Shown here: positions 1 to 64,000 of the stretch, one piece after another | How the letters are laid out: every line of letters begins with the position of its first letter | Numbering within the stretch: the first letter of the stretch is position 1 | Notes under the pieces: generated by a model | The model's input: the letters and a program-made list of their open reading frames with translations, nothing else | Database searches by the model: none | What the model was told of the DNA's origin: nothing | Made by a program: the position numbers and the translations under genes | Source: Campylobacter fetus subsp. testudinum 03-427 | GTDB lineage: Bacteria; Campylobacterota; Campylobacteria; Campylobacterales; Campylobacteraceae | Direction of reading: 5' to 3' | NCBI GenBank assembly: GCA_000495505.1 | Contig: CP006833.1 | Span: forward strand, 1,612,001-1,676,000 | DNA length: 64,000 nucleotides

Positions 1-678
1 ATCGTTTCCTGCTTCTAAAAACACCTGTTTTATAGCTTTTAATATTTTTTGATTTATATCAACCATACTTGCTTGGTACTCTTTTTGGTTATAAAAATCG
101 TTTACCACATGCATATTATATAGTCTTGAGCTAATTATTACATCTGGAAATAAACTTATAGTATAAAGTTCGATAAATCGTACAAGATCTGGATAAAGTA
201 TAACAAGTCTTTCGTTATAAATATCAACTGAAAAGTCTATCAAGCTAAGCGCTATATAAAGTATTTCAAGTTCAGGCTCAAATACTATTATTCTACTGTG
301 AGATTCATTAGACAAAAGAGATTTTATAAATATACCATTTCCTATGCCATAAAAATACAGAGCTTTATGTCTACTATACTCCTCTTCAAAGCTAATAATC
401 TTCTCTTCAACATCTTTTGCCGGGCTTTCATAAAGATATTTTTTGGTTTCTAAATTTATGATATTTATATCAAGAGGATCTTTTCCCATAAATACACCGA
501 ATTTTTTATTCTCTTTTAAATCAAATAACATCTTAGCTAATCGCCAACTATAAGTCATTATAGCTGCTATATTTCTATCAAAAATGGTTATCTCTTTTCT
601 TTGGGCTATTTGCAGACCTAATTCTTCATTTAGCTTTAGAAACTGTTTTTCATCTTGATTTAACTCTTTATCTTTCAT
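1..678 (-). CDS. Motility accessory factor (Maf/DUF115 family), C-terminally cut by window edge
   Basis: The frame opens at an ATG (complement of 676-678), starts MKDKELNQDE, and stays open for 226 codons to base 1, so the 3' part lies outside the window. The stretch YFYGIGNGIFIKSLL followed by IIVFEPELEILYIAL, about residues 105-145, is typical of the Campylobacter Maf proteins (DUF115/MptE-like). Known members take part in flagellin glycosylation or flagellar export and usually sit in flagellar glycosylation islands as tandem paralogues. An RBS-like AAGGAAA lies just upstream of the ATG. Family assignment is from motif resemblance. The individual function is unknown, since Maf paralogues differ. 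Confidence 0.75.
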   Translation of the reverse strand, partial: MKDKELNQDEKQFLKLNEELGLQIAQRKEITIFDRNIAAIMTYSWRLAKMLFDLKENKKFGVFMGKDPLDINIINLETKKYLYESPAKDVEEKIISFEEEYSRHKALYFYGIGNGIFIKSLLSNESHSRIIVFEPELEILYIALSLIDFSVDIYNERLVILYPDLVRFIELYTISLFPDVIISSRLYNMHVVNDFYNQKEYQASMVDINQKILKAIKQVFLEAGND

Positions 679-768
679 AATTTTCCTTAAATTTGTATAT
701 ATAAATTTATGTCATATTAGACCCTATATCGGCTATATAGTTTTTCCTTAAAACAGATCTTTTAAAAA

Positions 769-1443
769 TTACTTTGCAATATTAAGAATTTCATAAGAAT
801 AATCAAGCTCCTTACTTCCTAGAAATCCAACCGTACCTTTGATATTCTTGTCTAATCTAAACTGAATTTTTATATCTTTTTTAATTGTTTTTATAGTTAC
901 GATATCGCCATCACGCAACTTTGCGGCTACTTTAAAATACTCTCCACCCCTAAACTCATTAAATTTAGAATGAGTGAAAATCACAGCTCCATCAAAACTA
1001 GAAAGCTCATCAAGTTCATTTAAAACGCCATCTAAACTCAGATCATCACCGTTTAAATTTATAATTCTAATTCCAAAAGCGTTGCTTAATAAATTTAACA
1101 TAGCTTGTATCTGCTTTGAGTTTATACTATTTAAAACTTCTGGCGAAACGATGATAACTCCGCAATTTTTTATAAACTCGCAAATAAAAGGAAGTTCCTC
1201 TTCTCCAACATTGCTCTCGCCGCTTAAGTAACCCTCATCAAGAGAGCTAAAAAACTCATCATCAAACAGATCTTTACAGATAAGTGCTAAAACATAACTA
1301 AGACTTCCTATCTCGCACTTAACAAACTTAGCGTTTATATCATCATCTAATGGACTAATAACTAAGATATCATCATTTTTAAAAGTTTCTAGCAAATTTG
1401 GCGCTTGAAATGATAGAATACTTGCTAAACTAAGAACTTTCAT
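769..1443 (-). CDS. Hypothetical protein, 224 residues
   Basis: I do not recognise this gene with confidence. It encodes a soluble, acidic protein with no signal peptide or membrane segment. Two patches (YLSGESNVGEEE near residue 75 and KLRDGDIVTIKT near residue 177) faintly recall the C-terminal parts of NuoG or molybdopterin-oxidoreductase-like proteins, where a short 'L.DGD.V' strand is common. No Fe-S cysteine motif is present, so it cannot be a working NuoG. The start is the ATG at 1441-1443. It lies back to back with the AI-2E-type permease, so the two genes share a short promoter region, and the Maf gene follows it on the same strand 90 bases downstream of its stop. The protein may be specific to Campylobacter. 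Confidence 0.6.
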   Translation of the reverse strand: MKVLSLASILSFQAPNLLETFKNDDILVISPLDDDINAKFVKCEIGSLSYVLALICKDLFDDEFFSSLDEGYLSGESNVGEEELPFICEFIKNCGVIIVSPEVLNSINSKQIQAMLNLLSNAFGIRIINLNGDDLSLDGVLNELDELSSFDGAVIFTHSKFNEFRGGEYFKVAAKLRDGDIVTIKTIKKDIKIQFRLDKNIKGTVGFLGSKELDYSYEILNIAK

Positions 1444-1590
1444 GCTATTCCTTATAATATGGCAATTTATCTAATTATATCTAAAAATGTTTATGTAATG
1501 CTTTTAAAGCGGGTAAAGACCGCCTTAATGTATTTATTATTTCTTAAGCTAAATGCAGGTAGGATTTTTGCATTTTTAAAGGAATCAAAT

Positions 1591-2601
1591 TTGAAATACC
1601 AGCTAACATTGATATCTATAGCAAGTTTTGTGATAATAGCAACAGGTCTTGCAGCAGCAAGCGCCATCGTAGTGCCGTTTTTTCTTGCTGTTTTTATAGC
1701 TATAGCTATTTCACCCGTGCTTGAGTTTATGCAAAGATTAAAGATACGCCGCACAATCTCATTTGTACTTCTTATAGCTATATTTATAGGAATTTTATGG
1801 TTTTTGGGAAATGTAGTATCAAGTGCGTTAAACGGATTTAGCAGTTCGTTGCCTGAGTATCAAATGCAATTTAGGATATTTGTAGATAAAGCAGTAGAGT
1901 GGCTAAACTCATATGAGATAATAAAAATAAATAGTTTTGTACTAGAGAGCATAGATACAAATAAGATATTTTCTACAACAAGCACTATCTTAAGACAAAC
2001 TAGCGAAATAGTCACAAAGTCGTTTTTGGTCTTTTTGCTAGTAGTTTTTATGTTAGTAGAGACTCAAGTTTTTAAAGATAAAGTTGAGTATTTTGCTAAA
2101 AAACATATGTCTATGCACAATATCGCAAATGGTTTTATATCAAATTTAAAAAAATACCTTGCCATAAAAACTATATCTTCTATCGCTACTGGGCTTATTT
2201 TATGGCTGTTTTTAGTATATTTTGGAGTACCTTACGCACCTTTGTGGGCAGTTTTGGCGTTTATATTTAACTATATTCCTACTATCGGCTCTATTATAGC
2301 GGCGATTCCTGCTATTTTAATGTCGCTTTTGGTAAATGATTTAAGCGATACATTGTGGCTTAGCATTATATATTTAGTAGTAAATATATCCATAGGCAAC
2401 TTTATAGAACCGAAATTTCTAGGTTCAGGACTTGGGATATCAACTCTTGTAGTAATTTTAAGCTTACTTTTTTGGGGATTTTTGCTTGGTATTGGTGGAA
2501 TGTTTTTAGCAGTTCCTCTTACTATGAGCATAAAAATAGCTCTAAACGAAAGCCCTAAAACTAAATTTATAGCGGTGTTGCTCAGCGATAAGGCGCAGTA
2601 A
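1591..2601 (+). CDS. AI-2E family transporter (PerM/YdiK-like permease)
   Basis: Integral membrane protein of the AI-2E exporter superfamily (PF01594). The sequence has an N-terminal pair of hydrophobic segments (ISIASFVIIATGLAAASAIV), a further pair near the middle and a C-terminal cluster with PTIGSIIAAIPA and EPKFLGSGLGIS, the latter being typical of the family. I chose the TTG at 1591 because AAAGGA sits 7-8 bases upstream. This gives 336 residues, a usual family length. An in-frame ATG at 1459 would add 44 residues but has no RBS. The stop is followed at once by ktrB. The substrate is unknown; AI-2 export has been shown for some members, and ion or other small-molecule export for others. 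Confidence 0.8.
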   Translation: MKYQLTLISIASFVIIATGLAAASAIVVPFFLAVFIAIAISPVLEFMQRLKIRRTISFVLLIAIFIGILWFLGNVVSSALNGFSSSLPEYQMQFRIFVDKAVEWLNSYEIIKINSFVLESIDTNKIFSTTSTILRQTSEIVTKSFLVFLLVVFMLVETQVFKDKVEYFAKKHMSMHNIANGFISNLKKYLAIKTISSIATGLILWLFLVYFGVPYAPLWAVLAFIFNYIPTIGSIIAAIPAILMSLLVNDLSDTLWLSIIYLVVNISIGNFIEPKFLGSGLGISTLVVILSLLFWGFLLGIGGMFLAVPLTMSIKIALNESPKTKFIAVLLSDKAQ

Positions 2602-3930
2602 GTGAATAAAATATTTAGCACTATTTTAGCAAGCTACATACTTTTAGCTTTTATAGGAGCTATAATTCTAAGCTTTGATATAATGCGTTTAAAACCTATA
2701 TCATTTATAGATCTACTTTTTACAGCTACTTCTGCAGTCTGCGTAACAGGTCTCATCACTGTAAATACTGCAACTGATTTTACTGGATACGGACAAGGAG
2801 TTATACTAGCTTTGATACAAGCAGGCGGTTTTGGTTATATGAGTTTAGCTGGATTTTTGTTTTTACTTATAGGTAAAAAAGTTGATTTCAAAGGCAAAAT
2901 GCTGCTAAAAGAGTCTCTTGACTATCCAAATATGCAAGGTATCATAAAATACCTAAAAAAGATTTTTGTTTTTACTATCTGCATAGAAATCATAGGCGCT
3001 GCGATCCTTACTTTAAATTTTATGCTTGATATGCCGTTTAAAAAAGCACTTTGGGCAGGAGTGTTTCACTCTATTTCAGCGTTTAATAACGCTGGATTTA
3101 GTATATTTGAATACAATCTTGTAGAGTACAGAGATAATTTCGTATTAAATTTGACTATATGCTTTTTAGTTATACTAGGCGGACTTGGATTTTTAGTGCT
3201 TAGCGAATGTTTTAACTACTATAAAAAGAGTTCTAGGATAAGTGTGCATACAAGAATAGTTTTAATAGCAACTATCATTTGTATATCGCTTGGTATGGCT
3301 GTACTGCTGATATTTGAATGGGATAATTCAAAAAGCATAGGCTCTTTAAACTGGTTTCATAAGCTACTTAGTTCGTTTTTCGTATCAGTAAATCTTAGAA
3401 CATCAGGATTTAACACGATAGATCTTGGCTCTTTGCATGATCAAAGCCTATTTTTCTCATCTTTGCTGATGATCATAGGAGCTGCTCCTGGTGGTACTGC
3501 TGGAGGTATAAAAATAACTACAGTCGCGGTGCTTCTTATATATGCTTACTGCTCTTTAAGAGATAAAGAAACTGTTGTATTTCAAAGAACTATTCCGGAA
3601 AATATCGTAAAAAAATCATTTTTGATCTTCATTATAGCAGTATGTTATATTATTATTTCTACTATCATACTAAGTACCACAGACGATAAAGAAAATAGAT
3701 ATTTTTTACCTTTGCTATTTGAAATTTGCTCTGCGTTTGGCACTGTTGGAGTAAGCACCGGCGATGGCGGAAGCTTATCGTTATCAACTAAATTTAGTGA
3801 TTTTGGTAAGTTTTATATAATAGTTTTGATGTTTATGGGAAGAGTCGGTGTGCTAGTTTTTAGTATGGCGCTTTTTAGAAAAAGTAAAAATAGCAGTATT
3901 AAATATCCAGAAGAAGGAGTAGTATTATGA
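2602..3930 (+). CDS. ktrB: Potassium uptake protein KtrB (TrkH/HKT family)
   Basis: Membrane pore subunit of a Ktr-type K+ (Na+-coupled) uptake system. Four pore-loop repeats, each carrying the filter glycine, can be read in order: CVTGL, NNAGF, RTSGF and GTVGVST. The family loop PGGTAGGIK lies near residue 295. The length of 442 residues fits KtrB. Translation starts at a GTG directly after the stop of the preceding permease, so the two genes are probably translated from one message. The stop overlaps the start of ktrA by 4 bases (ATGA), which fits obligatory pairing of KtrB with the regulatory subunit KtrA. Confidence 0.9.
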   Translation: MNKIFSTILASYILLAFIGAIILSFDIMRLKPISFIDLLFTATSAVCVTGLITVNTATDFTGYGQGVILALIQAGGFGYMSLAGFLFLLIGKKVDFKGKMLLKESLDYPNMQGIIKYLKKIFVFTICIEIIGAAILTLNFMLDMPFKKALWAGVFHSISAFNNAGFSIFEYNLVEYRDNFVLNLTICFLVILGGLGFLVLSECFNYYKKSSRISVHTRIVLIATIICISLGMAVLLIFEWDNSKSIGSLNWFHKLLSSFFVSVNLRTSGFNTIDLGSLHDQSLFFSSLLMIIGAAPGGTAGGIKITTVAVLLIYAYCSLRDKETVVFQRTIPENIVKKSFLIFIIAVCYIIISTIILSTTDDKENRYFLPLLFEICSAFGTVGVSTGDGGSLSLSTKFSDFGKFYIIVLMFMGRVGVLVFSMALFRKSKNSSIKYPEEGVVL

Positions 3931-4577
3931 AAACTTACGCTGTTATCGGTCTTGGCAAATTTGGATCGCACGTAGCAAAAGGGCTTATAGAAAACGGTGA
4001 GCAAGTCATAGCTGTAGATAAAAATGAAGATAGCATAAGGGAATTTAGAGGAATTTGCGAGAATTTATTTATCATCGATACCACTGATATCAATTCTTTA
4101 AAAGACGCAGGTATCGCAGAAGTAGATACAGCCATAGTAAGCATAGGAGAAAATATAGAAGCTTCTATACTAAGTGTTATGGCTTTAAAAGAAGTAGGAG
4201 TAAAAGAGGTTATCGCTAAAGCATACACTTTAATTCACGGTAAAATTCTATCTAAAATAGGCACCGACAGAGTTATTTATCCTGAGAGAGACGCGGCAAA
4301 AAGGCTTGTAAAAAGCTTCTCTTTAAATCCTAAATTTGAAGTCATAGATGTAACAAATACTATAAAAATAGCTAGATTTAAAATTACCGCGCAATATGCA
4401 AATATAGCCGCTGGAGATCTTTTAAGCAGATCAAAATCAGACCTAAAAATAATAGCCTTTAAACGAGAAAATAAATGGGAATATGAAATAGGCGAGTTTT
4501 TAGTTTTAAAAAATGACGATGTAGTTTTGCTTTTTGGAAATTCAAGAGAGCTTGAAATATTTATCTCAAATATATAG
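3927..4577 (+). CDS. ktrA: Potassium uptake regulator KtrA (RCK/TrkA-N domain)
   Basis: Cytoplasmic gating subunit of the Ktr K+ channel. Residues 5-16 hold the Rossmann nucleotide-binding loop GLGKFGSHVA. Residues about 1-120 form the RCK_N domain and about 135-216 the RCK_C domain, together 216 residues as is usual for KtrA. In characterised systems KtrA rings bind ATP/ADP and c-di-AMP or similar ligands and open the KtrB pore. The ATG overlaps the ktrB stop by 4 bases, indicating coupled translation. Confidence 0.9.
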   Translation: MKTYAVIGLGKFGSHVAKGLIENGEQVIAVDKNEDSIREFRGICENLFIIDTTDINSLKDAGIAEVDTAIVSIGENIEASILSVMALKEVGVKEVIAKAYTLIHGKILSKIGTDRVIYPERDAAKRLVKSFSLNPKFEVIDVTNTIKIARFKITAQYANIAAGDLLSRSKSDLKIIAFKRENKWEYEIGEFLVLKNDDVVLLFGNSRELEIFISNI

Positions 4578-4791
4578 ATAATTTTGTAATTTAAATTATG
4601 AATTTACATTATATATTTAAGATTTTATTTATAAATTTAATATTAAATTGTTTGTCAAAAGCCATATTTTCGATATTTAAAGTTTATAAATGACCTATTT
4701 TAAAACCATTAAATAATAATCTAAAACTATGAATCTACCATACTTTTGCTCTGTTTTTTAATATTTAAGATTAAATTCATTCAATCAACAT

Positions 4792-4797
4792 TATAAT
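4792..4797 (+). promoter_or_regulatory. Probable -10 box of aspA
   Basis: A perfect TATAAT lies 31 bases upstream of the aspA ATG, in the 251-base gap after ktrA, preceded by AT-rich tracts as is usual for Campylobacter sigma-70 promoters. No -35 hexamer is obvious. The AAGGAG ribosome site follows just before the ATG. Confidence 0.5.
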
Positions 4798-4828
4798 GTT
4801 ATGGATAAAAAAATAAAGGAGACACATT

Positions 4829-6253
4829 ATGGGTACAAGAAAAGAGCACGATTTTATCGGTGAGTTAGAAATAGCAGAAGACGTTTATTATGGCGTTCAA
4901 ACATTTAGAGCTGTTGAGAACTTCAACATCACTCACGAACGTCTTTGTAACTTTCCAAATTTCATAGTAGCATTAGCTCAAGTCAAAAAAGCAGCAGCAC
5001 TTGCAAACTTTGAACTTGGCTTACTTGATGCGAAGATAAAAAATGCTATTTGTGAAGCTTGCGACCTTGTTGCTAGTGGAAAATACAATAATCAGTTTGT
5101 TGTAGATATGATACAAGGCGGCGCAGGAACAAGTACAAATATGAACGCAAATGAAGTTATAGCTAACATCGCTCTTGAACTTATGGGTCACAAAAAAGGC
5201 GAGTATCAGTACTGCCATCCAAACGATCATGTAAATTTAAGTCAAAGTACAAATGACGCTTATCCTACAGCTTTAAGAGTTGCGATTTACGAGAGACTTT
5301 GTGAGCTAACTGAAGCTATGCATATCTTAAAAGATAGCTTTGATAAAAAAGCAGATGAGTTTAAAGACGTTTTAAAAATGGGTAGAACTCAGCTTCAAGA
5401 CGCCGTTCCTATGACTTTAGGTCAAGAATTTAAAACTTTTTCAGTTATGCTTGGTGAAGATATCGACCGTGTAAGAGAAGCTAGAAACTTAGTACGCGAA
5501 ATAAACCTAGGCGGAACAGCGATTGGTACAGGTATCAACTCTCACCCAGACTATCCAAAAGTAGTTGAGACAAAACTTCAAGAAGTAACAAAACGTCCAT
5601 TCATCACTGCTGGTAACCTTATAGAAGCTACTCAAGATACAGGCGCTTATGTTCAAATTTCAGGCGTTTTAAAAAGAGTTAGTACAAAACTAAGTAAAAT
5701 TTGTAACGACTTAAGACTTCTAAGTAGTGGTCCAAGATGTGGAATAAACGAGATAAACTTACCAAAAATGCAACCAGGCTCAAGCATTATGCCGGGTAAA
5801 GTAAATCCTGTTATCCCTGAAGTAGTAAATCAAGTTTGTTTTGCAGTTATCGGAAACGATGTAACTGTAACTTTAGCTAGCGAGGGCGGACAACTTCAAC
5901 TAAACGTATTTGAACCAGTTATCGCTTATAGCTTGTTTAACTCTATCGCAATGCTTAAAAAAGCTTGCCGTACTTTAGCTACAAAATGTATTGATGGTAT
6001 CACTGCAAATGAGAAAGTTTGTTCTGATTTTGTTTATAACTCAATTGGTATTGTTACAGCATTTAACCCATATATCGGTTATGAAAACAGTGCTAGTATA
6101 GCAAAAGAAGCATTGACAACAGGAAAAAGCGTAGCAGCTATCGCACTTGAAAGAGGACTTTTAACTCAAGATCAAATAAATGATATTTTACGTCCTGAAA
6201 ATATGCTAAATCCTCATATGACAAATGAAGATAAAAGCAAATTTAAAAAATAA
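4829..6253 (+). CDS. aspA: Aspartate ammonia-lyase (aspartase)
   Basis: Cytoplasmic enzyme that converts L-aspartate to fumarate and ammonia. The 474 residues match the fumarase/aspartase superfamily throughout. The catalytic-loop signature GSSIMPGKVNP lies near residue 318, and the substrate-binding segments MIQGGAGTSTNMNANE and LSQSTNDAYPT lie in the N-terminal third. AspA is central to amino-acid-based growth in Campylobacter, where fumarate feeds respiration. The next gene is a C4-dicarboxylate antiporter, so aspartate import and fumarate or succinate export are probably co-supplied. AAAGGAG precedes the ATG. Confidence 0.96.
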   Translation: MGTRKEHDFIGELEIAEDVYYGVQTFRAVENFNITHERLCNFPNFIVALAQVKKAAALANFELGLLDAKIKNAICEACDLVASGKYNNQFVVDMIQGGAGTSTNMNANEVIANIALELMGHKKGEYQYCHPNDHVNLSQSTNDAYPTALRVAIYERLCELTEAMHILKDSFDKKADEFKDVLKMGRTQLQDAVPMTLGQEFKTFSVMLGEDIDRVREARNLVREINLGGTAIGTGINSHPDYPKVVETKLQEVTKRPFITAGNLIEATQDTGAYVQISGVLKRVSTKLSKICNDLRLLSSGPRCGINEINLPKMQPGSSIMPGKVNPVIPEVVNQVCFAVIGNDVTVTLASEGGQLQLNVFEPVIAYSLFNSIAMLKKACRTLATKCIDGITANEKVCSDFVYNSIGIVTAFNPYIGYENSASIAKEALTTGKSVAAIALERGLLTQDQINDILRPENMLNPHMTNEDKSKFKK

Positions 6254-6298
6254 TTTTTTAAATTTGAAATAACGAATTTGCCCTAAAAAATACTAAAT

Positions 6299-6320
6299 TT
6301 GCCTTGCTTTTGCAAGGCAA
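6299..6320 (+). terminator. Hairpin after aspA
   Basis: Perfect 9-bp stem TTGCCTTGC/GCAAGGCAA with a TTTT loop, 45 bases after the aspA stop. There is no good U-run behind it, so it may attenuate rather than fully end transcription, or it may stabilise the 3' end of the aspA message. Confidence 0.5.
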
Positions 6321-6393
6321 TAACTTTGGTATTTTGCTACTTTAAGCGACTTTAAACAGTCGTGATAAAGTATAAAAAATAAAAAGGATCTTT

Positions 6394-7731
6394 ATGGACA
6401 TTATGCTTATTTTACAAGTTATCGTTTTGTTTGGAGCGATATTCTTAGGTGTTAAACTCGGAGGTATGGGTATAGGTTACGCCGGCGGTCTTGGCGTTGT
6501 TATTTTAGCCCTTGTTTTAGGTATGAAACCAGGAAACATTCCTTGGGACGTTATACTTATCATTATGTCAGTTATCGCAGCTATCACAGCGATGCAAATG
6601 GCAGGAGGACTTGATTATTTAGTTCAAATAGCTGAGAAAATTTTGCGTAAAAATCCAAAATATATCAACTATCTTGCGCCTACAGTTACTTATTTCTTAA
6701 CTATCTTTGCTGGTACTGGTCACACTGCGTTTTCTATGATTCCAGTTATCGTTGAGGTTGCAAAAGGTCAAAACATAAAACCTGCAGCGCCACTTAGCAT
6801 AGCAGTTGTTGCAAGCCAAATCGCTATCACAGCAAGCCCAGTTTCAGCTGCAGTCGTATTTATGAGTGGCATACTCGAACCGCTTGGTTGTTCATATCCT
6901 ATGCTTTTAGCTATCTGTATCCCTACAACATTTATAGGTTGTATGATCACTTCATTTATCGTTAGTACATTTTGGAATCTTGACCTTGACAAAGATCCTG
7001 TGTATCAACAAAGATTAAGAGATGGTCTTGTTAAAGAGGTAAAAGGCGCTGAGTATAAAGAGGTATCAAAATCTGCAAAAACTTCAGTTGCGATATTTTT
7101 AATCGGCGTTTTAGCAGTAGTTTTCTATGCGACTGCTATATCAAAAAACGTAGGTTTGATCGATCCTGTTATCCTTGGTAGAGATCACGCTATCATCAGC
7201 TTTATGCTTACTATAGCTACTCTTATAATTATAGTTTGTAAAGTCAGAACAGATACTTTGGTTCAATCAAGCGTATTTAAATCAGGTATGGTAGCTTGCG
7301 TGTGCGTACTTGGTGTGGCATGGCTCGGCGATACTTTTGTTAGCGGTCACATCGAGGGAATCAAGGGTTTTGCTTCTGATCTAGTTGGTAAATATCCGTT
7401 CTTACTTTCTGTGGCGTTATTTTTTGCTTCAATGCTTCTTTATTCTCAAGCAGCAACTGCAAAAGCCATCATTCCTGCAGTTATCTTAGCTTTAGGAATC
7501 ACTCCTGAAAATAGCGGTCAAATTTACATAGTCGTAGCTTCATTTGCAGCAGTTTCAGCTCTATTTGTCCTTCCTACTTATCCAACATTGCTTGGTGCTG
7601 TTCAAATGGACGATACAGGTACAACAAGAATAGGAAAATACGTATTTAACCACGCTTTCTTAGTTCCTGGAGTGTTAGCTATAGCTATATCTGTAGCTCT
7701 TGGATTTATCCTTGCTCCTATGATGCTTTAA
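6394..7731 (+). CDS. dcuA: Anaerobic C4-dicarboxylate transporter (DcuA/DcuB family)
   Basis: Inner-membrane antiporter exchanging aspartate or fumarate against succinate. The 445 residues contain about ten hydrophobic segments. Family motifs include GTGHTAFSMIPVI near residue 109 and the region around SQIAITASPVSAA. The position directly after aspA mirrors the aspA-dcuA pair of C. jejuni, so I use dcuA; DcuB is the close alternative. The RBS AAAGGA precedes the ATG. A hairpin stands just after the stop. Confidence 0.9.
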   Translation: MDIMLILQVIVLFGAIFLGVKLGGMGIGYAGGLGVVILALVLGMKPGNIPWDVILIIMSVIAAITAMQMAGGLDYLVQIAEKILRKNPKYINYLAPTVTYFLTIFAGTGHTAFSMIPVIVEVAKGQNIKPAAPLSIAVVASQIAITASPVSAAVVFMSGILEPLGCSYPMLLAICIPTTFIGCMITSFIVSTFWNLDLDKDPVYQQRLRDGLVKEVKGAEYKEVSKSAKTSVAIFLIGVLAVVFYATAISKNVGLIDPVILGRDHAIISFMLTIATLIIIVCKVRTDTLVQSSVFKSGMVACVCVLGVAWLGDTFVSGHIEGIKGFASDLVGKYPFLLSVALFFASMLLYSQAATAKAIIPAVILALGITPENSGQIYIVVASFAAVSALFVLPTYPTLLGAVQMDDTGTTRIGKYVFNHAFLVPGVLAIAISVALGFILAPMML

Positions 7732-7737
7732 TTTTCT

Positions 7738-7761
7738 TAGTCCGGCTTTTTGTCGGACTAT
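7738..7761 (+). terminator. Probable dcuA terminator
   Basis: Inverted repeat TAGTCCG/CGGACTA with a loop rich in T begins 6 bases after the dcuA stop. The downstream tract is AT-rich but not a clean U-run. Confidence 0.6.
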
Positions 7762-7929
7762 CTAAATATATTAAATTTATTCATTAATTTTTTAAATTCA
7801 AACATACTTAAATATATTCAAATAATAAATTTGAAAATAGATTTAACACAAAATGCCTTAAATTCATCATCAGATGTTATATATATCACAAATTTTCTGA
7901 TATTTAGGCGAAATTTATAAATGTTTTGT

Positions 7930-7947
7930 TATAATGATTATTAATAA
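7930..7947 (+). promoter_or_regulatory. -10 box (TATAAT) within an imperfect palindrome upstream of a chemoreceptor
   Basis: TATAAT at 7930-7935 runs into ATGATTATTAATAA, giving an imperfect palindrome that resembles the Fur-box pattern GATAATNATTATC. It lies about 90 bases upstream of the chemoreceptor start. The -10 call is reasonable. The Fur-site reading is weak, because AT-rich DNA produces such matches often. Confidence 0.3.
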
Positions 7948-8024
7948 TTTTATATAGAATTATATTATGTATATAATTATTTTAAAATATAAAGATTAGA
8001 AAAATTAATAAAAAAGGATATAAA

Positions 8025-9662
8025 TTGAAATCTATCAACAGTAAGGTTATGGTGATAATCGCCATTATAATGGCAATGCTAATCGCATGTTTTGTCGTAG
8101 TTGAAATTTTTATTTCTAAGGTGAATGCGTCGTTTAATGAGTCAGAAAAAACCAAAAACGAGTATGTTTTGATATATAAAAATATTATTGATGGTGAAAG
8201 AGCCGGACTTAATATAAGAAATTTATATATTATCCCTGAGGATAAAAATACATTAACAATACTAGAAAATAGCGTTGATGAACTAGTTACAAACAGAGAG
8301 GAGTATAAAAAATTATTAGGCGCTACTAAGCTGCAAACAGATGAAATTTTTAACAAAATAACATCATTTTATAGAAGCTCTATAAATAAAGTAAAAAATA
8401 ATCAAAACATTACCCTAGAAGACGTCCAAGAAATAACACCTATATGGAGAGAGTATAGAGGATTGCTAGAAAAACAGCTAGCTAGTTTAGAGATTAAAGA
8501 TAAAAGCACGTCAGATAGTTTTGCTAATGATGTTAATGTACTTACTGTAGGATTTACCGTATTTATCATCGCTATCATCATACTTTCAAGCTTGATACTA
8601 TTGCTTAGCAAGTCATATCTTCTAAAAGCCATTAGATCCATAGAAAGTGGCCTCAAAGACTTCTTTGACTTCTTAAACCATAAAAATGATAATCCTAAAG
8701 CTATAAATTTAAAATCAAACGATGAGTTTGGAGTTATGGCTAAACTTATAAATGAGAATACATCTATTATAAAAGATTCTATGGAACAAGATAATAAAGC
8801 AGTAACAGAGTCTTTAGAAAAAGCAAATGAAGTTGAGAATGGAAATTTAAAAGCTAGAATAAATACTATACCATCTTCACCAGGACTTGAGAAGTTAAGA
8901 CAAGTATTAAATAAGATGATGGATACATTAGAAAGAAAGATAGGATCTGATATAAATGTTATCCAACAAACATTTGATAGCTTTAAAGAGTTAGACTTTA
9001 CTTCAAGAATACCAAATGCTAAAGGTGAAGTTGAAAAGGTTACTAATCTTTTAGGAGATGAGATAGCTAAGATGTTAAAAGATAATCTAGCTCAAGCTAA
9101 TAATCTTAAAGAAAAAGCAAATAGTCTAAAAGGTTATGTAGAAAACCTAAATGATAGTGCAAGAAGTCAAGCTAACTCACTTCAAGAAAGTGCAGCTGCA
9201 GTTGAAGAGATGAGTAGTTCTATGAGCTCTATAAATGAAAGAGCAGGAGATGTTATAAAACAATCAGAAGATATAAAAAGCATTATAACAATAATCAGAG
9301 ACATAGCAGATCAAACAAACTTACTAGCATTAAATGCAGCCATAGAAGCAGCTAGAGCTGGAGAGCACGGACGTGGATTTGCAGTTGTTGCAGATGAAGT
9401 AAGACAACTAGCTGAAAGAACAGGAAAATCTCTAGCAGAAATTGAAGCAAATGTAAATATCTTATCTCAAGGAATCAATGAGATGAGTCAAAGCATAAAT
9501 GAGCAAACTGAAGCAATTAATCAGATAAATGAAGCTGTTGCTACTGTAGATGAACAGACTAAACAAAATGTTGCTATAGCTCAAAATAGTAATAAGATAA
9601 CTAATGAGGTAGAGAGTATAGCAAATGAAGTATTTAATGAGGTTAATAAAAAGAAATTTTGA
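8025..9662 (+). CDS. Methyl-accepting chemotaxis protein with a single periplasmic helical domain
   Basis: Transmembrane chemoreceptor of 545 residues. TM1 covers about residues 5-30. A helical periplasmic region (about 31-172) looks like a four-helix-bundle sensor. TM2 is at about 174-198. A HAMP-like stretch and a long coiled coil follow. The signalling tip [20 protein letters not shown] with [11 protein letters not shown] lies near residues 440-470. There is no CheR-docking pentapeptide at the C-terminus. Start: TTG at 8025 after AAAAGGA. From [13 protein letters not shown] onward the protein is closely similar to the receptor encoded at 57804-59765, while the sensor halves are unrelated. 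The ligand is unknown. Confidence 0.88.
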
Positions 9663-9669
9663 TTAAACT

Positions 9670-9698
9670 AAATTTGAGCTTTTATTAAGCTCAAATTT
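9670..9698 (+). terminator. Strong hairpin after the chemoreceptor gene
   Basis: Perfect 12-bp stem (AAATTTGAGCTT pairing with AAGCTCAAATTT) with a 5-base loop, starting 8 bases after the stop codon and lying between two convergent genes. It can serve as a terminator for either strand. Confidence 0.75.
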
Positions 9699-9707
9699 AT
9701 TATCAAA

Positions 9708-9730
9708 CTTAGCCCAAAAATAGGGCTAAG
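9708..9730 (-). terminator. Hairpin after dsbI
   Basis: Perfect 8-bp stem CTTAGCCC/GGGCTAAG with loop AAAAATA, immediately downstream of the dsbI stop on the minus strand. On that strand it is followed by an AT-rich tract and the preceding hairpin. Confidence 0.6.
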
Positions 9731-9733
9731 AAC

Positions 9734-11233
9734 TCAAAACTCTAACGTATAAAGAACATCTTTACCGTTTTCATAACTTGAAATCAAAATCTTACCATCT
9801 ACGAAAGTCATAGCGCGGATATTTAAAATATCTTTTGGCAAACCATAAGCTTTAGTTATGATCTGATCTTTTGGATCTATTACCAACAAAGTATTGTAAG
9901 CTTTGCTAAGGGCGTAAAGCATATCATCTTTTATGGCTAATGCTGAAATATAAAGCTCGCCCAAGCTTCTTCCGTCTTTTAATTTCACATTATCACCAAG
10001 CTCAGGAATGAACTCAGCAGATAATCCTTTATCACTATTTAAAGTAGAAATAACTATTAATTCCTTATACTTGTTATTTGGCACAGTTATCATATACGTA
10101 TGTTTTTTATCGCTTCTTGATGTTAATACATAGTAGTTTTTAGCTCTGCTGGTTTTGAGTCTATATCTGCCTATCTCATCAAATTTGTCCGCTCCTTCTA
10201 AGAAATATGGGAAATTTACCACTTTATCGGCAGACGGATTTTCTTTTACATCAACGCTGGTTTTGTTTATTCCCATAATACGTATATTATCACCTACGAA
10301 ATTTGCTCCAGCAAATCTCTCAACGGTAGCAGAAAAATACTTATCTAACACTAAATGCGAGTTTATATTCGTAAGATCTCTATCTGTTATGTACAAACCG
10401 TACTCTTCTGTAGATACGAGCATCTTATCGTTTTGATAATTCAAATCACTTATAGGCGAGTTCAACTCTAAAGGGCTGATTTTTTTATCAACAACCGCTA
10501 ACTCTTCTTCTACTACAATAGGCGAATTTGAATAGTCGGTATCAAATTTAAAGTCCTTAGATGCATCAAGCCCAAGATCAGGAAAATTAACATCTCTTTT
10601 TCCAAGAAAATCAGTCGGAAATCTCATATCTTTCCACCCAGCAGCCGACCAAATCGTATATTTGCTATTCCAACTATATCGAACCGGATCACCTTGACCT
10701 AGAAACGGCGGAGGTCCTGTAGAAACAAATGCTTGCACGATATTTGAAGCGACAACTATAAAAAATACCCAAAAAGCGACTATATTTGCGATTGTTAATT
10801 TTCTAAATTTAGCATCTTCATCTTCAAATTCTTTTAAATTTGGAGCAAAAAATAGTATAACTCCTAACAAAAACACCACAGACCAAAATACTACTTCAGC
10901 CCAAAACTGTGTGTGCAAACCTAAAATCGCCACGCCAAATCCTTGTCCGACATCTTCTAACGCGTGATTTCCTAAATGATAAAAACTCTCCCATAACCCA
11001 ACTGCAGTTATGATAAGAATCATAGCTAAATATCTTGGCTTAAAACCATATCTTAAAACAAACAAAGCTGCAACGCCTATATATATCATACTTTGACGCT
11101 GACCCCAACAAAGCGTGCAAGGTGAATCACCAAGAATATACCCAAAAATAAAATTAGCAATCCCAACTGGAAGCGCTAAAATACCTATCACCGCTAATGA
11201 AAATAGCAGATAAAATATTTTTGTATTTCGCAT
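9734..11233 (-). CDS. dsbI: DsbB-family protein DsbI with C-terminal propeller-like domain
   Basis: Inner-membrane thiol oxidoreductase of the DsbB/DsbI family. Residues 1-190 hold about five membrane segments and the first-loop redox pair C39-T-L-C42 followed by WGQR. The remaining 300 residues form a periplasmic beta-rich domain with repeats, as in Campylobacter and Helicobacter DsbI. I see no other cysteine in the whole protein, so the second periplasmic pair of classical DsbB is missing. The gene follows dba with an 11-base gap, the conserved dba-dsbI arrangement of C. jejuni. A start at the ATG 11231-11233 fits the RBS AGAGGAGC. Confidence 0.88.
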   Translation of the reverse strand: MRNTKIFYLLFSLAVIGILALPVGIANFIFGYILGDSPCTLCWGQRQSMIYIGVAALFVLRYGFKPRYLAMILIITAVGLWESFYHLGNHALEDVGQGFGVAILGLHTQFWAEVVFWSVVFLLGVILFFAPNLKEFEDEDAKFRKLTIANIVAFWVFFIVVASNIVQAFVSTGPPPFLGQGDPVRYSWNSKYTIWSAAGWKDMRFPTDFLGKRDVNFPDLGLDASKDFKFDTDYSNSPIVVEEELAVVDKKISPLELNSPISDLNYQNDKMLVSTEEYGLYITDRDLTNINSHLVLDKYFSATVERFAGANFVGDNIRIMGINKTSVDVKENPSADKVVNFPYFLEGADKFDEIGRYRLKTSRAKNYYVLTSRSDKKHTYMITVPNNKYKELIVISTLNSDKGLSAEFIPELGDNVKLKDGRSLGELYISALAIKDDMLYALSKAYNTLLVIDPKDQIITKAYGLPKDILNIRAMTFVDGKILISSYENGKDVLYTLEF

Positions 11234-11244
11234 AGTCGCTCCTC

Positions 11245-11409
11245 TTAGAGATTAATATTTGGTAAAATACTCGAAACATGAGCTATATACATAACAGCTG
11301 CCATAGCCCAAGCAACAACAAAAATTCCAAAAGCAAGTTTCTCTTTTTGCGGTTTTTTGTAGATCAAAAACACAGCAATAAATGCTAGAATGAGTCCTAG
11401 AAATTCCAT
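11245..11409 (-). CDS. dba: Dba, small membrane protein upstream of dsbI
   Basis: A 54-residue open frame starting MEFLGLILAF and ending SSILPNINL, with TAA at 11245-11247. It has two hydrophobic stretches (residues 2-17 and 27-45) separated by a basic KKPQKEK loop. An RBS AGGAGAAAG precedes the ATG. Size, topology and position match Dba, the short protein encoded directly upstream of dsbI in C. jejuni. There the two genes form one transcript, and dba is reported to affect dsbI expression. Confidence 0.85.
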   Translation of the reverse strand: MEFLGLILAFIAVFLIYKKPQKEKLAFGIFVVAWAMAAVMYIAHVSSILPNINL

Positions 11410-11563
11410 TACTTTCTCCTAATGTTTAGATATTATCGCAATTACGATTTTTAAATTTAGTTAAATTTTATTTCTGCCTTAAATATAAATTCAATAAAAA
11501 GTTTAGCTCAAATTTAAAAACAAGCCAAACAGATATTTAATATATTTTTTAACAACACAAAAT

Positions 11564-13654
11564 TTAGAAATTACCGTTTAAAGATAGATAAAATCTCCTT
11601 CCTTCTTCGATTCTATTATAAGTATTTACCCAAGTTTGCGTATTTGCGCTAGTATAAGACTCATAACTATCTGTGAAATCTTTATCCAGAAGATTGTAAA
11701 TACCTAAATTTAAATTCCAATTTTTATTTATATCATAACGCATACCCGCCGAAGCTAAAAATATATTTTTATAATACTCTTTGTTTAAATTTGTATCTCC
11801 CATATATCTGTCTATTTGGTATTCGCCTTTTATCCAAGGTGTAAATTTATTAAATATCTTATAAGATGCTTTTGCAACTATATTGTGTTTTAGACTATCG
11901 ATTTCTGGCTTTCCTATGCTGGTGCTATCTACACTATCTTTAACTTCGCTATCGGTATAAGTCCATGAAAGATCAAAATTTAAATCTTTTATCGGTCTTA
12001 CTCCTGCTGCAAACTCTAAACCTTTGTACTCTACTTCACCTTGATTTATAGCTTGTAAGCAACGAGCTGCGCCACATACTCCTATACTAGGAACGGATTG
12101 ACCTGATCTATAAGTTCTACTTGAAATTTTATCTTCAAACGTAGTTAAAAATCCAGTTAAAGATGTGCTAAATATCCCAGTATCATAAACTGCGCCTAAT
12201 TCATAATTTACAGAAGTTTCTTCTTTTAAATTTGGATTTCCATATACTGGATATTTTCCCTGACCACTAAAGTTATACTCTCCAGCAATTAGTCTATTTG
12301 CATATGGAGCTTTAAAACCAGTAGAAACACCGCCTTTTAATGTTAAATTATCAGTAGCGTTATAAACTAGATATGCTCTTGGAGATATGTTATTGCCAAA
12401 TATTTCATGATGGTTATATCTGCCACCTAAAGTTAAGAGTAAATTTTCTAAGATTGTTATCTCGTCTTCTGCATAAACAGCAAGCATATACTGATCAAAA
12501 CTAGTTGGATTTGCTATTTTATCATGCATTTTTTCAAGGCGATACTCTGCTCCGACACTTAATATATTTCTATTTCCTATAGGAACGACTGCTTTAGTAT
12601 CTAGCATAAAATCTTCAGCTTTTATATCTCTATTTTGACCAAGAAACGCTTGAGTTGGCTGACCTACAACCTCTCTTCCGTCATTTGTAACGCGGTTATA
12701 CTGCATGGCTGAATTTAAAGTAAATGCGTCGTATATGCCCTCATGAGCAAGATATGTAACTATCTTTGATATATCCATAGTAGGTGTATATCCACCAGTA
12801 AGACTTCCGTCCGAGTTTTTTGTGGTTAGGGTTCCTATTTCGCTATTTTTATTGTTATAATGATTTTTAGAGTAGTCTATATCCCATATAATACTATTTT
12901 TATCATCAACTAAATAGTTAAATTTAGCTCCTACATTAAATGTATTTGCTCTAGTCGGACTTTGAGCTTGATCTCCAGCCACTCTTTGACCAGAACCGTT
13001 TGTAAATTCAACCTTTGACTGCTCTCTATATGAGTTTCTAAAACGCAGATCTAATCCTAATTTATTATCTAGCAATGGACCACTAGCATAAATACCAGTT
13101 CCATAAGTATTTCCCCAGCTGCTATCTTCATTTATCATAGTATCTAAGCTAAAAGATGCTCCCCACTTATCACCTACTTTTTTTGTAATTATATTTACAA
13201 CACCGCCAAGCGCTTCAGATCCATATAAAGTGGACATAGGACCTTTTATCACTTCTATTCTTTCTATACTAGAAAGCGGCGGTAGAAAAGCATTTGAAAC
13301 TTCACTAAAACCATTTGGACCTATCTCGCCACCAACGCTTTGACGTCTGCCGTTTATGAGAACTAAAGTATAACCAGTTATTCCGCGCATAGTGATATTA
13401 TATGCTCCTGTTTTGCCTTTACTAGCATATAGATCAACTCCTGGAATATCTGATATAACTTCGGCGATATCGCGATACGGTTTGCTTTGTAGTTCTTTTT
13501 TATCAATGACATTTATAGTAGCTGGTGCTTCTTTAATATCTTGAGAAAATCCAGAAGCACTAATAATAGAATGCTCTAACTCTTTTACATCATCTGCCAT
13601 TAGCGAACTACATAGATAAGTAGCGACACAAAAACTCAATATAGTTTTTTGCAT
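11564..13654 (-). CDS. cfrA: TonB-dependent ferric-enterobactin receptor, CfrA-like
   Basis: Outer-membrane siderophore receptor of 696 residues. It has a signal peptide (residues 1-20, ending SLMA|DD), a TonB-box-like ELEHSII region, a plug domain (about 40-160, with IPGVDLYASKGKTG and PMSTLYGSEALGGVVNIITKK) and a beta barrel ending in the aromatic residue F (SLNGNF). The length and many segments resemble C. jejuni CfrA, which takes up ferric enterobactin and related catecholates. It is transcribed away from exbB-exbD-tonB, which would energise it. Iron repression through Fur is expected. I base the CfrA name on recalled similarity; the exact siderophore range is not visible. Confidence 0.85.
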   Translation of the reverse strand: MQKTILSFCVATYLCSSLMADDVKELEHSIISASGFSQDIKEAPATINVIDKKELQSKPYRDIAEVISDIPGVDLYASKGKTGAYNITMRGITGYTLVLINGRRQSVGGEIGPNGFSEVSNAFLPPLSSIERIEVIKGPMSTLYGSEALGGVVNIITKKVGDKWGASFSLDTMINEDSSWGNTYGTGIYASGPLLDNKLGLDLRFRNSYREQSKVEFTNGSGQRVAGDQAQSPTRANTFNVGAKFNYLVDDKNSIIWDIDYSKNHYNNKNSEIGTLTTKNSDGSLTGGYTPTMDISKIVTYLAHEGIYDAFTLNSAMQYNRVTNDGREVVGQPTQAFLGQNRDIKAEDFMLDTKAVVPIGNRNILSVGAEYRLEKMHDKIANPTSFDQYMLAVYAEDEITILENLLLTLGGRYNHHEIFGNNISPRAYLVYNATDNLTLKGGVSTGFKAPYANRLIAGEYNFSGQGKYPVYGNPNLKEETSVNYELGAVYDTGIFSTSLTGFLTTFEDKISSRTYRSGQSVPSIGVCGAARCLQAINQGEVEYKGLEFAAGVRPIKDLNFDLSWTYTDSEVKDSVDSTSIGKPEIDSLKHNIVAKASYKIFNKFTPWIKGEYQIDRYMGDTNLNKEYYKNIFLASAGMRYDINKNWNLNLGIYNLLDKDFTDSYESYTSANTQTWVNTYNRIEEGRRFYLSLNGNF

Positions 13655-13790
13655 ATAGATCCTTTTATGAAATTAATTAAATAAGAATATAATATTATAA
13701 AAATATCTATTAATTTATACTTAATTACAATAATAAATATCAAAATTAAATAACTATAAAAATAAAATCGAAATTATACCTATATATAAT

Positions 13791-13809
13791 ATAATGATAT
13801 TAATTATAA
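13791..13809. promoter_or_regulatory. Candidate Fur-type operator between cfrA and exbB
   Basis: The stretch ATAATGATATTAATTATAA lies in the 213-base divergent region and resembles the ATAATGATAAT pattern of Fur boxes. Position and gene functions fit iron control of both transcripts. The surrounding DNA is almost pure A/T, so the match alone is weak evidence. Confidence 0.3.
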
Positions 13810-13826
13810 ATTTAGTTTGTTTTCAT

Positions 13827-13832
13827 TATAAT
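13827..13832 (+). promoter_or_regulatory. Probable -10 box of exbB-exbD-tonB
   Basis: TATAAT 35 bases upstream of the exbB ATG, within TTTCATTATAATGCTC. It lies just downstream of the candidate Fur operator, so a bound repressor could block it. Confidence 0.5.
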
Positions 13833-13867
13833 GCTCAAATCACAAAAAATATTTAAGAAAGTAAAAA

Positions 13868-14305
13868 ATGGAATTTATAAAGCAATATATCGATTTAATC
13901 ATCTTTATCATACTTGGATTAATGGCTTTTATAGCTATTTGGTGTGTTATAGAAAGAGTGTTATTTTTAAACAAAATAGATATAAATGAATATAACAATC
14001 AAGAAGATTTAGAAGATAGCATAAGTGAGAATTTAACCACACTTTATATCATATATTCCAATGCTCCATATGTAGGACTTCTAGGTACGGTTATAGGCAT
14101 TATGATCACATTTTATGATATGAGTTTAGCAGGAAATATCGATGTAAAATCTGTAGTCTCAGGTCTATCATTAGCTCTTAAAGCTACAGCTCTTGGACTT
14201 TTTGTTGCTATTCCTAGTTTGATAGCTTACAACGCTCTTTTAAGAAAAGTAAATTTAGTGATCAACAGGTACAAAACAAGGAAACCTAATGATAAAGTTG
14301 CCTAA
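13868..14305 (+). CDS. exbB: Biopolymer transport protein ExbB
   Basis: Inner-membrane proton-channel subunit of the TonB energy-transducing complex. It has 145 residues: a first membrane segment at residues 9-30, then a short cytoplasmic loop, and two further segments in the C-terminal half carrying APYVGLLGTVIGIM and GLSLALKATALGLFVAIPSL. Both are hallmarks of the MotA/TolQ/ExbB family. This is the short ExbB form common in Campylobacter and Helicobacter. exbD starts 17 bases before its end, so the genes are coupled. Confidence 0.92.
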   Translation: MEFIKQYIDLIIFIILGLMAFIAIWCVIERVLFLNKIDINEYNNQEDLEDSISENLTTLYIIYSNAPYVGLLGTVIGIMITFYDMSLAGNIDVKSVVSGLSLALKATALGLFVAIPSLIAYNALLRKVNLVINRYKTRKPNDKVA

Positions 14306-14678
14306 AAATGAGGGTTTAAATATCATTCCGTTTATTGATATTATCTTAGTTTTATTAGCTATAGTACTTAGTATATCTACATTTATAGCTCAAGGAAAGA
14401 TAAAAGTAGATCTTCCCCAAAGCCAATCTGCGCAAAACTTAGAAGATGATAAAAATAGACTTTCTATAATAATAGATAAAGATAACAAATTCTATTTAGA
14501 CGAAAATGAAGCTAGCATAGAAGATCTAAAAAATAGAATTCAAACATTAGATCCAGACACTTTAGTTGAGCTAAAAAGCGATAAAGACGCTAAATTTAGT
14601 AGCTTTGTCGTGATAGTAGATAGCTTAAAACTAAAAGGACACGATAAATTTCAGATAGTTACGGAAAAAGAGCAATGA
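14289..14678 (+). CDS. exbD: Biopolymer transport protein ExbD
   Basis: Partner of ExbB in the TonB motor. It has 129 residues with one N-terminal membrane helix (about residues 11-31) containing the proton-path aspartate in PFIDIILVLLAI, and a periplasmic ExbD/TolR domain. The start ATG overlaps exbB and the stop overlaps tonB by 4 bases (ATGA), so the three proteins are translated as a unit. Confidence 0.92.
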   Translation: MIKLPKNEGLNIIPFIDIILVLLAIVLSISTFIAQGKIKVDLPQSQSAQNLEDDKNRLSIIIDKDNKFYLDENEASIEDLKNRIQTLDPDTLVELKSDKDAKFSSFVVIVDSLKLKGHDKFQIVTEKEQ

Positions 14679-15400
14679 AAGAGCTTATTCGCATATATTT
14701 CAACCATAAAACTCAAGCATTTTTTATATCATCTATTATATTTTTGCCGATTGTTTTACTATTTTATCAAGCTACTTTGATTTTGAGATTAGAGTTTCAA
14801 GATTATAAAGAAGAGAGTTTTGTACTAAGTATGCAAGACTTCATAGCTCCGTCTGTGCAAAACTCCCCTGCGCCAACTCCAAATATACCTCAGATAGTAG
14901 AACCTATAGTAGAAAAAATAGAGCCTATAAAACCAAAACCTATTAAAAAAGTGGTTAAAAAGATACAAAAACCTATCAATAAACAGACAAAAACTGAATT
15001 TGCACACCAAGTAGAAACAATCAAACCAACAGATATACAAAACATTGAACAGATACCAAGTATTTCATCATCTAAGACAGATATCGCACCTAAAAATACA
15101 GTTCAAACTCTTACGTACGGAAAAAGTGATAATCCTCATTTAAAAGAGATTAAAGCTGCTATCGATAAAGCCGGTTTTTACCCAAGACAAGCAAGGAGAA
15201 TGAGAATGAGTGGAGAGGTTTGGGTAGAGTTTTTATGGCTAAAAAGAGGTATTTTAAAAGATCTAAAAGTTAGTAGAAGTTCAGGTTATGAGTTGCTAGA
15301 TTTAAGTGCTATGGAAACGATAAAAATAGCTTCAAAAGAGTTTCCTGCGCTAAATGAAGATGCTAGGTTGTCCGTACCGATAGTTTATCACTTAAAATAA
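14675..15400 (+). CDS. tonB: Energy transducer TonB
   Basis: Periplasm-spanning protein that passes ExbBD energy to outer-membrane receptors. It has 241 residues: an N-terminal membrane anchor (about 12-36), a Pro/Lys/Glu-rich spacer (about 60-130, with EPIKPKPIKK repeats) and a C-terminal TonB domain from about residue 155. That domain includes YPRQARRMRMSGEVWVEFLW and the SSGYELLD motif. It is coupled to exbD by an ATGA overlap. Confidence 0.92.
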   Translation: MKELIRIYFNHKTQAFFISSIIFLPIVLLFYQATLILRLEFQDYKEESFVLSMQDFIAPSVQNSPAPTPNIPQIVEPIVEKIEPIKPKPIKKVVKKIQKPINKQTKTEFAHQVETIKPTDIQNIEQIPSISSSKTDIAPKNTVQTLTYGKSDNPHLKEIKAAIDKAGFYPRQARRMRMSGEVWVEFLWLKRGILKDLKVSRSSGYELLDLSAMETIKIASKEFPALNEDARLSVPIVYHLK

Positions 15401-15442
15401 TAAACTAAATTCAAAAATATAATTAAATTTAAAATATTCTTC

Positions 15443-15486
15443 TAAATTTAAACACGGTGGTAAAAATTTATCACTGTTTAAATTTA
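15443..15486 (+). terminator. Hairpin after tonB
   Basis: Long AT-rich inverted repeat (TAAATTTAAAC pairing with GTTTAAATTTA, closed inside by GGTG/CACT after a 2-base bulge) about 40 bases after the tonB stop and before the next promoter. Confidence 0.45.
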
Positions 15487-15525
15487 AATATCAAATAAAA
15501 TTATCTAATATATATTTAAGTAAAA

Positions 15526-15550
15526 TAATATTAAAATGCAATCAATATTA
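15526..15550 (+). promoter_or_regulatory. Candidate NikR-like operator upstream of nikZ
   Basis: Perfect inverted repeat TAATATT-N11-AATATTA, ending 23 bases before the nikZ ATG. Spacing and half-sites resemble the pseudo-palindrome proposed for Helicobacter NikR (TATWATT-N11-AATWATA). In such AT-rich DNA a 7-bp match at one fixed spacing is not rare, so the call rests mainly on its position in front of a nickel-type importer. Confidence 0.3.
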
Positions 15551-15573
15551 CCAAATTAAAACAAGGAAATGTT

Positions 15574-17109
15574 ATGATTAAAAATCTCATTTTGGCAAGT
15601 TTATTAGCTATTAATATTTTTGCTGCGACCCCAAAAGATACGATAGTAGTTGGTATAGAAAACGAGACAGCGCGCATAAATCCGCTATTTGATGAAGATC
15701 ACGATACCGCTCTTGATCTTGTATTTAGCGGACTTACTAAATTTACTCCAGATATGAAAATCGAACCAGACTTGGCAAAAAGCTGGAAAGTAAGCGACGA
15801 TGGAATTGTCTGGACGTTTTATTTGAGAGATGACGCACTTTGGCATGATGGAGAAAAATTTAGCGCCGAAGATGTTAAATTTACCATAGAGCAAGCACTA
15901 AATGATAAACTAAATGCTCCTGCTAGAGCAAGTTTTGAAGAAGTTCAAAGCGTAGAAGTCATAAACAAATATGAGTTAAAAATCACCTTAAAATCACCAT
16001 TTCCACCGCTTCTTGATGCGCTTAGTATAGGAGTATTGCCAAAACATATTTTAGATGGCAAAGATATAAATAGTGATAAATTTAATCAAAATCCGATCGG
16101 CACTGGTCCATTTAAATTTAAAAAATGGCAAAAAGGTAGTTATATAAGCTTTGAGGCCAACAGTGACTTTTACCGCGGCAAACCAAAAGCGGATAAAGTA
16201 ATTCTTAAAATCGTACCTGATTATAATATAAGAACATATGAGATAAAAAGTGGCGATCTTGACGTAGCACTTATAGAGTCAAATTTAGTAAAAGAGTTAG
16301 AAAATGATAAAAATATTAAGATTATAAAACTAAACAGCGCTGATTATAGAGCTTTGATGTTTAATTTTGATAATGAAATACTAAAATCTTTAGCCGTAAG
16401 ACAAGCTATAAATTATGCTATCGATAGAGAATTGATCGCTACAAAAATACTTCACGGATATGGATTTAGCGCTAATAATCCTATACAAGAAAGCTGGGCA
16501 AACGATAAAAACGCAAAAACATATGAATACAACATAAAAAAAGCCAAAGAGATCTTAGCAAATGACGGCTGGGAGCTAAAAAATAAAGTTTTACAAAAAA
16601 ATGGTAAATCTCTTGAGTTTGATATCTATGCGTTTAATAGTGATCCGCTTAGAGTCACACTTGCTAACATCATCCAAAGCGAATTATCTAAAATCGGTAT
16701 AAAAGCTCGAGCTATAGCTAAAAATCACGGTGCATTTGAAATAGATAAAATAGATAGCTTCATTATCGGTTGGGGAAGTCCGCTTGATCCTGATGTGCAA
16801 ACTTATAGAGTATTTAGCTCTAAAATGGACGCCAGCAAAAATGAAAACGGCTGGAATTACAATCATTATAGCGATAAAACGGTTGATGAAACACTTTTAA
16901 AAGCTAGAACGACTGATAAAATAGAAGAGAGAAAACTGTGGTATTCTAAATTTATAAATGCCTTGCATGAAAATCCGCCGTTTGCATTTTTAGTTTATTT
17001 GCAATATCCATTAGCGTATAGCGACAAAATAAACGGTATTAAGCCGACTATTCTTGGTCATCACGGAGCTAGATTTACTCATAATATAGAAGAGTGGAGT
17101 AAAAATTAG
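15574..17109 (+). CDS. nikZ: ABC transporter substrate-binding protein, NikZ-like (nickel / peptide family)
   Basis: Periplasmic solute-binding protein of the NikA/DppA family (SBP_bac_5), 511 residues. Residues 1-18 form a signal peptide ending NIFAA. Family features include DLVFSGLTKF near residue 47, LAKSWKVSDDG near residue 67 and WHDGEKFSAEDVKFT near residue 90. A His-His pair occurs in the C-terminal ILGHHGARF segment, in the region where nickel or metal-histidine ligands bind in this family. The five-gene order (binding protein, two permeases, two short ATPases) matches the NikZYXWV importer of C. jejuni. A peptide substrate is the main alternative. Confidence 0.78.
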   Translation: MIKNLILASLLAINIFAATPKDTIVVGIENETARINPLFDEDHDTALDLVFSGLTKFTPDMKIEPDLAKSWKVSDDGIVWTFYLRDDALWHDGEKFSAEDVKFTIEQALNDKLNAPARASFEEVQSVEVINKYELKITLKSPFPPLLDALSIGVLPKHILDGKDINSDKFNQNPIGTGPFKFKKWQKGSYISFEANSDFYRGKPKADKVILKIVPDYNIRTYEIKSGDLDVALIESNLVKELENDKNIKIIKLNSADYRALMFNFDNEILKSLAVRQAINYAIDRELIATKILHGYGFSANNPIQESWANDKNAKTYEYNIKKAKEILANDGWELKNKVLQKNGKSLEFDIYAFNSDPLRVTLANIIQSELSKIGIKARAIAKNHGAFEIDKIDSFIIGWGSPLDPDVQTYRVFSSKMDASKNENGWNYNHYSDKTVDETLLKARTTDKIEERKLWYSKFINALHENPPFAFLVYLQYPLAYSDKINGIKPTILGHHGARFTHNIEEWSKN

Positions 17110-18059
17110 TGTGGATATTTGTTGCTAAAAGAGTAGTCCAGACTATCTGTCTTGTCTGCATTTTTAGCTTATTTATATTCATAATGATAGAATTTTCTAG
17201 CGGAAATATCGTATCAGGACTTTACGGAGACAACATTCAAGCCTTAAATCCAGCATTAAAAGAGAGAATCTTGGCTAATTTAGGGCTTGATAGACCTCTA
17301 ATGGTACGATATTTTGAGTGGTTTTTAAATTTTATAAGAGGCGACTTTGGATTTAGCTTTGTAAGCGGAGAAAAAGTCATAGATATAATAAAAGATAGGC
17401 TTCCTTATACTCTCATTCTTGGCGTAATCAGCTTTTTTCTTAGCTTTGCTTTAGCGATAGTTTTAGGAGGTTTTAGCGCTATTTTTAAGGGTTCTTTATT
17501 TGATAAAATAGTTATGATAATAACTTTATCGTTTTTTAGCGTTCCTAGTTTTTGGCTGGGGCTTATTTTTATAATGTTTTTTAGCGTAATTTTAGGAATT
17601 TTTCCTAGTTCAGGAGCGTACTATATAGGAACTGAGGGAAATTTTATAGATTTAGCGCGTCATATGATACTTCCGATTTTGGTTCTTAGTTTATCACATC
17701 TTGCCATCTATGTCAGACTTGTTAGAACTACTATTTTAGAGGCTTTGAAAGAGCCTTTTGTTACTAGTTACAGATCTTGGGGAGTTGATAAAAAAGAGAT
17801 CTATCTAAAACTTGTTTTAAGATACTCATTGCTGCCTGTTATAAGTTATTTTGGCGCAAATTCAGCGGTGATTTTAGGTGGAACTTATGTCGTAGAAACT
17901 GTTTTTTCCATCGGAGGACTTGGAAACACAACCATAAACGCACTTTTAGATAAAGATTATCCATTAGCGCTCATCATCATACTTTTAAGCACTATCTTTG
18001 TAGTTTTTGTAAATTTAATAGTTGAGATATCAGCCAAAATCTTAAATCCGAGATTTTAG
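17109..18059 (+). CDS. nikY: ABC transporter permease, NikY-like (DppB family)
   Basis: First inner-membrane channel subunit, 316 residues with about six helices. The N-terminal LGLDRPLMVRYFEWF and the cytoplasmic-loop region before RSWGVDKKEIYLK are typical of the DppB/NikB family and form the coupling helix for the ATPases. The GTG start uses the last base of the nikZ stop (1-base overlap). Confidence 0.83.
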   Translation: MWIFVAKRVVQTICLVCIFSLFIFIMIEFSSGNIVSGLYGDNIQALNPALKERILANLGLDRPLMVRYFEWFLNFIRGDFGFSFVSGEKVIDIIKDRLPYTLILGVISFFLSFALAIVLGGFSAIFKGSLFDKIVMIITLSFFSVPSFWLGLIFIMFFSVILGIFPSSGAYYIGTEGNFIDLARHMILPILVLSLSHLAIYVRLVRTTILEALKEPFVTSYRSWGVDKKEIYLKLVLRYSLLPVISYFGANSAVILGGTYVVETVFSIGGLGNTTINALLDKDYPLALIIILLSTIFVVFVNLIVEISAKILNPRF

Positions 18060-18061
18060 CG

Positions 18062-18844
18062 GTGAAAAAATTTACTATTTTTACAGCTATTTTGCTTGGA
18101 TTTATTATCATTTTGCCACTGTTTGCACCATTTGATCCAAATGAAGTAAATTTAAACTCTATAAAATTAGCTCCAAATTTAAAAAATATTTTAGGTACGG
18201 ATTTTTTAGGAAGAGATGAGCTTTCTAGGCTTTTATTCGCATTTAGAAACTCAATTTTTATAGGGCTTTTAAGCGGAGTTTTTGCTATCATTTTTGCTTT
18301 TACTTTTGCTTTTTTGGCACTAAATTCACCAAAAATCGTAAAAACTTTTTTGATGCGTTTGTTAGATGCGTTTTTATCTCTACCTAATTTACTGCTTATA
18401 CTGCTATTTAGTGCATTTAGTGATAAAGGATTTAATATTTTTACTATAAGTTTGCTTTTAGCGATATTCTCCTTTGGGAGTGCTGCAAAAGTGATACACG
18501 ATGAGTTTTTAAGTATAAGCAAAAATGAGTATATACTAAATGCAAAGGCTCTTGGTGCTGGGCGACTTGAGATTATGTTTTGTGAAATTTTACCAGTAGC
18601 GAAAAATAGCGTGTTCGTGATATTTATAAATATCTGCGCTCACGCCATAAGCACAGAAGCGCTACTTAGTTTTTTTGGGCTTGGACTTATGGTTGGCGAA
18701 GCTAGTCTTGGAAATATGCTAAATGAGGCTGCAAAAGCTATATTCGCAGGTGCTTGGTGGCTTGTTTTGACACCGGGATTGGCTATTTTTGTTACTGTTT
18801 TATCGCTGATGTTAGTTGGAGAAAGAGTGCAAAAAGATGATTGA
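18062..18844 (+). CDS. nikX: ABC transporter permease, NikX-like (DppC family)
   Basis: Second channel subunit, 260 residues and about six helices. Residues 30-60 hold LNSIKLAPNLKNILGTDFLGRDELSR, of which the GTDxLGRD element is the DppC/NikC signature. NAKALGAGRLEIM is the coupling region. It starts at a GTG 3 bases after the nikY stop and overlaps the following ATPase gene. It is somewhat short for the family because the N-terminal extension is reduced. Confidence 0.83.
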   Translation: MKKFTIFTAILLGFIIILPLFAPFDPNEVNLNSIKLAPNLKNILGTDFLGRDELSRLLFAFRNSIFIGLLSGVFAIIFAFTFAFLALNSPKIVKTFLMRLLDAFLSLPNLLLILLFSAFSDKGFNIFTISLLLAIFSFGSAAKVIHDEFLSISKNEYILNAKALGAGRLEIMFCEILPVAKNSVFVIFINICAHAISTEALLSFFGLGLMVGEASLGNMLNEAAKAIFAGAWWLVLTPGLAIFVTVLSLMLVGERVQKDD

Positions 18845-19451
18845 GGTTTTAAATTTAAACATAAAAGCTAAAAATACTCAAATTTTACACAATATCAGTT
18901 TTATCTCAAACTCAAATTTAGCAATCTTAGGTAGCAGCGGAAGTGGAAAAAGTACGCTTTGCAAAGCTATCTGTTCTATTTTGCCAGATAATTTAAAAGC
19001 AAGTTATACAAAGCTTCAAACAGATCAAAAACCTGCTTATATATTTCAAGACTGTATAAGCTGCTTTTATCCATATCTTAAGATAAAAGATACGTTCAAA
19101 ATGGTTTTAAAAGAGAGTGCAAACTCTACTCATCAAATTTTTGATGAATTACATATACCAAAAAAAGCGTGGGAAATGTATCCTTACGAGCTTAGCCGTG
19201 GGATCGCTAGCAGAGTTCAAATCGCACTAAATCTAGCATTAGATGCTAAAATACTTCTACTTGATGAAGTAACTAGTTCGCTTGATGAAACAAATACAAA
19301 TAGCGTCATAGAGATACTTTTAAGGCTAAATACACAAAAAGTAGTCATCACTCACGATGAAAACTTAGCATTTAAACTCTGCGATGAAGTGCTGGTTTTA
19401 GAAAATGGATATGTGACGTATTTTGGAGATAAAATAGGATATTTTTCATGA
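18837..19451 (+). CDS. nikW: ABC transporter ATP-binding protein, NikW-like
   Basis: Cytoplasmic ATPase of 204 residues. Walker A is LGSSGSGKST near residue 33, Walker B is AKILLLDEV, and the switch histidine follows in VVITHDE. The signature motif is LSRGIAS rather than LSGGQ, so this subunit's contribution to one ATP site may be weakened. The domain added to classical DppD (Fe-S or oligopeptide C-terminal region) is absent. I chose the ATG at 18837 (MIEVLNLN), which overlaps nikX by 8 bases; an upstream TTG at 18816 is possible. Confidence 0.8.
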   Translation: MIEVLNLNIKAKNTQILHNISFISNSNLAILGSSGSGKSTLCKAICSILPDNLKASYTKLQTDQKPAYIFQDCISCFYPYLKIKDTFKMVLKESANSTHQIFDELHIPKKAWEMYPYELSRGIASRVQIALNLALDAKILLLDEVTSSLDETNTNSVIEILLRLNTQKVVITHDENLAFKLCDEVLVLENGYVTYFGDKIGYFS

Positions 19452-20098
19452 GTCTAGAAGTTATAAATTTAAAAAAATCATATGGAAAAACTGAAATTTT
19501 AAAAGATATCAGCTTTTATCTAAAAAGTGGTGAGAGCGTAGCTCTTATGGGAGCTAGTGGAAGCGGAAAAAGTACGCTTGCAAAATGTATAGCAAAGCTA
19601 GAGAGTATCGATCATGGAAGTGTAATTTATAATGGAAAAGATCTGTTAAATTTAAAAAATGCAGAGTTCAGACAAAATATTCAATACGTATTTCAAGATC
19701 AGCTAACTGCGTTAAATCCAACAAAATGCGTAAAAGATCTGTTGATAAGCGTTTTAAAGCGTTTTAAAATAGACAAAAAAGATGAATTTGAGCATATTTT
19801 AAGCGACGCAAAGCTGCCCTATTCTCTTTTAGATAGATTTCCAAAGGAGCTTAGCGGTGGTGAAAGACAAAGACTTGGTATCGCTAGAGCTATGCTGATA
19901 AAACCAAAAATTCTGATCTTAGATGAAGTCACAAGCGCACTTGATAAAAAACTAAAAAGCGAGATACTCCATACTCTTATGCACTATAAAACTCTCCATA
20001 AAACCGCAATGATATTTATAACGCATGATAAATTTATAGCAAAAGAGTATTTTGATAGAGTGCTTATGATCGAGCGTGGTAGATTGATTTTAGATTAA
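19448..20098 (+). CDS. nikV: ABC transporter ATP-binding protein, NikV-like
   Basis: Second ATPase of the importer, 216 residues, with a full set of motifs: Walker A GASGSGKST, Q-loop FQDQ, signature LSGGERQRLG, Walker B ILILDEV and the H-loop ITHD. It starts at an ATG overlapping nikW by 4 bases. The gene ends one base before the convergent arsB stop codon, leaving no space for a separate terminator. Confidence 0.83.
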   Translation: MSLEVINLKKSYGKTEILKDISFYLKSGESVALMGASGSGKSTLAKCIAKLESIDHGSVIYNGKDLLNLKNAEFRQNIQYVFQDQLTALNPTKCVKDLLISVLKRFKIDKKDEFEHILSDAKLPYSLLDRFPKELSGGERQRLGIARAMLIKPKILILDEVTSALDKKLKSEILHTLMHYKTLHKTAMIFITHDKFIAKEYFDRVLMIERGRLILD

Positions 20099-20099
20099 A

Positions 20100-21365
20100 C
20101 TAGCCAACCCAGATATATATACTAATTAAAACGACAAAAAGCACTGGAGGAGTTATCATAAAACTAAATTTAAAAAAGCTTTTTATACTTATGCAAATAC
20201 CGTTTTTTTGTAGTATAAATAGCCAAAGTAAGGTAGCCAAAGAGCCAAAAGGAGTTAGTTTTACTCCTACGTTAGAACCTATTATATTTGCATAAATCGC
20301 AGCTTTACTAGATATACCATCAAGTGAAATATCCATTATCATTATAGCTGGTAAATTATTCATAACAGCACTTAAAATAGCTGAAAGAAATCCACTAGCC
20401 ATCACAAAAGCAAATTCCCCAAATGAGCTAAAATAAACCAAAATATCTCTAACAAATCCTAACAATCCTGCATTCTTAAGCCCAAAAACAACTACATACA
20501 AACCTATGCTAAACCAGACTATCTGCCAAGGAGCAGTTTTTAGTAGATCTTTTGCGCTTACTACTTTTGAATTTGCTGCGACACATAAAAATACGATAGC
20601 ACCTCCAAGAGCAAACAAACTCACCGGAAGTCCTAAAAAATCTCCTAAAAAATAACCGCATAAAAGCATAACCAAAAATATCCAACTAAACTTAAAAAGC
20701 TTAACGCTTTTTATAGCTGTTTTTGGTTCTTTTAATAGACTTGCATTTACGCTTTTTGGTATATCTCGCCTAAAAATCAACCATAAAAACAAAGTAGAAG
20801 TTGCAACGCTAGTAATAAATGCAAAACTCATATCATACATATATGTTGAAAAGCTGATTTTATAGTAGTTTGCTGTAATTATATTTGTTAAATTTGAAAA
20901 GACAAAAGGAAGAGAAGCTGCGTCACTGATAAATCCACCTGCTAACAAAAACGCGGTTATGGTTTTTAAATTTAGTTTTAAAATTTTCATTTTAGCAAGT
21001 ATTATAGGTGTTAAAATAAGCGCAGCAGCGTCATTTGCAAATAGAGCCGAAACAAAAGCTCCAAGCAAAATCAAATATATAAACATCTTTTTTGCACTAT
21101 TTTGAGCAAGTTTTGCAACAAAAAGAGCGCTCCACTCAAAAAAACCTATCTTATCAAGAACCATTGAGAATAAAATTATTCCGATAAACGTTAAAGTCGC
21201 GTCCCAAACAATGCTCACTACTTCTAAAATATCATCAAAATCAACCACACCAAATGCGTAAGCAGCCACTGCACCTAAAACTGCTGAAGTGCCGATTCCA
21301 AGAGCTTTTGGCTGCCATATAACTAAAACCATAGTGATTAAAAATATAAAAGCGGCTATAAACAT
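20100..21365 (-). CDS. arsB: ArsB-family arsenite efflux permease
   Basis: Inner-membrane antiporter-type permease of 421 residues with about eleven to twelve helices. Segments characteristic of ArsB are VLVIWQPKALGIG near the N-terminus, DKIGFFEWSALF near residue 70, LFANDAAALILTPI near residue 110, AGGFISDAASLPFVFSNLTNI and the C-terminal GSNVGVKLTPFGSLATLLWL. It confers arsenite or antimonite resistance in characterised members. No arsR or arsC is next to it here. The gene is convergent with nikV. Confidence 0.88.
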   Translation of the reverse strand: MFIAAFIFLITMVLVIWQPKALGIGTSAVLGAVAAYAFGVVDFDDILEVVSIVWDATLTFIGIILFSMVLDKIGFFEWSALFVAKLAQNSAKKMFIYLILLGAFVSALFANDAAALILTPIILAKMKILKLNLKTITAFLLAGGFISDAASLPFVFSNLTNIITANYYKISFSTYMYDMSFAFITSVATSTLFLWLIFRRDIPKSVNASLLKEPKTAIKSVKLFKFSWIFLVMLLCGYFLGDFLGLPVSLFALGGAIVFLCVAANSKVVSAKDLLKTAPWQIVWFSIGLYVVVFGLKNAGLLGFVRDILVYFSSFGEFAFVMASGFLSAILSAVMNNLPAIMIMDISLDGISSKAAIYANIIGSNVGVKLTPFGSLATLLWLFILQKNGICISIKSFFKFSFMITPPVLFVVLISIYIWVG

Positions 21366-21447
21366 TTATCTGCCTTAAATTTAAAATCGCTATGTTAGCA
21401 AAAAATAGCAAAGACTAAGTTTAACTAAGATTTTAGATAAATTTAAT

Positions 21448-21453
21448 TATAAT
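21448..21453 (+). promoter_or_regulatory. Probable -10 box for the gene at 21484
   Basis: TATAAT 30 bases upstream of the ATG, in an AT-rich gap shared with the divergent arsB gene. Confidence 0.45.
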
Positions 21454-21483
21454 ATTTAACTAAAATAACTCCGAAGGCGACAA

Positions 21484-22098
21484 ATGAAGGTTTCTATTAA
21501 AGAAGCAGCTGAAATTTTGGGTATCACGAGAGAGGCCGTTTATAATAGAATTCGCAGAAACTCTTTAAAAAGCGAAGATATCAGCGGAGTTAAATACGTT
21601 ATTTTAGATGATAAAGTAGCAAAAAAACCTTCTAACAAAACCATAAAAACTAAAAATCAAGACGAATTTACGAATTTTTTACTCTCTCAAATCGAAAATC
21701 TCAAAGAGATAAATAAGCAGTTATCTGCAGATAAAGATAGAATTTTTAAAGAAAAAGAGCAGCTTTTACTAGCCAAAAATGAAGAGATAAAAGAGATCTA
21801 TAAAAACAGTGACGAGAGGCTAAAAAGATTTTTGCAGATGTTAGAAAGCTCATTGAATTTACCTTCACAAACGCAAAAACCATTAGCAATAGATGTAGAA
21901 TATGAAGAGATAAAAGATAAAAATTGGATAACTTTGAGTGATTTTTTATTAAATTTAAAAATAAAACCTAAAAAGTTAAAAAAACTTCAAAATTATCTGC
22001 TAAAATGTGTAAAAAAAGGCAAACTCTCAAAGCTAGAAAATGGAGTTATATATATAAAAGCCGGACTTAGCTATGAAAAAGTAAAGGAGAAGATGTGA
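21484..22098 (+). CDS. DNA-binding protein with N-terminal helix-turn-helix and DUF3972-like region
   Basis: Protein of 204 residues. Residues 1-48 (SIKEAAEILGITREAVYNRI, then a wing-like ISGVKYVILDD) form a MerR/excisionase-type winged helix. A charged coiled coil spans about 60-130, and a conserved C-terminal block (WITLSDFLLNLKIKPKKLK, about 142-204) follows that I associate with the Campylobacter DUF3972 family. Such architecture suggests a small dimeric DNA-binding regulator, but its targets are unknown. The next gene overlaps it by 4 bases, so this protein may act on or with the lipoprotein gene set that follows. Confidence 0.65.
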   Translation: MKVSIKEAAEILGITREAVYNRIRRNSLKSEDISGVKYVILDDKVAKKPSNKTIKTKNQDEFTNFLLSQIENLKEINKQLSADKDRIFKEKEQLLLAKNEEIKEIYKNSDERLKRFLQMLESSLNLPSQTQKPLAIDVEYEEIKDKNWITLSDFLLNLKIKPKKLKKLQNYLLKCVKKGKLSKLENGVIYIKAGLSYEKVKEKM

Positions 22099-22730
22099 AG
22101 CATATAAAAACATTAAAAGAGATAAGCAAAATCAGCGGCGTCGGAGCCATACTCATATTTGGTTTAGCAGCGTGTGGAAATACTGAACAAAAAAATGCCA
22201 ACTCAGCAGTGCAAGAAGCTAGTCAAAAACAAGGCGCAACAGTATTTATCGAAAAAAATAGCGACGGAAGTTATAAAATAGCAGACGAATTTCCAAGCAA
22301 TGAAACAAGAGTATTTTTAAGAGAGCCAAACGCCGATGGAGCTATGAGCGAAAGACTTTTAAGCCAAAGCGAACTCGATAAACTTATGCAAGAAGAAAAT
22401 GCCAAAATAGACGCCGGAACTAGCGGACTAACAAATCAAAATGCTAGTGTGAGTGGTGGTGGAATGAGCCTTGGAGAGACTATATTAGCTAGTGCAGCAG
22501 GTGCGATCATAGGAAGCTGGATAGGAAGCAAACTATTTAATTCTCCGGGCTTCCAAAATCAACGTCAAGGCGCATACAAAAATCCATCAGCTTATAATAG
22601 AAGCGTAAATAGCTTCAACAAAGCCGGAACTGCAGCTGCTGGCTCAAAAGCAACTACTGGCAAAAGTGGATTTTTCGGAGGAAATAAAGCAGCTACTAGT
22701 AGCTCTACTTCTACGACTAGTGGCGGTTGA
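22095..22730 (+). CDS. UPF0323 family lipoprotein
   Basis: Lipoprotein of 211 residues. The signal peptide with lipobox GLAAC places the lipidated cysteine at about residue 27. The middle part is soluble and includes the glycine-rich hydrophobic patch LASAAGAIIGSWIGSKL near residues 132-148. The tail is rich in Ser, Thr, Gly and Ala (TSSSTSTTSGG). It resembles the UPF0323 lipoprotein of C. jejuni (Cj0371), reported to affect motility and virulence traits. It starts at a GTG overlapping the upstream stop. With the ATP-grasp gene that follows shortly after, it forms a pair similar to YgiB-YgiC of E. coli. Confidence 0.78.
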   Translation: MKHIKTLKEISKISGVGAILIFGLAACGNTEQKNANSAVQEASQKQGATVFIEKNSDGSYKIADEFPSNETRVFLREPNADGAMSERLLSQSELDKLMQEENAKIDAGTSGLTNQNASVSGGGMSLGETILASAAGAIIGSWIGSKLFNSPGFQNQRQGAYKNPSAYNRSVNSFNKAGTAAAGSKATTGKSGFFGGNKAATSSSTSTTSGG

Positions 22731-22802
22731 TATTTGTGATAAATTTGTGATTCAAATTTGGCTTAGAATTTGCTTGATATTCTCAAAATTTAAGGAGAAA
22801 AT

Positions 22803-23090
22803 ATGCAAGCTATAAATGAGTTGAAATCTATTTTCAATAGCTATATAAGCATAACTAATAAATTTAACAAAGATGATAGCTTTTCTAAACTTTTAGATGA
22901 AAGTTCTGCAAAACTTGATGAACTTGAAAACAGGATGAATGAGCTAAAAAGTTTAGCAAAAAGCGATGAAGAGATGTTTAAGGTTTTTGATTTTATGCAG
23001 ATTATGACTCAACTTATGTATGGAAATGTAGATGAGAAAGAGCGAGATAAACTCCTTAGCAAAGCTGCAAAAATCAGTAATAGTTTATAA
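22803..23090 (+). CDS. Hypothetical small helical protein, 95 residues
   Basis: I do not recognise it. The sequence is almost wholly helical with heptad-like Leu/Ile spacing (KLLDESSAKLDELENRM) and no membrane segment, so a small coiled-coil protein is likely. AAGGAGAAA stands just before the ATG. It lies between a lipoprotein and the glutathionylspermidine-synthase-like gene, in the same direction and with small gaps, so it probably belongs to the same transcript. Confidence 0.65.
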   Translation: MQAINELKSIFNSYISITNKFNKDDSFSKLLDESSAKLDELENRMNELKSLAKSDEEMFKVFDFMQIMTQLMYGNVDEKERDKLLSKAAKISNSL

Positions 23091-23104
23091 AATAATTAAG
23101 GGAT

Positions 23105-24283
23105 ATGATGAATTTAAAAAGTATAAAAGCGTTAGATAATGAGTATTTAGAAAGTATCGGCTTTAGTTGGCATACAGATCCAGACAACACTCCATACGTA
23201 GCAGATGAGCTAGTAGTCGTGAGTCAAGATGAGTGCGAAGCATACTATAAAGCTGCAAATGAGCTATATGATATGTATATAACAGCAGCTCAACACGTCA
23301 TAGATAATAATCTTTTTCACGAACTAGGAATTCCTTTTAATCTCATCGATACGATAAAAAATAGCTGGGAAAATGATGTGCATTGGCATCTTTATGGTAG
23401 ATTTGATCTTGCTGGAGGACTTGATGGCAAACAGATAAAACTCATTGAGTTTAACGCAGATACGCCAACTAGTGTATTTGAAACGGCTATAGTGCAGTGG
23501 GCTATGCTAAAGTTTAATGATATGGATGAAGAAGCGCAGTTTAATGATCTATATGATAGCTTAGTAGAGAATTTTCGCAGACTAATAACCCTTGAAGAAG
23601 ATACCAGTAAATTTGATGAGTATTATGAAGGATGGGGGATATTATTTAGCTCAATAGCAAACAACATAGAAGATGAAAATACAACAAGACTTTTACAAAG
23701 CGCAGCGATAGACGCAGGATTTAAAACTGAATTTGCCTTTGTTAGCGAAGTGGATTTCAGTGATGAAAACGGAATTTCTTACAACGGGGAAAATTACGAA
23801 TACTGGTTCAAACTGATTCCATGGGAAAATATCGCAGTAGAAGAAGGCGAGTTAGCACTTATCTTAAAAAATATTATCGAAAATCAAAAAGCAATTATCC
23901 TAAATCCAGCCTATACGCTTTTATTTCAAAGTAAAGGTATGATGAAAATACTTTGGGATCTATATCCAAATCACCCGCTTTTATTAGAAAGTAGTTTTGA
24001 ACCTTTAAAAGGCAAAAAACAGGTCAAAAAACCATTTTTAGCAAGAGAAGGAGCGAATATAAGCATTATAAATGAAAATGGTGAAACTGAGTTTGAAACA
24101 GACGGAGAGTACGCAAACGGAAAATTCTTATATCAAGAATTCGCAGATTTCAACAAAGACGCTAAAGAAAATAGCTATCAAGCTGGACTATTTTTTGCAT
24201 TTGAAGGCTCAGCACTTGGATTTAGAAAAGGTGGATTAGTACTTGATAACTACTCTAAATTTGTAGGACACGTGATAAAATAG
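23105..24283 (+). CDS. Glutathionylspermidine synthase-like ATP-grasp protein (YgiC/YjfC family)
   Basis: Protein of 392 residues matching the C-terminal ATP-grasp synthetase domain of glutathionylspermidine synthase (PF03738) without the amidase domain. Family segments include IGFSWHTDPDNTPYV (residues 18-32), DLAGGLDGKQIKLIEFNADTP (about 103-123), FLAREGANISI near residue 315 and the C-terminal GFRKGGLVLDN. It should ligate a carboxylate to an amine using ATP, but the substrates are unknown. Two ATGs are adjacent (23105 and 23108); AAGGG sits just upstream and suits the second slightly better. The GTG of ubiX overlaps its stop by one base. Confidence 0.85.
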   Translation: MMNLKSIKALDNEYLESIGFSWHTDPDNTPYVADELVVVSQDECEAYYKAANELYDMYITAAQHVIDNNLFHELGIPFNLIDTIKNSWENDVHWHLYGRFDLAGGLDGKQIKLIEFNADTPTSVFETAIVQWAMLKFNDMDEEAQFNDLYDSLVENFRRLITLEEDTSKFDEYYEGWGILFSSIANNIEDENTTRLLQSAAIDAGFKTEFAFVSEVDFSDENGISYNGENYEYWFKLIPWENIAVEEGELALILKNIIENQKAIILNPAYTLLFQSKGMMKILWDLYPNHPLLLESSFEPLKGKKQVKKPFLAREGANISIINENGETEFETDGEYANGKFLYQEFADFNKDAKENSYQAGLFFAFEGSALGFRKGGLVLDNYSKFVGHVIK

Positions 24284-24825
24284 TGAAAACTTTAGTAGCT
24301 ATAAGCGGTGCTAGCGGTGCTCATTTAGGGATCAAACTGGCAAATGTTATTGCTAGTTTGGGAAATGATACACATATTATTATCAGTGAAAATGCGTTGA
24401 TCTCTATGCAAAAAGAGGAAGTTAGCGAACAAATTGATAAAAATATACGAATTTATTCAAATAATGAAATTTGGGCTGCTCCAGCTAGCGGTTCGTCCAA
24501 ATTTGAAAATATGATAATCGCGCCTTGTTCCATAAATTCCTTAGCCAAGATAGCTTCTAGCATCAGCGATAATCTGATTTTAAGAGCGGCTGCAGTTATG
24601 ATAAAAGAGCATAAAAAGCTTGTTTTAGGCGTAAGAGAGATGCCTTTATCTGCTATCAGTCTTAGGCAAATGGCGGATTTAGCAGCACTTGGAGTTATCA
24701 TAGCGCCGCCCATTATCGGGTATTATTCTGGGATAAAAAGTCTTAAAGATATGGAAAATTTCGTGATAGGAAAGTGGCTAGATACTATTGAAATAAAACA
24801 CGATATTTTCAGTCGTTGGGAGTGA
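24283..24825 (+). CDS. ubiX: Flavin prenyltransferase UbiX family
   Basis: Flavoprotein of 180 residues that prenylates FMN for UbiD-type decarboxylases. Visible motifs are VAISGASGAHLG at the N-terminus, the FMN-binding and active-site region APASGSSKFENMIIAPCSINSLAKIASSISDNLILRAA (split across residues 66-103), and a C-terminal family segment around APPIIGYYSG. It starts at a GTG that overlaps the previous stop. UbiD itself is not in this window. Confidence 0.88.
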   Translation: MKTLVAISGASGAHLGIKLANVIASLGNDTHIIISENALISMQKEEVSEQIDKNIRIYSNNEIWAAPASGSSKFENMIIAPCSINSLAKIASSISDNLILRAAAVMIKEHKKLVLGVREMPLSAISLRQMADLAALGVIIAPPIIGYYSGIKSLKDMENFVIGKWLDTIEIKHDIFSRWE

Positions 24826-24903
24826 TCTGTATCAAAATGTTACTATAATTTTATGTTATTAGTAAAATTTTTATAAAAAATTATAGTTATAAGAGTTTTT
24901 TGA

Positions 24904-24909
24904 TATAAT
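24904..24909 (+). promoter_or_regulatory. Probable -10 box for the dehydrogenase gene
   Basis: TATAAT 28 bases upstream of the ATG at 24938, within TTTTTTGATATAATTGTGATAG, in a 112-base gap after ubiX. Confidence 0.5.
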
Positions 24910-24937
24910 TGTGATAGAAACAAAAAAAGGATAAGAT

Positions 24938-25870
24938 ATGAAAATAGTATGCTTAGATGCCGATACACTTGGAAACGATATTGATTTAAAATCTGTATTT
25001 AGTGAGTTTGGGGAGTTTATCAGCTATCCTAAAACTGCACCAAATGAGACTATAAATAGATTAAAAGATGCCGATATCGTGCTTACAAATAAAGTTTTAA
25101 TCACACAAGAAGTTATAAATTCTTTAAATTTAAAACTCATCTGCGTAACTGCAACTGGAGTAAATAACGTAGATCTTGACGCTGCTGCTAAAGCAGGAGT
25201 AGCTGTTAAAAATGTCGCTGGCTACTCTACAAATAGCGTTGTGCAACAAACTTTTGCAAATCTTTTATCATTGGCGAATCAAACAGAGTATTACGACAAC
25301 TACTGCAAAGATAAAAACGGCTGGGCTAAAAGTCCTATTTTCGTACATTTAAATGATCCTATTTATGAGTTAAACGAGAAAAAATTCACAGTTGTAGGAC
25401 TAGGAACTATCGGAACTAAAGTAGCAAGAGTGGCACAATCTTTTGGCTGCATAGTTTCTTACTACTCAACAAGCGGTAAAAACAGTAGCAATGAGTTTCA
25501 AAAAGTTAGTTTTGATGAGCTATTACAATCAGATATCATCAGCATACACGCACCTCTAAATGCAAATACAAAAAACCTATTTGATGAAAAAGCACTTTCA
25601 AATTTAAAAGACGGTGCTATAATCGTAAATTCAGGTAGAGGCGGTATAGTTGATGAAAATAGTATCGCAAAACTCATTGATGAAAAAAATATCTACTTTG
25701 CAACCGATGTTTTAGAAACCGAACCTATGAGAGGCGATCATCCGTTTTTAAACGTAAAAAACAAAAATAGACTTCTCATCACTCCGCACATCGCATGGGC
25801 AAGTGTAGAAGCTAGAAAATGTCTTGTGGAACTAGTAGCAAAAAATATTAGAGATTTTATAAAAGGATAA
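24938..25870 (+). CDS. D-2-hydroxyacid dehydrogenase
   Basis: NAD-dependent dehydrogenase of 310 residues. The Rossmann loop [12 protein letters not shown] is at about residue 150. The substrate/NAD signature [18 protein letters not shown] is near residue 225. The catalytic His is in TPHIAWAS near residue 285, with the usual Arg (INSGRGG region) and Glu (DVLETEPM) preceding. Substrate could be glycerate, hydroxypyruvate or a branched-chain 2-keto acid. The order lipoprotein, ATP-grasp protein, dehydrogenase, yajQ mirrors C. jejuni Cj0371-Cj0374. The yajQ gene follows 2 bases later. Confidence 0.85.
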
Positions 25871-25872
25871 AA

Positions 25873-26370
25873 ATGGCTGATGAACATAGCTTTGATATAA
25901 GTGCGAGCGTAGATCTTATGGAGGTCAAAAATGCGCTTGAAACAGCGAAAAAGGAAGTTTCAAGCCGATTTGACTTTAAAGGCTTAAAAGCCCAAATAGA
26001 GCTAAACGAAAAAGAAAAAACCATAACTCTTCTTAGCTCAAGCGATAGTAAAATAGATGCTTTAAAAGATATCGTTTTGAGCAAACTCATAAAAAGAGAT
26101 ATTCCTCCTGTTGCTATAACTGAATTAAAAAGAGAAAACGCAAGCGGTGCAAATACAAAATGCATTTTAAAACTAAACGATACTTTAGATAGCTTAAATG
26201 CAAAAAAAATCACAAAAGCTATCAAAGATGAAAAACTAAAGGTAAATGCAAGCATAAGAGGCGAGGAAGTAAGAGTTACTAGCAAATCTATCGATGAGCT
26301 TCAAAGCGTTATAAAGCTTGTGAAAGATTTAAATTTAGAGCTTCCGCTAAGTTTTAAAAATTTAAAATAA
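25873..26370 (+). CDS. yajQ: YajQ family cyclic di-GMP-binding protein
   Basis: Cytoplasmic protein of 165 residues with the two-domain YajQ/UPF0234 fold. It has the family start [29 protein letters not shown] near residue 37 and the C-terminal strands [15 protein letters not shown]. Members have been reported to bind nucleotides, including c-di-GMP in Xanthomonas. A matching signalling role in Campylobacter is not established. The ATG follows the dehydrogenase stop by 2 bases, so the two are one operon. Confidence 0.9.
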
Positions 26371-26379
26371 AGGATAAAA

Positions 26380-27051
26380 ATGGGTTTCAAATTTAAAAAA
26401 ACAATGCTAATTGGAGTATTAGCGATATCTACTTATTTAAATGCGGCTACAGAAGGAAATGAATATATAAAACTAACCAAAGCTCAGCAAATTCCAGACG
26501 CAGAAGATAAAATAATAGAACTGCTAAGTTATGGCTGTATCCACTGCTATAACCACTTTAAAAATGGAACTTTAAAATTTGTTTCTGAGTTTTTTCCAGA
26601 TCTTAAATACGAAGAGTGGCAAGTAAAACAAATGGGCGAGTATGGCTATCAAATGGCTGAAGTATTAGCATACGCAAAAATGCTAGACGGAAAAAGCGGT
26701 ATAAACTCTTTAAGCGTCAAGTCATCATTTCATCAAATTTTAAAAGCGTATTTTGAAGCAAATTTCAAACAAAGAAAAAGATATAATGATGCAAATGCAT
26801 TTTATCAAGTCGCCATAGACGTATTGAAAAATCAACTAAATAAAGATGTTAGCGTGCAAGATATCGTAGATTACGCCAAAAGCGACGCAGGCAAAAAACA
26901 GATACAAAGATTTGATGATGGATTTGAAGTAGCAAAGCTAAATGGAACCCCGGCTTTTATCATCAAGGGAAAATATCTAATAAATTTAGAAAAGATAGGT
27001 AGCGCAGAAGAGCTAGTAGAGGTGATTAGCGAGATAGTCAAACTGGATTAA
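26380..27051 (+). CDS. DsbA-like periplasmic thiol:disulfide oxidoreductase
   Basis: Protein of 223 residues with a signal peptide (residues 1-23, ending YLNAATEG). The thioredoxin-fold active site is C53-I-H-C56 within LLSYGCIHCYNHF. The inserted helical domain occupies about residues 75-175, and the cis-proline loop is NGTPAFIIKGKY near residue 190. This is the DsbA/DsbL pattern, where CxHC is typical but CIHC is less common than CPHC. It probably oxidises cysteines of exported proteins and would be re-oxidised by a DsbB/DsbI-type partner. It follows yajQ by 9 bases, after AAAGGAT. Confidence 0.85.
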   Translation: MGFKFKKTMLIGVLAISTYLNAATEGNEYIKLTKAQQIPDAEDKIIELLSYGCIHCYNHFKNGTLKFVSEFFPDLKYEEWQVKQMGEYGYQMAEVLAYAKMLDGKSGINSLSVKSSFHQILKAYFEANFKQRKRYNDANAFYQVAIDVLKNQLNKDVSVQDIVDYAKSDAGKKQIQRFDDGFEVAKLNGTPAFIIKGKYLINLEKIGSAEELVEVISEIVKLD

Positions 27052-27097
27052 CTGGAATTTGGCTTAAATTTAAATATTAGTTTTATATTTATTATGT

Positions 27098-27103
27098 TAT
27101 AAT
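27098..27103 (+). promoter_or_regulatory. Probable -10 box for the radical SAM gene
   Basis: TATAAT 35 bases upstream of the ATG at 27139, in TATTATGTTATAATTTGCGC. Confidence 0.5.
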
Positions 27104-27138
27104 TTGCGCTAATTTTTATTAGCAAGGATTATAATATT

Positions 27139-28446
27139 ATGACTTTTTCGAATGTGGCTCAGGATCTTGCTATAAAATATGCGGATTTTACTATGCAAAG
27201 ATCGCTATATAATGGGCTAAATATCGATATATTACAAAATAATCTACCAAAAACAGCAGACGCAAACAAAACGTATATGCTTTACGCACATGTGCCGTTT
27301 TGTCATACATTTTGTCCGTTTTGCTCGTTTCATAAGTACAATTACGATGAGAGTGCAGCTAAAAAATACTTTTATAGCTTGAGGCTTGAAATGGAGCAGA
27401 TCAAAGAAGCCGGATTTGACTTTCATTCTATGTATGTGGGTGGTGGAACAACTCTTATAAATGAAGATGAGCTCTTAAAAACGCTTGAACACGCAAAAAA
27501 ACTATTTAATATAAACGAAATTTCTTGCGAAACAGATCCAAATCACATAGAACCTAGCAATCTAAAACGCTTCTTAGGACTTATAGACAGGCTTAGCATA
27601 GGAGTTCAAAGCTTCAATGACGAAATACTAAAAAAAGTAGCCAGATACTCTAAATTCGGCTCAAAAGATCTACTCATAGAAAAACTATCAAAAGCAGTTG
27701 GCATACTTCCTATTACCAGCATAGATCTGATATTTAACTTTCCATTTCAAACTAAAGACGAGCTGCTTTACGATATACAAACAGCCATTGCCATAGACAG
27801 CGAACAAGTTACGTTTTATCCACTTATGAAATCAAATATAACAAAAGATAAAATCGCAGCTAGCTTAGGTTATAGTAACGAAGATAATGAACGTGAATTT
27901 TATGAGATAATATGCTCTAAATTTAAAAATTACTATCAAAATAATGCTTGGTCATTTTCTAAACAAAGCTCAAATTTAAAAGATGAATACGTCGGCACAG
28001 GCAACCAGTACGTAGGCGTAGGAAGCGGTGCTTTTAGTTTTTTAAACGGTGAGCTTTTCATAAATGCTTTTAACCTTGATGAGTATAGCAAACGAGTAAA
28101 TGCCAACAGAAGCGCTACCATAGCAAAATGCAAATTTAAAAAAAGAGATAAAATAAGATATCTCTTTTTAACTCAACTTTTTGATGGCAAGATAGATATC
28201 GATAAATTTAACCTCGAAAATGGAGTAAATTTAAAACTTGATTTATACTTGGAAATAACGCTTTTAAAAGCTACAAATGCTATCAAAATAATAGATAAAG
28301 AGATAGTTTTAACTGATTTTGGAAGATATCTATGTGTAGTTTTGATGAAGGAGTTTTACATCGGTATGGACAAAGTAAGAGCTACTTTTAGAGACGATGC
28401 TAAGATAAAATATAAAAAACGTTTAAGAATTATGGATAAGCAATGA
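27139..28446 (+). CDS. Radical SAM protein, coproporphyrinogen III oxidase (HemN/HemW-like) family
   Basis: Protein of 435 residues. The radical SAM cluster motif is CHTFCPFC (Cx3CxxC, near residue 55) inside HVPFCHTFCPFCSFHKY. It is followed by the glycine-rich SAM site YVGGGTTLI and the family element RLSIGVQSFND. The C-terminal third has the HemN_C-like region. The protein is related to oxygen-independent coproporphyrinogen III dehydrogenases and heme chaperones/degraders of the HemW/ChuW group. Campylobacter carries several such paralogues, so a haem-synthesis role is likely but not certain. The gene has its own promoter-like sequence. Confidence 0.82.
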   Translation: MTFSNVAQDLAIKYADFTMQRSLYNGLNIDILQNNLPKTADANKTYMLYAHVPFCHTFCPFCSFHKYNYDESAAKKYFYSLRLEMEQIKEAGFDFHSMYVGGGTTLINEDELLKTLEHAKKLFNINEISCETDPNHIEPSNLKRFLGLIDRLSIGVQSFNDEILKKVARYSKFGSKDLLIEKLSKAVGILPITSIDLIFNFPFQTKDELLYDIQTAIAIDSEQVTFYPLMKSNITKDKIAASLGYSNEDNEREFYEIICSKFKNYYQNNAWSFSKQSSNLKDEYVGTGNQYVGVGSGAFSFLNGELFINAFNLDEYSKRVNANRSATIAKCKFKKRDKIRYLFLTQLFDGKIDIDKFNLENGVNLKLDLYLEITLLKATNAIKIIDKEIVLTDFGRYLCVVLMKEFYIGMDKVRATFRDDAKIKYKKRLRIMDKQ

Positions 28447-28598
28447 GCATAAAATAGCAATTAAAATTTGAAAAAACCTTTTAAAAGCTATTTTAAAAAT
28501 TTAAACTAGTAAGCAAGAGTAGTTGAACTTAAATAGACAAAATGGAGTATTAATTAAATTTATACTATTTGTTTTATCCATAATGTAATATGATAAAT

Positions 28599-30308
28599 CT
28601 ATAAAAGTCCTACTCTTTTATCCTCATCAAATGCTGAACTAATCTCTCGTTTTATCTCATTTTCAAATATCTTCATAGTAAAAACTCCATCTTCGCTTAT
28701 AGCTGTTTTAAGCGCGGCGTTTTTAAGTACAAGCATTATCTGCGCACCGCTAAGTGCATGTTTCGCAAGTTTTTCTATGTTAAATCCACTTTCAAAACTA
28801 CCGTTTTGCGGAAGTACTCTTTTCCAAATTTCAAGTCTAGCTTTAAAATCAGGCTTTTTAAACTCAATCTTATAATCAAATCTCCTTGAAAAAGCGTGAT
28901 CCAAACTCTGCATAAAATTCGTAGTCGCTATAAGAACGCCTTCAAATTTTTCTATCTGCTCTAAAAATATATTTTGCATTTGATTATGCATTTTATCGCT
29001 TCCTGAGCTAGTTTCTATACGAGTAGAGAGAAACTGATCAGCTTCATTTAGCAACAAAACAGGTTCTGTTTTAGTCTTTGAGCAAATTTCTTTATACGTA
29101 TCAAATATCTTTCGTACATTTTGCTCACTCTCACCGACATATTTACTTAAAATTTTAGAACAATCAAAGCTTAGAATTTGCTTTTTAAGACTTTTAGCAA
29201 GACTTAAAGCACTCATCGTCTTTCCAGTGCCAGGACTTCCGTAAAAAATGACTTTTACTTGAGCGCTTTTTCTTGATTTGATGCCCCAAGTATTTAGTCT
29301 AGTTAGTACTTTTTTATCTACTTGTTTTAATATATCATCTAAAAGCTCTTTGGTTTGCTCATTTAAAACAACGTCGCTTAGGTCGCTATTTGGCTCTATA
29401 AGCTCAAATATCTCACTCTCTTTAACCAGAGTTTCTAGTTTTAATTTTTTTGTTTTTTTGGAATTTTGAGGGTGCATTATAAGCTGCAAAATCTCTTCAG
29501 TGATAAAAAAACTCCTGCTCACGCTACCAAACGCATTTAATACCTCATCATAATCTATAAGTCCGCTTTCAAGCAAATTTGACCCATCTTCAAGCAAACT
29601 TCTGCTTTTCATACGCTCCATATCGTCTTTGCTAACTAGGCTTATAAGAGTATTTAAATCCCGCAAAGCCTCAAACTCTCCACTATACTCCTCTTTTAAA
29701 AGTGCTAGAAATATAACTTGCTCTTTTGAGTTTAAGCTATTTTCTTTAAATATCTGCTCACAGGCTAATGGAATTTTGCTTATTTTAAGGCGATGTTCTA
29801 TGAGATTTTCTGTGATAGCTATCTTTTTATCGAGCTTTGCCTTTGAGTTTTGGCTGTGATTGCTAACTTTTTTTTGGTATAGTTCAATCCTTAAAAACTG
29901 ATCCTTTAAATACTCCAAATGATCATTATAAGGCTCATTTGGCGGCACTTGACTAGGTGCTTTACCCTCTTCAAGCAACACTAAAAATAACTCGCTTAGC
30001 TCAACTTCTGTGTATAGCATACTAAGTCTGCTGGATTTTTGTTTCCCATTTTCTTTAAAAAATGAAAAGTTTTGTGAGATATATCCTAGATCAATTAGAT
30101 TTTTTAAATTTGAGATATGATCCAAATATCCAAAATCCTTATCTGTAAAAACTGTATTTAACAGATCAAAAACACTCATCTGGCTAACGCCTTGGATAAA
30201 ACTTCTTGTCATATATTTCAAAATTTCTAACTCGTCTTTGTCGCATTCTAGAATTTGAAATATCTCTGAGCTTTGATTATCGTTTAAAAAGTCTTTTAAA
30301 TACTTCAA
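28599..30308 (-). CDS. AAA family ATPase, 569 residues
   Basis: Large cytoplasmic protein. The N-terminal 310 residues are helical and of unknown fold. The C-terminal half is a classical AAA module with Walker A FYGSPGTGKTMSALSLA near residue 358, Walker B LLLNEAD with Asn in place of the usual Asp of the DE pair, sensor-1 ATTN and the arginine-finger region SRRFDYKIEF. Such proteins resemble the spastin/Vps4 or CDC48-like ATPases found near C. jejuni Cj0377. The substrate is unknown. The gene overlaps the acyl-CoA ligase gene by 4 bases (downstream of it), so they are co-transcribed. Confidence 0.8.
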   Translation of the reverse strand: MKYLKDFLNDNQSSEIFQILECDKDELEILKYMTRSFIQGVSQMSVFDLLNTVFTDKDFGYLDHISNLKNLIDLGYISQNFSFFKENGKQKSSRLSMLYTEVELSELFLVLLEEGKAPSQVPPNEPYNDHLEYLKDQFLRIELYQKKVSNHSQNSKAKLDKKIAITENLIEHRLKISKIPLACEQIFKENSLNSKEQVIFLALLKEEYSGEFEALRDLNTLISLVSKDDMERMKSRSLLEDGSNLLESGLIDYDEVLNAFGSVSRSFFITEEILQLIMHPQNSKKTKKLKLETLVKESEIFELIEPNSDLSDVVLNEQTKELLDDILKQVDKKVLTRLNTWGIKSRKSAQVKVIFYGSPGTGKTMSALSLAKSLKKQILSFDCSKILSKYVGESEQNVRKIFDTYKEICSKTKTEPVLLLNEADQFLSTRIETSSGSDKMHNQMQNIFLEQIEKFEGVLIATTNFMQSLDHAFSRRFDYKIEFKKPDFKARLEIWKRVLPQNGSFESGFNIEKLAKHALSGAQIMLVLKNAALKTAISEDGVFTMKIFENEIKREISSAFDEDKRVGLL

Positions 30309-31852
30309 CCTAATTTATCCTTTACTTTATCTTTTAAAACTCGCTTAAGTACTTTTCCAGCAGCATTCTTTGGAAGTTCATCTGCAAAATATATATGTTT
30401 TGGTATTTTAAAATTTGCCAAATGTTTCTTTAAAAACTCTTTTATCTTTATAGCGTCTATACTCATATCTTCTTTTAGCTGAACAAAAGCTATTACATCT
30501 TCATCTTCGCTCTCATCTTTTACGCCTATAACGGCGCAAGCTTCTATCTCTTCTAATCTATAAATTATCTCCTCTATCTCTCTTGGATAGATATTTTGTC
30601 CTTTTGATATGATAAGATCTTTTAAGCGATCAACTATATATAAAAATCCATCTTCATCAATTTTTCCAAGATCTCCGGTTCTTAACCAGCCATTTATTAT
30701 GGTATCATCTGTAGCGCCTGGATTATTTAGATATCTTTGCATAACGTTATCGCCTTTTACGATTATCTCGCCGACTTCACCGATCTTTTTTTCCATCATT
30801 TCATCATCTACGATTTTTACATTATACTCAGTAAGAGGAAGCCCGACGCTTGAAATTTTTTTATGTTCTGGACGATTTACGCTTACTAAAGGACTACACT
30901 CGCTAAGCCCATAACCTTCTAAAAGCTGAGCGCGTGGGAAAATTTTTGCAAAATCATCGATAGTCTGTTTTGCAAGAGGTGCTGAACCGCACACAAAATA
31001 TCTAATAGAATTAAACCACTTAAAATACCAAGGAATTTTAGCTTTTGCCATAGCCGAGTATATAGCAGGAACTCCTAAAAATACGCTTACACGTTTCAAT
31101 AACGTCTGTTTTAGTACATTTGAAAATGGAAACACCGATTTTACTATCACAGCAGCGCTTGCACTAAATAGTGGCAAAAGAACCATCACAGTAAGAGTAA
31201 AACTATGAAACATCGGCAAATACACGATAAATCTATCTTTATTTGTGATAGTAAAAATTCTATTTATCCCAACTAAATTTGAAAAAACATTTTTGTAGCT
31301 TATAACTGCACCTTTTGGATGACCAGTTGTCCCTGAAGTATATATAATACTAGCGATATCATCTATGCTCACATTTTGATTGATTTTGTATGGCGAAAAC
31401 TCTTCATATGAAGAAAATGAAATGTATTTGTCGTTTAAATTTTCATATTCGCCGATAACTGCTATCTTGCGTAAATTTGTTTTACGCTCTAAACCTGAAA
31501 TTTCCTCCAAATACGAATTTGATACGATAAGCATTTTTGCGTCGCAATCATTTAAAATATACTCAAACTCATTTTTCTTTAAAAATGTATTTATCGGTAC
31601 AGCCACTGCGCCTATAGATGTTATCGCCAAAAATGCCACTATAAACTCGGGTGAGTTTGTAACTATCATAGCAACTCTATCTGCGTACGATACTGCGTTG
31701 CTTTGCAAAAAAGCCGCACACATATCAACTTTTTTTCTCAACTCTTCATAGCTGATCTTCTTTTTATCATCAAATATAGCTATGCTTTTTGGATGCTCGT
31801 TCGCTGAGTTTATGAGCATCTCATAATAATTGTTAAATTTGTATTCCATCAC
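30305..31852 (-). CDS. Long-chain fatty acid-CoA ligase / acyl-CoA synthetase (AMP-binding)
   Basis: ANL-superfamily enzyme of 515 residues that activates a carboxylic acid with ATP and CoA. Motifs: A3 IIYTSGTTGHPKGAV near residue 165, A5 GYGLSECSP near residue 315, A7 GWLRTGDLGKIDEDG near residue 390, A8 RLKDLIISKGQNIYP near residue 410 and A10 PKNAAGKVLKRVL near residue 500. Neighbouring FadL suggests uptake and activation of fatty acids. It starts at an ATG sharing the last base of the fadL stop region and precedes the AAA ATPase in one operon. Confidence 0.88.
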   Translation of the reverse strand: MMEYKFNNYYEMLINSANEHPKSIAIFDDKKKISYEELRKKVDMCAAFLQSNAVSYADRVAMIVTNSPEFIVAFLAITSIGAVAVPINTFLKKNEFEYILNDCDAKMLIVSNSYLEEISGLERKTNLRKIAVIGEYENLNDKYISFSSYEEFSPYKINQNVSIDDIASIIYTSGTTGHPKGAVISYKNVFSNLVGINRIFTITNKDRFIVYLPMFHSFTLTVMVLLPLFSASAAVIVKSVFPFSNVLKQTLLKRVSVFLGVPAIYSAMAKAKIPWYFKWFNSIRYFVCGSAPLAKQTIDDFAKIFPRAQLLEGYGLSECSPLVSVNRPEHKKISSVGLPLTEYNVKIVDDEMMEKKIGEVGEIIVKGDNVMQRYLNNPGATDDTIINGWLRTGDLGKIDEDGFLYIVDRLKDLIISKGQNIYPREIEEIIYRLEEIEACAVIGVKDESEDEDVIAFVQLKEDMSIDAIKIKEFLKKHLANFKIPKHIYFADELPKNAAGKVLKRVLKDKVKDKLG

Positions 31853-33135
31853 TAAAACCTATATTTTATACCGAAATTTAAAATCTGCGCATCTCCATTT
31901 GCCATCTCTCCAACTACATTATTAAAAGAAGCAACTTTATCTTCTTTATTTATATGTCTATCTTTTCTTTGCTGATATAAATAGCCGATTGCAAACTCAA
32001 GATCGTCTCTAAATTTATAATTAATACCAAGAGAATATATATACGCTCTAGTATCAGGTAGTTCAAAACCTATATAATTTACATTGCTAGGGCTTTCATC
32101 ATATGCGAAACCGCCCATAAGTCTAAATTTATCATTCATATCCCACACCATACCAAATCTATATGTGTTTGAATCTTTCCATTTTTTCTCTACTGGATGA
32201 TCGAAAACTTCCTCAGAAGGAACTCTAGTCGCGTAATTAAAATTAAAACTTACTAACTCCGACCAGAAACTTCTTTCAAAAGCAGCTAGAAAAGTTACAT
32301 CTTTGACTTTGTAAGCCATAGCTAAATTCAAAGCCGCAGGTAGAGGAATTTGCACATCAACAGAGCCGTTATAAAATCCGTTAAATCCGGCTAAAGCAGA
32401 TAGATTAGGAGTAGTTTTTGAAACTATATTCGCATCGCCTTCTAAATCCAGATTAACTTTTGATCTATAAGTAGCTGCAAAACTTAAATTTGAAAATGGT
32501 CTATAAGTAGCTGCAACGTTCCATCCAAAGCTTAAGTCATTGCCATCTATATGTCTATTTGCTTCTAACAAAAATGCATTAGATATCATTCCATAAGGAT
32601 TTGTATCTACCTTGCCATAAGAATAGACAGCCCTTACTCCAGCTCCTATACTGATCTTATCATTAACTCTATAAGCTGCGCTAGGATTTATTTCAAATAC
32701 TCTAAGAGAAAATAGTCTAGCCGTAGAAGCAGGATATTTATCTACCCATCTCATATCAAGCCCTGATGGAACAGCAAAGCTCAATCCAAAACGCCAATCT
32801 GGTATGTATTCTGGTGATACGAAGTTAAAAGTAGGTATTAAAAAATCCGCATTTTTAGACGAAACAGCGTAGTTATGTTCATTTGGAAATTGTGGATTAA
32901 ACGTGCTTGAGCCAAGATGTATATATGAAAATGAATTTTCAAAATAGTGCCTACTATCTTCAAAATACATCATATTTGCAGGATTGTAATAAGCTGCGTC
33001 AGGACCAAAACTATAAGCTATGTTTGATGCGCTCAAAGCTACAGCGTCGCTACTTTGCTCTGGTATTTTATAACCAGCAGCATTTGCTAAACTTACGCAG
33101 CTTGCAAGCAACAAAGCTCTTTTTAAATTTATCAT
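31852..33135 (-). CDS. FadL/TodX-family outer-membrane porin
   Basis: Outer-membrane channel for long-chain fatty acids or other hydrophobic compounds, about 427 residues. Signal peptide residues 1-20 (ASCVSLANA|AGY), N-terminal hatch KIPEQSSDAVALSASN with the family PEQS element, YYNPANMMYF, then a beta-barrel ending NFGIKYRF with the C-terminal Phe required for assembly. I use the ATG at 33135 (AAAGGA spaced correctly) rather than the adjacent TTG. The A of that ATG is the last base of the nfo stop (TGATG). It lies between nfo and the acyl-CoA ligase on one message. Confidence 0.85.
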   Translation of the reverse strand: MINLKRALLLASCVSLANAAGYKIPEQSSDAVALSASNIAYSFGPDAAYYNPANMMYFEDSRHYFENSFSYIHLGSSTFNPQFPNEHNYAVSSKNADFLIPTFNFVSPEYIPDWRFGLSFAVPSGLDMRWVDKYPASTARLFSLRVFEINPSAAYRVNDKISIGAGVRAVYSYGKVDTNPYGMISNAFLLEANRHIDGNDLSFGWNVAATYRPFSNLSFAATYRSKVNLDLEGDANIVSKTTPNLSALAGFNGFYNGSVDVQIPLPAALNLAMAYKVKDVTFLAAFERSFWSELVSFNFNYATRVPSEEVFDHPVEKKWKDSNTYRFGMVWDMNDKFRLMGGFAYDESPSNVNYIGFELPDTRAYIYSLGINYKFRDDLEFAIGYLYQQRKDRHINKEDKVASFNNVVGEMANGDAQILNFGIKYRF

Positions 33136-33983
33136 CAACTTCCTTTTATTAAATTTCTAAGAGCTATGATCTCATCAGCCCATATACTATTATCTATCGT
33201 TTCTAAAATAAGAGGTATCTCATCTATCCTTTTATCATTCATAATATTTTCAAATCCACTCCAGCCGATACAGCCTTTTCCAAGACTCTCGTGACGATCT
33301 TTGCGGCTTGCTAGATCGCATTTGCTATCATTTAAATGCATACCGCTAAGATACTCAAATCCAACTATTTTCCCAAATTCGTCCATAGTTTTTTCATAAG
33401 CACTTTTGCTCCTGATATCATATCCGCTGCAAAATAAATGACAAGTATCTATACAAACTCCGATACGATTTTTATCATAGCTATTTTTTATCAAATAGCT
33501 TAGATGTTCAAATTTAAAACCGATATTGCTACCTTGACCGGCTGTATTTTCTATGACTAATTTAATATCGCTTGAGTTTTCTAGTATATGATTTATCGAA
33601 CTAGATATATTTGAAAGGCAGATGTTTTCATCTATCTCTTTTAGATGTGATCCTGGATGGAAGTTTATCATTTTTAAATTTAGTAGATTGCATCTGTGAA
33701 TTTCGTCTAAAAACGCGTCTATACTCTTTTTTCTTTGCTCAGGAGCTGGATGACCTAAATTTATAAGATAGCTATTATGAGGTAGTATATGCTCTAAAGA
33801 TATATTTGCATTTTTTAAATTTGTATTAAAAGAGGATATTTCTGATTTGGTAAGTGGTTTTGCGCTCCATTGTCTTTGATTTTTGACAAATAAAGCAAAT
33901 GCGTTCGCTCCGATACTTTTAGCATTTAATGGAGCATTGCTTACTCCGCCACTAGCACTTACGTGCGCTCCTATGTGTTTCAA
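33135..33983 (-). CDS. nfo: Endonuclease IV (AP endonuclease)
   Basis: Zinc-dependent DNA-repair enzyme that cuts at abasic sites, 282 residues. Family motifs: start [26 protein letters not shown] near residue 107, metal-ligand blocks [13 protein letters not shown] near residue 142 and [16 protein letters not shown] near residue 172, and [22 protein letters not shown] near 210. All metal-site regions look intact. It overlaps the lipoprotein gene upstream by 4 bases and the fadL start downstream. Confidence 0.94.
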
Positions 33984-34456
33984 TCAACCTCTTTCATAAT
34001 AATTTTTATGTCGTTTTTTTGATCAACAAAACTCATTTTACCGTCACAAACTTTGTATTCTACTGAAATTTTACTTATTATTTGCTCAAATCCACAACTA
34101 GTAGTGACAAGGTCAGCTCCAAAATAGATCGGATTTTGATTTAAAATATCTTCTAAAAGTTCGGCGTAATGAGAGCTTAAAAAGAATTTCCTATTAAAAA
34201 CCAGTTTATCATCGCAAGCACCGTTTATACAAATTTGATCTTTTATGCGAAGATCTAGTATATTTTTTCCGCTTGCGTATATCTGCAAATTTGTATAATT
34301 TTTATAAAAATGTATGAATCCAGCGTCGTTTATTTTGAGATTTTTTGACTTTATAAGCAGAGTTATACTTTGTGAGCGTTCGCTACTAAGAGTCGCGCAT
34401 CCGCTAAAAACAGAGATACAAAAAACAAGTAAAAGCAAACCATAAGTTTTAAACAA
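33980..34456 (-). CDS. Small lipoprotein of unknown function, 158 residues
   Basis: Signal peptide with lipobox VFSGC (lipidated Cys at about residue 19), then a soluble mixed alpha/beta region with three further Cys (pair CINGAC near residue 78, and C in TTSCGFEQ and KVCDGKM). I do not recognise a family. It is the first gene of the minus-strand operon continuing into nfo, fadL, the ligase and the AAA ATPase. RBS AAAGGAAAAG stands before the ATG. Confidence 0.7.
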
Positions 34457-34556
34457 AACTTTTCCTTTTAAATTTTAGAATAAAAATCGAAATGATATTA
34501 TATAATAAATTATTAAATTTGTTATACTTTTAAGTGGTATTTAAGTAATAACAGAG

Positions 34557-34562
34557 TATAAT
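34557..34562 (+). promoter_or_regulatory. Probable -10 box of tRNA-Glu
   Basis: TATAAT placed 29 bases upstream of the mature tRNA 5' end, in GAGTATAATCTCAC. Confidence 0.6.
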
Positions 34563-34591
34563 CTCACTTCCAAAAACAAAACCGCAAAAGT

Positions 34592-34666
34592 GGCCCCTTC
34601 GTCTAGCGGTTAGGACATCGCCCTTTCACGGCGGTAACACGAGTTCGAGTCTCGTAGGGGTCACCA
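34592..34666 (+). tRNA. tRNA-Glu (anticodon TTC)
   Basis: Cloverleaf of 75 bases with acceptor GGCCCCT/AGGGGTC, anticodon loop CTTTCAC, T-loop GTTCGAGTC and an encoded 3' CCA. It is isolated, on the plus strand, in front of the AT-rich gap that leads into the accessory region. Confidence 0.96.
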
Positions 34667-35131
34667 TTACTCTACTAATCAAAAATTATATTTTTATCTT
34701 ATCACATACATTTTTAAATTTAAATAAACTACTCAAATTGCATTTAAATTTATACTTTTCAAATTTAAGCCTAATCATATCATAATTTATTTCTAAATTT
34801 ATAATATATTTAGTTTTTTTATATAGTTAAAATACAAAAAAATAGTTATTAAATATATTTAAATTTATATAAATTTAAAGCCTTATTTGCATATGTTTCA
34901 ACTAAAAATTTTACTTTATAAATATTATTATATAATAAATATATTAATATATATTATTTAGTTTATATTTATAATTGTTTATATAAAATGTAACTCGGTT
35001 TTATATATAAATTTTGCTAAAATATGTAAAAGCTGGTAATAGAACATAAATATTTATAAATTTATTACTTCAAACTCTCATAAATTAGCAAAATCAAAAA
35101 ATAATCCATACATCTACACATGGGGGACGTA
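34667..35131. other. 465-base AT-rich intergenic region
   Basis: Very AT-rich (long TATA/AATATT tracts around 34911-34990). I see no open frame with a ribosome site, no RNA gene and no repeat of note. It contains the promoter region for the chemoreceptor gene and is a plausible boundary of the accessory region next to tRNA-Glu. Confidence 0.5.
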
Positions 35132-37138
35132 ATGAATTTTTTTAGAAATATTAGCATAAAAACTAAAATGTTTATTTTTATGCTAATACCTCTTGCATCT
35201 TTGCTGTTTTTTTCCGTTTTGCTTATCGTAAATAGATATGAGATATATAAAGAAGCAAAATTTCTTGATAATGGCGTGATATTATCTACAAAAATATCTC
35301 TTGTTATCCATGAATTACAAAAAGAGCGAGGCGCATCTTCTGGATATCTTGGCTCAAAAGGAACCAACAAAGATTTCGTAAATACACTAAAATCGCAAAG
35401 AGAGCTTAGCGATCCTCAAATACAAAACGTAACTAATTTTTTAATTAAATTTAGCCAGATAGATCATTCTCAAGTAGAGCTTGATAAAAGTTTAAAAAAC
35501 GCTTTAACATTTTTAAAAGACATTGATGGGCTTAGAAAGTCCATAGATAGCCTAAATATAGAATCAAACGCGGCTTTAGGAAGATACACAGCAACTATCT
35601 CATCTTTAATAGATGTTATAACAGAAGTATCTAAAATGAGCACAAATGATGAAATAACAAAAGAATTAACCGCTTATATAAATTTCTTGAACGTGAAAGA
35701 AAATATAGGAATTCAAAGAGCTATCTTATCAAATACTTTTAATGCGGATAAATTTAACGAAGGTATATATGAAAAATTCATCTCATCTTTATCTGCTAAA
35801 AATCTTTATATGGCAAATTTTGAGAAATTCGCCTCACAAAATAATATCGAAATTTATAAACAAGCCACAGAAGATCCAAGCTTTGCAGAAGTAGAAAAAA
35901 TGATAAATGTAGCTAAAAATAGAGCCGATGAGGGAGGATTTGGAATTTCTGGAAAAGCCGCGTTTGATACATTTACAAAAAAGATAAATATACTAAAAAA
36001 CGTTGAAGATAGCTTTGCAAAAGAGCTTTTAAGCTCCAACCAAAAAGTTATGGACTCAAGCGCTTTTAGCCTTTGGATAATGATATTTATAGTAACGACT
36101 TGTACTGGCATTACTCTACTTTTGGGATACATTATCGCTAAAGATACAGGCTCTAGAATAGTTCATATCCAACAATACTTAACCAACTTAGCTAAAACAA
36201 AAGATATAAGCCACCATACAAATAATAAAGTAAGCAGCGATGAGATAGGAAGCATAGTAAGCTCTATAAGAGAGTTTTTGGCATCTTTGAAAGATATCTT
36301 TATTAGTTTGAGTGCTGAAAGCAAACAAAATGTTCAGATCGCAAAAGATCTTCTTGAGGGCTCAAATGAGATTCTTATTCACACAAAAGATGGTTTTAAA
36401 ATATCAAATGAAGCTAGTTTGATAGGAAATAACGTCGAATCATCTCTAGCTAAAAATATCGAAAAAACCAGCGCAACTCTAAACGACATTATAAAAGCAG
36501 AAAACGAGCTAAATAAAGTATCACTTGACATAACAAAATTTGCAGACAAAGTAAGCAACGACGCCAAAGATCAAGAGCAGTTAGCGTCTAATGTAAATAC
36601 TTTAAATCAAGAAGCAAATAATATAAAAAACATCTTAGTAACCATAGCAGATATAGCTGATCAAACAAATTTACTAGCACTAAATGCAGCTATCGAAGCA
36701 GCGCGCGCAGGCGAACACGGGCGTGGATTTGCCGTTGTTGCAGATGAAGTAAGAAAACTAGCTGAAAGAACTCAAAAGTCATTAAATGAGATAGATACCA
36801 CCATAAATACCATAGTTCAGTTTATTGATAATCTAAGCTCACAAATAATAAAAAACTCGCAAAATTTTACAGCATTTGTAGATAATTCTCAAGAGATAAA
36901 AAAGACTATCGAGCTAGCTTTATCAAAAATAATTGTAGCAAATTCGATATCCAAAGAAAATATCGATAGCACAAAAGAGCTACACAAAGACACAGGATCG
37001 CTTCTAACTAATAACAAAATTCTAAATAAAAATTTAGACGGTATAGCAAAAGAGATGGACAAAATCACAAATGCGGCAAATTCGTTAAATAGCAAAGCAA
37101 CTCAGATTGAAAGTAAAATAAATGAATTTAAATTTTAG
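35132..37138 (+). CDS. Methyl-accepting chemotaxis protein with NIT (nitrate/nitrite-type) sensor domain
   Basis: Chemoreceptor of 668 residues. TM1 at about residues 12-35. The NIT periplasmic domain (PF08376) at about 48-290 is recognisable by the [14 protein letters not shown] start and the repeated helical motif. TM2 is at about 312-336, HAMP at about 338-390, and the signalling tip [20 protein letters not shown] near 515. NIT domains sense nitrate/nitrite in some proteins but the ligand here is unproven. I prefer the ATG at 35132, with GGGGGA 4-9 bases upstream, over the in-frame ATG at 35120. There is no C-terminal pentapeptide. Its cytoplasmic part differs from the two other receptors in the window. 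Confidence 0.88.
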
Positions 37139-37450
37139 AGTATTTTTTCTTTAATATTTTAATTTTATATTAATATTTTGTTGAGTAAAATACCAAAAAG
37201 ATATAGTTTTATAGTAAGCTAAGGAAATAAATGCGATCAAAACTGCAGCATATATCAAATATAATCCAAAAGCTAAGAAAAAATAAATTTATACGCACAA
37301 AATACCACGCTACCAAAAACAATATGATAAAAGATTCCAACCATTTCGATAAAAGCATAGAGTTACTTAAACTCTATGCTGAAAAACTCATCTTCATACA
37401 AATAATAAAACAGTTAAAAATCAACATCTTAAATAGGAGGATTAAAAAAC
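37139..37450. other. 312-base leader region before the Cas operon
   Basis: Holds a possible promoter (TAAAAT near 37187, TATAGT near 37203), a 93-codon frame with its own AAGGA site, a perfect hairpin at 37354-37380 and a canonical AGGAGG at 37435-37440 for the first operon gene. No CRISPR-like repeat occurs here. Confidence 0.5.
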
Positions 37451-37512
37451 ATGACAATCAAAGAATTAATTGGGGCTATCAAAGAAAGCGAGTTTGTAAA
37501 AGGTTTAACTGA
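37231..37512 (+). CDS. Possible small basic protein or leader ORF, 93 residues
   Basis: Open frame with AAGGA 5 bases before its ATG. It is highly basic (many Lys, Asn, Ile), helical-looking, and without similarity I recognise. It covers nearly the whole gap and overlaps the next gene by 62 bases in another frame. Its last 20 codons run through the AGGAGG ribosome site of that gene, giving arbitrary-looking sequence, which argues against it or for a role as a leader frame. The hairpin at 37354-37380 lies inside it. Treat as tentative. Confidence 0.3.
   Translation: MRSKLQHISNIIQKLRKNKFIRTKYHATKNNMIKDSNHFDKSIELLKLYAEKLIFIQIIKQLKINILNRRIKKHDNQRINWGYQRKRVCKRFN
37354..37380. repeat. Perfect 11-bp hairpin upstream of the Cas operon
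   Basis: AGCATAGAGTT and AACTCTATGCT pair perfectly around the 5-base loop ACTTA. No U-run follows on the plus strand; on the minus strand TTTTATC follows, so it could end transcription arriving from the operon side. It lies 71 bases before the first gene of the Cas operon. Confidence 0.6.
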
Positions 37513-37963
37513 ATTTTGTAAAGATAACAAAATTGTCTTTATAATCATAGGTCTTATCATAATATTTATGGCATGCAACCACACTCTTTGGCAAATCTTT
37601 GATGGCGCAGTTACACTGATAACCGCTGTAGCTGTACTGATAAATATATCTATACAAGCTAGCAATAAAAAGAAAAATCTAGAAAAAATCAAGGTATATT
37701 TTGAAACAAATGGCGTAAAAGAACAATCCCCTAGATTTGAAATTATCAGAAAAGACTTTACTAGATCAGAAATAGCAGGATATCTTTCGTTTTTTACAAA
37801 AGATACAGTAAAAAGATATAGTATCGAATATCTCAAAGAACAAAATTTCTTTGATGATATATATAAAGTACAAGAGGGAAAATTAAACGAAGTTGTTATA
37901 AAAATCACAGATGGCGAACTAGAAGCATACGAATACAATATTAAAAACAAATCGTATTTATAG
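37451..37963 (+). CDS. Small membrane protein at head of type III-D-like Cas operon
   Basis: Unrecognised protein of 170 residues. It has a short amphipathic N-terminus (1-26), two membrane helices at about 28-46 and 52-69, then a basic stretch KKKNLEKIK and a soluble C-terminal domain of about 95 residues, probably cytosolic by the positive-inside rule. There is no CARF, nuclease or protease motif that I can see. A perfect AGGAGG at 37435-37440 marks the start and suggests high translation. The Cas10 gene starts 26 bases after its stop, so it belongs to the same operon. By analogy with membrane effectors of other type III systems it could be the output protein; this is inference. Confidence 0.75.
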   Translation: MTIKELIGAIKESEFVKGLTEFCKDNKIVFIIIGLIIIFMACNHTLWQIFDGAVTLITAVAVLINISIQASNKKKNLEKIKVYFETNGVKEQSPRFEIIRKDFTRSEIAGYLSFFTKDTVKRYSIEYLKEQNFFDDIYKVQEGKLNEVVIKITDGELEAYEYNIKNKSYL

Positions 37964-37989
37964 CAAATAACATATTAAAAAGGATATAA

Positions 37990-39354
37990 ATGTCAAAATA
38001 TCTATACGGTGCTAGCATACAAGGTATTCAAGAGTTTATCTTCAAGACAAATAAACTAGCTCAAATAATAGGAGCAAGCCAAATACTAAAGAGTATTCAT
38101 GATGATTTTGAACAAAGCTATGGAGTAAATAATCTCGAAATTTATCTAAATGCAGCAGGAAATATCCGAGTTGTCTTAAGCGATAAAAATGAGCTAGAAA
38201 AAATCGTAAAAGAATTTCCAAAAAAAGTTATGCAAAAAGCGTACGGCATAAGCATTTCTCAAGCAGTCATAAAAATAAATAGCGATAGCCTGACAAAAGA
38301 TGAGTTAAAACTCTTAGACGACGAGCTAAAAGCCAGCAGAAACAAAGCCACCATACCACTAGACATAAGGCTTAGCATAATGGACTTTGTAAGAAATACG
38401 GCTAGAGCGCCTGTGTTAAATGAAAAAAAGATAGAAGGCACGGAAAAAATAGACAAAGGTTCGCTTCAAAAGTATGAAAAAAGTGATAAAAATGAAATTT
38501 CAGCCATAAAAAATCAAAAAAACAAAATCGCAGTCATACATGCTGATGGTAATAATATCGGAGATCTCATTCCCACTCTTAAAAACATCCCCGATTTTTC
38601 TAAAAATTTAAATAAAGCCACAAAAGAAGCTTTTACTACAGCAACGAAGGCTATCAAAAATGGTAAATTTATGGAGATAATCCTTGGCGGAGATGATATG
38701 ACTATCATTTGCGATGCAGATTTTGCGCTTGATTTTACAAAAATATATCTAACTAAATTTGAAGAACTCACGACTAAATTTACAAAACACCATTTAACAG
38801 CTTGCGCCGGTATCGCATTTTGCAACGAGAAATTCCCATTTCACTACGCTGTAAATTTAGCAGAAAGTTTATGTAGCATAGCAAAAAATCACACCAAAAA
38901 TTTAAATCCAAACAAACCTTCATCTTGCCTTATGTTTCATAATGTACAAAGTTCAAATTTCCAGACTTGGGATAAATTTGTACAAGACGAACTCAGCGTA
39001 AAAAGTCAAGATATATCATTTGATTTTGGACCTTATTATTTAAATGAACCAAACCAGCCTAGTATAGAAAATTTGATAGAAATATGCAGAGCTTACGCTG
39101 ATGAAAGTAGTCCGATCTCCTCTCTTAGAGAGTGGATAAGAGTGCTAGATAACGTATCTTACGCTGAGTTTATGCTAGATAGGATCAATGAAATGCTAGA
39201 TAGATCTTGGGCGGATAAAGAGTTTATATCAAAATTATTTGCAAATTTATCAAATAAAAATCTTATCACAAGAAAAGACGGAAAAAACAAAACTCCTATC
39301 TATGATATATTACAGATCCACGCACTCACACAAAATATAAAGGAGCGACTATGA
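37990..39354 (+). CDS. cas10: Cas10-like large subunit, short form without HD nuclease domain
   Basis: Protein of 454 residues. It opens directly with the Palm1-type element YLYGASIQGIQEFIFKTNKL (residues 4-23) seen in Cas10/Cmr2 proteins. The second Palm carries ADGNNIG (185-191) and the catalytic GGDD at 233-236 (IILGGDDMTII), followed by a helical C-terminus. The N-terminal HD nuclease domain of most Cas10 proteins is absent, so it should not cut DNA but can be expected to make cyclic oligoadenylate. Usual Cas10 length is 700-1000 residues, so this is a minimal form. It starts after AAAAGGATATAA and overlaps the next gene by ATGA. Confidence 0.85.
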   Translation: MSKYLYGASIQGIQEFIFKTNKLAQIIGASQILKSIHDDFEQSYGVNNLEIYLNAAGNIRVVLSDKNELEKIVKEFPKKVMQKAYGISISQAVIKINSDSLTKDELKLLDDELKASRNKATIPLDIRLSIMDFVRNTARAPVLNEKKIEGTEKIDKGSLQKYEKSDKNEISAIKNQKNKIAVIHADGNNIGDLIPTLKNIPDFSKNLNKATKEAFTTATKAIKNGKFMEIILGGDDMTIICDADFALDFTKIYLTKFEELTTKFTKHHLTACAGIAFCNEKFPFHYAVNLAESLCSIAKNHTKNLNPNKPSSCLMFHNVQSSNFQTWDKFVQDELSVKSQDISFDFGPYYLNEPNQPSIENLIEICRAYADESSPISSLREWIRVLDNVSYAEFMLDRINEMLDRSWADKEFISKLFANLSNKNLITRKDGKNKTPIYDILQIHALTQNIKERL

Positions 39355-39869
39355 ACCTAAACTACCAACTCAAATTTTATGACTACTGGCATCTAAGTAG
39401 CGGTTTAAGTGGTGGTGCTAAATTTAATAGCATAGTTATCAAAGATAGCAACAGACTTCCTTTTGCTCCTGGTAAAACTATAAAAGGCTTGTTAAGAGAG
39501 ATGGCAAATTTAATAGATCAAAACTTTACAAAAATTTGCTTTGGAGACAAAGAGTGTGCAGGAAGTTGCTACTTTTCAAATGCAATTTTAGAGCAACAAG
39601 AAGCGGGTTACATCATAGCAAATTCATTACAACCATATCTATATGATATCATCGCACAAACTAGCATAGATGATAATGGCAATGCAAAAGACGACTCATT
39701 AAGAGTGATAGAAGTTGTCATTCCATTAAAGTTACAAGGTGAGATAAGAGATATACCAGATGAATTTGAATGCAAGATGAGAAAATCACTAAGTATGATA
39801 AAACAAATCGGGCTAAACCGTAATCGCGGACTTGGTAGATGTGAGTTTTGTATAGAGGAGCAAAAATGA
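39351..39869 (+). CDS. Cas7-like RAMP protein (Csm3 type), single domain
   Basis: Short RAMP of 172 residues. The signature LPFAPGKTIKGLLRE (residues 36-50) corresponds to the Csm3/Cmr4 'PGSSLKG' helix, and the glycine-rich loop NRNRGLGRCEF lies near the C-terminus. Cysteines C63, C69 and C73 (CFGDKECAGSC) fit the zinc-binding insertion of Cas7. At the position of the catalytic Asp of Csm3 I read Asn26 (FNSIVIKD against VDSPVVRD), so this subunit may not cleave RNA. Its stop overlaps the next start (ATGA). In III-Dv complexes the matching Cas7 is fused to Cas5 and Cas11. Confidence 0.82.
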   Translation: MNLNYQLKFYDYWHLSSGLSGGAKFNSIVIKDSNRLPFAPGKTIKGLLREMANLIDQNFTKICFGDKECAGSCYFSNAILEQQEAGYIIANSLQPYLYDIIAQTSIDDNGNAKDDSLRVIEVVIPLKLQGEIRDIPDEFECKMRKSLSMIKQIGLNRNRGLGRCEFCIEEQK

Positions 39870-41209
39870 AAGAGCTATTTTTTGAAGTAAAGTTTTTAAG
39901 CGATATTGTATTGCCCGCAACATCAAATACAGAAGGAAATATAAACTACCTTGATTATATACCAGGAAGTAACTTTTTAGGTATGGTCGCTCAAAATTAT
40001 GATAAATTTAGCGATAGTTTTGATATATTTTATAGTGGAAATGTATGTTTTAGTGATGCTCATATGGTCTATAATGATAAGATAACATATAAAACGCCCT
40101 ATTCGTTCTATCATCAAAAACTGAATAATAAAGCCATATACAACAAACATATGATAAGCAAAGAACAAGCAAATGAACTACGTCAGCTTAAACAGTTAAG
40201 AGTTGGATATATCACTGAGGATTTAGAGCATGTATTAATAAGCCACTCATACTCACAAAAATCATCATACGATACGCAACAAAGAAAAAGCAAAGATAGC
40301 ACAATGTTTGGTTATAAATCTCTTCCAAAAGACTCCATATGGATATTTTGCGTAAAACTAAAAAATGAGTGCAAAGATGAAAACTTGATTATATCTACAT
40401 TGCAAAACAGCTACAAGCTTGGTAAGTCAAGATCTGCTCAGTACGGACTAATAAAAATATCATACTTACAAGACTATAAAAGTAACAATATAAAGACGTT
40501 TAATGACTATGAAAATTATGATTTTTTATATGCAAATAGTCGTTTAGCACTCATAGACGACTATGGAAATCCAACGTATGATTTGAGTTTTATCTGTAAA
40601 GATATAGAAATTTGTTATGAAAAGACAAATATCCGCAACTCATCTTTTACGCCTTACAACGGTAAAAAAGCGCGTTTCGAGTCTGAGAGACTTTGTGTAA
40701 ATAAAGGAAGCGTCATAGCAGTCAAAAAACTTACGGCTGAGCAAATTTCTATCATAAAAAATGGTGTTGGAGCCTATAAAAGCGAAGGTTTCGGAGATAT
40801 AATCATAAATCCAAATTTTCTAAAAGAAAATAAACCTGAGATAAAAAATACTAAAAAAGATGATATAAAAACAGATACACAATATGGAAAAAGTCTTTTA
40901 ACCGAATTTCTAAAAGCCAAACGCGAATCATTAGATATAAATTTAAAAATAGCAAATAACGTAGCTAAACTTATAGATGAAAAACGTTATTATTTTAGCA
41001 ATGTTTCATCATCGCAATGGGGAAATATCAGAAGAGTTTGCGATACAAGCAATGATGAAAATCTTCTTGAAAACATAAAAAATAATATAAAAAAATGGGG
41101 TGATGAACAAGCAAAACAGCTTATAAACATTACTGAATCTATAAAAAACAATCAGTGTAAATTTATAAAACTATTTGCTATGAAAATGAGGAGCAAAAAT
41201 GACAACTAA
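39866..41209 (+). CDS. Csx10/Cas5-like RAMP with C-terminal Cas11-like helical domain
   Basis: Protein of 447 residues from the ATG at 39866 (RBS AGAGGAG); a TTG 18 bases earlier is less likely. Residues about 1-330 are a RAMP with a G-loop near SAQYGLIKISY and a second half ending GAYKSEGFGDIIINP, as in Csx10, the Cas5-type subunit of type III-D. A linker (about 335-355) leads to an all-helical tail of about 100 residues with SSSQWGNIRRV, similar to the small-subunit (Csm2/Cas11) 'SQIR' element. I infer Cas5-Cas11 fusion; a structure prediction would settle it. It overlaps the next gene by 11 bases. Confidence 0.75.
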   Translation: MKELFFEVKFLSDIVLPATSNTEGNINYLDYIPGSNFLGMVAQNYDKFSDSFDIFYSGNVCFSDAHMVYNDKITYKTPYSFYHQKLNNKAIYNKHMISKEQANELRQLKQLRVGYITEDLEHVLISHSYSQKSSYDTQQRKSKDSTMFGYKSLPKDSIWIFCVKLKNECKDENLIISTLQNSYKLGKSRSAQYGLIKISYLQDYKSNNIKTFNDYENYDFLYANSRLALIDDYGNPTYDLSFICKDIEICYEKTNIRNSSFTPYNGKKARFESERLCVNKGSVIAVKKLTAEQISIIKNGVGAYKSEGFGDIIINPNFLKENKPEIKNTKKDDIKTDTQYGKSLLTEFLKAKRESLDINLKIANNVAKLIDEKRYYFSNVSSSQWGNIRRVCDTSNDENLLENIKNNIKKWGDEQAKQLINITESIKNNQCKFIKLFAMKMRSKNDN

Positions 41210-42482
41210 AAGACACATAGCACACATAACGCTAGAAGCTCTAACGCCTCTAAAAGTAGGTTCGCAATCAGTAGATTTTTTGCAAGATTCGCCGGTACAA
41301 AAAGATTGGAATAACTTACCGATGATACTTGGCTCATCCATAGCAGGAGTTTTAAGAGCTAAGTTTCAAGGTAAATTTGAAGATAAAACAAGTGATATAT
41401 TTGGTAAAGAAAACGGCTCTAAAATCATAATCTCCAACGCTCTTTTGCTGGATAAAAACGCAAAAGTCTGCGAGACACTGCTTTTAGAAAAAGATGATTT
41501 TTTGAGATTATTTGAGAATTTGCCACTTAGAGAACATACTGCTATCGATGAAAAAGGCGTAACGATAAATGGAGCTAAATTTAATGAAGAAGTAGTGTTT
41601 AAAGGTTCTAGATTTAAATTTAGTATCGAGCTAGTAGAAGATGATAAAACAAGTTTTGATGATATCTTATCTATATTTGGAGATGATGATTTTAGACTAG
41701 GTGGCGGTGCATCAAAAGGTTTTGGAGAATTTAAAATCATAGATATCAGATATGAACATTTAGATACAAGCAAATATAATAGCTCGCTAAATTTTGAGCT
41801 AAAAGAGAGTCAAATTCAAAACAAAACCGACCAAAGTCTTACTAAGTACGAAATAAATATATCTCCGGATAATTTTTTTATGTTCGGTAGTGGTTTTGGA
41901 GATTTTGAAGTCGATATGACTCCTGTTTTTGAACAAACTATATCATACGATACTAGATCTATTTCAAATCCAAAAGTTCTTATACCTGCAAGCAGTATAA
42001 AAGGCGCCTTGCTTCATAGAACATTATATCATATATGCAAATTAGAAGGCATCACGGCAGATAATGGTTTAAAAGAAGCATTAAACAGCGCAAAGCTACT
42101 TATCGTTCCACTTTTTGGCGAGGCAAAAGATAGGGATAAAAACGGTAAAAAAGGCGATATTTTAATGAGCGATTGTTTTAAAGCAAATGACGCTACAACA
42201 AAGATTTTTGACCATGTAGCCATAGATAGATTTACAGGAGGAGCGATGGATAAGATGTTATTTCAAGAAAAAACCATCGCAAAAGACAATGATACTTACC
42301 ATATCAAAATCAGCATCAAAAATGAGCAAGAAAAAGATAAAAAACTCATCGAAGCATTTGAAAATACTCTTTTAGACGTGACATTAGGACGTTTGCCACT
42401 TGGTGGGGCTACTACAAAAGGTCATGGCGTATTTAGCGGAAAAGTTTTGAAAAACGGTACTGAGCTAAAGGAGAGCAAATGA
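41199..42482 (+). CDS. Double Cas7-like RAMP protein (Cas7-2x type)
   Basis: Protein of 427 residues made of two Csm3-like RAMP domains. The first (1-185) has LPMILGSSIAGVLRAKF and the G-loop RLGGGASKGFGEF (166-178). The second (215-427) has LIPASSIKGALLHRTL (261-276) and G-loop LGRLPLGGATTKGHGVF near the end. Both halves keep an Asp at the Csm3 catalytic position: Asp30 (QDSPVQKD) and Asp251 (YDTRSIS), so two RNA cleavage sites are likely. RBS GAGGAG precedes the ATG. The next gene overlaps by 4 bases. This corresponds to Cas7-2x of III-Dv complexes. Confidence 0.82.
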   Translation: MTTKRHIAHITLEALTPLKVGSQSVDFLQDSPVQKDWNNLPMILGSSIAGVLRAKFQGKFEDKTSDIFGKENGSKIIISNALLLDKNAKVCETLLLEKDDFLRLFENLPLREHTAIDEKGVTINGAKFNEEVVFKGSRFKFSIELVEDDKTSFDDILSIFGDDDFRLGGGASKGFGEFKIIDIRYEHLDTSKYNSSLNFELKESQIQNKTDQSLTKYEINISPDNFFMFGSGFGDFEVDMTPVFEQTISYDTRSISNPKVLIPASSIKGALLHRTLYHICKLEGITADNGLKEALNSAKLLIVPLFGEAKDRDKNGKKGDILMSDCFKANDATTKIFDHVAIDRFTGGAMDKMLFQEKTIAKDNDTYHIKISIKNEQEKDKKLIEAFENTLLDVTLGRLPLGGATTKGHGVFSGKVLKNGTELKESK

Positions 42483-42910
42483 ATGAATTTAAAACCCAAA
42501 AAGATATACAAAACTATATAAACTCACTAAAAAATTGCGTAGGCTACTTGCAAATCAGTAATGAAGATCTAAAAGAGCATAAACAAGATAGAATTTGGAA
42601 GCAAAAAAGTGATATAAATGTGGATTTTAGTAGCATAAAAGGATTTGTTTATGAGGCTCATTTTTTTGATGAGACACTCAACAAATCCATAGCCATAAGA
42701 CTGATAAACGGTACTTGGCTAGTAGATGAGACGAATTTATCAGATAAAGATATGCAAAATGAACAAATTTACTTAAGCGATATAGATGACCTGCTAGTAA
42801 AAATGGTTCAAATTTGGCAAGAGCAGCCAGATGAGTTTTGCTTGAATTTGCCGACGCTAAAGTTGCAAAAAGTAGTATTTGCCGGCTTTGCAAATAAGGA
42901 GAAAAAATGA
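42479..42910 (+). CDS. Small type III-associated protein (Csx19-like / TIGR04423-like)
   Basis: Protein of 143 residues, strand-rich in the middle with several Trp (IWKQ, TWLVDE). It has no catalytic motif I recognise. Its position between Cas7-2x and the TIGR03986 RAMP matches Csx19 of type III-D operons, and the size fits. The sequence also recalls the TIGR04423 group of type III-associated proteins. In III-Dv, Csx19 is a structural subunit of the complex. The start overlaps the upstream stop, and the stop overlaps the next start, both as ATGA. Confidence 0.6.
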   Translation: MNEFKTQKDIQNYINSLKNCVGYLQISNEDLKEHKQDRIWKQKSDINVDFSSIKGFVYEAHFFDETLNKSIAIRLINGTWLVDETNLSDKDMQNEQIYLSDIDDLLVKMVQIWQEQPDEFCLNLPTLKLQKVVFAGFANKEKK

Positions 42911-44565
42911 TAACCGCACCATACAACTTTGTTCCATTAAATGAGCAAATATTCTATCCAGATTGGGCTGATAATGTTAGCCACGATATACCATTTAGCG
43001 ACGCTCAAAGCGGAGAGATAGATATAACTATCACCGCTAAAAATCCTATATTTATCAAAAATCATACACCAGAAGGATCTAAAGAGACATTGGAGTTTTG
43101 TCATCACATAAATGAAAACGGTGAAAAAGAGTATTATATACCAAGTAGTAGCGTAAAGGGTATGATAAGAAATGTTCTAGAGATCATAAGTTTTGGGAAG
43201 ATAAAAATTGATAGTAAATTTAATACCATATCAAGCGTAAGAGATATGACAAATAATTCACTTGTAGGAAAAGCAAACAAATGTGGATTTTTAATAGAAA
43301 TAGACGGAAACACTAAGCTCTTAGATTGTGGCAATATCATAACTATATCACATAAAATTTTAGAAAAAGACTATCCGGAGCTCAAATCTCTAAAAACTGC
43401 GAAAGATAAATATACAAAATATGACTTATTAAAAGAAGTTAAATTTACTACCAAAAAGGAAAAATTCCGTACAGTAGCATTATTATCAAATGATAATAAC
43501 AAAGACGCTAAGAGTGGCTATTTAGTCTTCACAGGAGACATTGAAAATAAAAAATATGAATTTATATTTAAAAATAGTAGTAATTATAGAGAAATTTCAG
43601 ATGATACTAAGAGAAAATTTTTACAAGTTTATGATAACAACAAATCCATAGATGGAGAATATCTTATCAAAAAATCTCCAAAAAAAATACCGGTATTTTT
43701 TGTAGAAAAAGATCAAAAAATTGAGGTTATCGGTATAACTCAGCTATTTAAACTAGCTTATAACAAAACTATAGCCGATGCCGCAAAACAAGCCGCGTAT
43801 CAAGAAAACAAGTTAGACCTCAGCGAAACAATATTTGGCACTGTTACAAATTCAAAAGCTCTAAAAGGTAGAGTGTATTTTTCTCATTTTAAAGCTACTG
43901 CGTATAAATTTGCTACAAAAAAAGAGGTGATACTAGGTACGCCAAATCCAAGTTACTATCCAAATTATATACAACAAACCAAAAAAGCAAATCCATATAT
44001 CACACTTATGAATGAAAATGCTAAGATATCGGGCTGGAAAAGATATCCGCTTCATAGCGAACTTATGAAGCCGCACTTACCAAACGACAATCAAGATGTT
44101 CGTACAACTTTTATACCTCTAGATAAAAATACAACATTTCAAGGTAAGCTCAAATTTCACAATCTCAAAAAAGTAGAGATTGGCGCTTTGCTTAGTGCTA
44201 TCACATTTCATGATCAAGGTGATATTTGTATGCACAATATTGGTATGGCAAAGGCTTTAGGATATGGTAAAATAGATATAAAACTAGAGCTTCAAAATCT
44301 CAAATTTGATAAAAAAGAGTACTTAAAAAAATTTGAAGAGCTCATGACTAATTTTAAGTCGGACTGGAAAAACTCAGATCAGCTTGTTGAATTATTTGCC
44401 ATGGCAAATATTACAACAAAAACAAACAAACAACTAGCTTATCAACTTTTAAAAAATCCAAAACTAAACGATTTTACAAATAAACCAGAGAAAAATGACT
44501 TTATTTTTGCAAAAAAAGCAAAAAAATATCTAAAAGCACACTCGCAAAATAATGATTTAGCTTAA
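42907..44565 (+). CDS. TIGR03986-type RAMP protein (Cas7 with large insertion)
   Basis: Protein of 552 residues. The N-terminus (APYNFVPLNEQIFYPDWAD then VSHDIPFSDAQSGEI) is characteristic of the TIGR03986 family of CRISPR-associated RAMPs. The RAMP helix YYIPSSSVKGMIRNVLE is at about residues 77-93 and the glycine-rich end MAKALGYGKIDIKL near 445-460. A long inserted region (about 110-290) separates the halves, as in the Cas7-insertion subunit of III-Dv. The extreme C-terminus is helical and ends KKAKKYLKAHSQ. No catalytic Asp is evident at the Csm3 position. It is the last gene of the operon, followed by a hairpin. Confidence 0.82.
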   Translation: MITAPYNFVPLNEQIFYPDWADNVSHDIPFSDAQSGEIDITITAKNPIFIKNHTPEGSKETLEFCHHINENGEKEYYIPSSSVKGMIRNVLEIISFGKIKIDSKFNTISSVRDMTNNSLVGKANKCGFLIEIDGNTKLLDCGNIITISHKILEKDYPELKSLKTAKDKYTKYDLLKEVKFTTKKEKFRTVALLSNDNNKDAKSGYLVFTGDIENKKYEFIFKNSSNYREISDDTKRKFLQVYDNNKSIDGEYLIKKSPKKIPVFFVEKDQKIEVIGITQLFKLAYNKTIADAAKQAAYQENKLDLSETIFGTVTNSKALKGRVYFSHFKATAYKFATKKEVILGTPNPSYYPNYIQQTKKANPYITLMNENAKISGWKRYPLHSELMKPHLPNDNQDVRTTFIPLDKNTTFQGKLKFHNLKKVEIGALLSAITFHDQGDICMHNIGMAKALGYGKIDIKLELQNLKFDKKEYLKKFEELMTNFKSDWKNSDQLVELFAMANITTKTNKQLAYQLLKNPKLNDFTNKPEKNDFIFAKKAKKYLKAHSQNNDLA

Positions 44566-44640
44566 AAATAAGTATAAAATATGCAATAGATATCTTAAAA
44601 TCCCCAACCTTAAGCACATCACAAACTTAAGAACCTTAAC

Positions 44641-44668
44641 AAGTCTTTGAGAAAATCCTCAAAGACTT
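44641..44668 (+). terminator. Terminator-like hairpin after the Cas operon
   Basis: Perfect 11-bp stem AAGTCTTTGAG/CTCAAAGACTT with 6-base loop, 75 bases after the last Cas stop and before the tRNA operon on the other strand. It is followed by ATAGTTT, a weak T-tract. It probably separates the convergent Cas and tRNA transcripts. Confidence 0.6.
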
Positions 44669-44758
44669 ATAGTTTAGAAAAATTAATTAATAAATTTAGT
44701 AAAATTTGAATTAAATATATTAGATGATTTGGAAATAATTTGATAAAAAAAGATTGAA

Positions 44759-44843
44759 TGGTGCGGACGAGAGGACTTGAACCTCCACACCGTAAGGCAC
44801 CAGATCCTAAGTCTGGCGTGTCTGCCAATTTCACCACGTCCGC
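44759..44843 (-). tRNA. tRNA-Leu (anticodon TAG)
   Basis: Minus-strand cloverleaf of 85 bases with long variable arm. Acceptor GCGGACG/CGTCCGC, anticodon loop CTTAGGA, T-loop GTTCAAGTC, encoded CCA. Last gene of the five-tRNA operon. Confidence 0.96.
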
Positions 44844-44855
44844 AAAAAAAATAAG

Positions 44856-44932
44856 TGGTACGCCCAAGAGGATTCGAACCTCTGGCCTACGGCTTAGAAG
44901 GCCGTTGCTCTATCCAGCTGAGCTATGAGCGC
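44856..44932 (-). tRNA. tRNA-Arg (anticodon TCT)
   Basis: Cloverleaf of 77 bases. Acceptor GCGCTCA, anticodon loop CTTCTAA, T-loop GTTCGAATC, encoded CCA. It reads AGA/AGG, the most used Arg codons in this AT-rich genome. Confidence 0.96.
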
Positions 44933-44986
44933 ATAGCTAAAAATAAATAACAAAAAAGCTGCAAAAACTCAGCATCTAACTTAAAA

Positions 44987-45063
44987 TGGTGCGCCCGATA
45001 GGGGTCGAACCCATAACCTACAGATCCGAAGTCTGTCGCTCTATCCAATTGAGCTACGAGCGC
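44987..45063 (-). tRNA. tRNA-Arg (anticodon TCG)
   Basis: Cloverleaf of 77 bases. Acceptor GCGCTCG, anticodon loop CTTCGGA, giving anticodon TCG for CGA codons, T-loop GTTCGACCC, encoded CCA. Confidence 0.94.
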
Positions 45064-45086
45064 AACTTGAAATCCATCGATCTAAA

Positions 45087-45163
45087 TGGGGTGAGTGATG
45101 GGAATCGAACCCACGACCCTCAGGACCACAATCTGATGCTCTAACCGACTGAGCTACACTCAC
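45087..45163 (-). tRNA. tRNA-His (anticodon GTG)
   Basis: Cloverleaf of 77 bases with acceptor GTGAGTG/CACTCAC, anticodon loop TTGTGGT, discriminator C and encoded CCA. An additional G precedes position 1 (base 45164), as expected for the G-1 of tRNA-His. Confidence 0.96.
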
Positions 45164-45167
45164 CAAA

Positions 45168-45245
45168 TGGTCGGGGTGAAAGGATTCGAACCTTCGGCCC
45201 CTTGGTCCCAAACCAAGTGCGCTAACCAGACTGCGCTACACCCCG
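45168..45245 (-). tRNA. tRNA-Pro (anticodon TGG)
   Basis: Cloverleaf of 78 bases with acceptor CGGGGTG/CACCCCG, anticodon loop TTTGGGA, T-loop GTTCGAATC and encoded CCA. First gene of the tRNA operon, directly behind the promoter. Confidence 0.96.
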
Positions 45246-45281
45246 AAGCATGAGTCTCACTACTTCAAATTAAGAGTTGAA

Positions 45282-45310
45282 ATTATATCTACTTTTTTAT
45301 ACATTGTCAA
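45282..45310 (-). promoter_or_regulatory. Consensus sigma-70 promoter of the tRNA operon
   Basis: On the minus strand TTGACA (45305-45310) and TATAAT (45282-45287) are both perfect and separated by exactly 17 bases. Position is 37 bases before mature tRNA-Pro. A clear -35 hexamer is uncommon in Campylobacter, which fits strong constitutive expression of this operon. Confidence 0.88.
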
Positions 45311-45363
45311 TTAAAACAATCTTAAAAACTAAATTTAGCTTAAAATAAAGCTAAATTTAATAA

Positions 45364-46083
45364 TTATTTAGAATGCTTCTTTTTTGAGTATAAATTTATC
45401 ATCTCCACACCCAAAGAAAACGCCATAGCAAAATATATATATCCTTTTGGAATATGAAATTTAAATCCCTCTCCAACAAGCGCTATACCGATCATTATCA
45501 AAAATGCCAAAGCAAGAACCTTTATAGTTGGATTATCATCTACAAAACGACTTATAGATCCGCTCGCAAGCAGCATCACTAAAACAGCCAATATCACGGC
45601 TATGATCATTATTTCTATATGATCAGCCATTCCAACAGCGGTTATAACGCTATCTAATGAAAATACGATATCTAAAATGCCTATTTGAACTATGGTTGTA
45701 AAGAAGTTAGAAGCGCCTTTTGCCTTTAAACTATCTTCCTCATTTTCTCCGGTTGCGTGAGAGTGGAGTTCTAAAGTGGATTTTGCTATCAAAAACAGAC
45801 CGCCAGCTATCAGTACAAGATCTCTTCCTGAAATTTCTTGTGCAAAAACACTAAAAAGTGGAGTTGTAAGCTTCATAATCCAAAACAAGCTCAAAAGCAA
45901 TAAAATTCTAGTCACCATAGCAAGACCAAGTCCCAAAACCCTAGCTCTATCTCTTTGATGAGCAGGAAGTTTGCCACATAAAATAGCTATAAAAATGATA
46001 TTATCTATACCTAAAACTATTTCTAAACTAGTCAGCGTAAGCAGACTTATCCAAGCCTCCGGAGAGTAGATCCACTCAAGCAT
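45364..46083 (-). CDS. TerC family integral membrane protein
   Basis: Membrane protein of 239 residues with seven predicted helices. The TerC signature LEIVLGIDNIIFIAIL (residues 20-35) and its internal counterpart IVQIGILDIVFSLDSVITAVGM near residue 132 both carry the conserved Asp. Members are implicated in manganese or other metal handling during protein secretion and in tellurite resistance. The specific role here is unknown. The ATG overlaps purN by 8 bases. Confidence 0.88.
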   Translation of the reverse strand: MLEWIYSPEAWISLLTLTSLEIVLGIDNIIFIAILCGKLPAHQRDRARVLGLGLAMVTRILLLLSLFWIMKLTTPLFSVFAQEISGRDLVLIAGGLFLIAKSTLELHSHATGENEEDSLKAKGASNFFTTIVQIGILDIVFSLDSVITAVGMADHIEIMIIAVILAVLVMLLASGSISRFVDDNPTIKVLALAFLIMIGIALVGEGFKFHIPKGYIYFAMAFSLGVEMINLYSKKKHSK

Positions 46084-46663
46084 TGTTTTCCTTATTTGTT
46101 AAAATATTTATGATTGTTTTTGGTAAAATTTCGTGTTCTACCTTATGTATCATCTCTTCCCATTCTTCAAAAGTTTTACCGTCTCTTTGAAATGTTTCTT
46201 GAGCTAAAATCCTACCGCCGTCTAGCTCCTCGCTGACCAAATGAACACTCACTCCGCCAACAGCCATATCACTATCAAAACTCTCTTTTATGGCGTGAGC
46301 ACCTTTAAAAAGCGGTAAAATGCTCGGATGAAGATTGATAGCTTTTACGTTTTTAGTAAAAACGGGGGTTAAAATGCGCATAAATCCGGCTAAAATAGTC
46401 AAGTCTATCTCGTTTTTTTCTATCTCTTTAACCAAAGCCACGTCGAATTCCTCTCTTGAGCTAAATGCTTTATTTTCTATGATAGTAGTAGTAAGCCCGA
46501 ATTTTTTGGCTCGCTCTATCCCATAAGCACCTGGCTTGTTACAAATGAGCAGTTTGGCGACTATTTTTACGTCTCCAAAAACTTTTCCATGCACTTTTTC
46601 TAGTATCGCTTCTAAATTTGAACCGCTTCCACTAAATAAAATAGCGATATTTTTTATAACCAT
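46076..46663 (-). CDS. purN: Phosphoribosylglycinamide formyltransferase
   Basis: Purine-synthesis enzyme that formylates GAR using 10-formyl-THF, 195 residues. Family features are the phosphate-binding IAILFSGSGSNLEAIL at the N-terminus, LAGFMRILTPVF near residue 90 and the catalytic INLHPSILPLFKGAHA near residue 107, followed by GVSVHLVSEELDGG with the conserved His and Asp. It overlaps nnr by 10 bases upstream. Confidence 0.93.
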   Translation of the reverse strand: MVIKNIAILFSGSGSNLEAILEKVHGKVFGDVKIVAKLLICNKPGAYGIERAKKFGLTTTIIENKAFSSREEFDVALVKEIEKNEIDLTILAGFMRILTPVFTKNVKAINLHPSILPLFKGAHAIKESFDSDMAVGGVSVHLVSEELDGGRILAQETFQRDGKTFEEWEEMIHKVEHEILPKTIINILTNKENNA

Positions 46664-48039
46664 TGAAGTCCTTTTATGATGTCATTTGGAGTGAAACTAT
46701 AAGAGTTTGCTTTGTAAGATAGCGCTGTTTTTTGATGAGCTAAAACTCCATTTAAGCTTGCGTCAAGCGGGCTAAAACCTTGAACTAAAAATCCAAGAAG
46801 TATCCCGCAAAGTGCGTCGCCGCTTCCTGCTACTGCTAAACTAGGAGTACCTAAATTTGATACATAAAGTACGCCGTTTTTAGCTATGATGACGTTTGAA
46901 CCTTTTAAAACCAAAACTGGGGAAAATCTTTTAGAGAACTCTCTAGCTAGTTCAAAGCGGCTTCTTTGCACATCTTCTATACTAAAATTTCCAAATTCCG
47001 CTATATTCAAAAGACTTGCAAACTCTTTTGGATGAGGAGTTAAAATAGCATCATCTTTATGCGCGAAACTTAAAATTTCTTTTTTATAAAACATATCTGC
47101 ATCGACCACGCAAGGTCTAGCCAATATCTCGTTTATATCAAATTTAGCTTCTCCAAGCCCCATTCCAACAGCAACCGCGTCCGCTCCTTTGAAGCTGTTT
47201 TTTTGCATAATTTCTTCATCTAAATTTATATCCTGCTTATTTAAATTTACAAGACTCACTCTACCAGAGCCCATTTTCAAAGCAGCTTTAGCGCAAATTT
47301 TAGCAGCTCCGCTTAACTCGCCACAAACCACAAAAGCATGACCGAAATCGCCCTTATTTGTATTTAAAATCTCACGACTAGGAAGTTTAAGATCGTCAAG
47401 CTCAAGCAGAAAATCGCTATCCGCACTAGCAAATTTACTCTCACAAATACCTAAATTCGAGCATACTATTTCACCTACAAAATCTTTTGCGGCGTCGCTA
47501 TAAAGTCCCAATTTCCTCGCACCCATCGTTACGGTAAAATCAGCCTTAAAGCAAGTTCCCAAAATGCGTCCATTTTTTTCAAGTCCGCTTGGGAAGTCGA
47601 TCGCGATCTTAAGAGCATCAACATTATTTATCAAATTTAGTATTTGCAAGATTTTTTCGTCTAAATTTTTATTTAGTCCGCTACCAAATATCCCATCGAT
47701 TATGCAACAAACTCCATCTAAACTCAAATTTTCACAAATTTTGACACCGATTTGCTCCGCTATTTTTAGTTGAGTTTTGCAGTTTTCATTTAAGCTTGAA
47801 GTGGTAAAAAATAGCTCACACTCATAGTCGCCCTCAAGCATTCTAGCAGCTGCTATAGCGTCACTTGCGTTGTTTCCACCACCGCAAACAACAAGGATTT
47901 TTGAGCCTATTTTTAAATTCTTTCTTACTAAATTTGCTACGCCAAGAGCTGCATTTTCTTGCAAAATAAGCTCACTCAAACCGTAATTTAAAATGCAATT
48001 TTTATCAAATTTATCACTACTTATAAATAGTTTTTTCAT
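46654..48039 (-). CDS. nnr: Bifunctional NAD(P)H-hydrate epimerase / dehydratase
   Basis: Metabolite-repair enzyme for damaged NAD(P)H, 461 residues. The N-terminal YjeF/NnrE epimerase domain (1-200) has VVCGGGNNASDAIAAARML. The C-terminal NnrD kinase-like domain (205-461) has AVGMGLGE, the catalytic region DAILTPHPKEFASLL, VLKGSNVIIA and the nucleotide-binding GSGDALCGILLGFLVQG. Both halves appear intact. It is coupled to purN and to the YifB-like gene by short overlaps. Confidence 0.92.
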   Translation of the reverse strand: MKKLFISSDKFDKNCILNYGLSELILQENAALGVANLVRKNLKIGSKILVVCGGGNNASDAIAAARMLEGDYECELFFTTSSLNENCKTQLKIAEQIGVKICENLSLDGVCCIIDGIFGSGLNKNLDEKILQILNLINNVDALKIAIDFPSGLEKNGRILGTCFKADFTVTMGARKLGLYSDAAKDFVGEIVCSNLGICESKFASADSDFLLELDDLKLPSREILNTNKGDFGHAFVVCGELSGAAKICAKAALKMGSGRVSLVNLNKQDINLDEEIMQKNSFKGADAVAVGMGLGEAKFDINEILARPCVVDADMFYKKEILSFAHKDDAILTPHPKEFASLLNIAEFGNFSIEDVQRSRFELAREFSKRFSPVLVLKGSNVIIAKNGVLYVSNLGTPSLAVAGSGDALCGILLGFLVQGFSPLDASLNGVLAHQKTALSYKANSYSFTPNDIIKGLQWL

Positions 48040-49550
48040 ATTTTCATCCTATAACTGAGACTCTCAAGTATATGAACTTTATTAATATTTTCTTCACCAT
48101 CAAGGTCGGCTATAGTTCTAGCGACTTTTAGTGTTTTGTTGATACCTCGCTGACTCAAATGATAATTAACAATCGCTTTATTTAAAGTTATCTTAGCATC
48201 TTTATCGCACACGCAAAACTTAGTAATCTCCGCGTCCTTTAGCTTTCCATTTAGCTCACTTTGACCACGCAAGGTCTGTCTTTTAAAAGCATCTAAAACC
48301 ATACTATACATATCTTTACTGCTAAGACTTGGTCTATCTTCGCTACTTATTTCACCCATTGAAACATAGATATCTATCCTATCAAGTAGAGCTTTTGATA
48401 TCATACTTTGGTATCTTGTTATATCTTTATCACTACATCTACAGCTATTAAATTTACTAAAAGCATTTCCGCAAGGGCAAGGATTCATAGCCGCAACAAA
48501 TAAAAACTTAGTTTCGTAACTAGTTTTTGAATTTACGCGAGAGATGTTGATTTTATTATCTTCTAGCGGTTCTCTTAAACTTTCAAGTATCTGCTTTCCA
48601 AAATGAGGAAACTCATCAAAAAATAGAACTCCGCCATTTGCCAAAGCGACTTCGCCGATCTTTGCCATACCGCTGCCTCCACCAAAAATCGAACTTCTCG
48701 TGCTTGTATGGTGCGGACTGCGAAAAGCTCTTAAAGAGCTAAAGTCACAATTATTTGAGTTTAGAGACTGATACGCACTAGCTAAAAGTATCTCATTTAA
48801 ACTCTGCGGAGGAAGAATATAAGCAAGACGCTTTGCGCTCATAGACTTTCCACATCCTGGACTTCCTTCAAAAAGTATATTATGCATGCCAGAAGCACTG
48901 ATAATACAAGCTCTTTTTGCTCTTTCTTGACCTTTTATATCTTTGAAATCCAGCTCGTAATTAAAATTCGGAACAAATTTTCTATCATTTATCTCTATAA
49001 CATTTTCAAAAAGTGGATGAGATGATACTACTTTGCAGCTCTGTTTGAACTCTTCATTTAAGAAAAAATCCCTAGCTTCATTTAAATTTGAAACCGCAAA
49101 AACTGTTAAATTTGGTATCATTGCAGCTTTTAAAGCGATATCTTTTGGAAGTAAAACATTTGCGCTTTTAATATTTACACTAAGAAACAAAAGAATAGAA
49201 AATAGCTCGGCGCTACTCTTTAAACTTCCATCTAAGCTAAGCTCTCCAAATACGAAAAAATCACTATCAAATCTCTCTTTTTGTAGTAAAATAAGAAGCG
49301 CTATAGGTAGATCAAAATGCGAACCGTCTTTTTTGACATCGCTAGGACTTAAGTTTATGACGATTTTCATAGCAGGTAGATTAAAGTCTTTTATAACTCC
49401 AAGTGCGGATCTCACTCTAGTCACGGACTCTTTTATGGTAGTGCTCGCAAGACCGACTATATCAAATCCAGGAAGCGCTCTAAGAAAAGTAGATTCTATA
49501 TCTATGATATGTAATTTACTACTTAAACAAGCACTTTTTAGAGATTTCAT
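48036..49550 (-). CDS. YifB/ComM family Mg-chelatase-like AAA+ ATPase
   Basis: Protein of 504 residues. N-terminal ChlI/LonC-like domain (about 20-140), central AAA+ domain with Walker A FEGSPGCGKSMSAKRLA near residue 217, Walker B GGVLFFDEFPHF near residue 300, Cys-rich segment NPCPCGNAFSKFNSCRCSD near residue 360, and C-terminal Mg_chelatase_C. ComM members are hexameric helicases that promote branch migration in natural transformation, a trait known in Campylobacter. It starts with ATG and overlaps the def stop by 4 bases. Confidence 0.9.
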   Translation of the reverse strand: MKSLKSACLSSKLHIIDIESTFLRALPGFDIVGLASTTIKESVTRVRSALGVIKDFNLPAMKIVINLSPSDVKKDGSHFDLPIALLILLQKERFDSDFFVFGELSLDGSLKSSAELFSILLFLSVNIKSANVLLPKDIALKAAMIPNLTVFAVSNLNEARDFFLNEEFKQSCKVVSSHPLFENVIEINDRKFVPNFNYELDFKDIKGQERAKRACIISASGMHNILFEGSPGCGKSMSAKRLAYILPPQSLNEILLASAYQSLNSNNCDFSSLRAFRSPHHTSTRSSIFGGGSGMAKIGEVALANGGVLFFDEFPHFGKQILESLREPLEDNKINISRVNSKTSYETKFLFVAAMNPCPCGNAFSKFNSCRCSDKDITRYQSMISKALLDRIDIYVSMGEISSEDRPSLSSKDMYSMVLDAFKRQTLRGQSELNGKLKDAEITKFCVCDKDAKITLNKAIVNYHLSQRGINKTLKVARTIADLDGEENINKVHILESLSYRMKI

Positions 49551-50065
49551 ATCGGTTTTAGCTTTGATTTTTTCTTGTACTCTTTATCAAATTTTTTGCG
49601 TTTGTTAAATCCGATTTTTTCTATAAAAAGACGTCCATCTAAATGATCATTTTCATGCTGAATAGCCACAGACAATAGACCATCGGCTTCTAACTCTTTT
49701 AAATTTCCAAATCTATCTTGAAACTGTATTTTGATATCTTTAGCACGCTTCACGTCTTCATAGTATCCAGGTACGCTAAGGCAACCTTCTTGATATACGA
49801 TTTCACCACATTTGGATATAAATTTTGGATTTATTATCTCTAAAAGATCATTTTTATCTTGTATTTCATCTTCGTTTATTAAATTTATTATAAAAACCCT
49901 AATTGGCCTACCGACTTGTATCGCAGCCAATCCTATACCGTTTTTTGCTATCATTGTATCATACATATCATCTAAAAACTTTGCTAGTTCATCATCAAAT
50001 TTGACAACATCAACACTTTTTTCAAAAAGTCTTTTATCAGGATAAGTAATTACATCTAAAACCAT
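49547..50065 (-). CDS. def: Peptide deformylase
   Basis: Iron/zinc enzyme that removes the formyl group from nascent proteins, 172 residues. All three motifs are present: GIGLAAIQVG (residues 43-52), EGCLSVPGY (about 93-101, metal-binding Cys) and QHENDHLDG (about 134-142, with the two metal His and catalytic Glu). It follows the GGDEF-like gene directly; the order def, clpP, tig matches C. jejuni with one gene inserted. Confidence 0.96.
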   Translation of the reverse strand: MVLDVITYPDKRLFEKSVDVVKFDDELAKFLDDMYDTMIAKNGIGLAAIQVGRPIRVFIINLINEDEIQDKNDLLEIINPKFISKCGEIVYQEGCLSVPGYYEDVKRAKDIKIQFQDRFGNLKELEADGLLSVAIQHENDHLDGRLFIEKIGFNKRKKFDKEYKKKSKLKPI

Positions 50066-51148
50066 CTAGTTTCCTTCTGCAACCTCATACAACTTAGCTC
50101 TTTTTCCACTTTTTGCTAGTCCATCAAGAGCTTTTGAAAGTGTCTCTTCTACACTATGTTTTAAATTTAACGCCGCTACAGATATCTCAATATCCATATC
50201 TATCTCATCTTCGGCTATAAAAAATGTAGTTTGGTAAAGCATTTGACCTACTCTATCGCAAGCTTTTTTAGCACCTTCTATATCAGTATGTTTCATTATC
50301 ATACCAAAATATCCATCACCATAATGCGCTACGATATCGCTTCTTCTTGAAGTTTTTAGCAAAATTTTAGCTATATTTCTTAGTATTCCGTTTTTGTCTT
50401 TCAAACTAGGTATATTGTTCAAAACACTGTCTTTTACATGTATCAGCATAACACTTACATTATAGTTATATCTTTTTACATGATCAAGCTCGTCTTCTAG
50501 TACTTTTAAGAAATATTTTTTATTATACACTCCAAATTTAGAATCATAGATAGACTGCTCTTCTACGTTTTTAAATATACGATTTACATCTTCATAGCTA
50601 TTTTTGATAACATCTAAATGCCTCTCCATAAGAGCATTTAGCTTGTCTAATTCGTCGCTAAATGACTTTATGGCAGCTTGTACCTCAAGTGGATTTGCAT
50701 TTACCTTTGTCTCTTCTAGTCTTTTTTTGACTATACCTTTCATAATAACTAAATTTTTGTATATAAGAGTGATAACTTGAAGCATATTTTTAATCTGACC
50801 AAAGCCTAATTTGATCTCTTTTTCGATCAAAGCTTGCTTCTCTAACACATCATCTTTATCATAATCTATAAGTTCTAAAACTTTTTTTTGAAATGAGGAG
50901 GACTTAGACTCTAAAAGCTTTCTAAAATATATATCAAAATTTTCAGGAGTTGCTTGGATATTGTCATCGCTTAACTGCTTTAAAACAGCTTGTGAAAATT
51001 TATTTAAATCAACGGCTGCTTCATCATTTTTATCTGAATTTTTTACTTTTACTACTTCTTCGCGACTTCTCTCAGCAACAGATCTAGTTATCTGATTTTG
51101 TTGAACTATATTTGGCGGAACATCTTTATCATCTCTTAACTTAACCAC
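50066..51148 (-). CDS. GGDEF-domain-like protein with degenerate active site
   Basis: Protein of 360 residues. The N-terminal 190 residues are helical. The C-terminal domain has the diguanylate cyclase fold pattern (YDSKFGVYNKKYFLKVLEDELD at about 200, then HVKDSVLNNI). The active-site GGDEF is replaced by YGDGYF (in VAHYGDGYFGMIM), so cyclase activity is unlikely. It may act as a c-di-GMP- or GTP-binding or purely structural module. It lies between clpP and def in one minus-strand operon with gaps of 11 and 0 bases. Confidence 0.82.
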   Translation of the reverse strand: MVKLRDDKDVPPNIVQQNQITRSVAERSREEVVKVKNSDKNDEAAVDLNKFSQAVLKQLSDDNIQATPENFDIYFRKLLESKSSSFQKKVLELIDYDKDDVLEKQALIEKEIKLGFGQIKNMLQVITLIYKNLVIMKGIVKKRLEETKVNANPLEVQAAIKSFSDELDKLNALMERHLDVIKNSYEDVNRIFKNVEEQSIYDSKFGVYNKKYFLKVLEDELDHVKRYNYNVSVMLIHVKDSVLNNIPSLKDKNGILRNIAKILLKTSRRSDIVAHYGDGYFGMIMKHTDIEGAKKACDRVGQMLYQTTFFIAEDEIDMDIEISVAALNLKHSVEETLSKALDGLAKSGKRAKLYEVAEGN

Positions 51149-51159
51149 TAAAACCTCAC

Positions 51160-51750
51160 TTATTTAAAGCTTTTCTCCAAGACATTATCTATAAGTCCAT
51201 ACTCAGCTGCCTCATGAGCACTCATAAAAAAGTCTCTATCTGTATCTTTGGCTATTTTAGCAAGTTTTTGACCTGTATTTTTAGCCAAAGTACTATTTAA
51301 TACCTCTTTTAAGCGTAAAATTTCTTTCGCTTGAATTTCTATATCTGTTGCTTGACCTCTAGCACCGCCTAAAGGCTGATGGATCATTATACGAGAATTC
51401 GGTAAAGCATATCTCTTTCCTTTTGTTCCACAACTAAGTAAAAAAGCGCCCATACTAGCAGCTTGTCCTATACAAATAGTACAAACGTCCGGTTTTATAT
51501 AATTCATAGTATCATATATACTAAATCCACTCGTTACGACTCCGCCTGGGCTATTGATATATAGATATATATCCTTATCAGGATCTTCAGCTTCTAAAAA
51601 TAGCATTTGAGCTACTATGGCACTTGCCATCGCATCTTCTATCTCGCCGCTTAGCATTATAATACGATCTTTTAAAAGGCGAGAGTATATATCGTAACTT
51701 CTCTCGCCCTTGCTAGTTCTTTCAACTACGTAAGGGATATAATAACTCAT
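51160..51750 (-). CDS. clpP: ATP-dependent Clp protease proteolytic subunit
   Basis: Serine protease of 196 residues forming the barrel that works with ClpA/ClpX. Catalytic Ser99 lies in [11 protein letters not shown] and His124 in [10 protein letters not shown]; the Asp follows in the [11 protein letters not shown] region. N-terminal [20 protein letters not shown] is the usual start. The ATG overlaps the trigger factor stop by one base. Confidence 0.97.
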
Positions 51751-53057
51751 TATTCGCCCTTATCTTCTTTAGTACCGCTTTTAAATAAATTATTAAACAA
51801 TTTCTCTTCTATCATCGCCATTTTAACAGCTGGAAGCATACCTTGCTTTTTGTAGCTTTCTAAATGCTCTTTTGGATCAATGCCGTATCTATAAGCTTCA
51901 AAATATACCGCTTGCAAAAGCTCATTATCACTTACGGTGATACCTTTTTGCTTTGCTAATTCATCTATGATAAACGTGAGCTTAACACTTTTTATAGCTT
52001 CGTCTTTATAAGTTTCTCTCTGTTTTTTAAGAGCTTCTTTGTCTTCGCGGAATTTTTTCATCTCATCTTCGCTAAAATTTCCCCAAGCGCTTCTAAATTG
52101 CATATCTATCTCTTGCTCTACTATGTTATTAGGTAGATCAAATTTAAACTTTTCTACTGCTTTATCTGCAAATTTAGGTTTTAGATCCTCATTTAAAAGT
52201 TTTTGAAATTTATCTGCTCTGATCTGCTCTTTGATCCTATCTTCTAGTTGCTGGGCAGTTGGATTTTCTTCATTAGGCATTAATTTTTTAAGAGTTTCTT
52301 CGTCTAATTTTCCAGCTTTTTTACCTTGAATTTCATGTAATTTTACTTTAAAAACAGCAGGTTTTCCAGCAAGATGAGCAGCTCCATACTCAGCAGGGAA
52401 CGTAACATTTACATCTTTTTGCTCACCTACTTTTAAACCCAACATACCATCTTCAAATCCCGGTATAAACTGTCCGCTTCCTATCTCAAGAAGATAGTTT
52501 TCTGCTGTCCCGCCCTCAAAAGCTTCACCATCTACAAATCCCTCAAAGTCAAATTTAGCAAAATCGCCTTTTTCTAAACTATCTTTTTCAACTTTTTCAA
52601 GAGGAGCTATCATTTTTAAAAACTCGTTTATCTTCTCTTCGATCTCTTTTTTAGTGACTTTTGGAGTTGCGTATTCAGGAATAATCTCTTCATAACCATC
52701 TACTTTAACTTCTGGTTTGAATGAAATTTCAAGCTCGATATCTATATTTCCATCTTTTTCATCAAATTTAAGTATCATAGGCTCACCGATTATATCGCTA
52801 GATTTTTTAGCGATCAATTTTAAGCTCTCATTTACTATATCTCTAAATATTTCACTTTTAGCATCATTTTCTAAGTCTTTTCCATATCTTTTTAGCACTT
52901 GCGCAACTGGAACTTTTCCTTTTCTAAAACCATCAATTTTTATATTTTTAGCAGCTTTCTTGGCTAAATTTTCAACCTTGGCGTTAAGCTCACTTGCTTT
53001 AACTTCAGTTTGCGCAGCAGCATTTGCTGTGTTTAAAAGTTTTGCTTTAACTTCCAT
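51750..53057 (-). CDS. tig: Trigger factor (ribosome-bound chaperone and prolyl isomerase)
   Basis: Chaperone of 435 residues. Ribosome-binding domain with FRKGKVPV (about residues 44-51), FKBP-type PPIase domain (about 150-245, [20 protein letters not shown] and [16 protein letters not shown]) and a long helical C-terminal domain. I start at the ATG 53055-53057 (MEVKAKLL) because AAAAGGAAA stands just upstream and this is the known N-terminus; a 15-codon upstream extension is open but unlikely. First gene of the tig-clpP-def operon. Confidence 0.96.
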
Positions 53058-53190
53058 TATTTTCCTTTTATTATGATAAAAAATTATCTCGCAATATATC
53101 AAATTTTTGCTTTATTTAAGTATAAATTGATAAATTTATTACTATAAAAGTCAAAATATTGTAAAATCGCAAAAATTTTTAAGGTGATTA

Positions 53191-53778
53191 ATGTTTGATC
53201 AAAATAGAAAAGCCGAATTTGAAAAATGTGTCAAAACAATGCTAGAAATTTTAGGTGAAAATCCAGATAGAGAAGGACTTTTAAATACTCCAAAAAGAGT
53301 TGCAAAAGCTTATGAATTCATTACAAGCGGATATTGGCAAGATCCAAAAGATGTTTTGAATGATGCAATGTTTGATAGTAGCAACAATGAAATGGTTCTG
53401 CTAAAAGATATCGAATTTTACAGCATTTGTGAGCATCATCTTCTTCCTATTATCGGTAGAGCTCACGTCGCTTATATACCAGATGGGAAAGTTGTAGGAC
53501 TTAGCAAAATTCCAAGAATGGTAAATATATACGCAAGGCGTCTGCAAATTCAAGAGCAAATGACGGAGCAAATCGCTCAAGCTCTTCAAGATGCCATAAG
53601 CCCAAAAGGCGTTGGAGTAGTAATCGAAGCAAGGCATATGTGCATAGAAATGAGAGGAGTAGAAAAGATAAACTCTACAACAACTACATCGGCACTAAGA
53701 GGTATGTTTATAAAAAATGCAGAAACTAGAAAAGAGTTTTTTGATCTCATCAATTCTCCAAAAGTGGTAAAATTTTGA
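53191..53778 (+). CDS. folE: GTP cyclohydrolase I
   Basis: First enzyme of folate synthesis, 195 residues. Motifs: [17 protein letters not shown] (27-43), zinc site [18 protein letters not shown] near residue 78, [27 protein letters not shown] near 107 and the C-terminal [11 protein letters not shown] with the third zinc Cys. It diverges from tig and overlaps fliI by 4 bases, the same arrangement as C. jejuni. Confidence 0.96.
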
Positions 53779-55079
53779 GTTTAGAAAATATTAAAAGCAA
53801 ACTTAGTAAAAATAAGAGCTTATCTAGTATATTTGGCATCATCACAAAAATCACTACAAATAATATGGAGATAACAGGGCTTCGACCAAGCATAGGCGAT
53901 ATCGTACGAATAGTAAGCATAGATGGAAATAAAAACGAGCTCGGTATGGTAACTGGACTAAATCAAACAGGAGCTAGCGTAAGTCCTTTTGGATTTGTAG
54001 AAGGATTTAAAATAGGAGATCGCGTATATGCTAGTGATCAAGGTATGAGCATACCAGTAGGCGAGTCGCTTTTAGGTAGAGTAGTAGATCCGTTTATGAA
54101 TCCAAAAGATTCCAAAGGTGCGATAGAAGCTACAACTTATGTTCCCATAATGCAGACGCCTATTCCTGCTATGAAAAGAGGACTTATAAATGAGCCTTTT
54201 AGTGTCGGAGTAAAAACTATAGATGGACTTTTAACATGTGGTAAAGGTCAAAAATTAGGTATTTTTGCAGGAAGCGGAGTTGGAAAATCAACTCTAATGG
54301 GAATGATCGTAAAAAACTCAGTAGCACCGATAAAAGTTGTAGCTCTTATAGGTGAGCGTGGGCGTGAAGTGCCTGAGTTTATAGAAAAAAACTTAAACGG
54401 CGATCTATCTGATACGGTTATCATAGTAGCAACAAGCGATGATAGCCCTCTTATGAGAAAATACGGAGCATTTTGCGCTATGAGCGTAGCAGAATACTTT
54501 AAAAGTAGCGGAAGAGACGTGCTATTTATAATGGACAGCGTTACTAGATTTGCTATGGCTCAAAGAGAGATCGGACTTGCTTTAGGAGAACCTCCAACAA
54601 GTAAAGGCTATCCACCAAGCGTATTAACTATACTTCCGCAACTTATGGAAAGAGCAGGAAAAGAGGAAGGAAAAGGCAGCATAACCGCGTTTTTTACTGT
54701 TTTGGTTGAAGGGGACGATATGAGTGATCCTATAGCAGATCAAAGCAGAAGCATACTTGATGGGCATATCGTATTAAGCAGAGAATTAACTGATTTTGGA
54801 ATTTATCCACCTATAAATATCTTAAACTCAGCAAGCCGCGTTATGGGAGATGTGACTTCAAAAGAACATAGAGCCAATGCTTCTAAATTTAAAAGACTAT
54901 TTTCAATGCTCAAAGAAAACGAAGTACTGATAAGGATAGGAGCGTATCAAAAAGGTATAGACAAAGAATTAGACAGCGCAATATCAAAAAAAGGATTTAT
55001 GGAGGAATTTATGAAACAAAATCCTACAGAAGGTTTTAAATTTGAAGATACGATTAAAATGCTTGAAGGGATAAAATGA
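53775..55079 (+). CDS. fliI: Flagellum-specific ATP synthase FliI
   Basis: ATPase of the flagellar type III export apparatus, 434 residues. Walker A is [13 protein letters not shown] near residue 163, the family element [12 protein letters not shown] lies near 193, Walker [21 protein letters not shown] near 252 and [17 protein letters not shown] after it. It starts at a TTG inside the folE stop region (TTGA overlap). No other flagellar gene is adjacent. Confidence 0.95.
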
Positions 55080-55263
55080 CGATATATAAAGCAACCCAGG
55101 CATTGTAAATTTAGATATTTTGATAGCAGATATCAAGTATAAATAATTTTTATAATTTTTGTTTTCATTTACTAAATTTTAAAGCAAAATTTATAAAAAT
55201 TGTTATATCATTCAGAAATAAAAGATAAAGTTTATCCTAATTAAATTTAGGGTGAATTATTAA

Positions 55264-56466
<1,203 letters not shown>

Positions 56467-56486
56467 ATCAAATTTAGGAAGAAAAA

Positions 56487-57488
56487 ATGGCTAAAGGTAA
56501 CTTAATAAGCGGAAATATATGGGAAGAGTATTCACAAAAGGTGCAAGATGCTATGAATCATCCAAAAAATATGGGTGAAATCACAGAAGAACAAGCAGAC
56601 GCGATGGGCTGTGAGCTCATCATAGCAGATCATGGAGCTGAAAGTTGTGGGGACGCTGTTAGATTATATTGGGCTGTGGAGAAAAACACAGACATTATAA
56701 AAGACGCCAAATTTAAAAGTTTTGGTTGCGGAACGGCTATAGCAAGTAGCGACTATATGGCTGAGCTTTGTAAAGGAAAAACAGTAGATGAAGCCGTTAA
56801 GATAACAAATATAGATGTTGAAAAAGCTATGCGCGATACTCCTGACATACCAGCAGTACCACCACAAAAAATGCACTGCTCGGTTATGGCATACGATGTT
56901 ATAAAAGCTGCCGCAGCTAGTTATAAAGGTGTGGATCCAGAGCATTTTGAAGATGAAATAATCGTTTGTGAGTGTGCTAGAGTAAGTCTTGGAACTATAA
57001 AAGAAGTTATCAAGCTAAATGATCTTAAAACAGTAGAAGATATAACTAAATACACAAAAGCAGGTGCGTTTTGTAAGTCATGTATAAAGCCTGGAGGTCA
57101 CGAAAAAAGAGAATATTATTTAGTCGATATCTTAGCAGAAACCAGAGCAGAAATGGAAGCTGAGAGGCTAAAAGCTGTAGCTAACGCCAAAATAAGCGGA
57201 AGCGGACTTGATAGTGATCTTAGTTTTGAAGAGCTAACAGTTGTAAAACAGTTAAAAGCCGTAGAAGCCGTGATCGATGAAAATATACGCCCGATGCTTG
57301 TTATGGATGGCGGAAATATGGAAATTTTGGATATTAAAAAAGAAGACACCGATGGCAAAATAGATATTTATATAAGATATCTTGGAGCTTGCAGCGGTTG
57401 TGCGAGCGGAGCTACTGGAACCTTATATGCGATAGAAAATATCTTGCAAGAAAATCTTAGTCCAAATATCAGAGTACTTCCGGTCTGA
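56487..57488 (+). CDS. nifU: Fe-S cluster scaffold NifU
   Basis: Three-domain scaffold of 333 residues: IscU-like domain (1-125, with SFGCGTAIASSDYM carrying a cluster Cys), central [2Fe-2S] BFD-like domain (about 145-215, CECARVSLGTIKEVI and FCKSCIKPGG) and Nfu domain (about 255-333, CSGCASGATGT). The full architecture is retained. It follows nifS by 20 bases after AGGAAGAAA. Confidence 0.95.
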   Translation: MAKGNLISGNIWEEYSQKVQDAMNHPKNMGEITEEQADAMGCELIIADHGAESCGDAVRLYWAVEKNTDIIKDAKFKSFGCGTAIASSDYMAELCKGKTVDEAVKITNIDVEKAMRDTPDIPAVPPQKMHCSVMAYDVIKAAAASYKGVDPEHFEDEIIVCECARVSLGTIKEVIKLNDLKTVEDITKYTKAGAFCKSCIKPGGHEKREYYLVDILAETRAEMEAERLKAVANAKISGSGLDSDLSFEELTVVKQLKAVEAVIDENIRPMLVMDGGNMEILDIKKEDTDGKIDIYIRYLGACSGCASGATGTLYAIENILQENLSPNIRVLPV

Positions 57489-57803
57489 TAAGTTTTAAAT
57501 TTATAAAATCATACATTATCTACAAATAATAGTTTAAGGCTAATTTAAGTCTTAAACTATTTATATCAAAAAATATACTAATTAAAAATCTATTTTATAA
57601 TATAAAATTTAATAAACTAAACAATACTATTTTTTAGTTTAAATTATATAATAAATTTAAAAATTAAATAAATATTTAATAATAATAAATAATTTCTTTT
57701 TATTTATTTAATAAAAAATTTACAAGTAAAGATATATATTTTAAGCTTATTTAAAAGATAGATTTATTAGAATAGATTAATTTTAATGACAGAAGGATAG
57801 AAA
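57489..57803. other. 315-base AT-rich intergenic region
   Basis: Almost only A and T between 57590 and 57780. I see no open frame with a ribosome site, RNA gene or clear hairpin terminator. A weak promoter for the chemoreceptor gene is probably included, and AAGGATAG stands before its ATG. Confidence 0.5.
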
Positions 57804-59765
57804 ATGTTATTTTTCAACAAAAGCATAGCAAGCAAAATCTCCATAGGCGTATCCTTACTTTTTGCAATCGCACTGATAAGTTTTACATACATCAACTATA
57901 TAGATTCAAAAGATAACTCTATAAAGCTTCTCTCTTTAGAAAGGCAAAAAGCAGTTGCTGGATCTGAAAATATACTAAATATCGAGCTGGAATTTGATTA
58001 TAAAAAAGCAAAGCAGATAGCAAAGCAGATATCAAATCCAAATTTAACTCGCGAAGACGTTAAAAACATACTAAAAACCACAAACGATGTAGCGGAATTT
58101 TCATCTATACATATGATATATGAATCAGACGGGAATTTATACAAATCAGATGGAACCATAAAAGAAGCAAACGACATATATGACGCAAGAAAAAGCTGGT
58201 GGTATCAAGAAGCTTTAAAAGAAAAGAAACCTATAATCACAGATCCTTATCAATGTTTAGACAATAATACATATATAACTTTAGCAACTCCGATATATAT
58301 AGAAAATAAATTTGTAGGAGTTTTAGGTATAAATTTAGAAGCTGAGAATTTGAGTGAAAAGATCATAAAACTAGGAGAGACAAAAGGCGGATATATAATG
58401 ATATTGGATTCAGATGGAAAAATCATTATGCATCAAGAAAAAGATAAAATAGGAAAATCGCCAAACTCTACTTTAAGCATCGTAAATAACTTTCAAAATA
58501 AAAATATCGATAAATACGGAATGATAAGCTACAAAAGATCAAACGGAAATGAAAATATCGCAGATTGTATGAATTCAAAGTATAGCGACTGGATAATTTG
58601 CGCATCTATGGATAAAAATATTTTTGAAGAAGGGATAAATAATATACTAAAAAAACAGCTATGGATGTCTGCGCTATATATTATTATCTCATCGATTATA
58701 GTATTAATTCTGACTAAAAGATATCTAAAACCGATAAATAATATAGTATTTGGTCTCAAAAATTTCTTTGATTTTTTAAATCATAAAAACGATAACCCTA
58801 AAGATATAAATTTAAAATCAAACGATGAGTTTGGAGTTATGGCTCAAATGATAAATGACAATATAGCTATCGTTAAAGAAGGTATCAAAAAAGACGCTCA
58901 ATTAGTTAATGAGTCTTTACAAAAAGTTAAAGAAGTTGAGGAAGGAAATTTAAAAGTAAGAATAGTAAATGTTCCTACTTCGCCTCAGCTAAACAAACTA
59001 AAAGATGTTTTAAACTCTATGCTAGAAGTGCTTGAGCAAAAAGTCGGAAGCGATATAAATGTTATACAAAAAATATTTGATAATTTTAAAAATCTTGATT
59101 TTACCTCTAATATACCTAATGCTAAAGGCGAAGTTGAAAAGGTAATAAATACTTTAGGAAAAGATATAACTAAAATGTTAAAAGATAACCTAAAACAAGC
59201 AGATACTCTGCAAACTAAAGCCAACAATTTAAAAGATTTTGTAATTATGTTAAATGAGAGTTCAAAAAATCAAGCTAGTTCATTAGGGGAAAGTGCAGCT
59301 GCAGTTGAAGAGATGAGTAGTTCTATGACTTCGATCAACGAACGTACTATAGAAGTTATAAAACAATCAGAAGATATAAAAAACATTATAACAATCATCA
59401 GAGATATAGCAGATCAAACAAATTTACTAGCACTCAATGCGGCGATAGAAGCGGCGCGCGCTGGAGATCAAGGTAGAGGATTTGCAGTTGTGGCGGATGA
59501 AGTACGAAAACTTGCTGAAAGAACAGGGAAATCACTAGCAGAAATTGAAGCAAATGTAAATATACTAAGCCAGAGCATAAACGATATGAGCCAAAGTATC
59601 AAAGAGCAAACTGAGGCGATGGATCAGATAAATCACTCTGTTGCCAATGTAGATGAGCTAACAAAACAAAATGTTTGTATAGTAAATGATACAAACAAAA
59701 TCTCCATTGAAGTAGAAAATATAGCAAATTCAATAGTCAATGATGTGAAAAAAAATAAATTTTAA
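57804..59765 (+). CDS. Methyl-accepting chemotaxis protein with dCACHE sensor domain
   Basis: Chemoreceptor of 653 residues. TM1 about 10-32, dCACHE periplasmic domain about 35-285, TM2 about 288-308, then HAMP-like and coiled-coil region and signalling tip [20 protein letters not shown] near residue 550. In the dCACHE pocket the stretch [10 protein letters not shown] (128-137) has Ser131 where amino-acid-binding receptors carry Arg, and GVLGINLEA has Asn177 where they carry Asp, so amino-acid binding by the standard motif is doubtful. From [13 protein letters not shown] onward it closely matches the receptor at 8025-9662. It is inserted between nifU and the hemerythrin gene. Confidence 0.9.
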
Positions 59766-59803
59766 TATAAATTTAATTGCATTTTAACTACTTGCAAAAG
59801 ACG

Positions 59804-59828
59804 TCTTTAGCCATATATTGGCTAAAGA
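59804..59828 (+). terminator. Hairpin after the dCACHE chemoreceptor gene
   Basis: Perfect 9-bp stem TCTTTAGCC/GGCTAAAGA with 7-base AT loop, 38 bases after the stop. Weak T-tract. Confidence 0.5.
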
Positions 59829-59857
59829 TATACTTGAATTTATATAGTTAAATTCCG

Positions 59858-59863
59858 TATAAT
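59858..59863 (+). promoter_or_regulatory. Probable -10 box of the hemerythrin gene
   Basis: TATAAT in CCGTATAATATAAC, 62 bases upstream of the ATG; a second AT-rich candidate (ATTATACA) lies closer at about 59904. Confidence 0.4.
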
Positions 59864-59925
59864 ATAACATTAAAAATAAATTTACTATAATTACGTAATT
59901 ACATTATACAAAAAGGGCTAGGGTT

Positions 59926-60477
59926 ATGATACCAGTATGGGACGATAAATATAGCATAGGAAATAATGGTATAGATAAGCAGCATAAAAAGCTATTTGAA
60001 CTTGCAAAAAAAGCATATATTTATGCTAATAAAAATATCTCAAGAGATGATATTAGAAATATAATAACTGAATTTTTTGAATATATGAAAGAGCATTTTA
60101 GAGATGAAGAAGTCTATATGGAGCTTATAGAGTATCCGTATTTGGAGCAACACGCCGCCATTCACAAAGATATCATAAGTAGTATGTCAAATCTCATAAA
60201 AACTGCAAAAAATGTAAATGATCTAAAAGAAAATTTAGTCGTTATAGCTGAAAAATGGCTTCTTGAACATATACTTCATCACGATATCAGAATCGAAGAA
60301 TGGAGAAAACTACAACTTAACAATCCAAATAAACCAAGCACAACAAAAAAATACAAATACACATGCGGTTGCCCAAATAAAATACACATAGTATCTATAG
60401 CCATACACAACAAAATAATACAAGGCAAAAAATACTCCTGCATGATTTGTAATAGCGAGATAAAAATAAAAGATTAA
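59926..60477 (+). CDS. Bacteriohemerythrin with C-terminal cysteine motif
   Basis: Protein of 183 residues. The hemerythrin domain (1-130) shows all diiron ligands: His20, His57, Glu61, His76, His80, His115 and Asp120. It probably binds O2 or senses it, as proposed for related Campylobacter proteins that protect Fe-S enzymes. A nifS-nifU neighbourhood supports that. Unlike the usual ~130-residue form, it has a C-terminal extension with Cys147-x-Cys149 and Cys172-xx-Cys175, which looks like a small zinc ribbon or other metal site. The ATG follows an AGGG-containing leader. Confidence 0.88.
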   Translation: MIPVWDDKYSIGNNGIDKQHKKLFELAKKAYIYANKNISRDDIRNIITEFFEYMKEHFRDEEVYMELIEYPYLEQHAAIHKDIISSMSNLIKTAKNVNDLKENLVVIAEKWLLEHILHHDIRIEEWRKLQLNNPNKPSTTKKYKYTCGCPNKIHIVSIAIHNKIIQGKKYSCMICNSEIKIKD

Positions 60478-60675
60478 CTAAGACTGCAAAAAGCGAATTA
60501 TCTGTTATCTATAACGTTGCTTTCATAGATAAATTTGAGATATAAAAAAAGTGTTAAAATACACATTAAAAATATATAACCGATAATGATAAATGCAGTC
60601 GCTCATACTATTATAGTTAGCGCAAGTCATGTAAAAATTTATCTAAATTTAGTTTATTATTTTATTTACGAAGAA

Positions 60676-60703
60676 GTGGCAACTAGCCTGAGCTAGCAAC
60701 CAC
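60676..60703 (-). terminator. Hairpin after infC
   Basis: Inverted repeat GTGG-CAA-CTAGC / GCTAG-CAA-CCAC with loop CTGA, 13 bases beyond the infC stop on the minus strand. A T-rich stretch (TTCTTCG, then AAATAAAAT) follows on that strand. Confidence 0.5.
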
Positions 60704-60715
60704 AAAGCTAAAAAT

Positions 60716-61234
60716 TTATCCCTTTTTAGGAGTTACTAGCATATTTACGTAGCGTCCCTCTAAAGCAGGTGCTTTATCACGATCTGCATAGTCTTTTACA
60801 AGTTCCCAAATTCTCTCAAGCATAGCAACACCGATATCTGGAGTAGCCATCTCTCTTCCTTTTAGAAAAACTCTAAATTTAACATGTTTGCCTTCTTCAA
60901 GAAATTCTTGCGCGTGCTTGATCTTGTAGTTAATGTCGTTTTGAGCTATTTTAGCTGAGAGTTTTATCTCTTTTACTTCAATAACTTTTTGCTTCTTTTT
61001 TGCTTCTTTTTGCTTCTTTTCTTGCTGATAACGGAATTTACCGTAGTCCATTATCTTGCAAACCGGCGGTTTAGCATCAGGAGCTATAAGAACCAAATCA
61101 AGCCCCATACGGTTTGCGATATCTTGAGCTTCTCCTCTACTTATCACGCCATAAGCAGTACCGTCATCACCGACACATCTTACCTCACTAGCACGAATTT
61201 CTTCGTTTAGATAAACATCCTTCTCTTTGCTCAA
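60716..61234 (-). CDS. infC: Translation initiation factor IF-3
   Basis: Factor of 172 residues with both domains: N-terminal [21 protein letters not shown] (residues 10-30) and linker [20 protein letters not shown] (55-74), then the C-terminal domain with [18 protein letters not shown] and FRGREMA-like [13 protein letters not shown]. The start is TTG, overlapping the thrS stop by 4 bases (TTGA), with GAGGTG upstream. A rare start codon is a known target of IF-3 self-regulation in other bacteria (AUU in E. coli). The usual downstream rpmI and rplT genes are absent here. Confidence 0.95.
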
Positions 61235-63048
61235 ATATTCACCTCATTTAATTTAGATTGAATAAAGCTTAAAAACTCGTCTAAGCTCATATCTTTTTGC
61301 TCTCTAGCGCGTCTATCACGAAGCGCTACACCTCTATTTGCAACTTCATTATCTCCAAGTACGATTATCATCGGTACTCTTTGTTTCTCTGCTGTTCGTA
61401 TTTTTTTATTTAAAGTCTCATTTTTATTAAATACTTCACTATCCACATTCATATCTAGAAGCAAAGAGCGTACCTCATTTGCATATTTATGGTGTTCATT
61501 GCTAATAGGTATGATAACAACTTGTGTCGGCGCTATCCAAAACGGTAGTTCTCCGGCAGTATGCTCAAGTAAAATTCCTATAAATCTCTCAAAACTACCC
61601 ATAATGGCGCGGTGCAGCATAACAGGTTGTTTTCTTTCGTTATTTTCATCTATATAACCAAGATCAAAACGAGCAGGTAAGTTAAAATCAACCTGTATAG
61701 TTCCGCATTGCCATTTACGTTTTAATGCGTCTGTGATTTTTATATCTATTTTCGGTCCGTAAAATGCGCCACCACCCTCGTCTATGCCATATTTCAGCCC
61801 TTTTTCATCAAGAGCGTCTCTAAGTGCTTTAGTAGCTATCTCCCAAACAGCGTCATCGCCGACTGCTTTTGCAGGTTTTGTTGAAATTTCCATCTCATAA
61901 GTAAATCCAAACGCACTCATCAAAGTATCGACAAAACTTAGAATTTCATAAACATTTTCTTTTATCTGATTTGGCATACAAAATAGATGCGCGTCATCTT
62001 GAGTAAATTCACGAACCCTAAAAAGACCGTGTAAAACACCACTTTTTTCATGTCTATGAACTACGCCGTATTCGAAAAATTTAAGCGGCAAATCGCGATA
62101 ACTGCGAATTTCGCTTTGATAAACTTTGATGTGTCCAACGCAGTTCATAGGTTTTATACCGTATTCTTGCTCGTCGATCACTGTAAAATACATATTTTCT
62201 TTGTAATTCGCATAGTGACCGCTTATCTTCCAAGCGTCGCTTTTGAGTATTTCAGGACCGCGAACAGGCTCATAACCACGAAGTCTATGAGTGCGATAAA
62301 GCTTGTGCTCCAAACGACTTCTAAGCCTTGCGCCATTTGGTAGCCATATAGGAAGTCCCACACCGATATCTTCATCAAAAGTAAAGAACTTCATCTCAGC
62401 ACCAAGCTTTCTGTGATCACGTTTTTTGGCTTCTTCGATGATACGGATATGCTCTTTTAAACTCTCTTTATCAGCGTAAGCAGTTCCGTAAATTCTAGTT
62501 AGCATTTCGCGATTTTCATCGCCACCAAGATATGCTCCAGCTATTCTAGTTAGTTTAAAAAATCTTGTAAAAATCGTATTTGGTACATGAGGCCCACGGC
62601 AGATATCTTCAAAGTTTCCTTGAGAGTACAAACTCACGACGCCATCAGGTATGCGTTTTAGAACTTCTTGTTTTAGATCGTCGCTTGCGTATTTTGCTGC
62701 GACTTCTGATTTTGTAGAGTTAAATTTAACTATATCTGTTTTAGCTAACGCTAACTCTTTCATCTTTTTTTCTATCTCTTCAAGATCACTTTCGCCTAGC
62801 TTTTCACCATCACTTTTAGCTACTCTCATATCATAGTAAAATCCGTCTTCTATACATGGTCCTACGAAAAATTTAGCGTTTGGATAAAGCTCTTTTACCG
62901 CTGCAGCCATAAGATGCGCACAAGAGTGTCTTATAACATCTAACGCTTCTTTTGAATTATCAAAAAATATCTCTTCGCCACCGTTTCCACAGTAACTTTG
63001 GGTATCAACTATTTGCTCATTTACTTTATATGCAATTATATCGCTCAT
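61231..63048 (-). CDS. thrS: Threonyl-tRNA synthetase
   Basis: Class II synthetase of 605 residues. Editing domain begins with [17 protein letters not shown] near residue 40 and includes FCRGPHVP-like [10 protein letters not shown]; catalytic domain has motif 2 ([28 protein letters not shown] near 330, zinc Cys in KPMNCVGH) and motif 3 ([18 protein letters not shown] near 485); anticodon-binding domain at the end. The N-terminal TGS domain is almost missing, as in other Campylobacter. I start at ATG 63046-63048 (AGAGGAA upstream), not at the 12-codon-longer frame. Confidence 0.96.
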
Positions 63049-63297
63049 TATATTCCTCTTTCTACCGGTTGCTCTTTCATACAACGAAAGAACAAAATAT
63101 CTGATTTTACCTTATTGTATTTTAAGTTAAACTGAATTTTAGTATTATTAAAGCTTACTAACGCCCTATTTTAGGCTAAATTTAATCAAATTGTTAATAT
63201 TTAGTTACATTTACAATTTTTAATTATAAATTTAGATAGATAATTGATTATATTTATCTATCTAAATATTTTGTATAATTATAAAAAATACTCTATC

Positions 63298-64000
63298 TCA
63301 CGCCCAAACTCTAAGAGGTTTTGGATAGAATTTATCTTTCTCATCTATGGTTTTGTTTGAATTATCTAAATTTGAATTGTTTGAATTTAAATTATTTGAA
63401 TTTAAACTATCTAAATTTGAATTATTTATAGAATTTGAGTTATTTAAATTTAAACTATTTATAGAATTCGAATTATTTAAATTATTCAAATTTGAATCAC
63501 CAAATATATATTTAGTATAGATATCACTTACTGTTATGCTTTTGTTGTTTTGTATATCAGTAAATAACTTATATCTTCCATTAGCTAGTTTCTTTATCAT
63601 CTCAACACCAAGATCTTTTAAAGATATAAGTTCTATCTCTCCTGAGCTATTTCTTACTTTAGCTGCGCTTACACTAAAATCCATTTGGTTTAGATCTTTT
63701 TCATCCATAAACTCTGATAAGTTTAGTTCTATGCCAGCTTCAAATACTTTGCCTGTGTCTTTATATAGTTTATCTACTACAAACTCTCTTCCGCTATTAA
63801 ACTTAAGAGTAAATGTTCCATTTTTATTTATTTTTATAGCTGTTAATATATCAGTGTCTATAAGCATATTTGCAGTAGCATATCTATCTTTTTCAAAGCT
63901 ATCTTTTACTTTTTGTAAGTTATCTAAGGTGAATGTTAGACCAGTGATTTGAGTAAATTCGTATTCTATTTTTAGCATTCTAGTTGATTTAAAATCAGGA
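63298..64000 (-). CDS. C-terminal end of an unidentified protein with Asn/Ser/Leu repeat tail (5' end outside window)
   Basis: The frame is open through base 64000 (reading ...DFKSTRM before the first visible Met), so this is a C-terminal fragment of at least 233 residues rather than a gene starting at 63978. The first 160 residues are mixed alpha/beta (LKDLGVEMIKKLANGRYKLF, IYTKYIFGD). Then comes a tail of about 50 residues made of Asn, Ser and Leu (NSNLD- and NNSNS-like units) and a final basic KFYPKPLRVWA. I do not recognise the family. A surface or secreted protein is possible, but nothing in this fragment proves it. Confidence 0.65.
   Translation of the reverse strand, partial: PDFKSTRMLKIEYEFTQITGLTFTLDNLQKVKDSFEKDRYATANMLIDTDILTAIKINKNGTFTLKFNSGREFVVDKLYKDTGKVFEAGIELNLSEFMDEKDLNQMDFSVSAAKVRNSSGEIELISLKDLGVEMIKKLANGRYKLFTDIQNNKSITVSDIYTKYIFGDSNLNNLNNSNSINSLNLNNSNSINNSNLDSLNSNNLNSNNSNLDNSNKTIDEKDKFYPKPLRVWA
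63355..63495 (-). repeat. Degenerate AATTTGAATTATTT-type tandem repeat in coding sequence
   Basis: About nine irregular units around AAATTTGAATTATT encode the Asn/Ser/Leu/Asp-rich tail of the preceding protein. Units differ by single substitutions (TTTGAATT, TTTAAACT, TTCGAATT) and in length by 3-base steps, so length changes would stay in frame. Confidence 0.7.

Follow-up and report, generated by a model that had tools for sequence, protein, structure and literature searches.

Type III-D CRISPR systems serve to explain the origin of the single-protein RNA-guided effectors (Cas7-11). In the III-Dv complex of Synechocystis PCC 6803 (PDB entry 8s9t), each subunit is present once along a 37-nt crRNA, and cleavage of the target is due to three Cas7 aspartates (PMC11026444); Cas7 is there fused to Cas5 and Cas11 in one chain of 791 amino acids. 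The III-D complex of Saccharolobus solfataricus (PDB entry 8bmw, PMC9945777) contains five copies of a Cas11 encoded by its own gene, and seven Cas7, while III-E consists of a single protein without Cas10 or Cas5. The multi-gene III-D1 arrangement is the standard view of the starting point (PMC11026444), and a study of 2011 already described unfused as well as more fused versions of the system (PMC3150331). Type III-D is on record from Campylobacter fetus and C. portucalensis (PMC6953823).

The window analysed here is a stretch of 64,000 nucleotides from the single-contig, 1.775 Mb genome of Campylobacter fetus subsp. testudinum 03-427 (CP006833.1, positions 1,612,001 to 1,676,000). It contains an operon with the order csx23-cas10-cas7-csx10-cas7x2-csx19-cas7ins (positions 37451–44565, all genes on the plus strand), followed by tRNA-like sequences. 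For the core, from cas10 to the insertion-bearing cas7 (37990–44565), PADLOC and NCBIfam models agree and bear out the III-Dv-like order proposed in the initial annotation; nearly all of the 79 related loci, which come from many phyla, share this order. Cas10 (37990–39354, 454 amino acids) matches the PADLOC model Cas10d PDLC02058 over its full length (E 6e-215) and contains the GGDD cyclase motif, which is present in 60 of 72 aligned relatives; scans with NCBIfam, Pfam and PADLOC models recognised no HD domain in it. The stand-alone Cas7 (39351–39869, 172 amino acids) matches positions 1–171 of the 171 positions of PADLOC Cas7_IIId PDLC02110 (E 3e-81) and the Pfam RAMPs family. Csx10, the Cas5 of the system (39866–41209, 447 amino acids), is matched over residues 1–447 by the 439 positions of PADLOC Cas5_IIId PDLC02088 (E 4e-194); NCBIfam TIGR02674 reaches only E 0.037, under its cutoff, and the top Foldseek matches of Csx10 are III-D proteins. 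These are followed by Cas7-2x, with two Cas7 domains (41199–42482, 427 amino acids, PADLOC Cas7_IIId PDLC02107, E 1e-202), Csx19 (42479–42910, 143 amino acids, NCBIfam TIGR04423, E 3e-21, above cutoff, and PADLOC Csx19) and the Cas7 with an insertion (42907–44565, 552 amino acids, NCBIfam TIGR03986, E 1e-84, above cutoff).

The stop codon of cas7 (TGA, 39867–39869) and the start codon of csx10 (ATG, 39866) have the four bases ATGA in common, and the coordinates confirm that the two genes are separate, as had been noted. The TTG start at 39848 given for csx10 in the list of open reading frames is merely mechanical. Most unfused relatives have the same boundary, the four-base overlap being the most frequent arrangement. 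A frameshift that recently split a fused gene, or an error of assembly, would have in its favour that fused relatives exist and nothing else; it is refuted by the recurrence of start codon and overlap in many unfused relatives, including a congener at 87% identity, and by the match of both proteins to full-length models of separate proteins, and is extremely improbable.

When the locus is compared with the Synechocystis III-Dv system, gene order, the sequence of Cas5 then Cas11, Csx19, the insertion-bearing Cas7 and the aspartate sites of Cas7-2x are alike, and a motif containing R678 of the cyanobacterial protein can be aligned. However, the single Cas7-Cas5-Cas11 chain by which III-Dv is recognised is here divided over the two overlapping reading frames, Asp26 of Cas7 is replaced by asparagine, and a CRISPR array and cas6 are absent beside the operon. 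With the Saccharolobus complex it shares Cas10, Cas5 and several different Cas7 proteins, but it has four Cas7 domains and a single Cas11 domain, carried on Cas5. Residues 402–827 of III-E Cas7-11 are matched by the Cas7-2x profile (E 9e-48). Unlike III-E, the window has Cas10 and separate genes. The III-D1 type, as given in reviews and PADLOC models, is the one that fits: a Csx10-type Cas5, a III-D Cas10, Csx19 and a TIGR03986 Cas7 are present, cas7 and csx10 are unfused, and the Csx10 model spans the carboxy-terminal tail. Since the PADLOC models cover 171 residues and 439 positions, the separate Cas7 and the whole of Csx10, tail included, were already catalogued, without a Cas11 label. The operon encodes an RNA-targeting type III-D complex of a familiar kind that has been described before; with cas7 and csx10 unfused, it corresponds to the III-D1 starting point of the literature and is no new intermediate. 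What is new here is limited to the Cas11 assignment proposed for the unfused Csx10, the recurrent fusion of Cas7 and a substitution at a cleavage site.

The Csx10-like protein had been noted to carry a helical tail. In AlphaFold2 models of the full-length protein and of the tail alone, residues 344–445 (40895–41200) form an all-helical domain carboxy-terminal to Cas5, preceded by a low-confidence linker (residues 330–339 in the full-length model). Modelled alone, the tail is a five-helix bundle (pLDDT 92.8, pTM 0.83). When the full Csx10 model is compared with the PDB by Foldseek, the best matches are four III-Dv Cas7-Cas5-Cas11 chains, led by 8s9u_A (E 3e-19); this match extends over 528 columns, which exceeds what Cas5 alone would give. 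The Csx10 family was sampled from 17 of 298 genomes of the same phylum, from plasmid records and from 79 loci on genome contigs. Every complete relative, fused or free, has a carboxy-terminal tail of about 110–200 residues, and none of the 79 related III-D loci showed a stand-alone cas11 gene. In profile-profile comparisons, tails of separate clades match fused or cyanobacterial Cas11 domains with p values of 2e-4 to 3e-3, against 0.04 to 0.6 for reversed controls, and in the one profile alignment inspected, of Campylobacterota with cyanobacteria, the motifs are in register. A profile of the unfused tails finds the fused protein of a Sulfurospirillum MAG (locus L061, E 3e-19) and, more weakly, locus L092 (E 0.006), while its match to the Synechocystis protein is at noise level (E 9). 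Together, AlphaFold2 and the profile alignment argue with moderate strength that the domain is equivalent to the Cas11 domain of III-Dv.

The tail contains the sequence SSSQWGNIRRV (residues 381–391), which had been pointed out as lying close to the SQIR element of Csm2. Of 78 Csx10 relatives, 61 have an SQWG.IR-like motif, as does one of the 3023 other open reading frames of these loci. S383, Q384, W385, G386 and I388 are invariant in all 14 Campylobacterota sequences, and R389 is nearly so; the motif is thus not due to chance. MAFFT places SQWGNIR (residues 383–389, 41012–41032) on TQLGGFR, residues 672–678 of the Synechocystis Cas7-Cas5-Cas11 chain, with the arginine on R678, a residue that interacts with the nucleophile region of cleavage site 2 and contacts the scissile site (PMC11026444). 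Kinship with Csm2 is rejected at the level of sequence. In the Csm2 pattern [TS]xTQ[IMV]R the arginine is two residues past the glutamine, whereas in III-D it is three or five past; HHalign of the tail against Csm2 stays at control level, and Csm2 (PF03750) is absent from the Pfam families listed for 64 tails.

Given its position, its predicted fold class and the III-D motif, in place of the SQIR of Csm2, the tail of Csx10 is most likely Cas11. The description of the locus as an unfused counterpart of the III-Dv Cas7-Cas5-Cas11 subunit stands as far as position, predicted fold and motif are concerned; structure prediction gave the confident bundle without a significant match of the isolated tail in the PDB. 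In that Foldseek search nothing was found below E 0.001, the best hit being a Cas10/Cmr2 chain with E 2.7, and weak matches were to the Cas10 chains 3x1l_A and 9g9j_A. A sequence search of the PDB with a profile of 64 tails returned one spurious match (E 0.7). A phmmer match of the tail to iodotyrosine deiodinase (E 0.003) was judged to be due to chance, as it did not reappear in the profile search with the 64 tails. The tail might instead be a helical extension specific to Csx10 and unrelated to Cas11, with the small subunit being Csx19 or missing. The lack of a significant Foldseek match for the isolated tail fits this, as does the PADLOC model PDLC01049, labelled Cas11, which matches Csx19 (E 2e-46). 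However, the III-Dv structure shows Csx19 as a beta-rich subunit at the base and Cas11 as the carboxy-terminal part of the Cas7-Cas5-Cas11 chain (PMC11026444), and the tail aligns to that Cas11 domain with the RNA-contacting arginine in register, so that such an extension seems unlikely. As Csx19 is a distinct, beta-rich subunit in III-Dv, the Cas11 label on the protein at 42479–42910 is probably wrong. A free Cas11 made from an internal start was also considered and rejected: the linker of the window protein lacks in-frame ATG and GTG codons, and in only two of 78 loci is such a codon accompanied by a sequence resembling a ribosome site. Our literature search found no paper naming the tail of an unfused Csx10 as Cas11; the assignment to the tail would locate the missing small subunit of unfused III-D1.

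Cas7 is fused to Csx10 on plasmids of Synechocystis and Nostoc edaphicum, in Bacillota, Deferribacterota and Lokiarchaeota, and in one Kosmotogaceae genome, one Saprospiraceae genome and the Sulfurospirillum MAG. It is separate in Anabaena cylindrica, Nostoc ATCC 53789, Cloacimonadota, most Bacteroidota, Calditrichota and the other Campylobacterota. The Sulfurospirillum fusion (L061, 4821–6815, 664 amino acids) is in frame, with the linker reading through, and is nested in Campylobacterota; it is independent of the Synechocystis type. In a concatenated tree of 73 loci there are four changes between the fused and unfused states, all forced by starred branches, and the Cas7-2x tree of 62 rows gives four changes throughout the 5–95% interval of 200 bootstrap trees; both counts are unrooted and take gain and loss of the fusion together. 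The clade to which the window belongs is one of Campylobacterota and includes neither III-E nor the fused lineage of the Synechocystis type. III-E, entered as residues 402–827 of Cas7-11 with bounds taken from the Cas7-2x profile match, is placed on a long branch outside the clade of the window (starred, 99/91).

The initial annotation had seen in the operon a possible step from multi-subunit III-D to III-Dv and III-E. Its fusion state, with Cas11 on Cas5 and Cas7 apart, does lie between that of Saccharolobus III-D, with a separate cas11 (PMC9945777), and that of the fully fused Synechocystis III-Dv (PMC11026444). Against a genuine intermediate stand the at least four switches of state, seen in the starred branches and the 200 bootstrap trees, the fused L061 nested in Campylobacterota, and the position of III-E outside the clade, albeit on a long branch; an intermediate is improbable. 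Because fused and unfused loci interleave in the trees, one fused case sits within Campylobacterota and III-E lies outside, the window clade is a side branch and not a step to III-E. The observation itself is confirmed, and its evolutionary interpretation is supported in part. The distribution suggests that Cas7 was joined to or parted from Cas5 several times, not once on the way to single-protein effectors, and if Cas7 has repeatedly joined or left Csx10, the III-Dv fusion would be a recurrent state and not one lineage. The evidence tips slightly towards a general picture for the sampled III-D systems, in which Cas11 resides permanently in Csx10, Cas7 is recurrently fused and unfused, with at least four changes and one of them inside Campylobacterota, and the free Cas7 of this genus is dead for cleavage, favouring signalling through Csx23. 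If Cas5-Cas11 is indeed constant and the fusion of Cas7 recurrent, fused operons do not form one ordered series of intermediates.

Position 26 of Cas7, the catalytic Asp26 of the Synechocystis chain, is aspartate in 87 of 90 aligned Cas7 sequences and asparagine in the window (codon AAT, 39426–39428), in the congener L004 and in L087. The change is predicted to remove one of three cleavage sites; Cas7-2x keeps its catalytic aspartates Asp30 and Asp239. Two cuts of the target are expected instead of three, from which we infer that the signal from the complex might be longer-lived. The substitution offers a natural handle on the contribution of each Cas7 site.

Directly upstream of cas10 lies the gene for Csx23 (37451–37963, 170 amino acids), a membrane effector matched by PADLOC Csx23 PDLC01072 over residues 1–165 (E 6e-58), a full-length family match beside type III cas genes; Csx23 is also present in several related loci. 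The family comprises characterised membrane effectors; dependence on the type III signal has been shown in Vibrio, and binding of cyclic oligoadenylate and action on the membrane are known for the Vibrio homologue only (PMC11014256). The protein of the window is predicted to bind cyclic oligoadenylate. It is very likely that the locus is a complete III-D1 operon with Cas5 and Cas11 in one polypeptide and a separate Cas7, which would assemble and signal in a III-Dv-like manner. One copy each of Cas10, Cas7, Cas5-Cas11, Cas7-2x, Csx19 and the Cas7 with insertion would surround one crRNA of fixed length, as in III-Dv. The Cas11 tail would fold back along the row of Cas7 domains and bring its SQWGNIR motif into contact with the target RNA. 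Once phage RNA is bound, Cas10 would be turned on and synthesise cyclic oligoadenylate, by which Csx23 in the membrane would be activated; the two sites of Cas7-2x would cut the target, and the stand-alone Cas7, its catalytic aspartate lost, would only bind.

No CRISPR array is present within the 64-kb window. The genome carries a type I-B locus (cas6, cas5b, cas3, cas4, cas1 and cas2) at a distance of about 0.95 Mb, together with about 70 copies of the repeat GTTTGCTAATGACAATATTTGTGTTGAAAC. Several related III-D operons are adjoined by the repeat end GGGGATTGAAAC; a search of the host genome by query found no such III-D-type end. Since the window lacks an array and GGGGATTGAAAC is missing from the genome, which does have the I-B locus and its repeats, supply in trans is the most likely arrangement, with crRNAs and Cas6 probably coming from the I-B locus. 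In the two stretches read around cas6-like matches, a second, weak Cas6-like reading frame was seen (G000:C1, about 1438137; L131, 1480–2190, minus strand), with no array within the 17 kb examined and no match in a Pfam scan of the whole frame; it might serve the III-D system.

Some of the related loci have further peculiarities. In L024 (2894–3667) one reading frame joins the start of cas7-2x to part of the insertion-bearing cas7, and csx19 is missing, which looks like the product of a deletion. At L055 (6892–7608) and L085 (9028–9666; contig LLYS01000006.1), an insertion of some 32 kb interrupts csx10 near residue 238. Its ends resemble a transposable phage, with transposase-like, amidase and phage-structural reading frames as judged by eye. 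Four Campylobacterota loci have genes for Fic-domain proteins, absent from the window, inside the III-D operon (L026, 8167–9144; L028, 9295–10098; L031, 11665–12372; L038, 11550–12569). These adjoin csx19, between cas7-2x and the insertion-bearing cas7, two of them encode an amino-terminal RhuM domain, and they are possible ancillary effectors.
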